In this document: positions 1-64,000 of the stretch, one piece after another
Layout of the letters: each line of letters opens with the position of its first letter
Numbering within the stretch: the first letter of the stretch is position 1
Source of the DNA: Haemophilus parainfluenzae
GTDB taxonomy: Bacteria > Pseudomonadota > Gammaproteobacteria > Enterobacterales > Pasteurellaceae
Reading direction: 5' to 3'
Length of the DNA stretch: 64,000 nucleotides
Assembly (NCBI RefSeq): GCF_900638025.1
Contig: NZ_LR134481.1
Coordinates: forward strand, 1,178,001 to 1,242,000
The notes under the pieces: model-generated
Database searches by the model: none
Seen by the model: only the letters and a program-made list of their open reading frames with translations
Told to the model about the DNA's origin: nothing
Made by a program: the position numbers and the translations under genes

Positions 1-428
1 GGATAAACCTTCTTAATAAGCGTGTCTAAAGAGAGTTTCCCTGCTCCCTGCGTAATTAAGATTAATAAAGTTACCACATAAATTAAGGGTAATTTATAAC
101 CATTATCACAAACGTTATAACCTGAATCGGCGTGAATGCTATACCACGCGACAGAGATTAAAATCGTTAAACTTAATGCACTAAAACGTGTTAGCACCCC
201 AAATATCAGCAAGAATGGGAAAATTAATTCAGATCCCATTGCAACGTGCCAATTAATATCGGCTGGAATAAGATTAAATGGAAAAGGAAAACGATCTTGT
301 ATTTCAGTAAACCAATTTTGACCATTCCATTTTTCTAACCCTGCCTCTAAAAATTCCCACGCAAGAAAAAAGCGTAAAATCAATAAACTCACGCCGCTGC
401 TGATACCTTGCATCTTACAATCTTTCAT
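1..428 (-). CDS. DoxX-family integral membrane protein (3' end outside window)
   Basis: This leftward reading frame is open from an ATG at 426-428 to the window edge, giving about 142 residues without a stop. The start follows an AGAGGA ribosome-binding site. The protein has about four hydrophobic segments and begins with a short hydrophilic tip followed by a helix containing FFLAWEFLEAG, a pattern typical of DoxX/DUF417-like small membrane proteins. In Haemophilus a DoxX protein of this kind is linked to MNIO-type (DUF692) metallophore peptide clusters, but no such partner is visible here; the genes to its left are outside the window. Upstream lies an IS remnant rather than an operon partner. 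Family assignment is fairly secure, function is not. Confidence 0.7.
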   Translation of the reverse strand, partial: MKDCKMQGISSGVSLLILRFFLAWEFLEAGLEKWNGQNWFTEIQDRFPFPFNLIPADINWHVAMGSELIFPFLLIFGVLTRFSALSLTILISVAWYSIHADSGYNVCDNGYKLPLIYVVTLLILITQGAGKLSLDTLIKKVY

Positions 429-587
429 TTTTTCCTCTGATTGATTACCTATTTTATGAAACTATTTAGTTCATTATGGTAGGAAATGCTTCCTAGTTAT
501 TCTATTAGTCGGAGATAAGCCTTTTTTCTTACACTTTTTTTTCAAAAAATTGAAAATATTATTTTTTATAAAAATGCAGATAACATT

Positions 588-620
588 AAGGGCAAAGATT
601 CTAATAATCTTCGCCCTTTT
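588..620. terminator. Hairpin terminator between DoxX gene and IS remnant
   Basis: A 13-bp stem with a single G-T mismatch (AAGGGCAAAGATT against AATCTTCGCCCTT) is followed by a T-rich run on the plus strand. It sits just past the 3' end of the leftward transposase fragment. The rest of 429-648 shows only AT-rich spacer and the DoxX leader. Confidence 0.6.
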
Positions 621-648
621 ATCTTTTACTGATTAATGTAGAGATCAG

Positions 649-906
<258 letters not shown>

Positions 907-1079
907 CTACACCTTGAGTTTGAAAAAATGGAAAATTGATGTGAAAAATTGCGAGGTTAAAGTTAGAATTTGAGGTAAAAGAAATGCTTTTCACAATTTT
1001 CATTCGGAAAGGCATTCAAATTTATGCGGTAAATTAGTCAATTTTCGGACTTTATGCAACTGCTACATAATACCGTAAA

Positions 1080-1214
1080 ATGGCATCAGATAGTATGAAG
1101 TCTGATAGCATGATGAAGTCTCAGGATGTGAAAATGGATAATATGAAGTCAGAAGAAATGAAAGCAAAAGAAATGAAGAAAAAAGCAAAAACAATGGGAA
1201 AAGCTAGAATGTAA
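1080..1214 (+). pseudogene. Small Met/Lys/Asp/Ser-rich repeat ORF, probable remnant
   Basis: The frame encodes 44 residues of low complexity with repeated units such as SDSMKSDSMMKS and DNMKSEEMKAKEM. This resembles the tail of the pentapeptide MXKDX-repeat proteins. An in-frame TAA lies at 1068-1070 and no ribosome-binding site precedes the ATG, so a secreted N-terminus seems to be missing. It lies about 200 bp from the truncated transposase, which makes a 5' deletion associated with the IS plausible. It could instead be a small expressed peptide. The region 909-1079 between the two contains nothing else I recognise. Confidence 0.45.
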
Positions 1215-1232
1215 TGATTTAAGCCTAAAAAG

Positions 1233-1264
1233 AAAAACTGCGGTCAATTTGACCGCAGTTTTTG
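1233..1264. terminator. Bidirectional terminator with a variant uptake word
   Basis: An 11-bp perfect stem (AAACTGCGGTC / GACCGCAGTTT) is flanked by A and T runs. It separates the small plus-strand ORF from the end of leftward cysS. The arms read AACTGCGGT, one base away from the uptake word AAGTGCGGT. Confidence 0.8.
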
Positions 1265-1277
1265 TATCAAAGTGAGA

Positions 1278-2657
1278 TTATTGTTTACGCCATGTCGTGC
1301 CGTTGGCGCCATCTTCTAACACGATACCCATTGCTGTAAGTTCATTACGTGCCGCATCTGCTGCAGTCCAATCTTTAGCGGCACGAGCTTCGTTGCGTTG
1401 TTTGATGAGCGCTTCAATTTTTGCGACTTCATCATCGTCAGAGCCAGCTTGTAAGAATTTTTCTGGATCTTGTTGAAGTAAACCTAAGATACCCGCTAAC
1501 TCACGTAAACGCGCAGCAAGACCATTGGCTTTTTCTGCATCTTCAGTTTTCAATTTATTGATTTCACGTGCCATTTCAAATAAGACAGAAAGGGCATTTG
1601 GTGTGTTGAAATCATCGTCCATGGCTTCACGGAAGGCTTCCACAAAATTTTCACCACCAAAAGCAACCGCACTTTGATCGGTGCTACGTAAAGCGGTGTA
1701 CAAACGTTCTAATGCACCTTGTGCTAAATTCAGGTTTTCTTCACTATAATTGAGTTGGCTGCGATAGTGTGCCGTTAGTAAGAAATAACGCACCGCTTCT
1801 GCATTGTAGTGGTTTAATACATCGCGGATAGTGAAGAAGTTGCCGAGGGATTTCGACATTTTTTCTTTATCTACCATAATCATGCCAGAATGGATCCAAT
1901 AATTCACATATTGGCCGCCATGAGCACAGCAAGATTGTGCAATTTCATTTTCGTGATGTGGGAACATTAAATCAGAACCACCGCCGTGAATATCAAAATG
2001 TTCACCAAGTTGTTTGCAGTTCATCGCTGAACATTCAATGTGCCAACCTGGACGACCTGCGCCCCATGGGGATGGCCAGCTCGGTTCGTTTTCTTTTGAC
2101 ATTTTCCAAAGCACGAAATCCATTGGATTTTTCTTGATTTCATTAATTTCAATTCGTGCACCGGCTTGTAATTGGTCGAGATCTTGGCGTGATAATTTGC
2201 CGTATTCTTTAAAGCTTTCCACATCAAACATCACATCGCCATTGTCTGCAACATAAGCATGACCACGTGCAATTAGTTTTTCCACAATCTCAATAATTTC
2301 AGGAATATGATGTGTCGCACGAGGCTCAAAATCAGGACGTAATACGTTTAATGCATCAAAATCTTTATACATTTCTTGCACCATACGATCTACAAGTTGA
2401 TCGCAGGTTTCTTTGTTTTCTAATGCACGTTTAATGATTTTATCGTCCACATCCGTGATATTACGCACATAAGTCAAATCGTAACCTAAAGCGCGTAAGT
2501 AGCGAGCAATCACATCAAAACACACAAAGGTACGGCCGTGGCCAATATGGCATAAATCGTAAACGGTCACGCCGCACACATACATACCCACTTTTCCTTC
2601 ATGGATAGGTTTGAACACTTCTTTTTCTCGAGTGAGGGTATTAAAGATCTTTAACAT
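1278..2657 (-). CDS. cysS: Cysteinyl-tRNA synthetase
   Basis: CysS is a cytoplasmic class I aminoacyl-tRNA synthetase that charges tRNA-Cys. The protein is 459 residues, the usual family length. It begins [13 protein letters not shown] and carries the HIGH motif as HIGHG near residue 38, the zinc-ligand region with WHIEC and HHENE near residues 205-240, and the KMSKS loop as KMSKSLGN near 270. An upstream in-frame ATG would add 11 residues, but the AGAAGAG ribosome-binding site and the conserved N-terminus favour 2657. It ends against a hairpin at 1233-1264 and is divergent from ppiB. All catalytic motifs look intact. Confidence 0.97.
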
Positions 2658-2763
2658 ATTTTTTCTCTTCTGATTGGAATCCGACCGCACTTTTTCTGCT
2701 CATGGTGGCACTTTCTCGCCATTTGTGGAATAATGAATGCCTTATTTTCAAGAGGAAAACAAC

Positions 2764-3273
2764 ATGGTTACATTACACACAAATTTTGGCGATATTAAAA
2801 TTAAACTTGATTTTGATAAAGCGCCAATCACCGCAGAAAACTTTTTAAATTATTGTAAAAACGGTTTCTATAATAACACAATTTTCCACCGTGTTATTGA
2901 TGGATTTATGATCCAAGGTGGTGGTATGGAAAGCGGAATGCGTGAAAAAGCAACAAACGCACCGATCCAAAATGAAGCAAACAATCGTTTAAGCAATAAA
3001 CGTGGCACAATCGCCATGGCGCGTACCTCTGATCCACATTCTGCAACGGCACAATTCTTCATTAATGTGGCAGATAATGACTTCTTAAACTACCGTTCAA
3101 AAGAGATGTTTGGCCGCGAAGTGGTACAAGAATGGGGTTATGCCGTATTCGGTGAAGTGGTAGAAGGCATGGATGTGGTTGATAAAATCAAGACAGTAAA
3201 AACCGGTAATAAAGGTTTCCACCAAGACGTTCCAACAGAAGATGTGGTGATTACATCCGTTTCTGTCGAATAA
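2764..3273 (+). CDS. ppiB: Peptidyl-prolyl cis-trans isomerase B (cyclophilin)
   Basis: This is a 169-residue single-domain cyclophilin without a signal peptide, so the cytoplasmic PpiB type, which speeds proline isomerisation in folding proteins. Signature blocks are [13 protein letters not shown] (the catalytic Arg is in FHRV), [17 protein letters not shown] and [12 protein letters not shown]. The start at 2764 follows an AAGAGG ribosome-binding site; an earlier in-frame ATG at 2737 lacks one and extends beyond the conserved N-terminus. It is divergent from cysS, and both promoters share the short gap, which also holds an uptake word near 2683. A hairpin terminator follows. Confidence 0.96.
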
Positions 3274-3280
3274 TTAATTC

Positions 3281-3313
3281 GGTGTGTGGATGCGTAATCT
3301 ACACACCTTTTTC
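3281..3313 (+). terminator. Terminator of ppiB
   Basis: The arms GGTGTGT and ACACACC enclose a 13-base loop and are followed by six T residues, 8 bases after the ppiB stop codon. Confidence 0.7.
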
Positions 3314-3330
3314 TTAAGTGAAATAACGCG

Positions 3331-4119
3331 ATGCCTTTCTTCGATACTCATACCCACCTTGATTATCTTCATCATGACACTGGTGAGTCATTAGCTCAGC
3401 TCGTGGATAACGCTAAGCAAGCTGATGTGCAGAAAATCTTGATTGTGGCGGTAAAAGAGTCGGATTTTAAAACAATCCAAAATATGACCGCACTTTTTCC
3501 TGAGCATCTTTATTGTGGGCTTGGGTTGCATCCTCTTTATATCAAAGAGCATCAAGAGCATGATTTAGAGATATTGGATGCGGCATTATCTGGTCGTAAT
3601 CAAAATTGTACAGCCGTAGCAGAAATAGGCTTAGAATGTGCGATTCCAGATTTATTGACGGATGAATTATGGCAAAAACAACAACACTTTCTGGAGAGTC
3701 AGCTTTATTTAGCGAAGAAATATAATCTTTCTGTGAACTTGCATAGCAGAAAATCTCATGAGCAATTATTCCGTTTTTTAAAACAAGCCAATTTACCAAA
3801 ATGTGGTGTCGTGCATGGTTTTTCTGGAAGTTATGATCAAGCAAAACGATTTGTGGATTTAGGCTATAAAATTGGCGTAGGCGGCACGATTACTTATGAA
3901 CGCGCGAATAAAACACGCCAAGCGATTGCGAAGTTACCGTTAGAGGCGTTGGTGTTAGAAACAGATACACCAGATATGCCCGTATTTGGCTTTCAAGGGC
4001 AACCTAATCGACCGGAGCGGATTGTTCACACCTTTGAAGTGTTATGCCGTTTAAGAAGTGAAAATGCTGAAGTGATTAAAGAAACGGCTTGGCAGAATAG
4101 CTTAACATTATTCGGTTAA
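3331..4119 (+). CDS. yjjV: TatD-family metal-dependent hydrolase (YjjV type)
   Basis: The 262-residue protein is a TIM-barrel amidohydrolase of the TatD nuclease family. Metal-binding motifs are visible in order: the N-terminal HTHLD, the AEIGLE strand, NLHSRKS, VHGFSG and ETDTPD near the C-terminus. TatD relatives are magnesium-dependent deoxyribonucleases; the substrate of the YjjV branch is less certain. It follows the ppiB terminator and converges with nrdG, the two stop regions overlapping by 4 bases. The symbol rests on similarity to the E. coli paralogue rather than on any operon context. Confidence 0.85.
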   Translation: MPFFDTHTHLDYLHHDTGESLAQLVDNAKQADVQKILIVAVKESDFKTIQNMTALFPEHLYCGLGLHPLYIKEHQEHDLEILDAALSGRNQNCTAVAEIGLECAIPDLLTDELWQKQQHFLESQLYLAKKYNLSVNLHSRKSHEQLFRFLKQANLPKCGVVHGFSGSYDQAKRFVDLGYKIGVGGTITYERANKTRQAIAKLPLEALVLETDTPDMPVFGFQGQPNRPERIVHTFEVLCRLRSENAEVIKETAWQNSLTLFG

Positions 4120-4583
4120 ACCTTGAAACGGTAAATCACTTGATTGGCTGAACCGCGCCAAACTAAGCTTGGGTCAGCCTGTTCTTGTATAAATTTCCCA
4201 TCAATAAGCACGTCAATATAAGGCAACATTTGACGTTGATAATCATCAAGTTCATCCAGTTTATATCCCGTCCACACCCAAATATCCTTATCAGGACATT
4301 CTTTTTTGACACGTTGAACAAAAGGAAGTAAGGCTTCGACATTACGAGGATGCATCGGATCTCCACCAGAAAGCGTGAGCCCTTGACGTTTAATGCGCGT
4401 ATCTTTTAAATCATTGATGATCTGTTGTTCCATCGCTTCATCAAATAATACGCCATTATCAAAAGACCAGCTCTTTTGGTTGTAGCAACCACGGCAACCA
4501 TGCGTACAACCGCTAACGAAAAGGGTACAACGGGTGCCTTCGCCATTTACAACATCGGTAGGGTAGTATTGGAGATAGTTCAT
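4116..4583 (-). CDS. nrdG: Anaerobic ribonucleoside-triphosphate reductase activating enzyme
   Basis: NrdG is a small radical-SAM enzyme that installs the glycyl radical on NrdD for oxygen-free dNTP synthesis. The 155-residue protein has the radical-SAM cysteine triad CTHGCRGC (Cys26, Cys30, Cys33), then TLSGGDP, a SAM-binding glycine stretch. Its partner nrdD lies about 9.5 kb away at 14114-16240 instead of next to it. The 3' end overlaps the convergent yjjV by 4 bases. I see no convincing FNR or NrdR site directly upstream, only an uptake word near 4598. Confidence 0.95.
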   Translation of the reverse strand: MNYLQYYPTDVVNGEGTRCTLFVSGCTHGCRGCYNQKSWSFDNGVLFDEAMEQQIINDLKDTRIKRQGLTLSGGDPMHPRNVEALLPFVQRVKKECPDKDIWVWTGYKLDELDDYQRQMLPYIDVLIDGKFIQEQADPSLVWRGSANQVIYRFKV

Positions 4584-4645
4584 GGTTTTACCTTAAAAGT
4601 GCGGTTGATTTTCTCGTCAAATTCACCGAATTGATAAATTAACCT

Positions 4646-4674
4646 TTGCAATACAGAGCCAATTCTTGCATAAT
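4646..4674 (+). promoter_or_regulatory. Sigma-70 promoter of the 4.5S RNA gene
   Basis: TTGCAA (4646-4651) and CATAAT (4669-4674) are separated by 17 bases. Transcription from about 4681 would give a 5' leader of roughly 23 bases before the mature RNA, comparable to the RNase P-processed leader of E. coli ffs. Confidence 0.6.
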
Positions 4675-4703
4675 AGCCCACCTAATCGCATTGCGATATC
4701 AAT

Positions 4704-4816
4704 GGAAATCTTCTCGGTCTCTCGCAACGGTGTCCGGTTTACTCGGTCAGGTTCGGAAGAAAGCAGCCAAAGTCGGAATTTCTGTGTGCCGAGAATAAGC
4801 TGGGAAGATTTCCACC
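4704..4816 (+). ncRNA. ffs: 4.5S signal recognition particle RNA
   Basis: This is the RNA scaffold of the bacterial SRP, binding Ffh to target nascent membrane proteins. The conserved apical hairpin is explicit: GGTCAGGTTCGGAA and AGAAAGCAGCCA, closely matching the E. coli core including the tetraloop and the symmetric and asymmetric loops. The ends pair, GGAAATCTTC at 4704 with GAAGATTTCC ending at 4813, giving the usual hairpin of about 112 bases. A good promoter precedes it. Open frames overlapping it are coincidental. Confidence 0.95.
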
Positions 4817-4835
4817 CAACTTATCCTTCCTTGTT

Positions 4836-6566
4836 TTACACACGCTCCACTAATTGTTTGAAGAACCCTTTTTCTAATTGCAATAATTCTGCATAAGTGC
4901 CTTTTTCAATTAGCTTCGCTTCATCAATCACAAAAAGTTCATCAAATTGCTCGATCGCCGTTAAGCGGTGAGTCACCATAATTAAGGTTTTATTTTCAGC
5001 ATGGGCAAGAATCAAACGCAGAATTTGGCGTTCAGTTTCGCGATCTAAACCTTCAGTTGGCTCATCTAATAATAAAATTGGCGCATCATTAAGCAGAATA
5101 CGAGCCAAGCCTAAACGACGTTGTTCTCCACCAGAAAGTGGACGGCCACCATCACCTAGCCAAATATCTAAGCCTTGTTCTTGTTCCAACAATTTGCCTA
5201 AACCAACTTGATTTAACACCTCGATCATTTTTTCATCTGAAATATTGACCGCACTTGCGAATTGCAGATTTTGACGAAGTGTATCGCTAAATACATGAAC
5301 ACGTTGTGTTAAAAAGCAGAATTGGCTGCGTAATGTGTCTTCTGCGTAATCGGCAATCGGTTTTCCAGCAAGGAATAATTCTCCTTGATTGGCATCATAA
5401 TTACGCACTAAAAGTTGTAATAGCGTGGATTTTCCGCTGCCTGTTTTACCTAAAATAGCGACTTTTTTACCTTTTTGAATGGTTAAATTCAAATTCTCTA
5501 AAGCACGATTTTGACGTTCAGGATAAGTGAAAGAAAGATCTTTGGCTTCAATTAATGTTATGGCGTTTTGATCGAACTCCGCTTTGCCACTAAAGGTCAC
5601 TAATGGTTGTTGCTCGATAATATCTGTCACGCGTTCAGCTGAAGCAATGACTTGACCGATGTGCAAGAACGCAGAACCTAATGGCATTAAGATTTCAAAT
5701 GAAGCTAAGGCCGCAAAAGTGAAGAGTGCAATAAACGCCATGCGATATTCATCGTTACCAAACTCCGCTTGTGAGCTAAACCACAACATTGCGGCAATAA
5801 TTAAGCCATTTAAAAAGAGTGAAAGTGCGGTTGAAAATCCACTTAAATTGGCTTCTTTTTGTTGGTCTGCTTGCCAATTGGCTTCAGTTTTAGCCATGTT
5901 ATCTTTCAATTTATCTTCGGCATTAAAGAGCAATAATTCCGCTTGAGCTTGGATAAATTCTAAGAATTGTGTGCGATAAAGTGCACGTGAATGCACGAGT
6001 TTATCGCCAAATTTTTTACCCAGTTGGTAGAAAACGGTTGGAATGACGAATACTAATAAAAGCAGGCTCGCACCTAGACCTAAGGCTAAAGGTGCATTGA
6101 CAAAACTTAGGCCAATACACATGACTAAAATCACAAAAATAGCCGTAATAAATGGCGCAATTAAGCGAAGATAAAGGCTATCTAGGGTATCTACATCAGA
6201 CACTAAGCGGTTTAATAAATCGCTGTTACGGTAGCGATTTAACACAGCAGGACTTAATGGAATAATTTTCTCAAAAACTTGTACCCGTAATTTAGCCAAA
6301 ATGCGGAAAGTCGCATCGTGTGTCACCAACTTTTCAAAATAACGGAAAAGGGTACGGCCAATGGCAAGCCCACGCACAGAAGCAGATGGATAGAAGAAAT
6401 TAAACAATGTGCCAAGACCCGCAATGGCCGTTGCCGCTAAAAACCAACCCGATGTGGTCAGCAAGCCTATGCTAGATGCAAGGCCGGTAATCATTAAAAC
6501 CAAGCCTAAAAATAAAGGCAACTTGGCAAATTTAAATAAACGTAAAAAGGGAAGTAAAGCACACAT
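4836..6566 (-). CDS. cydC: Heterodimeric ABC exporter CydDC, subunit CydC
   Basis: CydC pairs with CydD in the inner membrane; the complex exports thiols (cysteine, glutathione) and is needed for cytochrome bd assembly. The 576-residue protein has an N-terminal six-helix membrane domain (about 1-310) and a C-terminal ATPase: Walker A GKTGSGKST near residue 375, signature LSGGEQRR near 479, Walker B ILLLDEPT near 494. Its ATG shares one base with the cydD stop (TAATG), so the two are translationally coupled. It closes a leftward run cnoX-like, trxB, cydD, cydC, which links thiol redox genes with bd oxidase assembly. Confidence 0.95.
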   Translation of the reverse strand: MCALLPFLRLFKFAKLPLFLGLVLMITGLASSIGLLTTSGWFLAATAIAGLGTLFNFFYPSASVRGLAIGRTLFRYFEKLVTHDATFRILAKLRVQVFEKIIPLSPAVLNRYRNSDLLNRLVSDVDTLDSLYLRLIAPFITAIFVILVMCIGLSFVNAPLALGLGASLLLLVFVIPTVFYQLGKKFGDKLVHSRALYRTQFLEFIQAQAELLLFNAEDKLKDNMAKTEANWQADQQKEANLSGFSTALSLFLNGLIIAAMLWFSSQAEFGNDEYRMAFIALFTFAALASFEILMPLGSAFLHIGQVIASAERVTDIIEQQPLVTFSGKAEFDQNAITLIEAKDLSFTYPERQNRALENLNLTIQKGKKVAILGKTGSGKSTLLQLLVRNYDANQGELFLAGKPIADYAEDTLRSQFCFLTQRVHVFSDTLRQNLQFASAVNISDEKMIEVLNQVGLGKLLEQEQGLDIWLGDGGRPLSGGEQRRLGLARILLNDAPILLLDEPTEGLDRETERQILRLILAHAENKTLIMVTHRLTAIEQFDELFVIDEAKLIEKGTYAELLQLEKGFFKQLVERV

Positions 6567-8326
6567 TATTGAATGTCCTCTTTTCGTTGAGCCAATAATT
6601 CGGCAAAGAAGCCTTGATCTTTTAATTGGTTGAAATGCCCTTGTTGAACAATTTGACCTTCTTGCATCACAAAAATATTGTCACATTGTTTTAGATCTTC
6701 AATACGGTGTGTGATCATTAAGGTCGTTTGGTTATGGCTCATTTCTGCAAGGGCAGCAAGTACCAGATTTTCAGACTGAGCATCCAGGCTAGCTGTTGGC
6801 TCATCGAGTAATAATAAATTGCCTTTGCGTAGTAAAGCGCGAGCGATCGCTAAGCGTTGAGCTTGGCCTACGGATACACCAATCCCACCATCTTTAATTT
6901 CGCTATCCAAGCCTAATTTATCGGTAAACTCTTTCGCTTGAGCAGAAATCAAGGCTTGCTCAATTTGCTCATCAGTTGCTTGAATATCACCTAAAAGTAG
7001 ATTTTCTTTGATGCTGCCTTGTAGCAGTAATGGATTTTGACCTACCCACGCAATTTGTTTTCGCCAGTCGCTTAAACGGCTTTGATTAAGTTCTACACCG
7101 TTAATTTTTAAGCTGCCTTCATAAGGCAAGAAACCGAGTAATACATTGATTAAAGAGGTTTTTCCTGCACCACTTTGGCCCACAAGGGCAATATGGCTTT
7201 CTTTCGGGATATGGAATGAAAGAGGCTTCGTTAATGGTTGACCTTGTGGAGAAAGCGCCACTAAATTTTCAGCTTGAATTTCGACCGCACTTTGTGCTGG
7301 AATTTGTTCATTCCCTTGATGCGCAATTAAATAATCCGCTTCTAAGAAATCGACAATGGCATCAGCAGCACCAATACCTGCGGCACGATCGTGGTAGTAA
7401 GTCCCAAGATCACGCAATGGTTGATAAAACTCTGGTGCCAGAATTAAGCAGAAAAAGCCGGTAAATAAAGTCAGCGTGGTGCCATAAGTACCAAATTCGA
7501 CTTGACCTAAATAGCTAAAACCAAAATACACCGCCATTAAAGCAATGGAAATTGAGGTGAAAAACTCTAACACGGCAGAAGAGAGAAACGCCATTTTAAG
7601 TACGGTCATGGTCGTTTCACGGAAGTCTTCCGTTGTACTTTCAATATGTTGTGTTTGTTCTGAAGTGCGGTTGAAAAGACGCAAGGTTTCTAAACCGCGT
7701 AAGCGATCCAAGAATTGTGCACTTAAGCGAGAAAGGGTTGCCATATTTTTTTGGCTGCTGTCTGCTGCCGCCATTCCAACTAGAATCATGAAAATGGGTA
7801 CAAGCGGTGCTGTGACCATCAAAATCAATCCAGCCGCCCAGTTGAGTGGGAATACGGCAATTAAGATCACCAGTGGTACAATGGCTGACAAACTTTGTTG
7901 TGGTAAGAAACGCGCATAGAAGTTATGCAGATTTTCCACTTGTTCAAGCATGATACTTGCCCAGCTACCGGCTGGTTTATTATTGATAGTCGCAGGTCCC
8001 ACTTGGTGGATTTTGTCTAAGATCTTTTGGCGCATATGGTTGCGCAGTAATCGACCTGCTTTAAAGCCAATTTTTTCGCGTAGCCATAAAATGACCGCAC
8101 GCAAAGCAAAAGTAATGATTAACGCAATAAAATATGGAACCAGTTCAGCGCGATCGACATTTTGCATAATGAGCTTGTCGAGCAATGTCGCAAGAAAATA
8201 GGTTTGAGCCACAAGAATTAAGGAAGAAAGTGTGGCAAGGGCAATATTGGTGCGCATTAATTTTTTAACAGGTTGCTGTTGCGCACGAAGCCATTTTTGT
8301 AAATATTTTTGGCGAAGTTTGTCCAT
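6566..8326 (-). CDS. cydD: Heterodimeric ABC exporter CydDC, subunit CydD
   Basis: This is the partner of CydC, 586 residues with membrane helices in the first 330 and an ATPase domain behind. Walker A is GQSGAGKTS near residue 385 and Walker B is LLLLDEPT. The signature is the degenerate VSVGQAQR near 485, the form usual for CydD, where the two ATP sites of the dimer are not equivalent. The stop codon overlaps the cydC start by one base. Three uptake words lie within the two cyd genes or their junction area. Spacing to trxB is 117 bases and contains a hairpin, so trxB and cydDC may be partly separate transcripts. Confidence 0.95.
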   Translation of the reverse strand: MDKLRQKYLQKWLRAQQQPVKKLMRTNIALATLSSLILVAQTYFLATLLDKLIMQNVDRAELVPYFIALIITFALRAVILWLREKIGFKAGRLLRNHMRQKILDKIHQVGPATINNKPAGSWASIMLEQVENLHNFYARFLPQQSLSAIVPLVILIAVFPLNWAAGLILMVTAPLVPIFMILVGMAAADSSQKNMATLSRLSAQFLDRLRGLETLRLFNRTSEQTQHIESTTEDFRETTMTVLKMAFLSSAVLEFFTSISIALMAVYFGFSYLGQVEFGTYGTTLTLFTGFFCLILAPEFYQPLRDLGTYYHDRAAGIGAADAIVDFLEADYLIAHQGNEQIPAQSAVEIQAENLVALSPQGQPLTKPLSFHIPKESHIALVGQSGAGKTSLINVLLGFLPYEGSLKINGVELNQSRLSDWRKQIAWVGQNPLLLQGSIKENLLLGDIQATDEQIEQALISAQAKEFTDKLGLDSEIKDGGIGVSVGQAQRLAIARALLRKGNLLLLDEPTASLDAQSENLVLAALAEMSHNQTTLMITHRIEDLKQCDNIFVMQEGQIVQQGHFNQLKDQGFFAELLAQRKEDIQ

Positions 8327-8388
8327 TGTTTTTATTTATCCTAGGATAGGATGAGTTGGCTGGAGGATTAAAAAACCTACCTTTGAAA

Positions 8389-8424
8389 AATAATAGGTGC
8401 GTGAAACCTTGTTTTACGCACCTT
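8389..8424 (-). terminator. Terminator of trxB
   Basis: AGGTGCGT (8395-8402) pairs with ACGCACCT (8416-8423). On the minus strand the hairpin is followed by ATTATTTTTC. It lies 20 bases after the trxB stop and would attenuate read-through into cydDC. Confidence 0.65.
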
Positions 8425-8443
8425 ACATGAGAATTTAGCGCAC

Positions 8444-9448
<1,005 letters not shown>

Positions 9449-9486
9449 TTATAAAGCCTTCATGCATAAAAAAATAGTTGATCGTA

Positions 9487-10344
9487 TTAGTAAAGCAATG
9501 CATACAGCAATCGGCGATATTTATTGGTGATAGGATCTGCATTGCCAATGGCTGATAAAATAGCTAAAAACTGTTGCTTCACTTCACCGTTTTCCGCAGA
9601 AAGATCTTGTTTAAGAATGCTAAATAATAAATCTAATGCTTCTTCGTTTCGATTGGCTTGATGTAGCTGAACTGCCAATTTCAATGCAATTTCAGGCGTT
9701 GGATTTTTCGCATAATCCGCTTGTAATTGCTGAATTTCTGGCGTATCGGCCGCTTTAATTAAAAGCTCAATCTGCGCTTGTAAGCCATGCCAACGACTGT
9801 CGCGATCCTGAATCGGAATTTGCGCTAAAATATCTGATGCAGGCTCCGTTTTTTTCATGGCGATATAGGTTTCCGCATAAAGTAATGCCACATCGCTGTT
9901 TTTCTTATCCGAAAGCTCCCAGGCTTCTTTCAGTAATGGAAGAGCAGAGTCGTAATCTTCCACTTGTAAAAAATCCAAGGCTTTTTGGAATTTTAAATCT
10001 TCTTCTTTTGGCAAAATGGCGCTTAAACGTTGTAATAAGCTGGTTTCATCTAATGTGCCAGGGAAGGCATCTAATGCTTGTGCCTCTTTAAAAAGGTAGG
10101 TCGTTGGCAACGCTTGAATACGAAATTGTGCGGCAAGCATTTGCTCCGTTTCACAATTGACTAAGCCGAGAATAAATTGCCCTTGGTGTTGTTCTGCAAC
10201 ACGTTTTAGGACTTTTGCAAAATCAGCTGATTCTTTATGGCTTGGTGCATAAAAGTTAATGACAAGCGGGGTTTCAACAGAACGTTGCAACGTTTCGGTA
10301 AGATTTTGTTCGTTGAGTTCAACTAAAAAAGGTAAATCTGCCAT
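9487..10344 (-). CDS. CnoX/YbbN-like thioredoxin-fold TPR co-chaperone
   Basis: The 285-residue protein has an N-terminal thioredoxin fold (about 1-110) followed by tetratricopeptide-like helices to the C-terminus, the layout of E. coli CnoX (YbbN), a holdase that delivers clients to GroEL and DnaK. The usual WCGPC active site is replaced by APSHKES near residue 35, so no disulfide chemistry is expected at that place. This agrees with the known loss of oxidoreductase activity in YbbN proteins. It is the first gene of the leftward run leading into trxB and cydDC. Confidence 0.85.
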   Translation of the reverse strand: MADLPFLVELNEQNLTETLQRSVETPLVINFYAPSHKESADFAKVLKRVAEQHQGQFILGLVNCETEQMLAAQFRIQALPTTYLFKEAQALDAFPGTLDETSLLQRLSAILPKEEDLKFQKALDFLQVEDYDSALPLLKEAWELSDKKNSDVALLYAETYIAMKKTEPASDILAQIPIQDRDSRWHGLQAQIELLIKAADTPEIQQLQADYAKNPTPEIALKLAVQLHQANRNEEALDLLFSILKQDLSAENGEVKQQFLAILSAIGNADPITNKYRRLLYALLY

Positions 10345-10425
10345 TTTTATTCCTTGATAAATGGAAAATGATGCCTGATTTTAACAAAGTGCGGTCAGTT
10401 TTAGAAATATTTTACAGGAAAAGAA

Positions 10426-10448
10426 AAGGGCAGTGTTAATCTGCCCTT
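10426..10448 (-). terminator. Terminator of the NCS2 permease gene
   Basis: AAGGGCAG pairs with CTGCCCTT over a 7-base loop, followed on the minus strand by a T-rich stretch. It lies 16 bases past the permease stop. Confidence 0.7.
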
Positions 10449-10463
10449 ATTCGCTATCTATTT

Positions 10464-11774
10464 TTATTCTTTTGTTTCTTCCACTTTATCTTCTGGAAGC
10501 ACGAGGTTAAGGATTAAGGCAAGTAATGAGCCTACGGTAATGCCTGAACCGAGCACTTCTTTGAAAAAGTGCGGTAATTTATCAAGCAATTCTGGACGAG
10601 TTGTCACGGCTAAGCCACAGCCAATGGAAATGGCAATAATTAAACCATTGCGTTTGCTACGTGCGACTTTGTCTAACATTTGGATACCCGCAGCGATAAT
10701 CATCGCGAACATCATTAAGCCTGCACCACCTAATACAGGCAATGGAATTGAAACAATTAATGCGCCAAATACAGGGAATAAGCCCGCTAGCGCTAGAAGT
10801 ACACCGGTTAGCGCAACCACGTGACGGCTTGCCACGCCCGTTAGTGAAATGACACCAATGTTTTGAGAGAATGAAGAGAATGGTGTGGTGGACATAATGG
10901 CAGCTAAAGCTGAACCTAAACCATCGGCTAGAACCCCGCCACGTAAATGTTTGCCGGTAATTTCTGTTTGGGTTGCATTACCTAGTGCTAAGAAGTTACC
11001 GCTTGATTCAACGATCGTCACTAAATAGGCAATGGACATGCCGATAATACCTGAAATAGGGAAGGCTAAACCAAAGTGTAGCGGTTGTGGAATTGCGAAA
11101 GTTTGCGCTTGTTTTACGCCTTCAAAGCTCACCCAGCCCATGGCTAAACAAACGAGATAGCCTGTCATCATCCCAATAACGATCGCTGCGGCGGAGAAAA
11201 TGCCTTTGCCCCATTGCACGAGTGCTACAACGATGATTAATACAAAGCTCGCCATCATTAAATTTTCTGGCGTCGCATAATTCGCATCACCACGTTGACC
11301 ACCCGCAAACCAGTCAACCGCAACAGGAATGAGGCTTAAGCCGATCATCATGACGACAGTCCCTGTCACAAGCGGTGGGAACAATTTGCGAATATACGGC
11401 ATAAAGAAACTGCCGATAATCATCACTAAGGAACCAATGAGAGAGGAACCTAATATACCGGCGATGCCATATTCACTGAAACCAATGGCCAGTGCAGCGG
11501 CAACGAAAGTAAAACTGGTTCCCATCACACTAGGCAAACGAATGCCTATAGGCCCCAGGCCTTTGCATTGAATAACGGTGACCACGCCAGAAATCAAGAG
11601 TGCAGCATTCACTAGCGTAATGGTATCTTCGGTAGGTAATTTTAAGACGTTACCAATGACCAATGGTACGGCAATAATCCCCCCGAGTGCGGCAAGTAAA
11701 TGTTGTGCCGCAAGGAGTAAACTCAATCCGAAAGGTGGTTTGTCTTCCACGGTATAAAGTAGATTGTTATTCAT
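10464..11774 (-). CDS. NCS2-family nucleobase permease, probably purine (xanthine/urate type)
   Basis: The 436-residue protein has 12-14 hydrophobic segments and the NCS2 landmarks: a QH motif in the first helix (LAAQHLLAALGG), GNFLALG with the neighbouring ESS, and the signature region containing FSSFSQNIGVISLTGV. The F-SQN form of the last motif is typical of xanthine or urate carriers (XanQ, UapA) rather than the uracil branch. A near-perfect PurR operator overlaps its predicted -35 box, which independently supports a purine substrate. The start follows AGGGAA. I cannot say which purine is carried. Confidence 0.85.
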   Translation of the reverse strand: MNNNLLYTVEDKPPFGLSLLLAAQHLLAALGGIIAVPLVIGNVLKLPTEDTITLVNAALLISGVVTVIQCKGLGPIGIRLPSVMGTSFTFVAAALAIGFSEYGIAGILGSSLIGSLVMIIGSFFMPYIRKLFPPLVTGTVVMMIGLSLIPVAVDWFAGGQRGDANYATPENLMMASFVLIIVVALVQWGKGIFSAAAIVIGMMTGYLVCLAMGWVSFEGVKQAQTFAIPQPLHFGLAFPISGIIGMSIAYLVTIVESSGNFLALGNATQTEITGKHLRGGVLADGLGSALAAIMSTTPFSSFSQNIGVISLTGVASRHVVALTGVLLALAGLFPVFGALIVSIPLPVLGGAGLMMFAMIIAAGIQMLDKVARSKRNGLIIAISIGCGLAVTTRPELLDKLPHFFKEVLGSGITVGSLLALILNLVLPEDKVEETKE

Positions 11775-11805
11775 TAGGTTCCCTTAGATAGAAAAAATTG
11801 CGCGA

Positions 11806-11843
11806 ATTATACGTTAATTTTCATCTATGGCAAACGTTTGCGT
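11806..11843 (-). promoter_or_regulatory. Promoter with overlapping PurR box for the NCS2 permease
   Basis: On the minus strand a perfect TATAAT occupies 11806-11811. The PurR box lies at 11828-11843 and matches ACGCAAACGTTTGCGT at 14 of 16 positions, with the central GCAAACGTTTGC intact. The -35 position at 17-base spacing (TTTGCC) falls inside the box, the expected geometry for repression by PurR with hypoxanthine or guanine. Confidence 0.75.
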
Positions 11844-11910
11844 AATGAAAGGTAAAAAAAGTACAGTTAAAAATCACGTTATTTTCAACCGCACTTGTTT
11901 GATTTTAAAG

Positions 11911-13308
11911 CTACATCCAGAACAGATAAGCAATGGTTGCAATAATAACTATACAGGTTAAATCAATAAATTTACCGACACGAACCATCTCTGACTGTTT
12001 AACAAAACCAGTGGAGTATACAATTGCATTAGGCGGCGTTCCCACTGGCATCATAAAGGCACAAGATGCGCCTAAGCCAATAATCATCGCAAAACCCAGC
12101 GGAGGCATATTGAGTGCTTGAGCGATAGATATAAAGATTGGGACGAGTAAGGCTGCACTTGCTGTATTTGAGGTAAACTCAGTTAAAACGACAATAAAGG
12201 CTGCAACAATTAATGCCATCACATAGTAGTGGCCACCTTCAATAATAAAGACGATACCGTCCGCCATGATTTTGCTTGCGCCAGAATGGGTAAGAACCGA
12301 GCTTAATGTTAAACCACCACCAAAGAGGAAAAGTACGCCCCATTCCGTATTTTCTTGAACTTCTTTCCAGCTTGCGATGCCTGTTACACAAATAACAATT
12401 GCTGCAGAGAGTGCGACCATACTATCAAAACTGCCGATTGGTTTAGGGAGTCCTAATAGTTGAGAAATAATTGGATTGAGATAGCCGCCAAAAATCCAAA
12501 GAATTGCCACTGATACAAAAATCGCTAAAGTTAAAATACGTTTTTTATTCATATGGATTTTGGCAAATTCGGCTTCAAAATGAAGATTTAATTTCGGTTT
12601 AAAGACGATGTATAACCAACCGATGATAATTGGGAATAAAATGAGCATAACAGGTGTGCCAAACATTAACCAACTAGCAAAATCTAAATGGAGTTGTGAG
12701 GCCGCAATAGCATTCGGAGGGCTTCCTACCAAAGTCCCCATTCCCCCAATAGTGGCACTATAGGCGATTCCTAATAATACAAATATATAAGTGTTATGTT
12801 CTTTATTACGATCTAATTGGCTTAAGATCGTCATGGAAAGTGGTATCATCATTGCCGCTGTAGCCGTATTACTCATCCACATAGATAAAAAAGCCGTGGC
12901 TAAGAATAGATAAAGAACAGCAATGAATAATCGACCTTTGGCTAATTGCATAATTTTATTGGCAATCATTTGATCAATTTTTTGCACATTTAATGCGGTA
13001 GCAAGTGCGAATCCGCCAAAAAATAAGAAAATAGTTGGATCGGCAAAAGCCACTAAGGCCTCGCGACTATTTACCAATCCTAATAATACGGACAGGATAG
13101 GGACAAATAGCGCTGTAATCGTGACATTCACTGCTTCAGTAAGCCATAAAATTGCTACGAATGCTAATAATGCTAAACCTTTATTGACTGCTAGCTCAAA
13201 AGGAAGCGTGTTTAATAAAACAAAGAAGAGCACAACATCGACGAGGAATATAATCGCATTTTTATTCCAAGCTTTGGCTCTTGAGTTAGTAACAGGGGTT
13301 TGTTGCAT
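11911..13308 (-). CDS. DASS-family sodium-coupled di/tricarboxylate or anion transporter
   Basis: This inner-membrane carrier of 465 residues has the paired signature of the divalent anion:Na+ symporter family (SLC13/INDY): SNTATAAMMIP near residue 146 and SNTASAALLVP near 379. Each is followed by a GxPPNA block (GSPPNAIA and GTPPNAIV). These SNT motifs bind substrate carboxylates and sodium in VcINDY. The start at 13308 is chosen because GAGGAA lies six bases upstream; an ATG at 13320 has no ribosome-binding site. Succinate, citrate or sulfate are all possible substrates; the sequence does not decide. It stands alone between two spacers of more than 100 bases. Confidence 0.85.
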   Translation of the reverse strand: MQQTPVTNSRAKAWNKNAIIFLVDVVLFFVLLNTLPFELAVNKGLALLAFVAILWLTEAVNVTITALFVPILSVLLGLVNSREALVAFADPTIFLFFGGFALATALNVQKIDQMIANKIMQLAKGRLFIAVLYLFLATAFLSMWMSNTATAAMMIPLSMTILSQLDRNKEHNTYIFVLLGIAYSATIGGMGTLVGSPPNAIAASQLHLDFASWLMFGTPVMLILFPIIIGWLYIVFKPKLNLHFEAEFAKIHMNKKRILTLAIFVSVAILWIFGGYLNPIISQLLGLPKPIGSFDSMVALSAAIVICVTGIASWKEVQENTEWGVLFLFGGGLTLSSVLTHSGASKIMADGIVFIIEGGHYYVMALIVAAFIVVLTEFTSNTASAALLVPIFISIAQALNMPPLGFAMIIGLGASCAFMMPVGTPPNAIVYSTGFVKQSEMVRVGKFIDLTCIVIIATIAYLFWM

Positions 13309-13457
13309 ATTTTTCCTCATATTTGTTAATAGTCACCGATTGTAGCACAAGAAAGATTAATCAGAAAAGAAGACATACTTAAAACGGATTAGTATCATAA
13401 TAAAAAACTATTAATATATTGAATTTATTAAAGATAATCTATAAATCAGATGTTAAA

Positions 13458-14039
13458 CTAATAAGATAAAATCATTTTTACTTGCTTTTGCAATGTTGGC
13501 ACAATCTCTTGCTCAAACCATGGATTTTTCTTGAGCCAAATTTGGTTGCGTGGAGAAGGGTGAACGAGCGGGAGAAAGTGAGGCAGAAAATTACGGAAAT
13601 GGTGAACTGTTTCAGTTACATTAAGCTTGTTTTCCGGTAAATAATATTTTTGTGCATATTGCCCGATAAGAATGGTGAGTTCTATATTGGGCAAGTTAGC
13701 TAAAATCGGTGCATGCCATTTCTCTGCAAAGCCTTTGCGTGGCGGTAAATCACCCGATTTGCCTTTTCCTGGGTAATAAAAATCCATTGGGATGACTGCA
13801 AACATACCTGAGTGATAAAAGGTATCACGATCCACACCTAGCCATTCACGTAGTCGATCACCGCTTTTATCATTCCAGTATAAACGACTTTCTTGGGCTT
13901 TAATTCCAGGTGCTTGTCCGACGATATTAATACGAGCGGTAGTTGGCGCAGCAAAAAGCGGTTCAATGCCTTTTTTGGTGAACGATTGATTGTCGGGATC
14001 TTGCATGATGGATTGAGTGATTTGTGTAAGTGTTGGCAT
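13458..14039 (-). CDS. Uracil-DNA-glycosylase-superfamily protein
   Basis: The 193-residue protein belongs to the UDG-like alpha/beta superfamily. The N-terminal motif NIVGQAPGIKA matches the water-activating loop (GxxPG) seen in family 4/5-like members, and LVHPSPRNQ is the C-terminal HPSPRN block that inserts into DNA in active enzymes. No four-cysteine iron-sulfur set is visible, unlike family 4 enzymes. The start at 14039 follows GAAGGAAG; a longer frame lacks a site. It lies downstream of nrdD with a gap of 74 bases. Whether it removes uracil is unproven. Confidence 0.75.
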   Translation of the reverse strand: MPTLTQITQSIMQDPDNQSFTKKGIEPLFAAPTTARINIVGQAPGIKAQESRLYWNDKSGDRLREWLGVDRDTFYHSGMFAVIPMDFYYPGKGKSGDLPPRKGFAEKWHAPILANLPNIELTILIGQYAQKYYLPENKLNVTETVHHFRNFLPHFLPLVHPSPRNQIWLKKNPWFEQEIVPTLQKQVKMILSY

Positions 14040-14113
14040 AGTACTTCCTTCTTTGTTGAAATAAAAATAGCTCACTTTTGATGAGCTATTTTATCATAAT
14101 CAATGTTACAACA

Positions 14114-16240
14114 TTATAGGTGTTTTACTCGACGTTTTACTTCTTCTTGCTTGCCCGCATTGAATGGACGAGCGTCAGGGCTGCCGAGATAACCACAAAC
14201 CCGTCGGGTCACGGAGACTTTTGCACTGTCATGATTACCGCATTTTGGACAGACAAAGCCTTTACTTGTGCAATTAAACTCTCCTGTAAAACCACATTCA
14301 TAACATTCATCAATTGGCGTATTCGTGCCGTAATAAGGTACGCGATCGTAGCTATAATCCCACACATCTTCGAGAGCTTTGAGATTATGTTGAATATTTG
14401 GGTATTCGCCATAACAAATGAAGCCACCACTGGCTAATTCAGGATAAGGCATTTCAAAGTCTAATTTATCGTATGGATTAACTTTTTTCTCTACATCTAA
14501 GTGATAGCTGTTAGTATAGTAGCCTTTATCGGTAACGCCTTCAATAACGCCAAATTGTTTGGTATCTAAGCGACAGAAACGATCACACAAGTTTTCACTT
14601 GGTGTGGAATAAAGGCTAAATGCATAACCCGTTTCTTTCTGCCATTGTTTTACCGCTTCACTTAAACGACGCACAATCGCGATACCTTTTTCACGTAGTT
14701 GCACATCGTCAAAAATATGCCCTTTTTTATACAGCGCATTGATGGTTTCGTGAATACCAATATAGCCTAAAGAAATTGATGCTCGTCCATTTTTGAAAAT
14801 ATCCGCAACATTATCGTCGGCGTTTAGTCGAACACCACAAGCGCCTTCCATATAGAGAATTGGCGCGACACGAGCTTTGGTATTTTCTAAGCGAGCAATA
14901 CGGGTAAGCAAGGCTTTCTTCGCGAGGGCTAAGCGTTCATCTAAAGTGCGGTAGAATTTTTCTTCGTTTCCTTGCGCTTCAAGGGCAATACGGGGCAGAT
15001 TCAAACTCACCACACCTAAATTATTGCGACCATCATGCACTTCATGCTCGTTTTCTTCATAGGCACCTAAGAAGCTACGACAACCCATTGGCGCTTTGAA
15101 TGAGCCTGTGACTTTAACCACTTGATCATAGTTTAAAATATCTGGATACATGCGTTTTGAAGCGCATTCTAATGCCAGTTTTTTAATGTCATAGTTCGGA
15201 TCTTGTTCGTTTTGGTTCACGCCTTTTTTAATGGTAAAGACCAGTTTAGGGAAGACAGGTGTTTTGTGATTTTTACCCAAACCACGAATACGGTTTTTCA
15301 AAATTGATTGCTGAATCAAACGTTCTTGCCAACTTGTGCCTAAGCCAAAACCAAAGGTCACAAACGGCGTTTGGCCATTTGACGTATGGAGCGTATTGAC
15401 TTCATATTCGAGGGATTGAAACGCATCAAAACATTCTTTTTCAATTAGCGCTTTCGCATAACCTTCCGCATCCGGAATTTGCCATTGGGCGGCATTTTTC
15501 AAATGTTTTTCAAAACTGAGTTGAACATAAGGCGAAAGCACTTCATCAATGCGATTAATGGTTGTACCGCCATAAATATGGCTGGCTACTTGAGCAATAA
15601 TTTGTGCGGTAACCGCTGTTGCTGTACCGATAGATTTAGGCGGCTCAATTTCAGCATTACCCATTTTAAAACCATGAGAAAGCATGCCTTTTAGATCAAC
15701 GAGCATGCAGTTAAACATCGGGAAAAATGGTGCGTAGTCTAAGTCGTGATAGTGGATTTCCCCTTTTTCATGGGCTTCAACAACATCTCTTGGCAGAATA
15801 TGACGTTTGGCATAATGTTTTGCCATAATACCCGCCAGTAAATCACGTTGGGTAGGGATAACTTTCGCATCTTTATTCGCATTTTCATTGAGCAATTCTA
15901 CATTGCTTTGCTCAATCAGCCCTTCAATTTCTTTGGTTAATTGGCTGCGTTTTTCACGTGCAAGATTACGATCGTGACGATATTCAATATAAGCACGTGC
16001 AATTTGTGGATACTTACTTGTCATTAAGTGATTTTCAACAATTTTTTGAATCTGGTTGATATCAATTTCATGCTGATAATGACTAAAAATTTCAGTATTA
16101 ATCTGCTGGCTCAGATCATGAATATAAATTTCATCAACAATATTGACCGCACTTGCTGCTTTTTTGATTGCATTAGTAATACGTTGTAGGTCAAACCCAA
16201 TTCGTGAACCATCACGCTTAATCACAAAGAAAGCGTTCAT
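14114..16240 (-). CDS. nrdD: Anaerobic (class III) ribonucleoside-triphosphate reductase
   Basis: NrdD reduces ribonucleotides to dNTPs without oxygen, using a glycyl radical made by NrdG. The 708-residue protein opens with an ATP-cone allosteric domain (about 1-100), continues with the ten-stranded barrel, has a C-terminal zinc site with CYECG and CPKCG, and ends with the glycyl-radical motif RVCGYLG (Gly near 683). The start is preceded by AGGAG. Its 265-base upstream region holds two NrdR boxes and a perfect FNR box, so expression should respond to both oxygen and the dNTP/ATP balance. It is unlinked to nrdG. Confidence 0.97.
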   Translation of the reverse strand: MNAFFVIKRDGSRIGFDLQRITNAIKKAASAVNIVDEIYIHDLSQQINTEIFSHYQHEIDINQIQKIVENHLMTSKYPQIARAYIEYRHDRNLAREKRSQLTKEIEGLIEQSNVELLNENANKDAKVIPTQRDLLAGIMAKHYAKRHILPRDVVEAHEKGEIHYHDLDYAPFFPMFNCMLVDLKGMLSHGFKMGNAEIEPPKSIGTATAVTAQIIAQVASHIYGGTTINRIDEVLSPYVQLSFEKHLKNAAQWQIPDAEGYAKALIEKECFDAFQSLEYEVNTLHTSNGQTPFVTFGFGLGTSWQERLIQQSILKNRIRGLGKNHKTPVFPKLVFTIKKGVNQNEQDPNYDIKKLALECASKRMYPDILNYDQVVKVTGSFKAPMGCRSFLGAYEENEHEVHDGRNNLGVVSLNLPRIALEAQGNEEKFYRTLDERLALAKKALLTRIARLENTKARVAPILYMEGACGVRLNADDNVADIFKNGRASISLGYIGIHETINALYKKGHIFDDVQLREKGIAIVRRLSEAVKQWQKETGYAFSLYSTPSENLCDRFCRLDTKQFGVIEGVTDKGYYTNSYHLDVEKKVNPYDKLDFEMPYPELASGGFICYGEYPNIQHNLKALEDVWDYSYDRVPYYGTNTPIDECYECGFTGEFNCTSKGFVCPKCGNHDSAKVSVTRRVCGYLGSPDARPFNAGKQEEVKRRVKHL

Positions 16241-16278
16241 TTTATGACTCCTGTAAGGTAGCTATGAAAAAATTGAAA

Positions 16279-16326
16279 TCACTATATATAGTTTCATTTA
16301 ACAGATCAATACACAATATGTAGTGA
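16279..16326 (-). promoter_or_regulatory. Tandem NrdR boxes upstream of nrdD
   Basis: Two 16-base sites resemble the NrdR consensus ACACWATATATWGTGT: TCACTATATATAGTTT at 16279-16294 and ACACAATATGTAGTGA at 16311-16326. Their start-to-start distance is 32 bases, about three helical turns, the standard NrdR arrangement. NrdR is the ATP/dATP-sensing repressor of ribonucleotide reductase genes. Confidence 0.85.
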
Positions 16327-16402
16327 TATTTTATGTTTATTGATGGTTGAAATTGAGTTGAAACCTTGATAAATCTGGAAAGCAAGAGTGTTTTTGTTGA
16401 GA

Positions 16403-16444
16403 ATTATTCGCAAATTATTTTTTAATAAATTTGATCTAAATCAA
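16403..16444 (-). promoter_or_regulatory. FNR-activated class II promoter of nrdD
   Basis: TTGATCTAAATCAA at 16431-16444 is a perfect FNR consensus. On the minus strand a -10 element AATAAT lies at 16403-16408. With a start at about 16396 the FNR site is centred at -41.5, the classic activating position. The NrdR boxes then lie inside the transcript, 70-117 bases downstream, so a second, nearer promoter may exist. Confidence 0.75.
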
Positions 16445-16456
16445 GATTTTTGGCAA

Positions 16457-16482
16457 TAAAAAAACGGACGAAAAATCGTCCG
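16457..16482 (-). terminator. Terminator of grpE
   Basis: CGGACGA (16465-16471) pairs with TCGTCCG (16476-16482). On the minus strand the hairpin is followed by seven T residues. It lies 23 bases after the grpE stop and isolates nrdD from grpE. Confidence 0.85.
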
Positions 16483-16505
16483 CTCTTTAAGTCATAGAAA
16501 AGAAA

Positions 16506-17081
16506 TTAAGCTGCAACCATTACCATAGCTGGGCGAATCACACGACCATTTAAGGTATAGCCTTTTTGTAAAACGGTGGTGATTTGGTTGCTTTCAAACC
16601 CTTCAGCTGGTTGCATAGAGATGGCTTGGTGGAGATCCGGGTTAAAGGTTTCACCCACTGCGCCAACAGGCTCAACACCAAAGCGAGCCACCGTTGAGAG
16701 TAACTCTTTTAAGGTTAGCTCCACACCATCGAATAATGCTTTGATGCTTTCATCTTCCTTATTAGCAGGTGTTGAAAGCGCACGCTCTAAGTTATCAATG
16801 GTATTTAAAATGTCTTTTGAAAATTTTTCTAATGCAAATTTATGTGCTTTTTCAACATCTTGTTCGCTACGGCGACGCATATTGTCAATTTCTGCACGAG
16901 TACGAAGCAATAAATCTTGTTCTTTTTTAGAGGTTTCTTCTACTTGTGCTTTTAATTGTTCTTCAAGCTCTTGCACACGAGCGATCGCTTCTTCTAACGG
17001 ATCTTCCGTCGAAGTGGTTTCCTGTTGAACTTCTTCAACGAGTTCTTCATTTTCATTTAAGTTTTGTGCTTGTTCTGACAT
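16506..17081 (-). CDS. grpE: Nucleotide exchange factor GrpE
   Basis: GrpE releases ADP from DnaK and so drives the chaperone cycle in the cytoplasm. The 191-residue protein has an acidic disordered head, a long coiled-coil (about 25-110 with [16 protein letters not shown]), and the C-terminal beta domain with FNPDLHQA and [14 protein letters not shown]. The start at 17081 follows GGAG; an ATG four codons earlier would place that site inside the gene. It is divergent from nadK, as is common in gamma-proteobacteria. Confidence 0.96.
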
Positions 17082-17137
17082 CTTTTTCTCCATTGATCAA
17101 AAATTAGCGCTATTTTAGCAAAACTGAATTGCTATGT

Positions 17138-17166
17138 AATATAATGGCTAAAATTTTAAATTCAAG
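17138..17166 (-). promoter_or_regulatory. Candidate promoter of grpE, sigma-70 or sigma-32
   Basis: Minus-strand TTGAAT and TATATT are 16 bases apart (17160-17165 and 17138-17143). The same stretch contains CTTGAA followed 13 bases later by CCATTATA, a partial match to the sigma-32 consensus expected for grpE. The two readings overlap and I cannot separate them by eye. Confidence 0.4.
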
Positions 17167-17211
17167 TGCGGTCAAAAATCAGTAAGTCTGTACTTGGGAG
17201 TAATCATAGTT

Positions 17212-18102
17212 ATGGATGAATTAGTTAAATCATTTAAAACCATCGCCTTGATGGGAAAACCGCGTCGCGATCTTAATTTGCAAATGCATAAAAACTTGTA
17301 TCAATGGCTGAAAGAACGAGGATATCGAGTTTTAGTGGAAAAAGATGTCGGTGAAAAATTTGGTTTACCCGAAGAGGTGTTAGCGACAGTTGAACAAATC
17401 GGTGAGCAAGCACAACTTGTGATTGTGATCGGTGGTGATGGCAATATGCTAGGACGTGCTCGCATTTTGGCTAAATATCATATTCCAATGATTGGTATTA
17501 ACCGAGGTAACTTGGGCTTTTTGACCGATATCGATCCGAAAAATGCTTACGCACAGCTTGAAGCTTGTTTGGAACGCAGCGAGTTTTTTGTCGAAGAGCG
17601 TTTTTTATTGGAAGCTAAAATTGAACGCAATGGTGAAATTATTTCTAGTGGTAATGCAGTAAATGAGGCGGTGATTCACCCGGCTAAAATTGCGCACATG
17701 ATTGATTTCCATGTTTATATCAATGATAAATTTGCCTTTTCTCAACGTTCAGACGGCTTGATTATTTCCACGCCAACAGGTTCAACGGCTTATTCGCTTT
17801 CTGCTGGTGGCCCGATTTTAACGCCAAATTTAAATGCGATTGCCCTTGTGCCGATGTTCCCGCACACACTTTCTTCTCGACCATTAGTCATTGATGGCGA
17901 CAGCAAAATTTCCATTCGCTTTGCCGAGCATAATACTTCTCAGTTAGAGGTTGGCTGTGATAGTCAAATGGCACTCGATTTTTGTCCGGATGATGTGGTG
18001 CATATTGAAAAAAGTCCGCATAAACTGCGCCTATTGCACCTGAAAAATTATAATTATTACAATGTATTAAGCACGAAATTAGGCTGGCTTAAAAATTTCT
18101 AA
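17212..18102 (+). CDS. nadK: NAD kinase
   Basis: NadK phosphorylates NAD to NADP using ATP in the cytoplasm. The 296-residue protein carries the GGDGN motif ([12 protein letters not shown]), the NE-x-short motif around NAVNEAVIH, and the glycine-rich [16 protein letters not shown] region. These are the signatures of the family. The ATG at 17212 is preceded by GGGAG at an 11-base distance, slightly long; a TTG at 17194 is the alternative start. It is followed by recN on the same strand, the order also found in E. coli. Confidence 0.95.
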
Positions 18103-18124
18103 TTCAAAAAGTTAAAAATCTCTT

Positions 18125-18165
18125 TACTGTATATTATATCAGTTATAATATATGGATATACAGTT
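18125..18165 (+). promoter_or_regulatory. Two LexA boxes and -10 box of recN
   Basis: TACTGTATATTATATCAGTT at 18125-18144 and a second, weaker box at 18146-18165 (ending GATATACAGTT) both fit the SOS consensus TACTGTATATATATACAGTA. A TATAAT at 18144-18149 lies between and partly within them. Paired LexA boxes are the known layout at E. coli recN. Confidence 0.85.
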
Positions 18166-18177
18166 AAGGAGATTTTT

Positions 18178-19854
18178 ATGCTAACCCAACTTATCATCAA
18201 TAATTTTGCAATTGTTCGTCAATTAGAAATTGAATTGTCGAAAGGAATGTCTGTAATTACGGGTGAAACCGGCGCAGGAAAATCTATTGCTATTGATGCG
18301 TTGGGATTATGCTTGGGACAACGTATTGAAACCTCTATGGTTCGAGAAGGGCAGGAAAGAGCCGAAATCTGCGCCACATTTTTTATTGAACCAACTAACC
18401 CCGCTTATCAATGGTTGCAACAGCAGGAATTGCAAGATCCTGATAATCCCTCCGATTGTATTTTACGTCGTGTTATTAATGCAGATGGACGTTCTAAAGC
18501 CTTTATCAATAGCACGCCCGTATCGGCTTCTCAATTAAAAGAAATTGGTCAATATCTTATTCATATTAATGGGCAGCACGCTTCTCAGTTATTATTGAAA
18601 AATGATTATCAGCTTCAGTTGGTGGATACATTTGCACATCACAATGATTTACTCGCTCAAATGCGAGAAGATTATCGAGCGTGGAAAAATCTTCAAACAC
18701 AAGTTAAAAACTTCCAACAACAAGTCGCCGAGAATGAAGCGAAGAAGCAACTTTTACAATACCAGGTAGAAGAATTGGATGAGTTTGCCCTTCGTCCAAA
18801 TGAGTATTTAGAATTAGAAGAGGATCAACGTCGTCTATCAAATAGCGAACAGCTAACACAGTTATCACAATCAGCCTTACAGTTACTCAGTGAAAATGAG
18901 ACCGTGAGTATTGATTCTATGCTTTATCGTGCGACACAGTATATTGATGAATTAAGTGAGTTAGATCCTCGATATGTTTCTGTTCAAACAATGTTGAATG
19001 ATGCGCTTATTCAAGTGCAAGAGGCGACAAATGAAGTCCAACATCTTGCTTCTCATATTGAGCAAGATCCGATGTTATTACAAGAGATTGAACAACGTTT
19101 AGGTCAAGCTTTACAACTTGCACGCAAGCACAATGTGAAACCTGAAGAGTTGGTGGTATGGCATCAAAAATTAAAAGCAGAATTGACCGCACTTTTAGAT
19201 TTTTCAGAAAGTGAAGAACGTCTGATTCTGGAAGAAAAAACTGCCTTTGAGAAAATGCAACATACGGCAAAACAATTACATGAAAGTCGTAGCCAAGCTG
19301 CAGAGAAATTATCACGACAGGTGACACATTCTATCAAAGGCCTTGCAATGGAGAATGCCGAGTTTTTCATTGACGTGAATTCAGATTTAGCTAAAGTAGC
19401 GGCAAATGGGGCAGATAATATCGTCTTTACTTTACGCAGTAATCTAGGACAACAAGCGCAACCACTAGCAAAAGTGGCATCAGGTGGTGAATTGTCTCGT
19501 ATGTCATTAGCGATTCAAGTCTTAACATCAGATCAATCGGCGATTCCAACACTGATCTTTGATGAAGTTGATGTTGGGATTAGTGGTAAAACCGCAAGCG
19601 TAGTGGGTAAATTATTGCGCCAATTAGGTGATAAATGCCAAGTGCTTTGTGTGACTCATTTACCACAAGTGGCATGCCACGGACATCATCAATTTAATGT
19701 TGAGAAATTTACCGTTGATGATAAAACAGAAACTAAAATGACCGCACTTTCTCAAGAAGAGCGCATTCCTGCTCTTGCAAGATTACTCGGAGGCAGTGAA
19801 ATTACGGATCTTGCTTTAGCAAATGCGCAAGAAATGTTAGATTTAGTCAAATAG
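18178..19854 (+). CDS. recN: DNA repair protein RecN
   Basis: RecN is an SMC-like ATPase that gathers DNA ends during double-strand-break repair. The 558-residue protein has the N-terminal Walker A GETGAGKS, a central coiled-coil pair from about 160 to 365, and the C-terminal ABC signature (SGGELSRMSLA) and Walker B (LIFDEVDVGISG). AAGGAG precedes the start by a normal distance. Two LexA boxes over the promoter place it in the SOS regulon. Two uptake words lie inside the gene. Confidence 0.97.
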   Translation: MLTQLIINNFAIVRQLEIELSKGMSVITGETGAGKSIAIDALGLCLGQRIETSMVREGQERAEICATFFIEPTNPAYQWLQQQELQDPDNPSDCILRRVINADGRSKAFINSTPVSASQLKEIGQYLIHINGQHASQLLLKNDYQLQLVDTFAHHNDLLAQMREDYRAWKNLQTQVKNFQQQVAENEAKKQLLQYQVEELDEFALRPNEYLELEEDQRRLSNSEQLTQLSQSALQLLSENETVSIDSMLYRATQYIDELSELDPRYVSVQTMLNDALIQVQEATNEVQHLASHIEQDPMLLQEIEQRLGQALQLARKHNVKPEELVVWHQKLKAELTALLDFSESEERLILEEKTAFEKMQHTAKQLHESRSQAAEKLSRQVTHSIKGLAMENAEFFIDVNSDLAKVAANGADNIVFTLRSNLGQQAQPLAKVASGGELSRMSLAIQVLTSDQSAIPTLIFDEVDVGISGKTASVVGKLLRQLGDKCQVLCVTHLPQVACHGHHQFNVEKFTVDDKTETKMTALSQEERIPALARLLGGSEITDLALANAQEMLDLVK

Positions 19855-19877
19855 AATGAAGTGAATGAATGGGCATT

Positions 19878-20444
19878 TTATAGCCCATTCAAGGCATTAA
19901 TAACTCGAATTTCGTCAAACTGTTCAAGTTGTTCTTGTCTAATTTCAATTTCTTGAAGTTGACCGGATTGCAATAGATATGTTCGTTGTGTGCCTTGTAA
20001 TAAAGGGGTATTGGGGGTGAACCATTGACCGCCTTTTCTAAAGGCGAGATTGCCAATAGAGCAGTCTGTCACAAAGCCCTCTTTAATAATAATAATTTCA
20101 TCAGCCTTTCCCTTTTGTGCAAATAATGCATTGATAAGTTCACGATCAACATATTTGAGCGAATAGTCAATTTCATTACAGACTATGGGCTTGAATACAC
20201 GATGTGTTTTCGGTATATATTCAAGGTATGAAATTTTAGTTTGATGAGCGTTGTAGTCAATTCGACAGCGAACAAGCTTATTATCTAGCTCCTTAGGGGC
20301 TTGAATTAGATCTAAAAGATTAAAAAAAGTGACCGCACTTTTTCCATAATAAGTGATAAGGCTACGCTCATAGCGAGCTTGATGCAGAGCAATATTTTGA
20401 ATTTTACCATTTTCAATGGCGATGGTTTCAAATAAAGGGAACAT
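19878..20444 (-). CDS. pabC: Class IV aminotransferase-fold protein, probable aminodeoxychorismate lyase
   Basis: The 188-residue protein is shorter than typical PabC (about 270) and starts directly with MFPLFETIAIENGKI. It retains the class IV PLP-fold pattern: an HxxRxxRS-like block (HQARYERSL), the C-terminal EGFVTDCSIGNLAF region, and TPLLQGTQR. Its start overlaps the stop of the PabB gene upstream, so they are co-translated. PabC releases pyruvate from 4-amino-4-deoxychorismate to give p-aminobenzoate for folate. The expected catalytic lysine would be the one in EYIPKTHR, but I could not confirm this. Confidence 0.75.
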   Translation of the reverse strand: MFPLFETIAIENGKIQNIALHQARYERSLITYYGKSAVTFFNLLDLIQAPKELDNKLVRCRIDYNAHQTKISYLEYIPKTHRVFKPIVCNEIDYSLKYVDRELINALFAQKGKADEIIIIKEGFVTDCSIGNLAFRKGGQWFTPNTPLLQGTQRTYLLQSGQLQEIEIRQEQLEQFDEIRVINALNGL

Positions 20445-21418
20445 TACTTTTCCTTTTGAATTGGAAGGTAAACTTTGGCAATCAACTCTTGATATTCATC
20501 TTCAAGTTGGCTTTGAATGGTAATGCCGCCACCACTACGAAAATAAAATTTATCATTTTTTTGTTCAATAAAGCGAATTGCGACGGCACTATTTAGGTTT
20601 TCGCCATCAAAAATACCGAAAATTCCCGTGTAATAGCCTCGAGCTTGTTTTTCAGCTTGTTGAATAATGGAAACCGTTTTTTCTTTAGGCGCACCGCTAA
20701 TCGAACCAGCAGGTAAAAGTGCAGCTAATATTGAGCCAATTGTATTTTGCCAATTATTTTCCAGTTCACCACAAATTTCTGAACTGGTTTGCAGTATTTC
20801 GCCTCGTTCTGTGTAAATACTATCGATGTAGCGAAAACGAGATACTCTGATGTTTTTTGCGACCATTGAAAGATCATTACGCATTAAATCTACAATGGTG
20901 TAATGTTCTCGTTGCTCTTTTTCATCATTTAACAAATTCGCTTTGGCATTAGGCTGGCTCGCATCAATCGTTCCTTTCATGGGATACGTATAAATTTTGT
21001 TTTGTCGAATTTGTACAAAGGATTCAGGAGAAAAGCAGACAAATTGATCCTTAAAAAGTAATTTATAAGGCGCTTCAACCGAATGAAAAATTTGGCTTAG
21101 GTTGCCATTTAATTCGATTTCACTAGGATAAGTGAGATTGAGTAAATAGGAATTTCCTTTTTGTAATTCGTGTTGAACAAGATTAAACCCTTGTTTATAG
21201 TGATTTAACGAAATAGGCTTTTTCGTAATGAGAGATAAACCAATGTGCGGTTGATTTTCAACGATATTTTGGGCCTTTTGAATATTCCAATATATCCCTT
21301 GTTGAGTGGCAACGTTGAGAGGATAAATTAAAGGTTTCTTCTGTTCAAAATCAATTAAGAAGAAAAAAGGTTGGCGTAATGCGCCATAAGCATTAGCTTG
21401 ATGAATAAAAGTTTGCAT
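20444..21418 (-). CDS. pabB: Aminodeoxychorismate synthase component I (PabB type)
   Basis: PabB aminates chorismate using ammonia from a PabA glutaminase subunit. The 324-residue protein is the compact form lacking most of the N-terminal domain of E. coli PabB. It has the chorismate-binding motifs YPMKGTID (the lysine of PIKGT), DLMRND, GSISGAPKEKT and GYYTGIFG. The lysine in PMKGT marks the PabB rather than the TrpE branch. It is translationally joined to the pabC-like gene and divergent from a PabA/TrpG-like gene, so all three functions for p-aminobenzoate are clustered here. Confidence 0.88.
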   Translation of the reverse strand: MQTFIHQANAYGALRQPFFFLIDFEQKKPLIYPLNVATQQGIYWNIQKAQNIVENQPHIGLSLITKKPISLNHYKQGFNLVQHELQKGNSYLLNLTYPSEIELNGNLSQIFHSVEAPYKLLFKDQFVCFSPESFVQIRQNKIYTYPMKGTIDASQPNAKANLLNDEKEQREHYTIVDLMRNDLSMVAKNIRVSRFRYIDSIYTERGEILQTSSEICGELENNWQNTIGSILAALLPAGSISGAPKEKTVSIIQQAEKQARGYYTGIFGIFDGENLNSAVAIRFIEQKNDKFYFRSGGGITIQSQLEDEYQELIAKVYLPIQKEK

Positions 21419-21509
21419 GAGTTGTAGATAAAAAAATAAAAAGGATTTTAACGCAGAATCGCTATAATGTTGAAATGAATTTAGTCACCGAATTATGGTA
21501 CTAGCCCGT

Positions 21510-22085
21510 ATGAAAAAAATTTTAGTTATCAATAATCATGATTCTTTTACTTATAATTTAGTGGATCTCATTCGCCAATTACAGGTGAGTTTTGATGTGG
21601 TCAGTGTTGAAGATTTATCATTAGATTGTGTGGAAAATTATACACATATTTTAATTTCTCCAGGACCAGATGTTCCAAGCGCGTATCCACAATTATTTGT
21701 GATGTTAGAACGATTTTATCAAACAAAGTCCATTTTAGGTGTTTGCTTAGGACATCAAACCCTTTGTGAATTCTTTGGCGGAGAGCTTTATAACTTGCCA
21801 AGTGTGCGTCATGGGCAAAAACGACTCTTAAAAGTGCGGTCAAATTCAGGCTTATTTTTAGGGCTTCCTGCTCAATTTGAAATAGGTCTTTATCATTCTT
21901 GGGCAGTACAAAGTGAGAGTATGCCTGAGGCATTAGAAATTACAGCCGTTTGTGATGATGAAATCTTAATGGCAACACAGCATAAGAATTTACCTATTTT
22001 TTCAGTGCAATTTCATCCAGAGTCTTATATGTCAGAATTCGGTGAACAAATCTTACAAAATTGGTTAAATTTTAAAAATACTTGA
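21510..22085 (+). CDS. pabA: Glutamine amidotransferase subunit, PabA/TrpG type
   Basis: The 191-residue class I glutaminase has the catalytic triad motifs GVCLGHQTL (nucleophile Cys) and QFHPES (His, Glu), and the N-terminal NNHDSFTYNLVDL signature. It supplies ammonia to a chorismate-aminating partner; its position opposite pabB suggests PabA, although TrpG use is possible since the families overlap. Two starts are possible, 21495 and 21510; the latter gives the conserved N-terminus. A TATAAT about 30-45 bases upstream is the likely -10. Confidence 0.85.
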   Translation: MKKILVINNHDSFTYNLVDLIRQLQVSFDVVSVEDLSLDCVENYTHILISPGPDVPSAYPQLFVMLERFYQTKSILGVCLGHQTLCEFFGGELYNLPSVRHGQKRLLKVRSNSGLFLGLPAQFEIGLYHSWAVQSESMPEALEITAVCDDEILMATQHKNLPIFSVQFHPESYMSEFGEQILQNWLNFKNT

Positions 22086-22122
22086 TGGAAATACTTGAAG
22101 ATTATCCTAAAATACGTATTAT

Positions 22123-22146
22123 AGACGTCTATACGTCAATACATCC
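22123..22146 (+). promoter_or_regulatory. Tandem MetJ (MET) boxes upstream of metK
   Basis: Three adjoining 8-base units, AGACGTCT (perfect), ATACGTCA and ATACATCC, match the MET-box repeat bound cooperatively by the MetJ-SAM repressor. They end 17 bases before the metK start, so a repressor here would block a promoter or the leader. Confidence 0.8.
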
Positions 22147-22163
22147 AAAAAAGAAGAGAACTT

Positions 22164-23318
22164 ATGTCTAGCTATTTATTTACTTCTGAATCTGTTTCAG
22201 AAGGACATCCAGATAAAATTGCCGATCAAATTTCTGATGCAGTACTTGATGAAATTTTAAAACAAGATCCTAAAGCACGTGTGGCTTGTGAGACCTATGT
22301 CAAAACAGGGATGGCGTTAGTCGGTGGTGAAATTACCACATCAGCATGGGTTGATATTGAAAACCTTACTCGACAAGTGATTTGTGATATTGGTTACAAA
22401 CATTCTGAAATGGGTTTTGATGGTAATTCTTGTGCCGTATTAAATGCGATCGGTAAGCAATCATCAGATATTAATCAAGGTGTGGATCGTGAGAATCCAT
22501 TGGATCAAGGTGCGGGTGATCAAGGGATTATGTTTGGTTATGCGACAAATGAAACCGAAGTTTTAATGCCAGCGGCGATTACTTATGCACACCGTTTAAT
22601 GGAAAAACAAGCCGAAGTGCGTAAAAGCGGAAAACTCGCGTGGTTACGCCCAGATGCGAAAAGCCAAGTGACCTTAAAATACGAAGATAACAAAATCGTG
22701 GGTGTAGATGCAGTCGTCCTTTCAACACAACATAGTGAAGAAGTCTCACAAAAAGAAATTTATGAAGGCGTGATGGAAGAAATTATCAAGCCAATTCTGC
22801 CAAGTGAATGGTTATCTCAACAAACAAAATATTTCATTAACCCAACCGGTCGTTTTGTGATTGGTGGTCCAATGGGCGACTGTGGTTTAACAGGTCGTAA
22901 AATCATTGTTGATACCTACGGCGGTGCAGCTCGTCATGGTGGTGGCGCATTCTCTGGTAAAGATCCATCAAAAGTAGACCGTTCAGCGGCTTATGCTGCG
23001 CGTTATGTGGCAAAAAACATTGTTGCAGCAGGTCTTGCAGATCGTTGTGAAATTCAACTTTCTTATGCAATTGGCGTGGCTGAGCCAACTTCTATCATGG
23101 TAGAAACTTTCGGTACAGGAAAAGTATCAAACGAAGTATTGGTTAAGTTAGTGCGTGAATTCTTTGATTTACGTCCTTATGGTTTAATTAAAATGTTAAA
23201 TTTAATTCAACCAATCTATCGCCAAACTGCCGCGTATGGACACTTCGGCCGTGAACAATTCCCATGGGAAAAAGTAGATCGCGCTGAAGAATTGCGAGCA
23301 GCAGCGGGTCTAAAATAA
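22164..23318 (+). CDS. metK: S-adenosylmethionine synthetase
   Basis: MetK makes S-adenosylmethionine from methionine and ATP. The 384-residue protein has [11 protein letters not shown] at the N-terminus, the hexapeptide GAGDQG, and the glycine-rich P-loop-like [16 protein letters not shown]. These are the three PROSITE-type family signatures. AAGAAGAG precedes the start. Three MET boxes upstream show control by MetJ, which uses the product of this enzyme as co-repressor. A strong hairpin follows the gene. Confidence 0.98.
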
Positions 23319-23337
23319 GTGAATTAAATGTATATAA

Positions 23338-23364
23338 TAAAAACCGCTAATTTAGCGGTTTTTG
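23338..23364 (+). terminator. Terminator of metK
   Basis: AAACCGCTA and TAGCGGTTT form a nine-base stem with a short loop, followed by a T-rich run. Confidence 0.85.
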
Positions 23365-23374
23365 TTTACTTAAC

Positions 23375-23890
23375 ATGATGATGTCATCTCAAACTCAGTT
23401 TCGGTATTTAAAAATGCAGGTACAGCGCAAACTTGCAGAAACATTACAATTGGCTGAAAATCACTTTCAACGGAAATTTCCTATTCCGACAATCAGTTAT
23501 GACTTGCGAGGTGTAAAAGCTGGCGTTGCATACTTGCAGAAAAATCAGATTAAGTTTAACCGTACTTTGCTACTCGAGAACTCAGATGAATTTATTCGTC
23601 AGGTAGTTCCCCATGAATTAGCTCATCTTATTGTGTATCAAGTATTTGGTCGGGTGAAACCGCATGGACGGGAATGGCAAGCAGTGATGACACAGTTATT
23701 TAATCTCTCTGCCGATACTTGTCATCAATTTGATGTGAAAAGTGTACAAGGTAAAATGTTTGCTTATCAGTGTGAATGTCAGACGCATTATTTAACGATT
23801 CGTCGGCATAATCGTATTCAGCGCAATAAAATTATCTATTTATGTCGAAAATGCCAAGGAAAATTATTTTTTCATGGTGAAAATAAGTAA
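23375..23890 (+). CDS. sprT: SprT-family zinc metalloprotease-like protein
   Basis: The 171-residue protein has the gluzincin motif HELAH near residue 80 and, in the C-terminal part, a zinc-ribbon-like set of cysteines (CECQ and CRKC). This is the layout of bacterial SprT and of the protease core of eukaryotic SPRTN, which acts on DNA-protein crosslinks; the bacterial role is poorly known. Three ATG codons in a row open the frame and no strong ribosome-binding site decides between them. It lies between metK and an outer-membrane barrel gene. Confidence 0.85.
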
Positions 23891-23940
23891 GTGATATGAT
23901 ATATTTTGAGTATTTTCAATAAAATAGCAGGAGTTATCCA

Positions 23941-24459
23941 ATGAAAAAGTCATTATTAGCTATTGTTGTCGGGGCATTCGCAGTGGCTTCAACAGCAAAT
24001 GCAGGTTTATATGCGGAAGGCGATCTAGGTCTTTCAAAAACTAAATTGAGCCATGGTGGTTCAAGCAAAACGAAAGTTGAGCCTCGTGTAGCAGTAGGTT
24101 ATAAATTAGGTAATGTGAGCGTAGCAGGTGATTATACTCATCATGGCAGCTTTCAAGGCACTAAAGTTCAAGGCGTCGGAGCAACAGTATTTTATGGTTT
24201 TGATACTAACTCTCAAATTGAGCCTTATGTTGGCGCTCGTTTAGCTGCAAACCGTTTTAAATTTGAAGAAAGGGCAGATCAACGCTATAAAAGCTCTTCT
24301 GAAACTAAAGTAGGCTATGGTGTCGTAGCAGGGGCTAAATATAAATTAGCCGAAAAGGTGTATGCAAACGGTGGTTTAGAATATAACCGTTTAGGTAGCT
24401 TTGACGACACTAAAGTGAATAATTACGGTGCAAAAGTAGGTGTAGGTTACGAATTCTAA
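23941..24459 (+). CDS. Opa-like outer-membrane beta-barrel protein
   Basis: The 172-residue protein has a classic signal peptide with cleavage expected after ANA (residue 21). The mature part is made of alternating strands ending in VGVGYEF, with a terminal phenylalanine suited to BamA recognition. It resembles the Opacity/OmpA-like eight-stranded barrels of Haemophilus and Neisseria. An AGGAG ribosome-binding site lies seven or so bases upstream. I see no phase-variable simple repeat in the coding sequence or leader. A host-contact role is possible by analogy only. Confidence 0.8.
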   Translation: MKKSLLAIVVGAFAVASTANAGLYAEGDLGLSKTKLSHGGSSKTKVEPRVAVGYKLGNVSVAGDYTHHGSFQGTKVQGVGATVFYGFDTNSQIEPYVGARLAANRFKFEERADQRYKSSSETKVGYGVVAGAKYKLAEKVYANGGLEYNRLGSFDDTKVNNYGAKVGVGYEF

Positions 24460-24503
24460 TTTTTAGAGTACCCAAAACCTCCTTAAGAAAACACTTTTGG
24501 TTT

Positions 24504-24534
24504 AACGGTGATTGCTTATAGTGATCACCGTTAT
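24504..24534 (+). terminator. Hairpin after the Opa-like gene
   Basis: AACGGTGAT pairs with ATCACCGTT across a loop of about ten bases. The run behind it (ATTCATTTC) is only moderately T-rich, so termination may be weak. Confidence 0.5.
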
Positions 24535-24601
24535 TCATTTCTAGATATTTTAGGAAAATGTTTGAATAAAATACGGTGAAAATTCACCGCACTTTGGTTT
24601 T

Positions 24602-24633
24602 CCCCTTGAAATCTTTCTTTTTATTCTTATATC
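24602..24633 (+). promoter_or_regulatory. Sigma-32-like heat-shock promoter of htpG
   Basis: CCCCTTGAA at 24602-24610 fits the sigma-32 -35 element very well. After 15 bases comes CTTATATC, a weaker match to CCCCATNT. A heat-shock promoter is expected for htpG. Confidence 0.6.
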
Positions 24634-24671
24634 TGTGACGTTCAATTTTTATTTTTATGAAGGAAAAAATT

Positions 24672-26552
24672 ATGTTACAAAATCAAGAAGCTCGCGGCTT
24701 TCAATCTGAAGTCAAACAACTCCTGCAATTAATGATTCATTCTTTGTATTCTAACAAAGAGATTTTTTTACGTGAATTAATTTCTAATGCCTCTGATGCG
24801 GCAGATAAATTACGTTTTAAAGCGCTTTCGAACTCCGCTTTATATGAAGGCGATGGCGACTTACGTGTGCGTGTTAGCTTTGATGCGGATAAAGGAACCA
24901 TCACGATTAGTGATAACGGCATAGGTATGACTCGCGAGCAAGTCATCGATCATTTGGGTACGATTGCAAAATCAGGAACAAAAGAATTTTTAACCGCACT
25001 TGGCCAAGACCAAGCAAAAAATAGCCAACTTATTGGGCAATTTGGTGTAGGTTTTTATTCAGCTTTTATTGTGGCAGATAAAGTGACTGTAAAAACTAGA
25101 GCGGCTGGCGAAGAGGCGGATAAAGCAGTACTTTGGGAATCTGCTGGCGAAGGCGAATATTCTGTGGCGGATATTGAGAAAAAATCTCGTGGCACAGATG
25201 TGATTTTGCACTTACGTGAAGATGAAAAAGAATTTTTAAACGAATGGCGTTTGCGTGAAATTATCGGTAAATATTCTGACCATATTGGCTTACCAGTGGA
25301 AATGCTGACGAAAGAATACGATGATGAAGGCAAAGAGTGCGGTGAAAAATGGGAGAAAATTAATAAATCCGATGCACTTTGGACGCGTTCTAAAAATGAT
25401 GTGTCCGATGAGGAATACAAAGAGTTTTACAAACACTTAAGCCATGATTTTGCTGATCCTGTGACTTGGGCGCATAACAAAGTGGAAGGAAATCAAGCAT
25501 ATACTAGTTTGCTTTATGTGCCAGCTAAAGCACCTTGGGATTTATTTAATCGCGAACATAAACACGGCTTAAAACTTTATGTTCAACGTGTATTTATTAT
25601 GGATGATGCTGAGCAATTTATGCCGAATTATCTCCGTTTTATGCGTGGTTTAATTGATAGCAATGACTTGCCATTAAATGTATCTCGTGAAATTTTACAA
25701 GATAACAAAATTACGGCTGCATTACGCAAAGCATTAACTAAGCGTTCATTACAAATGCTAGAAAAATTAGCAAAAGATGATGCAGAAAAATATCTTCAAT
25801 TCTGGAAAGAGTTTGGTTTAGTCTTGAAAGAAGGCCCAGCAGAAGATTTTTCTAATAAAGAAACTGTTGCGAAGTTATTACGTTTTGCTTCAACGCATAA
25901 TGATAGCAACGAACAAACTGTCTCTTTAGAAGATTACATATCGCGTATGAAAGAGGGGCAAAAAGCTATCTATTACATTACAGCTGATAGTTATGTTGCA
26001 GCGAAAAATAGCCCGCACTTGGAATTATTCAATAAAAAAAGCATTGAGGTTTTATTGCTTTCCGATCGCATTGATGAATGGATGTTAAGCTATTTAACTG
26101 AATTTGACGGTAAACCATTACAAAGTATCACCAAAGCAGATTTGGATTTAGGCGATTTAGCGGATAAAGAATCTGAAACACAAAAACAACAAGATAAAGC
26201 CTTTGGTAGTTTTATTGAGCGTGTGAAAAACTTGCTTGGTGAACGCGTGAAAACGGTGCGTTTAACTCACAATTTAACGGATACACCAGCGGTGGTTTCT
26301 ACGGATAATGATCAAATGACGACCCAGATGGCGAAATTGTTTGCAGCCGCAGGACAACCTGTACCAGAAGTAAAATACACCTTTGAACTTAATCCAGAAC
26401 ACCATTTAGTGAAAAAAGTGGCTGGTATTGCAGATGAAACTGAATTTGCTGATTGGGTGGAATTATTACTTGAACAAGCTATGTTAGCAGAGCGCGGATC
26501 TTTGGAAAATCCAGCTGTGTTTATTAAACGCATTAATAAATTATTAGGCTAA
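24672..26552 (+). CDS. htpG: Hsp90-family chaperone HtpG
   Basis: HtpG is the bacterial Hsp90, a dimeric ATP-driven chaperone in the cytoplasm. The 626-residue protein has the GHKL ATPase motifs in the first 210 residues: ELISNASDA with the catalytic Glu, [14 protein letters not shown] and [11 protein letters not shown]. The middle domain contains [16 protein letters not shown], and a C-terminal dimerisation domain follows. AAGGA precedes the ATG at 24672; an upstream in-frame ATG at 24657 would put that site inside the gene. A sigma-32-like promoter lies about 40 bases upstream. Confidence 0.97.
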
Positions 26553-26559
26553 CTAAAAA

Positions 26560-26590
26560 TAAATAAGCCCGATTAAATCGGGCTTATTTA
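26560..26590. terminator. Bidirectional terminator between htpG and the toxin-like gene
   Basis: AATAAGCCCGAT and ATCGGGCTTATT form a 12-base perfect stem with A and T runs on either side. It overlaps the last codons of the leftward gene, so it can serve both. Confidence 0.85.
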
Positions 26591-26940
26591 TTGGGATAGT
26601 ATTGAGGATAATCCTCAATCCATTTTTTTATTGTTTTTTGTTGCTTGAGTGTATTCGCAAAATTAAATGTTTTTCGTTTATTATTAAATTTAGCACCTAA
26701 AATAATGACTTTTCTTTCGTCTTCGGCCACTTCATATAAAAAATAGATATTATTTATTGTAATGTATTTATAGCCAGTTTTTCCCCAGAACGGTCTAAGT
26801 TGCGGGATATTCATTAAAATCATTTTTAGTTTATCAAGATCATCTTGAGTTAGATAAGTCACGATAAATTGTTTTAGAAGATCTTTTTCAAGGCAATCCT
26901 CTGATGTTTCAGCAATATAAACATCGTATGTTGGCAGCAT
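26584..26940 (-). CDS. Putative toxin-like protein (RelE/ParE-like tail) of a two-gene module
   Basis: I do not recognise this 118-residue protein. It is rich in lysine, isoleucine and tyrosine. Its second half contains YFLYEVAEDERKVIILGAKF followed by a basic stretch, reminiscent of the central strands of RelE/ParE-type ribonuclease or gyrase toxins. It is preceded by a 55-residue acidic/basic helical ORF ending 8 bases upstream, the arrangement of an antitoxin-toxin pair. AGGGT precedes the ATG at 26940; a TTG at 26946 is an alternative. The long N-terminal half is not typical of RelE, so the toxin call is an inference. Confidence 0.5.
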   Translation of the reverse strand: MLPTYDVYIAETSEDCLEKDLLKQFIVTYLTQDDLDKLKMILMNIPQLRPFWGKTGYKYITINNIYFLYEVAEDERKVIILGAKFNNKRKTFNFANTLKQQKTIKKWIEDYPQYYPNK

Positions 26941-26948
26941 AATCAACC

Positions 26949-27116
26949 CTATTTTTTAAAATTGAATGGCTCAATTTTATGATTTAAAATAGCTTTCCAA
27001 GCTTCCGAACTTGCTTTTGCAGCTAATTGTCGTTCTTCCAAACTAAAAGCGTATTCTTCCTTGTCTTTTTTTTGCGTTTTGAGTAAATCAGAAATTTGTT
27101 CAAAAGTGAGTTCCAT
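26949..27116 (-). CDS. Small ORF, putative antitoxin of the same module
   Basis: The 55-residue frame starts at an ATG with a very good AAGGAG ribosome-binding site (27123-27128). It is predicted to be mostly helical and charged, with LTFEQISDLLKTQ at the start and SLEERQLAAKASSEAWKAIL in the middle. It ends 8 bases before the ATG of the downstream gene. Upstream lies a perfect inverted repeat over the likely -10 box, suggesting autoregulation. It has no clear ribbon-helix-helix or HTH motif, so the family is unknown. Confidence 0.55.
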   Translation of the reverse strand: MELTFEQISDLLKTQKKDKEEYAFSLEERQLAAKASSEAWKAILNHKIEPFNFKK

Positions 27117-27135
27117 TTGAGACTCCTTACTGTGT

Positions 27136-27152
27136 ATATTGACAATATTATG
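27136..27152 (-). promoter_or_regulatory. Inverted repeat and -10 box upstream of the toxin-antitoxin-like pair
   Basis: ATATTG-A-CAATAT is a perfect 13-base palindrome at 27136-27148. On the minus strand a CATAAT (27147-27152) overlaps its edge. This is the position where a TA complex would bind its own promoter. Confidence 0.45.
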
Positions 27153-27250
27153 CCTGACTAAGTGACTTTTTTCATCTGTTTTTTCATCGAATTGTTGCTC
27201 GTTTTTCAGGTATAATGCTGTAATTAAATGGCGAGAAAAGAGAGAAAAAT

Positions 27251-27595
27251 ATGATTACAGTTTACGGCATTAAAAATTGCGATACAGTGAAGAAAGCGTT
27301 GAAATGGCTGGTGGATCACAATATTGAACACAAACTTCACGACTACCGTGTTGATGGGTTAGATTTGAATTTTTTAACTCAAGCGGAAGCTCAATTTGGC
27401 TGGGAGGTATTGGTCAATAAACGCAGTACAACTTGGCGTAATTTGGATGAACAAGTTAAAAATTCTCTTGATAAAACCACCGCACTTTCCGTGTTGGAGG
27501 AAAATCCAACTTTAATTAAACGCCCAATTATTTTACAAGATGGAAAGACATTAATTGGTTTTAATGAGAAGGAATATCAGGCTGCTTTTGCCTAG
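27251..27595 (+). CDS. yffB: ArsC/Spx-family thioredoxin-fold protein (YffB type)
   Basis: The 114-residue protein is a small glutaredoxin-like fold of the ArsC/Spx group. A single redox cysteine lies in GIKNCDTVKKA near residue 10, and RPI near residue 97 is the usual arginine motif of the family (KRPIILQDGK). YffB proteins bind glutathione; arsenate reduction is not established for them, and a CxxC as in Spx is absent. A TATAAT lies about 35 bases upstream. It is followed closely by dapE with a 27-base gap, so they are likely co-transcribed. Confidence 0.85.
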   Translation: MITVYGIKNCDTVKKALKWLVDHNIEHKLHDYRVDGLDLNFLTQAEAQFGWEVLVNKRSTTWRNLDEQVKNSLDKTTALSVLEENPTLIKRPIILQDGKTLIGFNEKEYQAAFA

Positions 27596-27622
27596 AGTGC
27601 GGTTATTTTCTTAGGAGTTTTT

Positions 27623-28756
27623 ATGAGAGAAAAAGTGATTTCGTTGGCGCAAGATTTAATTCGTCGCCCGTCTATTAGCCCGAATGACGAAGGCTGTCAG
27701 CAAATTATTGCCGAACGTTTAGAAAAATTAGGTTTTCAAATTGAATGGATGCCTTTTAATGATACGTTGAATTTGTGGGCAAAACATGGAGCGGGTGAGC
27801 CAGTTATTGCTTTTGCAGGTCATACGGATGTAGTGCCTACTGGCGATGAAAATCAGTGGTCATTTCCGCCGTTTTCTGCTGAGATTATTGATGGCATGCT
27901 TTATGGGCGTGGTGCGGCGGATATGAAAGGATCCCTTGCAGCAATGATTGTGGCGACGGAAGAATATGTAAAAGCAAATCCTAATCATAAGGGCACAATT
28001 GCATTATTGATCACCTCTGATGAAGAGGCCACCGCGAAAGATGGTACAGTACGTGTTGTCGAAACCTTAATGGCACGCGGTGATAAAATCACTTATTGCA
28101 TGGTAGGCGAGCCGTCTAGCTCGAAAACATTGGGTGATGTGGTTAAAAATGGCCGTCGTGGGTCGATTACAGGTAATCTCTACATTCAAGGTATTCAAGG
28201 TCATGTAGCTTATCCTAATTTAGCGGTAAACCCAATTCATAAAGCCGCCCCTTTCTTGCAGGAATTAACCACTTATCAATGGGATAATGGTAACGAATTT
28301 TTCCCACCGACCAGTTTACAAATTGCAAATATTCATGGGGGAACAGGGAGTAATAATATCATCCCTGATGAGCTTTATGTGCAATTCAATTTACGTTATT
28401 GTACGGAGGTCACTGACGAAAGCATTAAGCAGAAAGTGGTAGAAATGCTCGAAAAATATGATTTAAAATATCGTATTGATTGGAATTTATCGGGTAAACC
28501 ATTTTTAACGAAACCGGGTAAATTATTAGATGCGTTAACGATAGCTATTGAGCAAACAACTGGTATTACACCACAAGCAGAAACTGGCGGTGGTACCTCT
28601 GACGGACGTTTTATTGCATTAATGGGCGCTGAAGTTGTGGAATTTGGGCCGCTTAATGCAACGATTCATAAAGTGAATGAATGTGTAAACGTTGATGATC
28701 TGACCAAGTGCGGTCAGATTTATCATCAAATGTTAATGAATTTATTGGATAAATAA
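27623..28756 (+). CDS. dapE: Succinyl-diaminopimelate desuccinylase
   Basis: DapE removes succinate from N-succinyl-L,L-diaminopimelate, a step towards lysine and meso-diaminopimelate for the cell wall. The 377-residue M20-family zinc hydrolase has [12 protein letters not shown] with the first metal His and catalytic Asp, GRGAADMKG with the bridging Asp, [12 protein letters not shown] with the catalytic Glu, and [10 protein letters not shown] in the substrate loop. AGGAG precedes the start. The stop is followed one base later by the next ATG, so it is coupled to the M15 peptidase gene. Confidence 0.97.
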
Positions 28757-28757
28757 G

Positions 28758-29438
28758 ATGAAATTAACGCCAGAAATGTTAACCGGCAAATCTCGTAAAC
28801 ATTTGATCAATTTGCCTACACCTCATTCTCCGAATCATTTTTTGCAAGCAGAGGCAATGAAAGCGTTTCAAGGATTGCAGCAAAGTGCGGTCAAAAATGG
28901 CTTTAATTTGCGGCCTGTGAGTAGCTTTCGTGATTTTGAACGTCAACAACTCATTTGGAATGGTAAATTTAACGGTGAACGCAAGGTTCATGATGATGCA
29001 GGAAATCCATTAGATTTAGCGTTATTAGATGATTGGCAAAAAGCACAAGCGATTTTACGCTGGTCAGCGCTTCCAGGTGGCAGTCGTCATCATTGGGGAA
29101 CAGAAATCGATATTTTTGATCCTGATCTTTTGCCTCAAGGTCAATCTTTACAACTTGAACCTTGGGAATATGAAAAGGGGGGCTATTTCTTTGAACTTAG
29201 TGAATTTCTCACTGAAAATCTACCGCACTTTGGTTTTGCTTTGCCATTTATCAGCCAACCAGAAGGTAAAAAAATAGGCCGAGAGCCTTGGCATATTAGC
29301 TATTTACCGTTGGCAGAGCTGGCATCACGATTATTTACGCCAGATGTGCTATTGCAAGTTTGGCAGAATGAAAAGGTAGAAGGAAAAGAAACGTTAATTA
29401 CTCACTTGCCTGAGATTTTTGAGCAATATGTGATTTAA
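28758..29438 (+). CDS. M15-family D-alanyl-D-alanine carboxypeptidase-like protein
   Basis: The 226-residue protein carries the zinc-ligand pattern of VanY/VanX-like M15 peptidases: SRHHWGTEIDIFD (first His and Asp) around residue 112 and EPWHISY (catalytic Glu and last His) around 178. These enzymes trim D-Ala from peptidoglycan peptides. No signal peptide or membrane anchor is evident, which is unusual for a wall enzyme and leaves the site of action open. Its start lies one base after dapE stops, placing it in a small operon with diaminopimelate synthesis. Confidence 0.8.
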   Translation: MKLTPEMLTGKSRKHLINLPTPHSPNHFLQAEAMKAFQGLQQSAVKNGFNLRPVSSFRDFERQQLIWNGKFNGERKVHDDAGNPLDLALLDDWQKAQAILRWSALPGGSRHHWGTEIDIFDPDLLPQGQSLQLEPWEYEKGGYFFELSEFLTENLPHFGFALPFISQPEGKKIGREPWHISYLPLAELASRLFTPDVLLQVWQNEKVEGKETLITHLPEIFEQYVI

Positions 29439-29440
29439 CA

Positions 29441-29469
29441 AAAAACGCAGCAAGTCGCTGTGTTTTTTT
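29441..29469 (+). terminator. Terminator of the yffB-dapE-M15 operon
   Basis: AAAACGCAGC pairs with GCTGTGTTTT across a five-base loop with a run of T residues behind. Confidence 0.8.
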
Positions 29470-29478
29470 ATGGTTTGA

Positions 29479-30336
29479 TTAATTCTTTTTATTCTTTTCC
29501 AAGGATTTATGTTGAATTTTTACATTCTTGCCTTTGGCTTGGAAATATTCACCAATTTGTTGAGCAATGTAAACAGAACGATGTTTACCTCCTGTACAGC
29601 CGATGGCAATAGTGAGATAGCTTCGGTTATTTTGCTCTAACATCGGTAACCACGTTTCAATGTAATTGCGTGTTTGGTAGATAAAATTATTCACTTCATC
29701 ATGCGCAAGTAAAAATTGTGCAACGGGTTCATCAAGCCCTGTCATTGGACGAAGTTCTGGATTCCAGTGCGGGTTAGGTAGAAAACGCACATCAAAGACA
29801 TAATCGGCATCAAGTGGAATGCCATATTTAAAGCCAAACGATTCAACCACGATCTTAAGTTCTTTATCTGTATTACCACGTAAAACTTCTCTTAAACGTT
29901 CAGATAACGCATGGGTAGAAAGTTGTGCGGTATCAATAATAAAATTAGCATGTTGAATTAAAGGCTCAAGTTGCTGATATTCTAAATCAATCGCTGATTC
30001 AAGCGGGAGATCTTGTGCTGAAAGTGGATGAAGACGACGTGAATCGCTGTAGCGACGAATAAGTGTACTACGATCGCTGTCCAAAAAGATGATTTTGACG
30101 GAATAAGTAGTTTGAATATCTGTCAGAATCTTGTCTAAATCAGCACTTGAATGAGGAAGATTTCGAATATCAAGACTGATTGCAACAGCTGTTTGAGTTT
30201 TGGCGAGAATATTGGTGAGTTGAGGAAGTAAATCGAGAGGGAGATTATCCACGCAATAATAGCCTATATCTTCCAAAGATCGTAATGCGACAGATTTCCC
30301 TGCGCCGGAGCGACCGCTGATAATAATAATTTCCAT
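29479..30336 (-). CDS. rapZ: RNase adapter protein RapZ
   Basis: RapZ binds small RNAs and, in E. coli, presents GlmZ to RNase E to control glucosamine-6-phosphate synthase. The 285-residue protein has Walker [12 protein letters not shown] near residue 8, the Walker B-like strand, and the conserved C-terminal domain with [10 protein letters not shown] and RNYIETWLP. Basic residues at the end (KSLEKNKKN) fit RNA binding. It lies at the end of the leftward lpt operon after ptsN, as in E. coli, but no npr gene follows. Confidence 0.94.
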
Positions 30337-30370
30337 CTGCGTGATTCCTTATGGTGGTTAGTAGGTTAGG

Positions 30371-30889
30371 TTATACCTCTTGAGGTTCAATATTATCTAA
30401 ATTTGTGTCGTCTTCAGATTCTTCTGAATGATCGGCATATTCAAAAATTTGCCAAATTTCATCCGCACTTTGTGCAGAGCGAAGTTGTTTAATTAAGCTT
30501 TTATCGGTTAATTTTTTAGTGAGCTTAGCCAAAACAGGGATGTATTCTTGGCAGAGATTTTCTGGTACGAGCACCGCAAAAACGATATCTACCGGTTTGT
30601 TATCTGCAGAGTCATATTCAACAGGACTGTCTAACTGCATAAATATGGTTAATATTTTATCTAAAACATTTTTAGGTAATTTGGCTTTAGGCATTGCGAC
30701 GCCATTACCTAATCCAGAATTGCCTAATTTTTCTCGTTCAAATAAACATTCAAAACAAGTCTGCTCGCCATTTTCGCCATGAAGTTTCTCCACAACGAAA
30801 GCTGCAATGGATTCAAATAATCGTTTCTTGCTAGAAAAAACAACCCCCTGACGAATATCATCAGGGGAGAGGAAGGTCGTAAATTTCAT
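30371..30889 (-). CDS. ptsN: PtsN-like nitrogen PTS EIIA protein lacking the phosphorylated histidine
   Basis: The 172-residue protein is an EIIA(Ntr)-type PTS domain: the core block GNSGLGNGVAMPKAKLP aligns with the active-site loop of E. coli PtsN, where the sequence is IPHGKL. The phosphorylated His is replaced by Lys68 (codon at 30686-30688, AAA on the coding strand). Such a protein cannot accept phosphate at the usual site. It begins 2 bases after lptB ends and precedes rapZ. The acidic tail EESEDDTNLDNIEPQEV is also unusual. It may act as a constitutively 'unphosphorylated' regulator, but that is inference. Confidence 0.88.
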   Translation of the reverse strand: MKFTTFLSPDDIRQGVVFSSKKRLFESIAAFVVEKLHGENGEQTCFECLFEREKLGNSGLGNGVAMPKAKLPKNVLDKILTIFMQLDSPVEYDSADNKPVDIVFAVLVPENLCQEYIPVLAKLTKKLTDKSLIKQLRSAQSADEIWQIFEYADHSEESEDDTNLDNIEPQEV

Positions 30890-30891
30890 GG

Positions 30892-31617
30892 TTATAATTT
30901 AAATTGTTCACCTAAATAGACACGCTTAACGTGCACATCATTCATGACTTCTTCTGGTGTACCCGTGGCAATAATTTTCCCTTCGCCAACAATATAAGCA
31001 CGTTCACAGACATCAAGAGTTTCGCGTACGTTATGGTCGGTAATTAACACGCCTAAGCCACGATTACGGAGATCCGTGATGATTTTCTTAATATCCGTGA
31101 CCGAGATAGGATCCACACCAGCAAAAGGTTCATCTAGTAAAATAAATTTTGGATTTGCTGCTAAGGCGCGCGCAATTTCCACACGACGACGTTCGCCACC
31201 TGAAAGCGATTGTCCCAGGCTATCACGAATATGGCTAATATTGAACTCATCAATTAACTCATCCGCTCTCTCTCGGCGTTGCTCAGCAGTGAGATCTTTA
31301 CGAATTTCTAATACCGCCATAAGGTTTTCATACACCGTTAAACGACGGAAAATAGAGGCTTCTTGTGGTAAATAGCCAATTCCTCGACGAGCACGTTCAT
31401 GCATAGGTAATACGCTAATATCATTGCCATCAATGGTGATTTTTCCCTGATCGTGACGCACTAAACCAACGACCATGTAGAAAGTAGTGGTTTTACCTGC
31501 ACCATTTGGACCAAGTAGCCCAACAATTTCATTGGAGTTTACGGTTAAACTCACATCAGAAACCACTTTTCGACTTTTATAGCTTTTTGCGAGGAATTCA
31601 GCTTGTAATACAGACAT
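30892..31617 (-). CDS. lptB: LPS export ABC transporter ATP-binding protein LptB
   Basis: LptB powers the LptB2FGC complex, extracting lipopolysaccharide from the inner membrane. The 241-residue ATPase has Walker [10 protein letters not shown], the Q-loop [14 protein letters not shown], signature [15 protein letters not shown], Walker [13 protein letters not shown] and the H-loop ITDHN. All are intact. It lies 3 bases after lptA and 2 bases before ptsN, so it is mid-operon. In many gamma-proteobacteria rpoN and hpf stand between lptB and ptsN; both are missing here. Confidence 0.97.
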
Positions 31618-31620
31618 CGG

Positions 31621-32139
31621 TTATTTTTTACCTTTTTGTTGTAATTGAGTTGGAATTAAGATGGTTTGTACTCGCGATTTTCCATTACCATTGGCTTTTA
31701 ATTGTTGTTTTTTTACATCATAGGTGATACGTTCACCATTGATTTTACTATCTAATTGTTTTAATTCGGCCTTATCGGTTAATGTTAAGAATTCAGTACC
31801 TAAATCATAGTGAACTTTATTTGCTTTACCATCAACGGGTTTACCGTCATCAAGTTGTTGATGGAAGCTAACCGGGGTGCCAAATGCTTCAACAGTTTCT
31901 TTTTTACCTGAATTTTCTGGTGGACGAGTAATGACCACTTTATTGGCTTTAATCAAAATGGAACCTTGTGTAATCACAACGTTATCGGTAAAGGTTACCA
32001 CGCTGTTTTCCATATCTAAAGATTGATTATCTGAGACAATATTAATTGGTTTATTGGTATCGTCTTTTAATGCAAAAGCAGATAAAGACGTCATCATTAA
32101 TGCGGTTAAAAGCAGAATTTTATTGTTTGTTGATTTCAT
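31621..32139 (-). CDS. lptA: LPS transport periplasmic protein LptA
   Basis: LptA forms the periplasmic bridge that carries lipopolysaccharide from LptC to LptD. The 172-residue protein has a signal peptide cleaved after about residue 23 (SAFA) and an OstA-type beta-jellyroll with repeated short strands (DNVVITQGSILIKANKV). The basic C-terminus KGKK follows. Its start codon lies inside the last codons of lptC, a 20-base overlap, implying coupled translation. Confidence 0.94.
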   Translation of the reverse strand: MKSTNNKILLLTALMMTSLSAFALKDDTNKPINIVSDNQSLDMENSVVTFTDNVVITQGSILIKANKVVITRPPENSGKKETVEAFGTPVSFHQQLDDGKPVDGKANKVHYDLGTEFLTLTDKAELKQLDSKINGERITYDVKKQQLKANGNGKSRVQTILIPTQLQQKGKK

Positions 32140-32728
32140 AATATGTTTTTACCTGTTCCTTTAGAGTTGCTACTTGCTGACGTAAATTTCCGACGAGCTT
32201 TAAACCACTTGAGTTAAAGTTTAATCCATTAATTTTTACTCGCTTATCAGAAGTAATGTCTTGTGTTTTTAAATTAATCACTGCTGCTTCTGTTTCAACA
32301 CGTTGTAGGCGAGATAAAGGGTTAAGGCTCTCAGCAACTACACCACCTTCAAGATAGAGCATTTGATCTTTTGTTAATTTTGCCTTTTTGGCACTGAGCT
32401 TCCAATTTTGTTTTTCTAATTGAATTTTATCGGTTTTATCTTCTTTGTCTTTATTGTCCAAAGAAACATCAAAAAGATAGACTAACGGCGAAATAAAATC
32501 CGTATGACCGTCTTGTGTGTAATATTCCACTTTGTCGGAAATCGCAAGATATTGCTTTTTGCCTTCTGGCGAGAATACAGTCGTTTCCATTTTATTACCA
32601 ACGTATTCTGGGCTATCAGGCTTTTTAATGAGGCTTTGTAAATCGCTATGATCTTGGTTAAGCGAATAATACCAGCCTAATAAAGCCAGGGCGATGACAC
32701 CTAAAATAATATTCCAACGAATATTCAT
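32120..32728 (-). CDS. lptC: LPS export protein LptC
   Basis: LptC is a bitopic inner-membrane protein that receives lipopolysaccharide from LptFG and hands it to LptA. The 202-residue protein has one N-terminal transmembrane helix (about 5-23) and a periplasmic OstA-like domain. The start at 32728 gives the usual short cytoplasmic tip MNIRWN; a longer frame would add 19 residues with no ribosome-binding site. It heads the lptC-lptA-lptB-ptsN-rapZ run. Confidence 0.93.
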   Translation of the reverse strand: MNIRWNIILGVIALALLGWYYSLNQDHSDLQSLIKKPDSPEYVGNKMETTVFSPEGKKQYLAISDKVEYYTQDGHTDFISPLVYLFDVSLDNKDKEDKTDKIQLEKQNWKLSAKKAKLTKDQMLYLEGGVVAESLNPLSRLQRVETEAAVINLKTQDITSDKRVKINGLNFNSSGLKLVGNLRQQVATLKEQVKTYYEINKQ

Positions 32729-32809
32729 AAATAACGTTTTTTCCTTCTTAAAAGGGTAGCTAATCATAGCACTTTTTTGACACAAAGTGCGGTCAAAAAT
32801 AGCCGTATT

Positions 32810-33346
32810 TTAGTTTTCTAAAATGAGTGTTTTTAAGATCTGATAAATCTCGCGATAAGCTTTTGACGGCTTATTTTGTTCCTTCTCTTTCTGTGCTGCA
32901 CGAATCAAATTACGTAATTGTTGGCGATCTGCAGAAGGATGCTCATTTAACAAATCAGTCAGTGCTGCATCACCTTTCGCAACTAATTCATCACGTAAGA
33001 TTTCCAACTTATGCAGCATCGCTTGTTGTTGATTATGTTTGTTTTCAATTTTTTCTAACGCTTCACGAATAGGCTCAGCATCAATTGAGCGTAAGAGCTT
33101 ACCGATATATTGTAATTGGCGACGACGCGCCTCTTTTTGCAGGCGTTGCGCTAATTCAATAGCATCTTTCAAGCTATCGTCTAGTGGAACCTTAGTCAGA
33201 TTTGCTTTGGTTAAGTTCACCAATTTCTCGCCGAGTTGTTTTAAATCCTCAGCGTCGCGTTTGATTTCACTTTTACTTACCCAAATAATCTCTTCTTGAT
33301 CTGCATCTTCCCAATCAAAGGCTTCTTTTTTCTTACGTTTTGCCAT
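32810..33346 (-). CDS. darP: Ribosome biogenesis factor DarP (YjgA, DUF615)
   Basis: DarP associates with late 50S precursors and helps assemble the peptidyl-transferase centre. The 178-residue protein is almost wholly helical and highly charged, starting [14 protein letters not shown] and containing the conserved [22 protein letters not shown] and [13 protein letters not shown] blocks that define the family. It is divergent from pmbA, the same neighbour pair seen in E. coli. The 80-base gap to lptC holds an uptake word and probably the lpt promoter. Confidence 0.93.
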
Positions 33347-33434
33347 TCTATTACCTTATGAAAAATTTGGTGCATTTTAGCATAAACTTTCAAAATAAGA
33401 TAAAATGGCGCAAATTTTTAATAGGATTATCATC

Positions 33435-34712
33435 ATGAAAACAGCAGAAAATTTAACCGCACTTTTAAAATCTCAAGAGCAAACATTGCGTGATGCAGTC
33501 AGTTTTGCGATTGAAACTGCACAGAAAGCGGGAGCCACCGCTGAAGTTGGTGTGACAAAAGTGAGTGGTTTATCAGTTTCAACTCGTCTGCAAGAGATTG
33601 AAAATGTTGAATTTACTAATGATGGGGCATTAGGTATTTCTGTTTATTTAGGTCAACAAAAAGGCAATGCATCCACCTCAGATTTAAGCGAAGAAGCCAT
33701 TAAAAATACTGTTGAAGCAGCGCTTGCTATTGCAAAATATACCTCGCCGGATGATTGCACAGGGCTAGCGGATAAAGAACTAATGGCTTTTGAAGTGCCT
33801 GATTTAGCGCTTTATCATGAGGCAAGTATCGATGTCGAACAGGCTACAAAATTAGCTTTAGAAGCTGAAAAATCAGCGTTGGAATACGATGATAAAATTG
33901 TGAATAGTAACGGCGCAAGTTTTAATTCGTATACCGGTGTTCGTGTTTATGGTAATACACATGGCATGCTACAAAGTTACTTATCTAGTCGTTATTCTTT
34001 ATCTTGTTCGGTGATTGGTGGCGAGCTAGATCAACTTGAAAATGACTACGAATATACGGTTTCACGTGAGTTTGATGCTCTTTCTTCAGCGGATTGGGTA
34101 GGACAGAATTGTGCAAAAAAAGTGATTGCGCGTTTAAATCCACAAAAATTAACGACACGTGAAGTACCCGTGATTTTCTTAAATGATGTGGCAACAGGAT
34201 TAATCTCTCATTTAACGGGAGCGATTAGTGGCGGCAGCTTATATCGTCAATCCAGTTTCTTGCTCGATCATCTTGGAAAACAAGTGTTGCCAGATTGGTT
34301 CCAAATTAGTGAGCGTCCGCATTTGTTAAAACGTTTAGCCTCCACACCTTTTGACAGCGAAGGAGTTCGTACACAGGATCTTGAAATTATTCAAGATGGC
34401 GTATTGCAAACCTATTTGCTCACCAGTTACAGCGGTAGAAAAATGGGCATGCAAAGTACCGGTCATGCTGGCGGTATCCATAACTGGCTCGTGAAACCAA
34501 ATTTAACGGGCGGATTGACCGCACTTTTACGTCAAATGGGCACCGGTTTATTGGTGACAGATGTCATGGGGCAAGGCGTAAATATTGTGACGGGAGATTA
34601 TTCCCGTGGCGCAGCAGGCTTCTGGGTGGAGAATGGCGAGATTCAATATCCAGTTGCTGAAATTACGATTGCTGGCCAATTGCAGGATATGTTAAAAATA
34701 TTGTGGCAGTAG
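33435..34712 (+). CDS. pmbA: Metalloprotease PmbA/TldE (C-terminus frameshifted)
   Basis: PmbA is the TldE subunit of the TldD/TldE protease that acts on microcin precursors and other unfolded peptides. The frame of 425 residues from 33435 (AGGATT ribosome-binding site) is well conserved until EITIAGQLQDML, then ends early at KILWQ. The missing tail is present in the next frame (34699-34789). One A too few in the run AAAAA at 34694-34698 explains it: with six A residues the protein would read through as KNIVAVADDIEHRSN and end at 34789. An earlier in-frame ATG at 33405 is less likely. Either a real frameshift or a sequencing error. Confidence 0.9.
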   Translation: MKTAENLTALLKSQEQTLRDAVSFAIETAQKAGATAEVGVTKVSGLSVSTRLQEIENVEFTNDGALGISVYLGQQKGNASTSDLSEEAIKNTVEAALAIAKYTSPDDCTGLADKELMAFEVPDLALYHEASIDVEQATKLALEAEKSALEYDDKIVNSNGASFNSYTGVRVYGNTHGMLQSYLSSRYSLSCSVIGGELDQLENDYEYTVSREFDALSSADWVGQNCAKKVIARLNPQKLTTREVPVIFLNDVATGLISHLTGAISGGSLYRQSSFLLDHLGKQVLPDWFQISERPHLLKRLASTPFDSEGVRTQDLEIIQDGVLQTYLLTSYSGRKMGMQSTGHAGGIHNWLVKPNLTGGLTALLRQMGTGLLVTDVMGQGVNIVTGDYSRGAAGFWVENGEIQYPVAEITIAGQLQDMLKILWQ

Positions 34713-34789
34713 CAGATGATATTGAACATCGATCTAATATCCAAACAGGTTCAATCTTGTTAGATAAGATGAAAATTTCAGGAAATTAA
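34699..34789 (+). pseudogene. pmbA: Out-of-frame C-terminal tail of pmbA
   Basis: Read one frame over from the annotated gene, this stretch gives NIVAVADDIEHRSNIQTGSI followed by LLDKMKISGN and a TAA at 34787-34789. This is the conserved PmbA C-terminus (compare the NIQTGSVLL-type tail of other TldE proteins). It has no start of its own. It therefore belongs to the upstream gene. Confidence 0.85.
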
Positions 34790-34802
34790 TGAACTCCTTA
34801 AA

Positions 34803-34847
34803 AATGATAATAATTCTTATTGACATGTAATTTCTTTCTGCTATTAT
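34803..34847 (+). promoter_or_regulatory. Strong promoter with overlapping Fur-like box
   Basis: TTGACA (34820-34825), 16 bases, then TATTAT (34842-34847) form a near-consensus sigma-70 promoter. The 19-base window 34803-34821 matches the Fur consensus GATAATGATAATCATTATC at 13 positions and overlaps the first two bases of the -35 box. No protein start lies between this promoter and the terminator at 34919-34952. Confidence 0.65.
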
Positions 34848-34852
34848 ACGCA

Positions 34853-34952
34853 CATCTGTTTAGCAGCGATTGCAGATTGCTCCAACAGGTAGAGTAGAAA
34901 GTAAATTCGTTAGGGTTAAAAAGGCTGAAGGTTTAAACTTCAGCCTTTTTTA
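34853..34952 (+). ncRNA. Candidate Fur-regulated small RNA of about 100 bases
   Basis: A strong promoter with a Fur-like box is followed about 75 bases later by a clear Rho-independent terminator (AAGGCTGAAG / CTTCAGCCTT, then six T). The stretch between contains no start codon with a ribosome-binding site and no sensible reading frame. The layout matches RyhB-type iron-responsive small RNAs, and H. influenzae is reported to have a Fur-controlled small RNA called HrrF. I cannot tell by eye whether this is its orthologue. An alternative is a leader attenuator of hpt, 40 bases downstream. Confidence 0.6.
34919..34952 (+). terminator. Terminator of the candidate small RNA
   Basis: AAGGCTGAAG at 34921-34930 pairs with CTTCAGCCTT at 34938-34947 around a seven-base loop, ending in six T residues. 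Confidence 0.85.
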
Positions 34953-34992
34953 TTGTAGAATACGCAAACGATTAGATTAAAAAGGAAAGACC

Positions 34993-35532
34993 ATGAAAAA
35001 ACACCACGTTGATATTATGATTTCAGAAGCGGATGTCCGTAGTCGCATAGCTGAACTTGGCGAGGAAATTACGCATTTTTATCAACAAAAAGCCATTGAT
35101 AAACTGATTATTGTTGGGCTTTTACGTGGTTCATTTATGTTTATGGCCGATCTGGTGCGTGAATTAAAATTACCGGTAGAAGTAGAGTTTATGACGACTT
35201 CAAGTTATGGTAGCGGGATGACGAGTAATCACGATGTGAAAATTACGAAAGATCTTGAAGGTGATATTCGTAATGAACACGTGCTAATTGTTGAGGATAT
35301 TATTGATACAGGTTATACCCTCGAAAAAGTACGTGGCATTTTAAATTTACGCGATCCTGCAAGCTTGGCGATTTGTACCTTATTAGATAAACCTTCTCGC
35401 CGAGAAGTGGAAGTACCGGTTGAATGGATTGGTTTTTCTATTCCGGATGAATTTGTTGTCGGATATGGTATTGATTACGCGCAACGTTATCGTAATCTAG
35501 GCTATATTGGCAAAGTGGTTATAGACGAATAA
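34993..35532 (+). CDS. hpt: Hypoxanthine phosphoribosyltransferase
   Basis: Hpt salvages hypoxanthine (and guanine) to nucleotides using PRPP. The 179-residue protein carries the PRPP-binding motif [14 protein letters not shown] near residue 97, the flexible-loop region [11 protein letters not shown] and the C-terminal [11 protein letters not shown], all standard for the family. AAGGA precedes the start. No PurR box is visible nearby, in contrast to the NCS2 permease at 10.5-11.8 kb. The gene stands alone between the small-RNA terminator and a palindrome shared with der. Confidence 0.95.
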
Positions 35533-35564
35533 TTTATTTTTCAATAAAAAGAGCAGTCAAAATG

Positions 35565-35606
35565 ATCTGCACCCCAAAAGTTGGATACCTATTTTGAGGT
35601 GCAGAT
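35565..35606. repeat. Long palindrome between hpt and der, IS-end-like
   Basis: A 16-base stem with 14 pairs (arms 35565-35580 and 35591-35606) surrounds a ten-base loop. The left arm, CTGCACCCCAAAAGTTGGA, resembles the terminal repeats of some IS3-family elements. It probably works as the shared terminator of the convergent hpt and der genes. It may be a solo or miniature IS end. Confidence 0.5.
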
Positions 35607-35623
35607 TACTTTGTTTGTTAAGA

Positions 35624-37144
35624 TTAGCGTTTCGCTTTTTTGATAAACTTCATTAAACGTTTACGTTTACGTAATTGGTTTGGTGTGAGTTTATTTTTTC
35701 TACCCGCGAATGGGTTTGAACCTTCTTGGAATAGCAAGCGGATTGGCGAACCAATAATTTTCAAACTCTTACGATAATAATTAGATAAATAACGTTTGTA
35801 TGAATCCGGTAATTTATCCATTTGGTTACCATGCACCACGATAATTGGTGGATTATAGCCACCTGGGTGAGCGTATTTTAATTTAATACGACGGCCGCCA
35901 ATCATTGGTGGTTGATGCTCATCCGTTGCCATTTGTAAAATACGGGTGAGAAGGGACGTCGTCATTTTTTGCGTCGCACAAGCATAAGCTTCTTTAATCG
36001 AATCAAAAAGATTACCCACGCCACTGCCGTGTAAAGCAGAAATAAAATGCACACGGGCAAAGTCGATGAAATCAAGACGGCGATCTAATTCAGATTTGAC
36101 GCGATCTTTCACATCTTGATCTAAGCCGTCCCATTTATTCACGACGATCACGAGTGAGCGTCCTGCATTTAAGATAAAGCCAAGTAGAGAGAGATCTTGG
36201 TCTGAAATATTTTCACGCGCATCAATTGTGAGTAATACCACGTTTGCATCTTGAATCGCTTGTAACGTTTTAATAACAGAGAATTTCTCAACGGCTAAAT
36301 GCACTTTACCACGTTTACGCACACCCGCTGTATCAATTAAGGTGTATTGTTGCCCATCGCGTTCCATTGGAATGTAGATACTGTCGCGTGTTGTGCCTGG
36401 CATATCGTAAACCACCACGCGATCTTCACCTAAAATACGATTGGTTAATGTCGATTTACCAACGTTTGGACGGCCTACAATCGCAATTTTGATATTTTTA
36501 TCTTGTTCTTCTTCAAGCTCTTCGTCTAATGCGTCATCAATTAATGACGTATCTTCCTCTGAATCGAAGTCAAATTCGTGATCCCATTCATCTTTTTCTT
36601 CTTCATCAGAAGTGCGGTCATTTTCTGCTTCGTTTTCTTGTAATTTTTCCGCTAAAGGTGCAAGTACTTGCTCCATTAATTGAGTCACGCCACGGCCTTG
36701 TGATGCGGCGATTTGTTCAATTTCACCTAAGCCTAATTGATAAAATTCTGCACAGTGTGAGTCTGCATCAATACCGTCAGTTTTATTTGCTACAACCACG
36801 GTTGTTTTATTAGTGCGTTGGCGTAAGTAATTGGCAATGCCAATGTCTGCAGCCGTTAAACCTGCACGCGCATCCACTAAGAAAAGCACTACATCGGCTT
36901 CTTCAATCGCTAATAAGGATTGTTCCGCCATTTTTTCTTCAACACCTTCTTCTGTGCCATCAATACCGCCGGTATCGATCACAATGAAATCATAGCCTGA
37001 AATACTAGCATGGCCGTATTTACGATCTCGAGTTAAACCAGGGAAGTTTGCGACAAGCGCATCACGAGTACGAGTTAAACGGTTGAATAGGGTAGATTTG
37101 CCTACGTTTGGGCGACCCACTAAGGCAACGACAGGAGTTGTCAT
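35624..37144 (-). CDS. der: Ribosome biogenesis GTPase Der
   Basis: Der (EngA) is an essential tandem GTPase for 50S assembly. The 506-residue protein has two complete G domains: GRPNVGKST at residue 10 with DTGGID, and again GRPNVGKST near 222 with DTAGVRKRG. Each has an NKxD motif (NKTDG, NKWDG). A C-terminal KH-like domain ends in a basic tail. The acidic linker between the G domains (many Asp and Glu around 170-210) is longer than in E. coli, as usual for Pasteurellaceae. Confidence 0.96.
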
Positions 37145-37213
37145 AAAAATATCTCTTTAAAGTGTAAATTTGGTTAATTATAGCGAATGTTGGCTGGCAG
37201 GTAAAATTCGGGC

Positions 37214-37238
37214 ATAAAAAAAGCACCTTCTGGTGCTT
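37214..37238 (-). terminator. Terminator of the tRNA-Asp pair
   Basis: AAGCACC pairs with GGTGCTT and is followed on the minus strand by seven T residues, 18 bases past the second tRNA-Asp. Confidence 0.85.
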
Positions 37239-37255
37239 CATTATCTCGGCTTAAT

Positions 37256-37332
37256 TGGCGGAATGGACGGGACTCGAACCCGCGACCCCCTGCGTGACAG
37301 GCAGGTATTCTAACCAGCTGAACTACCACTCC
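37256..37332 (-). tRNA. tRNA-Asp (GTC), downstream copy
   Basis: The 77-base gene folds as a standard cloverleaf: acceptor GGAGTGG with CCATTCC, anticodon loop CTGTCAC (anticodon GTC), T-arm GGTTCGAGTCC, and encoded CCA. It is identical over its whole length to the copy at 37360-37436. Confidence 0.97.
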
Positions 37333-37359
37333 GTGAGTATATTAAGACAAGTTTTAAAT

Positions 37360-37436
37360 TGGCGGAATGGACGGGACTCGAACCCGCGACCCCCTGCGTG
37401 ACAGGCAGGTATTCTAACCAGCTGAACTACCACTCC
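37360..37436 (-). tRNA. tRNA-Asp (GTC), upstream copy
   Basis: Identical 77-base repeat of the neighbouring tRNA-Asp, 27 bases away and on the same strand, presumably processed from one transcript that ends at the hairpin 37214-37238. Confidence 0.97.
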
Positions 37437-37523
37437 GTTAAGTGGTCGCTATAATAATCATGAACAGAAGAACCGTCAATCTTTTTTTTCTTTTTTATGC
37501 TTATCTGATTAATAGATAAACGA

Positions 37524-38285
37524 TTAGTGCTGCTTTTCTTCGCTATTACGCAGTGACCAAAAACATTTACCATCACTTTTTTTATTAATCATTTTGATTA
37601 ATTCTAAGTGTGCTTGTAATTCATCATTATTTGGGTGAAGCACTTTTAAAGTATTCGAGAAATTGACGGCATGTTGAATATTTTGTGTTGTTGATATGGT
37701 TTGAATAATCGGTGTTTCAACAACTTCTTCATCAAATAAACTGGTTTGTCCACCCGTCATCGACAAATAAACGTCGGCCAAAATTTCCGCATCCAGTAAA
37801 GCACCGTGTAGTGTTCGTTTGCTGTTATCAATGCCTAAACGATCACACAACGCATCTAAGCTATTACGTTTTCCCGGGTACATTTGGCGTGCCATTTGCA
37901 GCGTATCGGTGACGAGGCAAATGTCGGTCGTTTTGATATCTAACCCGAGTTTACGGAATTCATAATCCATAAAGCCCACATCGAAGGGCGCATTATGAAT
38001 CAGCAGTTCGGCACCACGAATGTATTCAATAAACTCTTGTGCTACCGTTTTGAAATCCGGTTTATCCGCCAGCATTTCATCCGTAATACCGTGAACTTTA
38101 ATGGCATCGGGATCAACCAAACGATCCGGCTTAATATAAATGTGAAAATTATTGCCCGTGTATTTACGGTTGATCATTTCCACTGCACCAATTTCAATAA
38201 TGCAATGTCCTTCGTAATGTGCACCAATTTGGTTCATACCAGTGGTTTCAGTATCCAGTACAATTTGGCGATCCGGATTTATCAT
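37524..38285 (-). CDS. dnaQ: DNA polymerase III epsilon subunit (proofreading exonuclease)
   Basis: DnaQ gives the replicase its 3'-5' proofreading. The 253-residue protein has ExoI DTETTGM at residue 11, Exo[15 protein letters not shown] near 98, and Exo[17 protein letters not shown] near 162, the DEDDh nuclease set. The C-terminal part, which binds the polymerase subunit, follows a glutamine/threonine-rich linker. It is divergent from rnhA with 59 bases between the starts, the arrangement known from E. coli. Confidence 0.96.
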
Positions 38286-38344
38286 TGTTCTACCTATTTG
38301 TTTCCTTTAAAATACCGTCTATTTTACACAAGCTCGAATTAGTT

Positions 38345-38806
38345 ATGCAAAAACAGATTGAAATTTTTACGGATGGATCTTGCCTCGGCAATCCGGGAGC
38401 CGGTGGCATAGGGATTGTCCTGCGCTATAAACAGCACGAAAAACATATTTCAAAAGGGTATTTCAAAACCACCAATAATCGCATGGAATTACGAGCAGTG
38501 ATTGAGGCTTTAAATAGCTTAAAAGAGCCTTGCCATGTGACGCTTTATAGCGATAGCCAATATATGAAAAATGGCATCACACAATGGATTTACAATTGGA
38601 AGAAAAACAATTGGAAAGCCAGCGCGGGCAAAGCAGTAAAAAATCAGGATTTATGGATTGCGTTAGATCAGGCGATTCAAACCCATAACATTGATTGGCA
38701 GTGGGTGAAAGGCCATTCAGGTCATCGTGAAAATGAAATTTGTGATGAATTAGCCAAACAAGGCGCAGAAAATCCGACCTTCGAAGATATCGGTTACGAA
38801 GGCTAG
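38345..38806 (+). CDS. rnhA: Ribonuclease HI
   Basis: RNase HI degrades RNA in RNA-DNA hybrids. The 153-residue protein starts [18 protein letters not shown] and has the DEDD catalytic carboxylates: the Asp in FTDGS, Glu in RMELRA, Asp in YSDSQY and Asp in ENEICDELA. The basic protrusion ([14 protein letters not shown]) that aids hybrid binding is present. The open frame extends upstream to 38219 but that part overlaps dnaQ and is not coding. Confidence 0.96.
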
Positions 38807-38830
38807 TCTGCACCTTATTTTAAAGTGCGG

Positions 38831-39691
38831 TTATTCTTGATAACGAATTAACCCTTCCTGCTGTGTAGTGGCAATTAATGTACCATCTGTAGCAAAAATT
38901 TGTCCTCTTGCTAAACCTCGTCCCGCAAAAGCATTGTTACTTTCAATGGCATGTAAATGCCAATTATTTAAATTGAAAGGGCGGTGAAACCAAATACTGT
39001 GGTCGATTGTAGCCACTTTCATCCCTTTCTGTAAAAAGCCTTTCCCATGTGGGTGAAGTGCGGTCAAAATACAGTGGAAATCAGAAAAATACGCTAAGAG
39101 ACATTGTTGCGTCTGCAAATCCAGTGGTGCTTCTCCATTGGTTTTAAACCAAGCATATTGTTCTGGGGGCAGTTTTCGCCCATCAAATGGATTGTTCAAA
39201 TATTGGCTATGAATCTGAAATGGTCGCTCTTGAGCAAATTTTTCACTCAAGCTTTCGGGCAAAGTCTGTGCCACTTTTAACATGATTTCATGTTCATCAA
39301 TGCATTGTTCAGGGCCTGGAACTTGTGGCATGGCTGATTGATGATCAAAGCCTTCTTCAGGTACTTGAAATGATGCGGTGACGTGGCAAATCACATTTTT
39401 ATGTTGAATGGCTTTTACGCGTAATGCAGAGAAGTTGCGTCCTTCACGTAAAGTTTCCACATCATAAATAATCGGGTATTGACTGTCGCCAGGCGCTAAA
39501 AAGTAAGCATGGCAAGAATGGAGTACACGCTCCGCAGGGGCAACTTGCATCGCGGCAGAAAGAGATTGCGCTACAACCTGACCGCCAAACACTTGGCGAA
39601 AACCTAAGTCTTCACTCGCACCACGAAAGATAAGATCATCAATTTTTTCTAATTTTAGCAATTTGATGAGTTGATTTAATTTATCCGACAT
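38831..39691 (-). CDS. tesB: Acyl-CoA thioesterase II
   Basis: TesB hydrolyses medium- and long-chain acyl-CoAs. The 286-residue protein is a double hot-dog fold: the first repeat has FGGQVVAQSL and the second has HGKGFLQKGMKVATIDHSIWFHRPF with the catalytic Asp and the HRPF motif. The start at 39691 follows AAGGA; an upstream ATG adds eight residues. Two uptake words lie at its 3' end or within. No pathway neighbours are present. Confidence 0.93.
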   Translation of the reverse strand: MSDKLNQLIKLLKLEKIDDLIFRGASEDLGFRQVFGGQVVAQSLSAAMQVAPAERVLHSCHAYFLAPGDSQYPIIYDVETLREGRNFSALRVKAIQHKNVICHVTASFQVPEEGFDHQSAMPQVPGPEQCIDEHEIMLKVAQTLPESLSEKFAQERPFQIHSQYLNNPFDGRKLPPEQYAWFKTNGEAPLDLQTQQCLLAYFSDFHCILTALHPHGKGFLQKGMKVATIDHSIWFHRPFNLNNWHLHAIESNNAFAGRGLARGQIFATDGTLIATTQQEGLIRYQE

Positions 39692-39748
39692 TGTTTTTTC
39701 CTTTTCTAAATACAAAAAGACCGCATAGTTATGCGGTCTGAAACGTTT

Positions 39749-40840
39749 TTATACGTTAAAGCGGAAGTGCATGACATCGCCATCTTGCACGATGTAGTCT
39801 TTACCTTCTAAGCGCCATTTACCTGCTTCTTTTGCTCCGTTTTCACCTTTGAATTGGATGAAGTCATCGTAAGCAATTACTTCTGCACGGATGAAGCCTT
39901 TTTCAAAGTCTGTATGGATGACAGCTGCTGCTTTAGGGGCGGTTGCACCCACAGAAACTGTCCATGCGCGCACTTCTTTCACACCCGCAGTGAAGTAGGT
40001 TTGAAGATTTAATAAGGCATAACCCGCACGAATTACACGGTTTAAGCCGGGTTCTTCAATACCAAGATCTTGTAAGAATTCGATTTTTTCATCATCATCA
40101 AGTTCAGCAATTTCTGCTTCAATCGCCGCACATACAGGCACAACAACAGAGCCTTCTTTTTCAGCAAATTCACGTACTTTGTCTAAATATGGGTTATTTT
40201 CAAAACCGTCTTCATTCACGTTCGCAATGTACATGGTTGGTTTTAATGTGAGGAAGTTATAGCTTTTAATCGCCAATAATTCATCTTTATCTAACTCAAC
40301 AGAACGAATCATGCCCGCTTCAGAAAGTACAGGAAGAATTTTTTCCATTACAGACAGCTCAAATTTTGCCTCTTTATCGCCACCTTTTGCACGTTTTTGT
40401 AAACGTTGGATTGCACGTTCGCAGCTATCTAAGTCAGCAAGGGCTAATTCGGTATTGATGGTTTCGATATCACTTAATGGATCGATCTTACCCGCAACGT
40501 GCACGATGTCGTCGTTTTCAAAACAACGAACAACATGACCAATTGCATCAGTTTCACGGATATTAGCTAGGAATTTATTACCTAAGCCTTCACCTTTACT
40601 TGCACCCGCAACCAAACCAGCGATATCCACAAACTCCATGGTGGTGGGTAATACGCGTTCAGGTTTAACAATTTCCGCTAATGCATCTAAACGCGGATCT
40701 GGCATTGGTACCACGCCAGTATTCGGTTCGATTGTACAGAACGGATAGTTTGCCGCTTCGATACCGGCTTTGGTTAATGCATTAAAAAGGGTAGATTTAC
40801 CGACGTTTGGCAAACCAACGATACCACATTTAAATCCCAT
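39749..40840 (-). CDS. ychF: Redox-responsive ATPase YchF (Obg family)
   Basis: YchF is a P-loop protein of the Obg family that prefers ATP to GTP, binds ribosomes and responds to oxidative stress. The 363-residue protein has [15 protein letters not shown] at the start, the DIAG switch motif, and NVNED where GTPases have NKxD, the change that shifts nucleotide choice. A coiled-coil insert and C-terminal TGS domain follow. It lies downstream of pth, the usual gene pair. Confidence 0.96.
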
Positions 40841-40863
40841 GATGTTTTCCTTATTGTAAGCGT

Positions 40864-40903
40864 AAGTGCGGTTAAAATTTATGGTGTTTTTTCACCGCAC
40901 TTT
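40864..40903 (-). terminator. Inverted uptake-word pair behind pth
   Basis: AAGTGCGGT at 40864-40872 and ACCGCACTT at 40894-40902 form a nine-base perfect stem with a 21-base loop, just past the pth stop. Such inverted pairs often serve as terminators in Haemophilus, although the T run here is short. Confidence 0.5.
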
Positions 40904-40907
40904 TGAG

Positions 40908-41492
40908 TTAAATTTTAAAACTGTTTAAGCGATTGGTGGCTTTCACCATGCCTTCTTTGAAAAGCAGTTCAATGCAATCGCTGGCTTCGTCTAACGCTTT
41001 ATCGAGCGCTTCTCTTTCTGCCGGCGAGGGTTTGTTAAGTACAAAGCCTGAAACTAAATCGCGGTGTCCAGGATGGCCAATGCCAATGCGTAAACGATAG
41101 AAATTGTTGCTGTTACCAAGCTGAGCTACGATATCTTTTAAACCATTATGTCCGCCATGTCCGCCACCTTGTTTTAATTTTACGGTGCCAGGCGGTAAGT
41201 CTAATTCATCGTGTAGCACTAAAATTTCTTCTGGTTTGATGCGATAAAAATTAGCAAGTGCGCCTACGGCTTTTCCGCTTAAATTCATAAACGTCGTCGG
41301 CACTAAAAAACGGACTTCTTTGCCATTAATTAGTGTTTTTCCTACATAACCGAAGAATTTATTTTCTGCATTAAGCGAAACATTAAAGCGACGAGCTAAA
41401 CGCTCAATCAGCCATTCACCTGCATTGTGGCGGGTTTCCGCATATTTATCGCCAGGGTTTCCCAGCCCCACGATGAGTTTAATTTCAGACAT
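40908..41492 (-). CDS. pth: Peptidyl-tRNA hydrolase
   Basis: Pth recycles peptidyl-tRNA released from stalled ribosomes. The 194-residue protein has the family signature [19 protein letters not shown] with the catalytic His near residue 22, the FMNLSGKAV strand, and the [12 protein letters not shown] loop. It precedes ychF on the same strand with a 67-base gap that holds an inverted uptake-word pair. Confidence 0.96.
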
Positions 41493-41552
41493 AGTTTTCT
41501 GCTTGAATAAAAATAGTGGCGTATTGTAGCGAAAAAGGGCTAATTTCTCAAT

Positions 41553-41969
41553 CTATAAGGCTAAGACTAAAACACCTGAGAGAATTAATAGACTTCCTAT
41601 AACTAATTTCATACTTAAAGGTTCACCTAATAAAACTACACCTAAAATAATAGCAATAACCACACTGAGTTTATCAATGGGTGCAACCCAAGAGGCGGGC
41701 GCCATTTGCAAGGCACGATAATAACAAAGCCAAGATAGGCCCGTAGCAACACCAGAAAGAATTAAAAAGGTGAGTGGTTTTGCTGCAATATGTTGTGGCA
41801 GTTGCCATTCGTTACGTGCGCTAATGATACCCGCTGTAATGAGTAAAACCACAATTGTACGGATAAATGTCGCCAGATTGCTGTTAATGCCTTCAACCCC
41901 TAATTTGCCTAAAATGGCGGTAAGTCCAGCGAAAAAGGCTGAACCAATAGCAAAAAATACCCAATTCAT
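41553..41969 (-). CDS. Half-size EamA-family membrane protein
   Basis: The 138-residue protein is hydrophobic, with four to five membrane helices and a single EamA domain; normal drug/metabolite transporters carry two. The conserved end block PLSMKLVIGSLLILSGVLVL and RALQMAPASWVAPIDKLS are recognisable. Single-domain members are thought to work as dimers, as EmrE does. Substrate unknown. It lies alone between pth and the divergent rnfH gene, and the spacer carries an uptake word near 42000. Confidence 0.8.
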   Translation of the reverse strand: MNWVFFAIGSAFFAGLTAILGKLGVEGINSNLATFIRTIVVLLITAGIISARNEWQLPQHIAAKPLTFLILSGVATGLSWLCYYRALQMAPASWVAPIDKLSVVIAIILGVVLLGEPLSMKLVIGSLLILSGVLVLAL

Positions 41970-42050
41970 GATGTGCTCCTGATTTTATCGTTAATATTGA
42001 CCGCACTTTTCCGCTATAATAATGGAAAACTCATTAAGACAGAATAAGAC

Positions 42051-42377
42051 ATGAAACAAATTAATATTGAAATCGCTTATGCCTTGCCGGATCGCTATTA
42101 TTTGAAGTCCTTCAAAGTGGATGAAGGCACAATGATTCAAACGGCTATTTTACAATCGGGCATTTTACAACAGTTTACCGAGATCGATTTGCGTGAAAAT
42201 AAAGTGGGGATTTATTCCCGTCCAGCAAAACTGAACGATCAATTAAAAGATGGCGATCGTATTGAAATTTACCGCCCATTATTAGCCGATCCTAAAGAAA
42301 TTCGTCGTAAACGTGCAGCAGAGCAAGCCAAAGCCGCACAAGAAAAAGCTCAACAAGAAAAACAGGAAAAGGAGTAA
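42051..42377 (+). CDS. rnfH: RnfH-family ubiquitin-like protein
   Basis: The 108-residue protein has a beta-grasp (ThiS/MoaD-like) fold with the family features INIEIAYALPDRYYLK at the start and YRPLLADPKEIRRKRA near the end, followed by a charged, glutamine-rich helical tail. The role is not settled: it was named for rnf genes but in enterobacteria it stands next to the RatA toxin-like gene. Here it precedes roxA by 3 bases and so belongs to an rnfH-roxA-xseA run. Confidence 0.88.
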   Translation: MKQINIEIAYALPDRYYLKSFKVDEGTMIQTAILQSGILQQFTEIDLRENKVGIYSRPAKLNDQLKDGDRIEIYRPLLADPKEIRRKRAAEQAKAAQEKAQQEKQEKE

Positions 42378-42380
42378 AAA

Positions 42381-43592
42381 ATGATCGCACTTTCCAACCA
42401 ATATTGTCTGCCTGATGGCATTACCCCTGAAATTTTCCTGCGTGATTATTGGCAGAAAAAACCATTGATTATTCGTAATGGCTTGCCTGAAATTGTTGGC
42501 CAATTCGAGCCTGACGATATTATCGAATTAGCACAAGGTGAAGAGGTGACAGCACGTTTAGTGAAAACCTTTTCAGATGATAATTGGAAAGTGTTTTTCA
42601 GTCCGTTATCTGAAGAAGATTTTGCAGATGTGCCAGAGAAATGGTCGGTGCTCGTCCAAAATTTAGAGCAATGGAGTACTGAATTAGGTCAGCTTTGGAA
42701 TAAATTTGGCTTTATCCCACAATGGCAACGCGACGATATTATGGTGTCTTATGCACCTAAAGGCGGTTCCGTTGGTAAGCATTATGACGAATATGATGTA
42801 TTTTTGGTGCAAGGTTATGGTCATCGCCGTTGGCAGTTAGGTAAATGGTGTGATTCTTCTACAGAATTTAAACCGAATCAGCCGATTCGTATTTTTGATG
42901 ATATGGGCGAATTGGTGATTGATGAAGTGATGAATCCAGGTGATATTCTTTATATTCCAGCTCGTATGTCGCATTACGGTGTAGCAGAAGATGATTGCTT
43001 GACCTTTTCTTTTGGTTTGCGTTATCCGAATTTAGCAGATATTTTCGATAACGTGAATAAAGCGTTTTGTCATCAAGATCCTGAATTGAATTTAAGCGAA
43101 TTCCAATTACCGTTACGTTTAACGCAAGCAGAGCAGCGTACGGGCAAATTGGCTGATGAAAATATTCAGGCAATGAAAAAGCAATTCTTAGTGAAATTGT
43201 CAGAGTCTGAAGCCTTTGATACCTTGTTCAAACAAGCAGTAGCCAGTACAGTGAGCTCACGTCGCTATGAAATGTTGGTATCGGATGAAATGTCCGATCC
43301 TGACGAAGTGCGGTCAATTTTAGAAGAGGAACAAGGTGTATTAATGCAGGACAATAACTGCAAATTGCTTTACACCAAAAATCCGCTCCGCATTTATGCT
43401 AATGGCGAATGGTTAGATGAAGTGAATGTCATTGAAACGGAAGTGTTGAAACGCCTCTCCGATGGTGAAGCGCTAGATTGGGCATTCTTAAATAATTTAG
43501 TGAATGATACAGAAGATCCTGAAAGCACAATGGAATTATTGCTCGATTCGATTTGTAACTGGCTAGATGATGGTTGGGTGTTGATTGAATAA
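42381..43592 (+). CDS. roxA: Ribosomal protein uL16 arginine 3-hydroxylase (RoxA, JmjC/cupin)
   Basis: RoxA (YcfD) hydroxylates an arginine of ribosomal protein uL16 using Fe(II), oxygen and 2-oxoglutarate. The 403-residue protein has the JmjC-type metal site KHYDEYD (His and Asp near 134-136) and a distal His in RMSHYG near 196, followed by the dimerisation and winged-helix regions of the family. It starts 3 bases after rnfH and its stop shares a base with the xseA start (TAATG). Confidence 0.93.
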
Positions 43593-44911
43593 TGTCTGAA
43601 AACATTTACTCCGTTTCCCAACTGAACAGCGCCGCCCGCCAAATGCTAGAAGGGAATTTTTCACAGATTTGGCTTACAGGAGAGATTTCTAATTTCACTC
43701 AACCTGTATCAGGGCATTGGTATTTAACGCTGAAAGATGAAAATGCCCAAGTTCGCGGTGCGATGTTCCGCATGAAAAATTTGCGCGTGGGATTTCGTCC
43801 GCAAAATGGTATGCAGGTCTTGGTGTGGGCAAATGTCAGTTTATATGAGCCTCGCGGTGATTATCAGCTGATTATTGAATCCATGCACCCTGCTGGCGAA
43901 GGATTATTGCAACAGCAATTTGAAGCGCTCAAAATGAAATTGGCGGCTGAAGGATTGTTTGCACAAAACTTGAAGAAAAGCTTACCGGACTTTGCTAAAG
44001 CGGTGGGGATTATTACGTCTTCTACTGGCGCAGCTTTACAAGATATTCTGCATATTTTGGCTCGTCGAGATCCCAGTTTAAAAGTGGTGATTTATCCAAC
44101 GGCAGTGCAAGGCAAAGAAGCAACGGCTGAAATTGTCCAAATGATTGAACTCGCTAATGCGCGTCAAGAAGTAGATGTATTAATTGTCGGCCGTGGTGGT
44201 GGTTCTTTAGAAGATCTTTGGTGCTTTAATGAAGAAGAAGTTGCGCGTGCGATTTTCCGTTCAAATTTACCGATTATCAGTGCAGTTGGTCACGAAACGG
44301 ATGTTACTATTGCTGATTTTGTGGCAGATTTACGCGCACCGACACCCTCTGCAGCGGCGGAGTTAGTGAGTCGCAATCAGCAGGAATTACTACAACAGTT
44401 AGCCTATAAACAACAGCGCTTAGAGATGGCGTTGGATCGTATTTTTAGTCATCAACAACAACGTTTACAACGGTTACGTTTACGCCTGCAAAACCAACAT
44501 CCGCAAAATCAATTGTTGATGCAGAAAGCCAGAACGGCGCAATTACATCATCGTTTAGTCTTAGCGATGCAGCGCCAAATGGATAAAACGCAGCAAAAAT
44601 TGACCGCACTTTCAGCGCGCTTAAAACAAAATCCGTTGCCTTATCGATTGCAAAAACAATCACAGTATTTAGCTCAGTTACAAGTGCGGTTAAATTTAGG
44701 GGCGAATCGTCAAGTTACGGAACGCCAAAATAAATTAGCGACATTATGTGGCAAGTTAGATGGATTAAGCCCATTAAAAGTATTAGCGCGAGGGTATTCC
44801 ATCGCGGAAGATGTCAAAGGTCATGCGATTGTGAGTGTAAAACAAGTCAAAACAGGCGACACCATTAAAACGAAGGTGGCAGATGGGGAAATAACCAGCC
44901 GCGTTTGTTAA
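43592..44911 (+). CDS. xseA: Exodeoxyribonuclease VII large subunit
   Basis: XseA with XseB degrades single-stranded DNA in both directions. The 439-residue protein has an N-terminal OB fold ([24 protein letters not shown]), the nuclease core with [16 protein letters not shown] and [28 protein letters not shown], and a long coiled coil. The single-base overlap with roxA suggests translational coupling; xseB is not in the window. Two uptake words lie near the 3' end, and a hairpin follows. Confidence 0.96.
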
Positions 44912-44931
44912 TTTAAATAAATTTTTAATGT

Positions 44932-44970
44932 AAACCTATGATGAATAAGAAATCATCATAGGTTTTCTTT
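44932..44970 (+). terminator. Terminator of rnfH-roxA-xseA
   Basis: AACCTATGATG pairs with CATCATAGGTT and is followed by a run of T residues interrupted only by a C. Confidence 0.85.
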
Positions 44971-45071
44971 TTTTGTGACCGGCTTCAAAGTTTCAACAAA
45001 AAAATAGAGGGTTCAGTTTTTTTTATTTTTTTATGGGAGTATTATGCGACCTCGATACTAGGAGAGTAATG

Positions 45072-45695
45072 ATGTCAGAAATTCAACAGTTTAGTCAGCA
45101 CGATATAGAAGTTCTTAATGAAGAAACTGTTTATAAAGGTTTTTTTACACTTAAGAAAGTACAGTTTAAACATAAGCTTTTTGCTGGTGGCGAAAGTGGT
45201 GTTGTGACACGTGAATTATTAGTCAAAGGTGCTGCTTCTGCAGTGATTGCTTACGATCCGAAAAAAGATGCAGTGGTTTTAGTTGAGCAAGTACGTATTG
45301 GTGCATATCAACCTGAATCAGCTCGTTCCCCTTGGTTATTAGAATTGATTGCTGGCATGGTTGAAGAGGGTGAACAACCTGAAGAAGTGGCTTTGCGTGA
45401 AAGTGAAGAGGAAGCGGGTGTATCAGTTCAAGATCTTACTCATTGTTTAAGTGTATGGGATAGCCCGGGTGGCGTAGTCGAGCGTATTCATCTGTTTGTC
45501 GGTCGAGTAGATAGCTTACAAGCCAAGGGGCTTCATGGTTTAGCTGAAGAAAATGAAGACATCCGTGTTCATGTGGTGAAACGTGAACAAGCCTATCAAT
45601 GGATGTGTGAAGGTAAAATTGATAATGGCATTGCAGTAATGGGCTTGCAATGGCTTCAATTAAATTACGCCCAATTGCAGCAACGCTGGCAATAG
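45072..45695 (+). CDS. nudF: ADP-ribose pyrophosphatase (Nudix hydrolase)
   Basis: NudF hydrolyses ADP-ribose to AMP and ribose-5-phosphate. The 207-residue protein has the full Nudix box within GMVEEGEQPEEVALRESEEE followed by AGV, the pattern Gx5Ex7REUxEExGU. The preceding VLVEQVRIGAYQPESARSPWLLEL matches ADP-ribose-specific members. Two ATG codons adjoin at 45069 and 45072; GGAG is placed seven bases from the latter. It stands 7 bases before cpdA. Confidence 0.93.
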   Translation: MSEIQQFSQHDIEVLNEETVYKGFFTLKKVQFKHKLFAGGESGVVTRELLVKGAASAVIAYDPKKDAVVLVEQVRIGAYQPESARSPWLLELIAGMVEEGEQPEEVALRESEEEAGVSVQDLTHCLSVWDSPGGVVERIHLFVGRVDSLQAKGLHGLAEENEDIRVHVVKREQAYQWMCEGKIDNGIAVMGLQWLQLNYAQLQQRWQ

Positions 45696-45702
45696 GAGTT
45701 TC

Positions 45703-46527
45703 ATGAGCAATACATTTGAATACGAACCCGCGAGTGAAATCGTCAAATTATTACAAATCACCGATCCTCATTTGTTTAAAGATACAAGCAAAGAGTTATT
45801 AGGTATCAACACGCACGAAAGCTTTTCTCAGGTGTTAAAAGAAATTCAGGCAGAGTCTTTTAATTATGATGTTGTGCTTGCGACAGGTGATTTGGTACAA
45901 GATAGTAGCGACGAAGGTTATCTACGATTTGTTGAAATGGTTAAACCGTTAAATAAGTCAGTATTTTGGCTTCCGGGTAACCATGATTTTCAACCCAAAA
46001 TGGTTGAGCATTTGAGCCAATCGCCTATTAACGCATCAAAACATTTACTTCTTGGCAAACATTGGCAAGTGATTTTGTTAGATAGCCAAGTTTCCGGTGT
46101 GCCTCATGGTGAATTAAGTGCTTATCAGCTAGATTGGTTAAAAATGAAATTAGCGGAAAATCCAGCACGTTATAGTTTAGTCGTCTTACATCACCATCTA
46201 TTGCCAACGAATTCAGCATGGCTTGATCAGCATAACTTACGTAATGCGCATGAATTCTCAGAGGTTCTGGCTCAATTCAACAATGTAAAAGGGATTTTAT
46301 ACGGTCATATTCATCAAGAAGTCGATGGCTATTGGCAAGGTTATCAAACCATGGCAACACCAGCGACTTGTATTCAATTTAAGCCGGACAGCAACCATTT
46401 TGCTTTAGATACCTTACAACCAGGTTGGCGTGAAATTGAGCTATATCCAGATGGGCGAATTGAAACGAGGGTGAAGAGAATCAAACACAAAACGTTCCTG
46501 CCAAATATGGAGGAAGAAGGATACTAA
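45703..46527 (+). CDS. cpdA: 3',5'-cyclic AMP phosphodiesterase CpdA
   Basis: CpdA breaks down cAMP and so damps CRP activity, which in Haemophilus also controls natural competence. The 274-residue metallophosphoesterase has the motif series ITDPHLF (D-x-H), ATGDLVQDS (GD-x2-D), LPGNHDF (GNHD), HHHLLP and GHIHQE. AGGAG precedes the start. It follows nudF closely, the pairing also known in E. coli, and ends in a terminator made from two uptake words. Confidence 0.95.
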   Translation: MSNTFEYEPASEIVKLLQITDPHLFKDTSKELLGINTHESFSQVLKEIQAESFNYDVVLATGDLVQDSSDEGYLRFVEMVKPLNKSVFWLPGNHDFQPKMVEHLSQSPINASKHLLLGKHWQVILLDSQVSGVPHGELSAYQLDWLKMKLAENPARYSLVVLHHHLLPTNSAWLDQHNLRNAHEFSEVLAQFNNVKGILYGHIHQEVDGYWQGYQTMATPATCIQFKPDSNHFALDTLQPGWREIELYPDGRIETRVKRIKHKTFLPNMEEEGY

Positions 46528-46528
46528 A

Positions 46529-46570
46529 CAAAGTGCGGTTAAAATTCAGGTGATTTTAACCGCACTTTTT
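46529..46570 (+). terminator. Terminator of nudF-cpdA built from an inverted uptake-word pair
   Basis: AAAGTGCGGTTAAAA pairs with TTTTAACCGCACTTT as a 15-base perfect stem with an eight-base loop, ending in T residues. Confidence 0.9.
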
Positions 46571-46679
46571 CTATACCGAAAGGGGTAAAAGTCCATTTTA
46601 CACTAGCCAGCATTCCCACAAATCTGTACAATAGCCGACCGATTTTATCTTTTTACTAATCTTTATTTTTTTAAGCAAT

Positions 46680-48104
46680 ATGACGCAAAAATTACATATT
46701 AAAACATGGGGCTGTCAGATGAATGAATACGATTCATCAAAAATGGCCGATCTTCTCTTAAATACACATGGTTTGGAATTAACTGATATTCCAGAAGAAG
46801 CCGATGTGTTACTTCTAAATACCTGTTCTATCCGTGAAAAAGCACAAGAAAAAGTGTTCCATCAGTTAGGTCGTTGGAAAGAATTAAAAAAACAAAATCC
46901 AAACTTAGTGATTGGTGTGGGCGGTTGTGTGGCTTCACAAGAAGGTGAGCATATTCGTCATCGTGCTCCTTATGTGGATATCGTATTTGGTCCGCAAACT
47001 TTACATCGTTTGCCAGAAATGATTAACCAAATCCGTGGTGGTAAAAGTTCGGTGGTGGATGTAAGTTTCCCAGAAATTGAGAAATTTGACCGCTTACCGG
47101 AACCTCGCGCAGAAGGTCCAACTGCGTTTGTGTCTATTATGGAAGGTTGTAATAAATATTGTACTTACTGCGTGGTGCCTTATACCCGTGGTGAAGAAGT
47201 GAGCCGTCCTGTTGATGACGTATTATTTGAAATTGCGCAGTTAGCTGATCAAGGTGTTCGTGAAATCAATTTATTAGGCCAAAACGTAAACGCATATCGT
47301 GGCCCGACATTTGATGGTGGTATCTGTACATTTGCGGAATTATTGCGTTTAGTCGCGTCTATTGACGGTATCGATCGTTTACGTTTTACCACCAGTCACC
47401 CAATCGAATTTACTGATGATATTATTGACGTGTATCGAGATACACCTGAATTGGTGGACTTCGTACACTTGCCGGTGCAAGCTGGTTCTGACCGTATTTT
47501 AACCATGATGAAACGTGGTCATACCGCGTTAGAATATAAATCGATCATTCGTAAATTACGTGCCGTGCGACCAAATATTCAAATTAGCTCAGATTTCATT
47601 GTAGGCTTCCCAGGTGAAACCAATGAAGAGTTTGAACAAACAATGAATCTAATTGCGCAAGTGAATTTTGATATGAGCTTTAGCTTTATCTATTCTGCGC
47701 GTCCAGGTACACCTGCAGCAGACATGCCAGATGATGTAACCGAAGAAGAGAAAAAACAACGTCTCTATCTGTTACAAGAGCGTATTAACCAACAAGCGGC
47801 ACAATATAGTCGTCGAATGCTTGACACAGAGCAACGCGTGTTGGTGGAAGGGCCGTCTAAGAAAGATATTATGGAATTAACAGGACGTACTGAAAACAAC
47901 CGTATTGTGAATTTCCAAGGCTCACCAGATATGATTGGTAAATTTGTCGATATCAAAATTACCGATGTTTATACTAACTCTCTACGGGGTGATGTCGTGC
48001 GTACTGAAGATCAAATGGGATTACGTATTGCACAATCTCCACAAGAAGTGATGAACCGTACTCGTAAAGAAGATGAATTAGGCGTAGGACGTTATCACGG
48101 CTAA
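46680..48104 (+). CDS. miaB: tRNA-2-methylthio-N6-dimethylallyladenosine synthase
   Basis: MiaB is a radical-SAM methylthiotransferase acting on A37 of tRNAs that read codons starting with U. The 474-residue protein has the N-terminal cluster domain with cysteines in [19 protein letters not shown] and GGCVA; the radical-SAM motif [15 protein letters not shown]; and a C-terminal TRAM domain. Length and motifs are complete. Its tRNA neighbours on the other strand include tRNA-Leu(TAA), a plausible substrate by its codons. A hairpin follows. Confidence 0.97.
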
Positions 48105-48126
48105 TCATTTAAGAGAATATAGATAA

Positions 48127-48156
48127 GTAACCGTACGCAAGTGCGGTTATTTTTTA
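48127..48156 (+). terminator. Terminator of miaB containing an uptake word
   Basis: TAACCG (48128-48133) pairs with CGGTTA (48144-48149) and a run of T residues follows. The right arm includes AAGTGCGGT. Confidence 0.7.
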
Positions 48157-48208
48157 TGTGTTTTTTAGAAAAGAGAGTAGGAAAGTCGTTACCCTAAATT
48201 TTAGGCAT

Positions 48209-48231
48209 AAAAAAACACCCGTTAAGGCGCT
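48209..48231 (-). terminator. Likely terminator of the tRNA-Lys/Leu/Gly transcript
   Basis: On the minus strand a short GCGCC / GGTGT stem with two G-T pairs is followed by seven T residues. The stem is weak but the T run and position are right. Confidence 0.45.
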
Positions 48232-48240
48232 GATTTAAAG

Positions 48241-48316
48241 TGGTGGGTCGTGAAGGATTCGAACCTTCGACCAACGGATTAAAAGTCCGCTGCTCTACCG
48301 ACTGAGCTAACGACCC
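48241..48316 (-). tRNA. tRNA-Lys (TTT)
   Basis: The 76-base gene has acceptor GGGTCGT with ACGACCC, anticodon loop CTTTTAA (anticodon TTT), T-arm GGTTCGAATCC and encoded CCA. It is the last of a three-tRNA leftward cluster. Confidence 0.97.
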
Positions 48317-48366
48317 AATTAGATGATTTTAAAGTAAATTTTAAAATCTTTGAATTGGTGTTTAAA

Positions 48367-48453
48367 TGGTGCCCGAAGCCAGACTTGAACTGGCACGCCT
48401 CGAAAGGCGAGGGATTTTAAATCCCTTGTGTCTACCGATTCCACCACTCGGGC
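48367..48453 (-). tRNA. tRNA-Leu (TAA)
   Basis: The 87-base class II tRNA has acceptor GCCCGAG, anticodon loop TTTAAAA (anticodon TAA), a long variable arm and encoded CCA. The D-arm TGGTGGAATCGGTAGACAC is typical of tRNA-Leu. Confidence 0.96.
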
Positions 48454-48457
48454 AAAT

Positions 48458-48533
<76 letters not shown>

Positions 48534-48635
48534 ATTTGCTTGTTGCCAAACAACGAGGCGTATTTTACGGATTTATCTTATTGTGTCAAATAAAATTCGC
48601 AAAAAAGTTTTTGATTGGTTAAAAATGGTTCAAAA

Positions 48636-48664
48636 ATAAAAAGTGTGATTAAAATAACCACACC
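48636..48664 (-). terminator. Terminator of pgsA
   Basis: GTGTGATT pairs with AACCACAC apart from one mismatch; on the minus strand five T residues and a further T-rich run follow. Confidence 0.75.
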
Positions 48665-48687
48665 TTTTATTTAAAATTTATCCAATT

Positions 48688-49245
48688 CTATAATTCAATA
48701 TTATCTAACAGGCTGCCTTTTGCTGCTTTTAAGTATTGCAGCATTGACCAAACCGTTAAGATTGAAGCCAAATAGAGCAGTACAATTGCTAGCGTTTCCA
48801 TATAAACATTATATCGCCAGAGTAATCCACCTAAAGCGAGCATTTGAGAGGTTGTTTTCACTTTTCCTAGCCATGAAACAGCTACTTTATTACGCTCACC
48901 TAATTCAGCCATCCATTCACGCAAAGCTGAGATAATGATTTCACGTGAAATCATGATAATCGCTGGAATGGTAATCCAGAAAGAATGTTGATATTCCACA
49001 ATTAATACTAGCGCAGTGATCACCATTACTTTGTCGGCAACGGGATCAAGAAAAGCACCGAAACGCGTTGTTTGTTTTAATTTTCGAGCAAGATAGCCAT
49101 CAAACCAGTCGGTGACCCCTGCGATAAAGAAAATAAGAGTAGTAATAAAAGGTGCTGAAGGGATAGGCAAATAAAATGCCAAGACGAAGAATGGAATTAA
49201 AATCACTCGGAGAATCGTCAGAAAAATAGGAATATTATATTTCAT
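48688..49245 (-). CDS. pgsA: Phosphatidylglycerophosphate synthase
   Basis: PgsA makes phosphatidylglycerophosphate from CDP-diacylglycerol and glycerol-3-phosphate in the inner membrane, the committed step to phosphatidylglycerol and cardiolipin. The 185-residue protein has about six helices and the CDP-alcohol phosphotransferase motif DG-x2-AR-x8-G-x3-D-x3-D, seen as [20 protein letters not shown] and VADK. In E. coli it lies next to tRNA genes as well. The gene is intact. Confidence 0.95.
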
Positions 49246-49303
49246 AAAAAAATAACCGCACTTTGGTTAAAGATACGCTCATTCTAAAGGATCTACAAAA
49301 ATA

Positions 49304-49330
49304 AAAAAAGCCACTTAGTATGGCTTTTTC
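49304..49330. terminator. Terminator behind the peroxiredoxin gene
   Basis: AAAAGCCA and TGGCTTTT form an eight-base stem with a seven-base loop and A/T runs on both sides. Confidence 0.8.
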
Positions 49331-49337
49331 TTAAAAG

Positions 49338-49940
49338 TTAAAGTTTATCAGCGTTTTGTTTCAAGTATTTAGCAACACCTTCAGGGTTATCTTTCATACC
49401 TTCTTTACCTTTTTCCCATTGAGCTGGGCAAACTTCGCCGTGTTCTTCGTGGAATTGCAACGCATCTACCATGCGTAACATTTCATCGATGTTACGACCT
49501 AATGGTAAATCGTTTACGATTTGGTGACGAACAACACCGTTTTTGTCGATTAAGAATGAAGCACGTAATGCAACACCTTCTTCTGGATGTTCGATACCGT
49601 ATGCTTTCGCGATCTCATGTTTAACGTCAGCTGCTAATGCATATTTAACTGCACCGATACCGCCGTTTTCAGTTGGGGTATTACGCCATGCGTTGTGAGT
49701 AAATTGAGAGTCAATAGATGCACCAACAACTTCAACACCACGTTTTTTGAATTCTTCATAACGGTGGTCGAATGCGATTAACTCAGATGGGCAAACGAAA
49801 GTGAAGTCTAATGGGTAGAAGAATAATACCGCTGCTTTACCTTCGATATGTTTTTTGAAATTGAAGTTATCAACGATTTCACCATTGCCTAAAACTGCAG
49901 AGGAAGTAAAATCTGGAGCTTGACGAGTTACTAATACCAT
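49338..49940 (-). CDS. Typical 2-Cys peroxiredoxin (AhpC/TSA family)
   Basis: The enzyme reduces hydrogen peroxide and organic peroxides, usually with thioredoxin. The 200-residue protein has the peroxidatic Cys in YPLDFTFVCPSEL near residue 51 and the resolving Cys in EVCPAQW near 171, followed by a C-terminal helix, so it is a typical 2-Cys dimer. No ahpF lies nearby. The start at 49940 is nine bases after AGGA; an ATG two codons earlier is only three bases away. An inverted repeat upstream may be an operator. Confidence 0.92.
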   Translation of the reverse strand: MVLVTRQAPDFTSSAVLGNGEIVDNFNFKKHIEGKAAVLFFYPLDFTFVCPSELIAFDHRYEEFKKRGVEVVGASIDSQFTHNAWRNTPTENGGIGAVKYALAADVKHEIAKAYGIEHPEEGVALRASFLIDKNGVVRHQIVNDLPLGRNIDEMLRMVDALQFHEEHGEVCPAQWEKGKEGMKDNPEGVAKYLKQNADKL

Positions 49941-49970
49941 AGTCATAATTCCTATATAAATGTTAATAAA

Positions 49971-49990
49971 AATTTTGCGAATGCAAAATT
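49971..49990. repeat. Perfect inverted repeat upstream of the peroxiredoxin gene
   Basis: AATTTTGC - GAAT - GCAAAATT at 49971-49990 is an 8+8 palindrome about 30 bases upstream of the peroxiredoxin start. It is not followed by a T run, so it fits an operator better than a terminator. It does not match the OxyR consensus. Confidence 0.4.
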
Positions 49991-50080
49991 CGGGGAATAT
50001 TTTAAAAAAATTAACCGCACTTTAACAGCTGTTTTTATCTATTGAATTAATTAATATTGTCTAAGTTATAGGTGAAATAT

Positions 50081-51271
50081 ATGTCAGAACATCATACTTT
50101 ATCAACTACACTGGTTCATGCAGGACGTAAAAAACGTTTTACCCAAGGGGCTGTAAATCCAGTGATCCAACGTGCTTCTTCTTTAGTGTTTAAAACTATT
50201 GCAGATAAAAAATATTGCACAAAAAATCGTTACAAGGGAGAGCTTTTCTACGGTCGTCGTGGCACGTTAACTCACTTTGCACTTCAAGATTTAATGTGTG
50301 AAATGGAAGGCGGAGCTGGTTGTTATCTTTACCCTTGTGGCGCTGCAGCGGTAACAAATGCAATTTTATCCTTTGTGGAAACAGGCGATCATGTCTTAAT
50401 GACAGGGGCAGCCTATGAGCCGACACAAGATTTTTGTAATGTAATTTTGAAAAAAATGCATATTGATACGACCTATTATGATCCAATGATAGGCGCAGAT
50501 GTTGCCAAACTCGTGCAGCCAAATACGAAAGTCTTATTTTTAGAATCTCCAAGTTCTTTAACGATGGAAGTTCCTGATATCCCAGCGATTGTTAAAGCGG
50601 TTCGAGCAGTGAGCCCTGAAATCGTCATTATGATCGATAATACATGGGCAGGAGGTGTACTATTCAAAGCGTTAGAGCACGGTATTGATATTTCTATTCA
50701 AGCAGGAACGAAATATTTAGTAGGGCATTCTGATATCATGATCGGTACAGCCGTGGCTAATGCACATACTTGGGATAAATTGCGTGAGCATTCTTATTTA
50801 ATGGGACAAATGGTTGACGCCGATTCCGCTTATACGACAGCACGTGGTATTCGTACCTTAGGTGTGCGATTAAAACAACATCACGAAAGTAGTTTAAAAG
50901 TCGCCAAATGGTTAAGTGAACAACCACAAGTTAAAGCAGTGTATCATCCTGCTTTGCCAAGTTGCCCAGGCCATGAAAACTTTAAACGTGATTTTACCGG
51001 CGCAAGCGGTTTATTCTCTTTCGAATTACATAAACGTTTAAACGATGAAGAGCTTTCCGCCTTTATGGATCATTTTGATCTTTTCACAATGGCTTATTCT
51101 TGGGGCGGGTTTGAATCGCTCATTTTATGCAATCAACCAGAAGAAATTGCAAAAATTCGCCCAGGTATTGAGCGTAAATTAACGGGGTCATTAATTCGTG
51201 TGCATATTGGATTTGAAGACACGGATGAATTAATTGCTGATCTTCAAGCGGGCTTTGATAGAATCAAATAA
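50081..51271 (+). CDS. metC: Cystathionine beta-lyase
   Basis: MetC splits cystathionine to homocysteine, pyruvate and ammonia in methionine synthesis. The 396-residue PLP enzyme of the Cys/Met family has [13 protein letters not shown], the aspartate strand IDNTWAGG, and the PLP lysine in [14 protein letters not shown] near residue 207. An AGGTGA ribosome-binding site sits six bases before the ATG; a GTG three codons earlier is the alternative. I see no MET box in its upstream region, unlike metK. Confidence 0.94.
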
Positions 51272-51276
51272 GAAAG

Positions 51277-51305
51277 AGGGCTGTTTATGTAAACAGCCCT
51301 TATTT
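51277..51305 (+). terminator. Terminator of metC
   Basis: AGGGCTGTTT pairs perfectly with AAACAGCCCT around a four-base loop; the tail is TATTTA. Confidence 0.8.
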
Positions 51306-51362
51306 ACTCAATCTTTGAGTTGATTTATCATAGTCAGCATTTTTAGTAAGTAGAGAAGAACA

Positions 51363-52718
51363 ATGAAACATATTCATATTTTAGGCATCTGCGGTACCTT
51401 TATGGGTGGTGTTGCGATGATTGCCAAACAAATGGGCTATAAAGTAACGGGTTCCGATACCAATGTTTACCCACCGATGAGCACCTTTTTACAAGAGCAG
51501 GGCATTGAGATTATTCCCAATTATGATGTAGCTCAACTTCAGCCTGCGCCAGATATGGTGATTGTCGGAAATGCTATGAAACGTGGTAATCCTTGCGTGG
51601 AATATGTTTTGGATAATGCCTTGCCTTACACATCAGGCCCTCAATGGTTACACGACCATTTATTGCGTAATCGTTGGGTATTAGCGGTTTCAGGTACACA
51701 TGGTAAAACCACAACAACGGGTATGTTGACCTGGATTTTAGAACAAAATGGGTTAAAACCAGGTTTCCTAATCGGTGGGATTGCGGGGAATTTTGGTACC
51801 TCTGCTCGTTTAGGGGAAAGTGAGTTCTTCGTGATTGAAGCGGATGAGTACGATACGGCGTTCTTTGATAAACGCTCTAAATTTGTACATTACAATCCGA
51901 AAACCTTGATTATTAACAATATTAGCTTCGATCATGCTGATATCTTCGATGATCTTCATGCGATCCAACGTCAATTCCATCATATGATCAGAACCATTCC
52001 TTCCACAGGACGCGTTCTTTCTTTTGCAGATGAACAGAGCGTGAAAGAAACTCTCAATATGGGATGTTGGTCAGAACAGCAATTTATCGGTAAAGATAAA
52101 GAATGGTTTGCGGAACGTATTACTAATGATTGTTCTGAATTTGCTGTATTCCATCAGGGTAAAAAAGTCGCTGAAGTGAAATGGAATATTGTTGGGCAGC
52201 ACAATATGCACAATGCTTTAATGGCGATTGCGGCTGCTTACCATGCGGGTGTCAAAATTGAAGATGCATGTCATGCATTGGGCAGCTTTATCAATGCAAA
52301 ACGTCGTTTAGAAGTGAAGGGGGAAGTAAACGGTATTACGGTTTATGATGACTTCGCTCACCATCCAGAAGCGATTCTGGCGACACTTACTGCATTGCGT
52401 GATAAAGTCGGTGGTAGCGTACGTATTCTTGCCGTATTAGAACCTCGTTCAAACACCATGAAAATGGGCGTGCATAAAGATGAAATTGCGCCAGCACTAG
52501 GACGTGCAGATGCTGTATTTATGTTACAGCCAGATAATATTCCGTGGGACGTCGCTGAAATTGCGGGACAATGTGTTCAACCTGCATATTACACGGGAAA
52601 TCTCGATAAATTAGTGGATATGATTGTATCTGAAGCAAAACCAACAGATCACATTCTTGTGATGTCAAATGGTAGCTTTGGCGGTATTCATCAAAAGATT
52701 TTAGAGCGATTAAACTAA
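51363..52718 (+). CDS. mpl: UDP-N-acetylmuramate:L-alanyl-gamma-D-glutamyl-meso-diaminopimelate ligase
   Basis: Mpl reattaches recovered murein tripeptide to UDP-MurNAc, recycling cell wall. The 451-residue Mur ligase has the N-terminal Rossmann motif HILGICGTFMGG, the ATP loop GTHGKTTTTG near residue 113, the central FVIEADEYDTAF and the C-terminal ligand domain with DDFAHHPEA. The N-terminal GICGTFMGG (not GIGGxGMS as in MurC) identifies Mpl. It is monocistronic with an uptake-word terminator behind it. Confidence 0.96.
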   Translation: MKHIHILGICGTFMGGVAMIAKQMGYKVTGSDTNVYPPMSTFLQEQGIEIIPNYDVAQLQPAPDMVIVGNAMKRGNPCVEYVLDNALPYTSGPQWLHDHLLRNRWVLAVSGTHGKTTTTGMLTWILEQNGLKPGFLIGGIAGNFGTSARLGESEFFVIEADEYDTAFFDKRSKFVHYNPKTLIINNISFDHADIFDDLHAIQRQFHHMIRTIPSTGRVLSFADEQSVKETLNMGCWSEQQFIGKDKEWFAERITNDCSEFAVFHQGKKVAEVKWNIVGQHNMHNALMAIAAAYHAGVKIEDACHALGSFINAKRRLEVKGEVNGITVYDDFAHHPEAILATLTALRDKVGGSVRILAVLEPRSNTMKMGVHKDEIAPALGRADAVFMLQPDNIPWDVAEIAGQCVQPAYYTGNLDKLVDMIVSEAKPTDHILVMSNGSFGGIHQKILERLN

Positions 52719-52727
52719 TCTTAGTTT

Positions 52728-52767
52728 AAAGTGCGGTCAAAAATGAGAGTGTTTTTAACCGCACTTT
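52728..52767 (+). terminator. Terminator of mpl from an inverted uptake-word pair
   Basis: AAAGTGCGGT and ACCGCACTTT pair, extended by A5/T5 stretches, with T residues behind. It lies 10 bases past the mpl stop. Confidence 0.85.
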
Positions 52768-52790
52768 TATCATCAAAATAAGGAAATAGA

Positions 52791-53297
52791 ATGGCAGATC
52801 CACATATTGAATCTCCAATGGATATTTGGGATAAACTCACCGTCATTATTTATCGCACAGGCTTTGTGATTGCGGCATTTAGCATCTTGGCTTTAACTTG
52901 GTATCCTCAACAGGCTCAAATTGCCGTGTTGGTTGCGGCAACTTGTTGTGCCTCATCGCTTCATATTTATTTAAAACATTTCCGCTTAACATTTCAATTT
53001 GCCACGTGGCTTGCACTCTTATGTGCGCTTTTAGGTTGGCATGAATTAGCGTTAGGTGGTGCATTAGTCACACTGGGTGGTTTATGTTTTAAAGAATACT
53101 TCTGTTTTAGAGTTCCGCTATTAAATTTACAACCTGCATTTGTAGCGGCTCTTTGGTTCGCTTGGGTATTTGAAGGTAGTTGGATTGCCCTAATTTTATC
53201 ATTGATTGTCGGCGGGTTATTATTGATTCTTGCGGTTCAAAAATGGCGAATGCCATTGCACTTTGATATTGGCGATAAGACAAAGTATCAAATCTAA
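52791..53297 (+). CDS. DUF2301-type integral membrane protein
   Basis: The 168-residue protein has about five membrane helices with a hydrophilic N-terminus (MADPHIESPMDIWDKLTV) and a polar tail. The FKEYFCFRVP block between helices is a conserved polar loop of the DUF2301 family. No function is known to me. An AAGGAAAT ribosome-binding site precedes the start. It stands alone between mpl and the initiator tRNA gene; the gap behind it holds a weak hairpin (53313-53345) and the tRNA terminator. Confidence 0.7.
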   Translation: MADPHIESPMDIWDKLTVIIYRTGFVIAAFSILALTWYPQQAQIAVLVAATCCASSLHIYLKHFRLTFQFATWLALLCALLGWHELALGGALVTLGGLCFKEYFCFRVPLLNLQPAFVAALWFAWVFEGSWIALILSLIVGGLLLILAVQKWRMPLHFDIGDKTKYQI

Positions 53298-53379
53298 TAA
53301 GATTGAGTGATAAAGGCATAATGTTTCGCGACATTGTGCTTTTTTATTTCGATTAAATTTACCTTTATTGAAAAACGAA

Positions 53380-53404
53380 AAAAGCACCGAAATTTCGGTG
53401 CTTT
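53380..53404 (-). terminator. Terminator of initiator tRNA
   Basis: AAAGCACCGAAA pairs with TTTCGGTGCTTT with no loop bases to spare, and T residues follow on the minus strand. Confidence 0.85.
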
Positions 53405-53410
53405 GTAATT

Positions 53411-53487
<77 letters not shown>

Positions 53488-53680
53488 TCTGATGGCGCAT
53501 AATATACTCGTTTCAAAAATTATTGCAAGATTTAACCTGAACTTTACTTTCTATTTGTTAAGAAAATAAACAATGTGATTGTTAATTGTTCATTTTGTGA
53601 AATAGTGCTAGTCCTAAAAGGGAATTTTTGATAGCGTATGCAATCCTTGTGCTTAGCTAGTTTAATTTAGGAAAATAAGA

Positions 53681-54808
53681 ATGAAATTTCGTCAAAATCT
53701 CGCTTTAAAAATTCTCTCTGTAATGGCGGCTGTTTCGGTGCTTGCGTCATGCGGTTCTGCACCAAGTAAAGTCTCTTCAAAAAATAATTCTAGCTTGCCG
53801 CGAACAGCAACAGGTGATGATCCTCAAAAATTTGGCGCTAAATATAGCGGTCGAACTTACCAACAAGCTATTTTAAGTCCTGTTGCTTCTGTGGATAACA
53901 GAAGTGCGGTTGTAAACCAAGGTGATTTTTTAACACAGCTCTCTAACGTACGTAGCTATTCAAACTCAATTACCAATCGTTTTGCCGCAGGTTATGGCAA
54001 AATCACAAACTGGGTGCTTGCAGGGGCGAATGTGAATGAATTAGCACAATATGGTATTACTCCTCAAATTATGAAGGGTTTTGATGGTTATCAAAACGTC
54101 TTGATGACAGGTTATTATTCACCGGTTATTCATGCTCGTCGTACTGCACAAGGTCAATATCAACATCCAATTTATGCGATGCCAAGCTATAAACGTTATA
54201 GCCGAGCAGAAATTTATAATGGTGCATTGGCAGGACAAGGCTTAGAGCTTGCTTATAGTAATTCAATGATGGATAACTTCTTACTTGGCGTACAGGGTAG
54301 TGGTTATGTCGATTACGGCGATGGCAATTTAAATTATTTAGCCTACGCGGGTCAAAATGGTTATAAATATCAAGCAGTTGGTCGTTTATTAGTAGAAGAT
54401 GGTGAAATTCCAAAAGAAAAAATGTCTATTCAAGCGATTCGTGAATGGGGTAAAGCAAACCCATCTCGTGTACAAGAATTGTTAGAACGCAATCCATCTT
54501 ATGTTTTCTTTAGAAACGATCCAACAGGTAAGGTGAAAGGTTCTGCGGGTGTGCCTCTTGTGCCAATGGCTTCAGTTGCGTCAGATCGTAATGTCATTCC
54601 GTCTGGTAGTGTATTATTGGTCGAGGTGCCTGATATTGATAAGAATGGTAACTGGACAGGTTCACATAAATTACATTTGATGGTAGCACTTGATGTGGGG
54701 GGAGCGGTAAAAGGCCATCACTTTGACTTATATCGGGGTATTGGCGATCAAGCGGGTCATATCGCGGGTTTATCAAAACACTATGGACGCGTTTGGGTGT
54801 TACAATAA
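53681..54808 (+). CDS. mltA: Membrane-bound lytic murein transglycosylase A (lipoprotein)
   Basis: MltA cleaves peptidoglycan glycan strands from the outer membrane, releasing anhydro-muropeptides. The 375-residue protein has a lipoprotein signal ending in LASC (Cys24), then the MltA domain with TGYYSPVIHARRT, a double-psi barrel, and the C-terminal 3D domain with ALDVGGAVKGHHFDLYRG, where the catalytic Asp and support Asp lie. The stop overlaps the tcdA start by one base, so the two are coupled. Confidence 0.95.
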   Translation: MKFRQNLALKILSVMAAVSVLASCGSAPSKVSSKNNSSLPRTATGDDPQKFGAKYSGRTYQQAILSPVASVDNRSAVVNQGDFLTQLSNVRSYSNSITNRFAAGYGKITNWVLAGANVNELAQYGITPQIMKGFDGYQNVLMTGYYSPVIHARRTAQGQYQHPIYAMPSYKRYSRAEIYNGALAGQGLELAYSNSMMDNFLLGVQGSGYVDYGDGNLNYLAYAGQNGYKYQAVGRLLVEDGEIPKEKMSIQAIREWGKANPSRVQELLERNPSYVFFRNDPTGKVKGSAGVPLVPMASVASDRNVIPSGSVLLVEVPDIDKNGNWTGSHKLHLMVALDVGGAVKGHHFDLYRGIGDQAGHIAGLSKHYGRVWVLQ

Positions 54809-55569
54809 TGGCTCGAATCGATAATTACGAACAACGTTTTGGCGGCATTGGTCGCCTTTATACACCAGAAGGCTTGGCGCGTTTGCGTCAGGCTCATGTA
54901 TGCGTCATTGGTATTGGCGGCGTAGGTTCGTGGGTGGTGGAAGCGCTTGCGCGAAGTGGAGTAGGGCAGATCACCATGATTGATATGGATGACATTTGTG
55001 TCACCAATATTAATCGTCAGCTTCCTGCGTTAAGTGGTAATATTGGCAAGCTTAAAACAGAAATGATGGCAGAGCGCGTTAAGCTGATTAACCCAGAATG
55101 TGTGGTGAATATTATCGATGATTTCATTTCACCGGATAATCAAGCAGAATATTTAAATCGTGGCTATGATTATGTCATTGATGCCATTGATAATGTGAAA
55201 ACCAAAGCGGCGATGATCGCCTATTGCAAACGTAATAAAATCAAGATTATTACTATTGGTGGCGCAGGTGGTCAGACAGATCCATCCAAAATCCAAATTG
55301 CTGATTTAAGCAAAACGATCCAAGATCCATTATTGGCGAAAGTGCGGTCAGTTTTACGTAAGGATTTTAATTTTACCCAAAATCCACAACGTAAGTTCGC
55401 AGTTGATGCTATATTTTCCAGTCAACCTCTGATTTTTCCTAAAATGAGTGAGGGCTGTGAAGTATCCACTACCATGAATTGTGCAAATGGCTTTGGTGCG
55501 GCAACCATGATAACCGCAACTTTTGGTTTTTTTGCCGTTTCTCGGGTAATAGATAAGTTATTAAAATAA
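54808..55569 (+). CDS. tcdA: tRNA cyclic N6-threonylcarbamoyladenosine synthase TcdA (E1-like)
   Basis: TcdA (CsdL) dehydrates t6A37 of tRNA to its cyclic form using ATP. The 253-residue protein has the E1/MoeB Rossmann motif GIGGVGSWVVEAL, the DxDxxxxxNxNRQ block (IDMDDICVTNINRQ) and IDAIDNVKTKAAM. The start at 54808 uses the TAATG overlap with mltA; a longer frame beginning at 54793 lies within mltA. No csdA/csdE neighbours. A strong hairpin follows. Confidence 0.93.
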   Translation: MARIDNYEQRFGGIGRLYTPEGLARLRQAHVCVIGIGGVGSWVVEALARSGVGQITMIDMDDICVTNINRQLPALSGNIGKLKTEMMAERVKLINPECVVNIIDDFISPDNQAEYLNRGYDYVIDAIDNVKTKAAMIAYCKRNKIKIITIGGAGGQTDPSKIQIADLSKTIQDPLLAKVRSVLRKDFNFTQNPQRKFAVDAIFSSQPLIFPKMSEGCEVSTTMNCANGFGAATMITATFGFFAVSRVIDKLLK

Positions 55570-55576
55570 AGAAATG

Positions 55577-55605
55577 AAGCAACGTGAAAACGTTGCTTTT
55601 TCTTT
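55577..55605 (+). terminator. Terminator of mltA-tcdA
   Basis: AAGCAACG pairs with CGTTGCTT around a six-base loop, followed by T residues. Confidence 0.85.
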
Positions 55606-55656
55606 ATGAATAAAAGTATTCAATAAGATGAAGAAATACCACTTCATTTTTTAATA

Positions 55657-55677
55657 TGAAATGTTGCAATTTTATCA
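55657..55677 (+). promoter_or_regulatory. Possible Zur half-site upstream of znuA
   Basis: GAAATGTT at 55658-55665 is an exact half of the enterobacterial Zur operator. The other half (ATTTTATCA) is poor. Position, about 60-80 bases before znuA, is suitable. Confidence 0.35.
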
Positions 55678-55735
55678 AAAAGGCGTAGTCTATATTAGCT
55701 TTGAGAATAATTCCCAATAAAGTAAGGAAACAAAA

Positions 55736-56782
55736 ATGAAACAAGTATTAAAAATGAGTGCAATTTCTACCGCACTTTTAACGCTTCCAATGATGGCAAA
55801 TGCAGATGTATTGACCTCTGTGAAACCCCTCGGTTTTATTACATCGTCTATTGCTAATGGTATAACAGATACGCAAATTTTAGTGCCTGCTGGTGCTTCT
55901 CCTCATGATTACAGCTTAAAACTTTCAGATGTACAAAAAGTGAAATCGGCGGATTTAGTGCTTTGGGTTGGTGAAGATATTGATGCTTTCTTAGCAAAAC
56001 CAATTAGCCAAATTGATAGCAAAAAAGTCATCAATATTTCTGAGATTCCAGAAATTAAACCTCTTTTAAGTAAAGTTCATCATGAGCATTATCATGAGGG
56101 GGATGAACACGAGCATGGCCACAGCCATGATCATAAACATGAACATGGGCACGACCATAAACACGAACATGGACACGACCATAAACATGAGCATGGACAC
56201 GATCATAAACATGAACATGCTCATGAGCATCACGATCACCATCATGATGTAGATGAAAATGGGTTAAGTGTAAACTGGCATTTATGGTATTCACCAGCCA
56301 TTAGCCAAATTGTGGCACAGAAAGTGGCGGATAAACTCACAGAGCAATATCCAGATAAAAAAGATGTAATTGCTAAAAACTTAGCCGATTTTAATCGCAC
56401 TTTGACTGAACAAAGTGACAAGATCAAAGCGCAATTAGCCCCACTTAAAGATAAAGGCTTCTTTGTATTCCATGATGCTTATAGCTATTTCAATGATGCT
56501 TATGGTTTAAATCAAACCGGTTATTTCACCATTAATCCATTAGTGGCACCAGGTGCAAAAACCATTGCTCACATCAAAGAAGAAATTGAAGAACATCGTG
56601 TAAATTGTCTTTTTGCAGAGCCTCAATTCACACCAAAAGTGATTGATACTCTTGCGCAAAGTACAAAAGTCAATGTAGGTCGTTTAGATCCTATTGGCGA
56701 TAACGTACAGCTTGGCCCAAATTCCTATGCGAATTTCCTTCAAGCGACTGCTGATAGCTATGCTCAATGTTTAAGTAAATAA
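55736..56782 (+). CDS. znuA: Zinc ABC transporter substrate-binding protein
   Basis: ZnuA captures zinc in the periplasm for the ZnuBC importer; those genes are not in the window. The 348-residue protein has a signal peptide cleaved after ANA (residue 23), a metal site with His in ASPHDYSL and later HDAYSYF, and a long histidine/aspartate/glutamate loop around residues 113-170. Within the loop, four exact 8-residue units of the type HDHKHEHG are encoded by 24-base repeats. The uptake word falls in the signal-peptide codons. AAGGA precedes the start. Confidence 0.95.
56126..56221 (+). repeat. Four 24-base tandem repeats encoding the His loop of ZnuA
   Basis: Units start at 56126, 56150, 56174 and 56198, each coding HDHKHEHG (the last ends in Ala). 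They differ only at third-codon positions. A unit number that stays in frame can vary by slippage without destroying the gene. Confidence 0.85.
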
Positions 56783-56792
56783 TCAAAATCTC

Positions 56793-56830
56793 CCCCTAGC
56801 CCCCTCTTTACAAAAGAGGGGGAATATTCT
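56793..56830 (+). terminator. C/G-rich hairpin behind znuA
   Basis: CCCCCTCTTT and AAAGAGGGGG form a stem at 56800-56822 with a TACA-like loop, preceded by a second CCCCCTAG. The tail is AATATTCTTG, a poor T run. The motif looks like a dispersed intergenic repeat. Confidence 0.55.
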
Positions 56831-56900
56831 TGAAATATCCCCAAACTTAACCGCACTTTCGTGCTATAATCCGCTCAATTTTTCCCTATCTAGAAAACAC

Positions 56901-59036
56901 ATGAAACAACTATTTGCCACAACGGCCCGTGGTTTTGAAGAACTCTTAAAAGTCGAACTGACAGAGCTTGGTGCAACGGAATGTAAAATCGCACAAGGCG
57001 GTGTACATTTTCAGGTTGATGATGAAACACTTTATCGCAGCTTATTATGGTCACGTTTGGCTTCGCGTATTTTGTTACCGATTGTAAATGGCAAGGTATA
57101 TAGTGACTTAGACTTGTATTCAATTGTGACAGGGCAGGATTGGTTAAGTTATTTTGATGAAAAAGCCACATTTTTTGTTGATTTCAACGGGACAAACCAA
57201 GAAATTCGCCACACCCAATTTGGTGCGATGCGTGTGAAAGATGCCATTGTGGATTATTTTGAACGCCAAGGGAAAGCGCGTCCAAATGTAGATAAAGACT
57301 ATCCAGATGTGCGAATTCATGTTTATTTGAATAAAGAAGAACTCGTCGTTTCACTCGATTTAAGTGGCGAAGCATTGCATTTACGTGGCTATCGTGAAGA
57401 TACAGGCCAAGCGCCTTTACGTGAAACCTTAGCTGCTGCGATAGTGCTTCGTTCAGGTTGGAAAAAAGGGACACCATTAGTGGATCCAATGTGCGGCTCG
57501 GGTACGTTGTTAATCGAAGCTGCACAGATGGAAGCACAAATTGCACCGCAATTACATCGTTTACATTGGGGTTTTGATTGCTGGAAAGGGCATAATCAAG
57601 ATGCTTGGGATAAGGTGAAAGTAGAAGCGGTACAGCAAGCTGAAACTTATTTTAATCAAAATCCAAAACCACATTTTTATGGCTTCGATCTCGATCATCG
57701 CGTACTGAAAAAAGCGCAAAAGAACGCACAGAATGCAGGCGTAGCACATTTAATTCAGTGGAAACAAGGTGATGTCGCTGCATTAAAAAATCCAAGTCCA
57801 GATGAAGTGGGAACAGTGATTTGTAACCCGCCTTACGGTGAGCGTTTAGGTACAACTCCTGCTTTGATTGCGCTATATTCAGTCTTTGGGCAACGTCTTA
57901 AAAGTGAATTTGGTGGTTGGAATGCATCGATTTTCAGTAGTGAATCTACGTTGCTTGATTGCTTGCGTATGCGTTCACATCGTCAATTTAAAGCGAAAAA
58001 TGGTCCATTAGATTGTGCCCAAAAGAATTATCAAGTTTCTGAACGCAAAGAAAGTGCGGCTGAAAATCCGCTTGAATTTGACCGCACTTCAACGGTAGCG
58101 GTAGATTTTGCGAATCGTTTGCAGAAAAATATCAAGAAAATGGAAAAATGGGCGAAACAGCAAGGCCTTGATGCGTATCGTTTATATGATGCTGATTTAC
58201 CGGAATATAACGTGGCAGTGGATCGTTATGGTGATCATATTGTGGTGCAAGAGTATGCCGCACCCAAAAATATTGATGAAAACAAAGCCCGTCAACGTTT
58301 ATTGGATGCAGTGACTGCAACCTTGCAAGTCACCGGTATTGAAACCAATAAACTGATTTTGAAAGTGCGTCAAAAACAAAAAGGCACGAATCAATATGAA
58401 AAATTGGCCAATAAAGGCGAATATTTTTATGTGAATGAATACGGCGCTCAGCTTTGGGTGAATCTAACGGATTACTTGGATACAGGATTATTCTTAGATC
58501 ATCGTTTAACCCGTAAAATGCTTGGTGAAATGGCAAAAGGCAAAGACTTTCTTAATCTTTTTGCTTATACCGGTTCGGCTACGGTGCATGCGGCATTAGG
58601 TGGGGCAAAATCGACGACGACCGTGGATATGTCGAATACCTATTTAAATTGGGCAGAACAAAACTTGATTTTAAATGATATCGAAGGCAAACAGCATAAG
58701 CTCATCCAGGCAGATTGTTTACAATGGCTAGAAAAATGCGAGCATCAGTTTGATTTAATTTTCGTGGATCCGCCAACATTCTCAAATTCTAAGCGTATGG
58801 AAGACAGTTGGGATGTACAACGTGATCACATCAAATTAATGCGTAATCTTAAGCGTATTTTACGTTCTAACGGCACCATTGTGTTCTCGAACAATAAACG
58901 TGGTTTTAAAATGGATTTTGATGCGTTAAATGAATTGGGGTTAAGTGCGGTCGAAATTTCAGCGAAAACCTTACCGCTTGATTTTGAGCGCAACAAGCAA
59001 ATCCATAACTGCTGGATTGTGACAATGAAAGTCTAA
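56901..59036 (+). CDS. rlmL: 23S rRNA methyltransferase RlmKL (bifunctional)
   Basis: The fused enzyme methylates 23S rRNA at m2G2445 (RlmL half) and m7G2069 (RlmK half). The 711-residue protein has an N-terminal THUMP domain, then a first methyltransferase with [14 protein letters not shown] and the catalytic NPPYGERLG, and a second with [16 protein letters not shown] and [11 protein letters not shown]. It ends opposite the Kef gene with a shared terminator. Length is as in other gamma-proteobacteria, with no frameshift. Confidence 0.96.
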
Positions 59037-59037
59037 T

Positions 59038-59070
59038 AAAAAGCCCGATAATAATTTATCGGGCTTTTTT
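59038..59070. terminator. Bidirectional terminator between rlmL and the Kef gene
   Basis: AAAGCCCGATAA pairs with TTATCGGGCTTT around a four-base loop, flanked by A and T runs. Confidence 0.9.
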
Positions 59071-59071
59071 A

Positions 59072-60976
59072 TTATTCGACTTCTTTTTGTTTCTCTGTTT
59101 CTGAATCATCATGAAGAAGGGGTTCAACCGCAGCTTCGTCATTGGAGTCATCTTCTTTTTCTAAAATCTCAGCCGTTTCTTCATTTAATGCTTCAGCATC
59201 ACAATGTGGTTTAATGAACGGTTTTGGCATCCAGTATTTTCGGATAATGTCTGTTGAAAAGCCGTGTAAAACTTCTTCATTCAATCGTTCTTGATCTAAA
59301 TAACGAACTTCAGCAATGATTTCGTTCGCTTCAATTTTATTAACACCTAGTTGCATTAATGCAGCATGACTGAGAGTGAGTGCGGATTCAAAAGTTTCAC
59401 GTACAATAAAATCTACATCTTGTTTAATAAGATTAACCGTCGTTTTTCGATCATAAGTTCGAGCCAGAATAGGGAGTTTAGGATAAGCATCTTTCAGATT
59501 CTGAACAATATTTTCAATACGTTGTGTATCGTTAATCCCGATGACCACACATTTGGCCTTTTCAATTCCAGCTGCGCGTAATACATCGAGACGAATACCA
59601 TCACCGTAATAAACTTTAAAACCAAATTTAGCTGCCGCACGAATGTTTTCGATGTTTCGGTCAATCACCGAGACGTTAATCCCACGAACAAGAAGTGCTT
59701 GACATACAATTTGGCTGAAACGCCCAAAACCAACCACGAGTACGCTATTTTCTAAATCCATAATTGGATCAAGATCACTGGTGTCTACTTTTTCGTCTTG
59801 ATTTGCCAATTTTCGTTGAGTAAGTTTACGCATTAATAAACCAATTAATGGTGAGAATAACATTGAAATAATGACAGCTGCGGTAAAGGTGGCATTTTGA
59901 TCTTTTGTCATCACGCCAGCAGTGGTCGCTGCAGAGAAGAGCACGAATGCAAATTCACCACCGTGTGCCATGATTGTCATTCGCCCAACTGATTCTGTCT
60001 GGTCAAGTTGCGTAATGCGTGCTACTGCGTAAACGGCTAAGGCCTTACCGATAATATAAAGACATACAATACCCAATAACCAAAGTGCATTGTGGAAGAC
60101 TAAACTTAAGTCAAGTGACATTCCTACGCCCATAAAGAATAGCCCCAGCAATAAGCCACGGAATGGTTCAATATCCGCTTCTAGTTGGTGACGGAAAGCG
60201 GATTCAGAAAGCATTACACCCGCAACAAATGCGCCCATCGCCATAGAAAGGCCACTTGCTTCCATGGCTAATGCCGCACCTAACACCACAAGTAAGGCGG
60301 CAGCTGTCATCATCTCACGAATATGGGCTTTGGAAATCAAGCGGAAAATAGGGTTCATTAACCATTTACCCGCAACGACTAAACCGACAACGGCGCCGAG
60401 TGCAATAGCAATAGAGGTCCAGTTTGTTTGATGTTCAATATGTTTGGTTTCAGGCGTTAAAAAGGCAATAGAAGCCAATAATGGCACAATGGATAAATCT
60501 TCAAAAATTAAGGTAGAAATAACTCGTTGGCCTTTTGGTGTGTTCGTAATCCCGCGTTCTTCTAATACCTGCATCACAATAGCAGTAGAGGAGAGCGTAA
60601 AGCCCATACCCGCAATAAATGCGACTTCTTTAGGAAGATTTAAAATATAGATACCAGCAAAGGTAAGCAGAACACCACATAGACCTACTTGTAGAAAGCC
60701 CCGTCCGAAGATCGCTTTTCGCATGGCCCATAAACGTTCCGGATGCATCTCCAAACCGATAATAAATAAGAACATCACCACGCCCAGTTCGGCCATATGC
60801 AGAATCGATTCTGCATCTTTCACTACGCCGAAAACGGAAGGACCAATTAAACATCCCGCCACTAAATAACCCAACACGCTACCTAAGCCAATACGCTTAA
60901 AAAGCGGTACGATAGTGACACTGGTAGCAAGCAGGACAACAGTTTTAATTAATTCAGGGCTAACGACATTCGACAT
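59072..60976 (-). CDS. Kef-type K+/H+ antiporter (CPA2 family)
   Basis: The 634-residue protein has a 12-13-helix CPA2 exchanger domain (about 1-385), an RCK/TrkA-N domain with VLVVGFGRFSQIVCQALL near 405, and an acidic tail. KefB and KefC of E. coli release K+ when glutathione adducts of electrophiles accumulate. Residues HGGEFAFVLFSAA agree with KefB/C. No KefF/KefG-type quinone oxidoreductase neighbour, which usually assists these systems, is present. The choice between KefB and KefC is not possible by eye. Confidence 0.88.
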   Translation of the reverse strand: MSNVVSPELIKTVVLLATSVTIVPLFKRIGLGSVLGYLVAGCLIGPSVFGVVKDAESILHMAELGVVMFLFIIGLEMHPERLWAMRKAIFGRGFLQVGLCGVLLTFAGIYILNLPKEVAFIAGMGFTLSSTAIVMQVLEERGITNTPKGQRVISTLIFEDLSIVPLLASIAFLTPETKHIEHQTNWTSIAIALGAVVGLVVAGKWLMNPIFRLISKAHIREMMTAAALLVVLGAALAMEASGLSMAMGAFVAGVMLSESAFRHQLEADIEPFRGLLLGLFFMGVGMSLDLSLVFHNALWLLGIVCLYIIGKALAVYAVARITQLDQTESVGRMTIMAHGGEFAFVLFSAATTAGVMTKDQNATFTAAVIISMLFSPLIGLLMRKLTQRKLANQDEKVDTSDLDPIMDLENSVLVVGFGRFSQIVCQALLVRGINVSVIDRNIENIRAAAKFGFKVYYGDGIRLDVLRAAGIEKAKCVVIGINDTQRIENIVQNLKDAYPKLPILARTYDRKTTVNLIKQDVDFIVRETFESALTLSHAALMQLGVNKIEANEIIAEVRYLDQERLNEEVLHGFSTDIIRKYWMPKPFIKPHCDAEALNEETAEILEKEDDSNDEAAVEPLLHDDSETEKQKEVE

Positions 60977-61216
60977 AGGGCAAAAAACCTTAGTAAAAAC
61001 AGAGAGTATGAGAAGAAAGTTGACTTGTATTCTAGCCTTTTTTCACTAAATAAAAAACACAGAAAAGTAATAAATTGGTATAATTTGTAAAAAGTTTACA
61101 TGTCAAGAGTAGTAAGTTTTTTATCCATCAGAATATTTCTTCTCCTTGATGTGGCGTTGTGAGTTAAGCACATTCTTCAAAAACTGATATTTTTTAGTAT
61201 ATTATTCAGAGGTATT

Positions 61217-61669
61217 ATGACATTACAATTCAATATGATAGCGTTGTTATTGGTTTTCTTAATTGTTTTAGGTTTAATTAGCCAAAACAGCGCAATTACC
61301 ATCTCAGCCGCCGTGCTGTTAATCATGCAGCAAACCTTATTATCCAAATACATTCCTATACTCGAACAATACGGTGTCAAAATCGGGATCATCATTTTAA
61401 CGATTGGAGTGCTTGCACCGTTAGTGTCGGGAAAAATCCAACTGCCCGATCTTAGTTCATTTTTAAACTGGAAAATGGGTGTTTCTATTTTAATAGGGGT
61501 ATTCGTCGCATGGCTTGCAGGTAAAGGCGTGCCATTAATGAGTGAACAACCTGTTTTGGTGACAGGATTATTAATTGGTACGATTATTGGCGTTTCTTTC
61601 TTAGGTGGAATCCCGGTAGGGCCTCTTATTGCTGCTGGTATTTTAGCGGTATTAATAGGAAAATTTTAA
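61217..61669 (+). CDS. DUF441 integral membrane protein (YeaL type)
   Basis: The 150-residue protein has four hydrophobic helices and the family blocks [21 protein letters not shown] and [15 protein letters not shown]. No function is known. AGAGGT precedes the ATG. The stop is followed at once by the DUF423 gene (0-base gap), which in turn overlaps hrpA by 4 bases, so the three form one operon. The 240-base gap before it, towards the Kef gene, shows AT-rich promoter-like sequence only. Confidence 0.85.
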
Positions 61670-62059
61670 ATGAAAAACAAATGGTTATTTATCGCGGGAT
61701 TGAGCGGTTTTTTATGTGTGACGATTGGTGCTTTTGCGGCACATGGATTAAGCAAGGTTTTAGAACCTAAAGCGTTAGCGTGGATTGAAACGGGTGTGAA
61801 ATATCAAATGTTCCACACCATTGCGATTTTAGCGATTGGCATTTTGCAATTATGCCGTGAATCATTGGTTGCAAACAAAATAGTTAATCTTGCTGCAGGG
61901 ACTTGGGCGTACGGCATCCTTCTTTTTAGTGGAAGCCTTTATGCGCTTGCGCTTGGTGCAGGCAAATTCCTTGTTTGGGTGACACCGATTGGCGGAACGT
62001 TATTTTTAATTGGTTGGCTTTGTTTGGCTTACGGTGGTTTTAAAAGTAAATCGGTATGA
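61670..62059 (+). CDS. DUF423 integral membrane protein (YgdD type)
   Basis: The 129-residue protein has four helices and the DUF423 signature AGLSGFLCVTIGAFAAHGL with YQMFHTIAIL and a glycine-rich end (GGTLFLIGWLCLAYGG). Function unknown; E. coli YgdD belongs here. Its stop overlaps the next start in the form ATGA, which suggests translation coupling with hrpA. Confidence 0.88.
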   Translation: MKNKWLFIAGLSGFLCVTIGAFAAHGLSKVLEPKALAWIETGVKYQMFHTIAILAIGILQLCRESLVANKIVNLAAGTWAYGILLFSGSLYALALGAGKFLVWVTPIGGTLFLIGWLCLAYGGFKSKSV

Positions 62060-64000
62060 AGAACAAATCAGTCAAACGTGAATTAAATCCGATACAACAA
62101 TCTCTCTTTTCGAAACTCAAGAATATCATGCTGGTGGATCAACGTCGTTTATCCGCCCGCATTCATGGTATTGGAAAAATTAAAAGTCAAGAAGCTCAAC
62201 AAGCTGTTGCCGCTGAAATTCAGCTGCAGATTGAACAGGCTCAATTACGTGTAGAAAATCGTAAAAGTGCGGTTAAAAAACCGATTGTTTTTCCAGAAAG
62301 CTTGCCCGTTAGCCAACGCAAAGCAGAAATCCAAAAACTGCTTTCTGAACATCAGGTCATTGTGGTGGCTGGTGAAACGGGATCGGGAAAAACAACTCAA
62401 TTGCCAAAAATGTGTTTGGAATTAGGTTTCGGCGATCTGGGTATGATTGGTCATACTCAGCCTCGCCGTATTGCCGCTCGTTCGGTGGCGGCACGTATTG
62501 CAGAAGAACTGGAAACGGAGCTTGGCAGTTTAGTTGGTTATAAGGTTCGTTTTAACGATCAAATCAGTGATGATACGCAAATCAAGTTGATGACTGACGG
62601 GATTCTGCTGGCTGAAATTCAAACGGATCGTTTCCTCAATCAATATTCTTGCCTGATTATCGATGAAGCCCACGAACGTAGTCTAAATAATGATTTTATT
62701 CTTGGTTATTTGAAACAGCTGCTGCCACTTCGTCGTGATTTGAAACTTATCATCACTTCCGCGACCATTGATGTGGAACGCTTTTCCAAGCATTTTAACA
62801 ATGCCCCGATTATTGAAGTCTCGGGCAGAACCTATCCTGTTGAAGTGCGTTATCGCCCCGTAGTGGAAGAAGACGACCAAGATCAGCTGCAAGGCATTCT
62901 CAATGCGGTGGATGAACTGCAAGCAGAAGGTCGGGGCGATATCTTGATCTTTCTGAACGGTGAGCGTGAAATTCGCGATACCGCCGAAGCTTTACAAAAA
63001 CAAAATCTAAAACACACGGAAATTCTACCGCTCTTTGCACGCTTGTCTGCGCAAGAACAGAATAAAATTTTCCATCCGAGCGGATTAAATCGTATTGTGT
63101 TGGCGACCAACGTCGCAGAAACTTCATTGACCGTGCCGGGCATTAAATATGTGATTGACCCAGGTACAGCGCGTATTTCCCGTTATAGCTATCGCACCAA
63201 AGTACAACGTTTACCGATTGAACCCATTTCACAGGCATCTGCTAATCAGCGTAAAGGCCGTTGTGGTCGTGTGAGCGAAGGGATTTGTATTCGTTTATAT
63301 TCGGAAGAGGATTTTAATTCTCGTCCAGAGTTTACCGATCCTGAAATTCTGCGCACCAATTTAGCCTCCGTTATTTTGCAAATGACAGCATTGGGTTTGG
63401 ATGATATTGAAGCCTTCCCGTTTGTGGATGCCCCAGATAAACGCCATATTCAAGATGGGATAAAACTGTTGGAAGAATTGGGCGCATTTGAAATCGTTCG
63501 CACTAAAGCGGGCGAGAAACGTCAATTAACGGCTGCAGGTCGTCAATTATCTCAACTCCCTGTGGATCCACGTTTAGCGAAAATGTTGTTGAGTGCTGTC
63601 TCACAAGGTGCGTTGCATGAAGTGATGATTATTGTCGCCGCGTTATCCATTCAAGATCCTCGCGAGCGCCCACAAGAAAAACAACAAGCTTCCGATGAAA
63701 AACATCGTCGTTTTGCTGATAAAAAATCAGATTTCTTGGCGTTCTTAAATCTTTGGCGTTATCTACAAGAACAACAAAAAGAATTGAGTAAAAACCAATT
63801 TCGTCGTCAATGCCAAAAGAATTTCTTAAATTATTTACGTATTCGTGAATGGCAAGATATTTATCATCAAATTCGTTTAACTGTACGTGAAATGGGCTTG
63901 CCGATTAATTCAGAAAAAGCAGAATATCAACAAATTCATACCGCACTTTTAAGCGGTTTGCTTTCTCATATCGGTTTAAAAGAAGCGGAGAAACAACAAT
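62056..64000 (+). CDS. hrpA: ATP-dependent RNA helicase HrpA (3' end outside window)
   Basis: HrpA is a DEAH-box helicase that rescues stalled ribosomes on mRNA. About 648 residues, half the usual 1300, are visible with no stop. The motifs are clear: GETGSGKTTQ (Walker A), TQPRRIAARS (Ia), DEAHERSLNND (II), SATID (III), FLNGEREI, TNVAETSLTVPG (V) and QRKGRCGRVSEG (VI). The ATG overlaps the end of the DUF423 gene by 4 bases. Uptake words lie near 62266 and 63941. Confidence 0.95.
   Translation, partial: MKNKSVKRELNPIQQSLFSKLKNIMLVDQRRLSARIHGIGKIKSQEAQQAVAAEIQLQIEQAQLRVENRKSAVKKPIVFPESLPVSQRKAEIQKLLSEHQVIVVAGETGSGKTTQLPKMCLELGFGDLGMIGHTQPRRIAARSVAARIAEELETELGSLVGYKVRFNDQISDDTQIKLMTDGILLAEIQTDRFLNQYSCLIIDEAHERSLNNDFILGYLKQLLPLRRDLKLIITSATIDVERFSKHFNNAPIIEVSGRTYPVEVRYRPVVEEDDQDQLQGILNAVDELQAEGRGDILIFLNGEREIRDTAEALQKQNLKHTEILPLFARLSAQEQNKIFHPSGLNRIVLATNVAETSLTVPGIKYVIDPGTARISRYSYRTKVQRLPIEPISQASANQRKGRCGRVSEGICIRLYSEEDFNSRPEFTDPEILRTNLASVILQMTALGLDDIEAFPFVDAPDKRHIQDGIKLLEELGAFEIVRTKAGEKRQLTAAGRQLSQLPVDPRLAKMLLSAVSQGALHEVMIIVAALSIQDPRERPQEKQQASDEKHRRFADKKSDFLAFLNLWRYLQEQQKELSKNQFRRQCQKNFLNYLRIREWQDIYHQIRLTVREMGLPINSEKAEYQQIHTALLSGLLSHIGLKEAEKQQ

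Follow-up and report, generated by a model that had tools for sequence, protein, structure and literature searches.

The DNA between pmbA and hpt in Haemophilus parainfluenzae almost certainly encodes, at 34852-34951 of the plus strand, the orthologue of the small RNA HrrF under the control of Fur. The RNA itself is already known. The new part is a predicted pairing with the sodA mRNA, a testable prediction of moderate strength. All coordinates (Table 1) refer to the window, i.e., the whole stretch of 64,000 nucleotides that was analysed.

Table 1. Features of the hrrF locus and of a further pairing candidate
Feature	Position	Strand	Basis
pmbA, metalloprotease PmbA, upstream gene	33405..34789	+	NCBIfam
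Fur-like box TGATAATAATTCTTA, 7-1-7 type, abutting -35	34805..34819	+	12/14 specified consensus bases and conservation
Sigma-70-type promoter TTGACA-16-TATTAT, TG ahead of -10	34820..34847	+	11/12 bases in promoter scan
HrrF small RNA, about 100 nt	34852..34951	+	Rfam RF02728
5' hairpin of HrrF	34854..34890	+	minimum-energy fold and Rfam structure line
Predicted pairing segment CAGGTAGAGTA, fully complementary to sodA codons 3-6	34886..34896	+	11-mer genome search, fold
Conserved core, partly open	34889..34916	+	42-sequence alignment, HrrF loci, fold
Intrinsic terminator, 13-pair stem, 7-base loop	34918..34950	+	fold, Rfam
hpt, hypoxanthine phosphoribosyltransferase, 41 bases past the RNA	34993..35532	+	NCBIfam
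Xanthine-permease-like gene (pbuX type, NCS2)	10467..11774	-	NCBIfam TIGR03173, over cut-off

Identity, promoter and fold of the RNA

The Rfam model of HrrF, RF02728, is matched over its full length (positions 1-116 of 116) with 114.7 bits and an E value of 3.1e-20, the gathering score being 77 bits. A search with the same model finds a single copy in the genome, which consists of one contig of 2,062,405 bases. A sequence-only reading had guessed at an HrrF orthologue and had proposed the comparison with HrrF and Rfam as a check; the full-length match, the single copy and the location between pmbA and hpt, as published, bear the guess out. Its term "orphan" fails only in so far as the RNA is already catalogued. 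By the same match, a new, unnamed Fur RNA is ruled out. Other Rfam families yielded weak sub-threshold matches at the locus, e.g., CsrC with 19.8 bits versus 61, and were set aside.

In H. influenzae 86-028NP, HrrF was found between pmbA and hpt as an RNA of about 97 nt (Santana et al. 2014, PMC4144887). Its level rises about 80-fold without Fur, and chelation induces it. RNA-seq, Northern blotting and box scrambling were applied to the locus in that work, a Fur pull-down was positive, and H. parainfluenzae is included in the legend of Figure 2. A homologous iron-regulated RNA is described for A. actinomycetemcomitans in PMC5156373, and expression of HrrF in an infection study with H. influenzae in PMC12306180. 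A term search of two Pasteurellaceae Hfq papers found no mention of HrrF. The present locus agrees with that of 86-028NP in its place between pmbA and hpt and in a start 63-65 bp past the pmbA stop, and with HrrF of H. influenzae in the Fur box over the promoter, the length of about 97-100 nt, the conserved core and the terminator. It differs in that there is no space for the second terminator of the long form, HrrF-L, hpt beginning 41 bases past the RNA.

The pmbA stop ends at 34789, and the start sites published for H. influenzae lie 63-65 bp after this stop (PMC4144887); the start of HrrF is therefore predicted at 34852-34854, with which the start of the Rfam match, 34852, agrees. The near-consensus promoter that had been read from the letters is confirmed with 11 of 12 consensus bases. 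Among the 6 promoter-like sites of a 1200-base scan (3.4 expected), it is the sole one to reach this score. For comparison between genomes, one HrrF locus per genome was taken from 70 of the 97 genomes that match RF02728. A TATAAT-like hexamer (at least 4/6 bases) is found at a suitable distance after the -35 in 70/70 of these loci, a count without chance control.

The Fur-like box had been placed at the -35; it abuts it. For scoring, the 7-1-7 Fur consensus and the 19-base E. coli Fur consensus were used. By itself the box is weak: the window holds 2 such sites versus 0.63 expected, and 13 of 100 shuffles reach 2; to the 19-base consensus it is no match within 3 mismatches. The 23-mer of box plus -35, however, is kept at 19/23 or better in 69/70 HrrF loci and at 17 in the remaining one (L046), 17 being also the score of the best shuffle. 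It is this conservation across HrrF loci that turns a weak single-site match into a convincing candidate operator. L046 (genome G045) lacks the usual box before the -35 but has a Fur-box-like stretch immediately past this element; apparently, the operator has been relocated.

That no reading frame lies within the transcript holds for ATG-started frames of at least 25 aa, none of which overlaps the RNA on the plus strand; it does not hold for TTG-started ones, of which two, of 25 and 36 aa, overlap it on that strand.

The segment 34853-34953 folds with -30.8 kcal/mol (z -4.06; 1/200 shuffles as good). The predicted layout is a 5' hairpin, then a partly open core, then the terminator. Within the core, 34891-34903 are predicted to be unpaired, and 34904-34917 to form a weak 5-pair hairpin. 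The clean intrinsic terminator had been recognised correctly: a 13-pair stem with a 7-base loop at 34918-34950 runs into T. In an alignment of 42 sequences, double changes that keep the pair occur at 8/9 of its consensus pairs; at one pair, 12/42 sequences show a break or gap. A consensus terminator scan did not list it; pairing of its A-tract with the T-tract may be the reason. The best-kept stretch of the alignment lies around TAGAGTAGAAAGTAAATTCGTTAGGG; over all columns, 17 are invariant and 18 nearly so. The 5' half of HrrF varies across loci in both length and sequence.

sodA as a predicted target

Codons 3-6 of sodA read TACTCTACCTG, a perfect 11-base complement of HrrF 34886-34896. In the genome this 11-mer occurs only twice, in sodA and opposite HrrF. 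The closest solved structures of the encoded enzyme are Mn superoxide dismutases. Pairing was measured as the duplex energy of the HrrF core with start regions, accessibility being ignored. A first comparison took a core of 28 bases, 56 genes of the window serving as background; only 1/56 pairs as well as or better than sodA. A longer core of 36 bases was chosen once sodA had already stood out. It was compared with 125 start regions of this genome, of which sodA is one and some were fetched for their resemblance to HrrF complements; here sodA has the lowest energy and the second-lowest z. The shuffle p value is 0.00025 (4000 shuffles).

The protein stretch YTLPE is common to most sodA genes, and the codons were therefore tested. 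They were counted in the 30 nearest sodA genes, of 138 genomes with sodA; these come from five genera, 11 from the own genus, and, being nearest relatives, are not independent. Of these genes, 29 have ACT at codon 4, 25 have CTA at codon 5 and 28 have CCT at codon 6. In the rest of the same genes, ACT makes up 42% of 228 Thr codons, CTA 3.0% of 564 Leu codons and CCT 19.5% of 195 Pro codons. When synonymous codons were drawn at random (3000 draws), the observed pairing was reached in at most 0.1% of the draws in 5/5 sodA genes, all picked among CTA carriers. A wider set of 70 sodA starts shows CTA at codon 5 in 40/59 genomes of genera with HrrF versus 1/11 of genera without.

In genomes in which HrrF was not found, the pairing is weaker. 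The mean duplex energy with sodA is -22.7 in 58 genomes with HrrF and -16.0 in 12 without a match; the consensus core was used where the set held no HrrF locus. A z of -2 or lower is reached in 38/58 of the former versus 1/12 of the latter, and this one is G125, an unmatched member of a genus that has HrrF. Averaged by genus, with G125 placed in its HrrF-positive genus, z is -1.81 (19 genera with HrrF) versus -0.68 (10 without), with a one-sided p of 0.02 that ignores kinship. The 20 of 58 HrrF-positive genomes that miss a z of -2 include G079 of the own genus and the Avibacterium-like g6; several single-genome genera also show weak sodA pairing despite HrrF.

A second site lies in the sodA leader. 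It begins at -32 in the own genus and at about -45 in a large part of the H. influenzae group (g19), i.e., it varies between genera. The ribosome-binding site lies between the two sites. The fold prediction places 34886-34890, 5 of the 11 pairing bases, in the outer stem of the 5' hairpin, and full pairing with sodA would therefore require the stem to open. The predicted stem thus weakens the case for pairing without excluding it; the six bases 34891-34896, which the model leaves open, could serve as its starting point.

The sequence-only reading had suggested sodA, fumarase or nrd mRNAs as partners to be searched for. For sodA, duplex energy, codon choice and the 11-base complement lend computational support. 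We see an even chance that HrrF pairs directly with the sodA mRNA through CAGGUAGAGUA (codons 3-6) plus the leader site, with a strength that would have been enough to shape synonymous codons in several genera. Such pairing is unreported for H. influenzae: sodA is not among the six RNA-seq targets there, nor is it named in the text of the paper (PMC4144887), and a search of the literature at hand found no paper covering both HrrF and sodA. An effect on translation only would go unseen by RNA-seq.

The effects of HrrF published for H. influenzae are a decrease of modABC and an increase of asnA, asnC and nrdB (PMC4144887). In the present genome, the modA, asnA, asnC and nrdB starts pair at background, with 28-49 of 56 background genes pairing equally well or better, and none of the four emerges as a direct target here. 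The genes modA, asnA and nrdB are present in 11/11 genomes of the genus. For asnA, z is negative in all 11, with p below 0.05 in only 2 (0.04 in G074, 0.03 in G079). The suggestion of nrd mRNAs fails for nrdB in this genome and finds support in 1/11 genus genomes, G079, with p 0.01. A pairing of modB with HrrF is predicted in the supplement of PMC4144887; here, p was 0.04-0.27 in 9/10 genomes in which the start was found, the tenth, with a probably misplaced start, gave 0.86, and modB was set aside because the pairing is weak. When this genome was searched for sites complementary to the core, G-U pairs being allowed, 12 and 26 were obtained, a count that takes in the HrrF site, versus 6 and 15 with a reversed-pattern control, and no clear target emerged.

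The sole gene to beat sodA with the 28-base core is the xanthine-permease-like gene, which is second by energy with the 36-base core. Its start region pairs with HrrF at -23.7 kcal/mol (z -4.11) through two blocks of 10 bases that surround the start codon, and z is -2.2 to -4.4 in 11/11 genus genomes. Over the whole set, mean z is -1.12 in 44 genomes with HrrF, own genus included, versus -0.95 in 24 without a locus in the set, HrrF being present in some of these; of the 70 start regions, 2 were unreadable, and for 2 more (G010, G011) the reading began at an internal ATG. As a general target the permease was rejected, since its pairing is limited to the genus and genomes with HrrF and the others hardly differ. 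Together with hpt beside hrrF, it hints at a link to purine salvage.

Could the conserved core work by binding a protein instead of pairing with mRNAs? A near-invariant core next to very divergent 5' halves would suit such a role, as would the background-level pairing of modA, asnA, asnC and nrdB in this genome. The codon choice of sodA, however, tracks complementarity to HrrF, and much of the core is predicted to be unpaired and seed-like. We consider protein binding unlikely.

Distribution, neighbouring genes and relation to other small RNAs

At E 0.001 or better, RF02728 finds HrrF in 97/140 genomes and 27/43 genera of Pasteurellaceae, in 62 of the 140 genomes over the gathering cut-off, and in 11/11 genomes of the own genus. 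Our own covariance model of core plus terminator (R1) finds it in 96/140 genomes and 25/43 genera, the sequences used to build the model matching by construction; compared with RF02728, G132 is gained and G082 and G104 are lost. At these sensitivities, 16 (RF02728) or 18 (R1) of the 43 genera have no HrrF match. Among 14 control genomes, the Rfam search gave one sub-cut-off match in one run (B. subtilis) and 0/14 in the family run. An exact search also found the HrrF core in CABDVE010000001.1 (L300), a record whose title, probably by mistake, names Pseudomonas stutzeri.

The flanking genes had been named correctly: NCBIfam confirms pmbA and hpt. Of the 70 loci, 69 have pmbA upstream and 62 have hpt downstream; some of the misses may come from the short stretches fetched. 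In the present genome, the pmbA frame is broken near its 3' end (34693-34703, 34703-34789), in a stretch with an A run, and the C-terminal piece lies in another frame. Both pieces lie in a single frame in all 10 further genus genomes and, over all loci, in 68/69; the break may be either a sequencing error or real.

The proximity of hpt raises the possibility that HrrF serves hpt as a leader, either in addition or as its main role: polymerase would read through the terminator, and purine salvage would follow iron. The gap between the two is 41 bases here and 39-87 bases in 58 of the 62 loci with hpt, PMC4144887 reports a single start site in the pmbA-hpt interval, and ahead of hpt, which only the 41 bases 34952-34992 separate from HrrF, the best extra promoter match is weak (9/12). 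The permease-like pairing candidate at 10467-11774 likewise belongs to purine salvage. The terminator, however, is conserved; hpt is 165-997 bases off in 4 loci and was not found in 8/70; and the published effects concern distant genes, hpt missing from that table (PMC4144887). The iron-controlled promoter may feed hpt by read-through; as the main role of HrrF, or even a second one, a leader function appears improbable. As to the loci with displaced hpt, the gene is absent from the stretch in L003 and L004 and lies 165-997 bases from HrrF in L005, L006, L025 and L051. This suggests insertions between hrrF and hpt in these six, comparable to the one reported for H. aegyptius F3031 (PMC4144887).

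RyhB of enterobacteria acts on sodB, the gene of an Fe superoxide dismutase, and PrrF and NrrF are its functional analogues. Like RyhB, the RNA described here is short, would be repressed by Fur, has unlinked targets and, by our prediction, has a superoxide dismutase mRNA among them. In contrast to the sodB product, the dismutase at issue here is nearest to Mn enzymes. The RNA had been called RyhB-type and iron-sparing. The Fur logic of this label is upheld, its family membership is not: a RyhB match is found neither at the gathering score in the window nor at E up to 1 in 34700-35000, the HrrF authors report no BLAST similarity, and HrrF of H. influenzae, unlike RyhB, does not need Hfq for its stability (PMC4144887). 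Nor does iron sparing fit well, since the same authors regard modABC as ill-fitting and nrdB as counterintuitive in this respect. On the Rfam and BLAST results, homology to RyhB is rejected; a true iron-sparing RNA of the RyhB family, as which the Fur box over the promoter, the length of about 100 nt, the terminator and the predicted pairing with a dismutase mRNA might be read, is highly improbable. The small RNAs JA01-JA04 of Aggregatibacter actinomycetemcomitans are also regulated by Fur and belong to the same bacterial family; the HrrF authors treat them as separate RNAs (PMC4144887). That promoter and hairpin arose by chance and give no transcript in this genome can practically be dismissed: a Fur box that by itself is near chance level would allow it, but the Rfam E value of 3.1e-20 and the conservation with synteny speak against it.

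Proposed mechanism and meaning

In the presence of iron, Fur bound over the -35 would block RNA polymerase. When iron is short, HrrF of about 100 nt would be made, end at its own terminator and accumulate. Its action would be in trans, and base pairing of the conserved core (34886-34916) is the likeliest means. The best candidate for a direct target is sodA, with its site in codons 3-6 and the more variable one in the leader. The two sites flank the ribosome-binding site, and lowered translation of SodA is therefore the simplest outcome; we infer both the direct pairing and its sign, repression, from sequence. To make less of an Mn enzyme under iron shortage is no obvious iron-sparing move.

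HrrF is a widely conserved Fur-regulated RNA of Pasteurellaceae, yet direct pairing evidence for its published targets is scant, and its discoverers had difficulty in fitting these targets to iron sparing (PMC4144887). The sodA site offers a concrete, partly conserved and testable candidate for a direct target. If the pairing is true, iron shortage would be tied to superoxide defence by an RNA unrelated to RyhB, and a dismutase target would have been reached independently of RyhB. HrrF and sodA would then provide a test case for the convergence of RNAs unrelated to RyhB on superoxide dismutase mRNAs.
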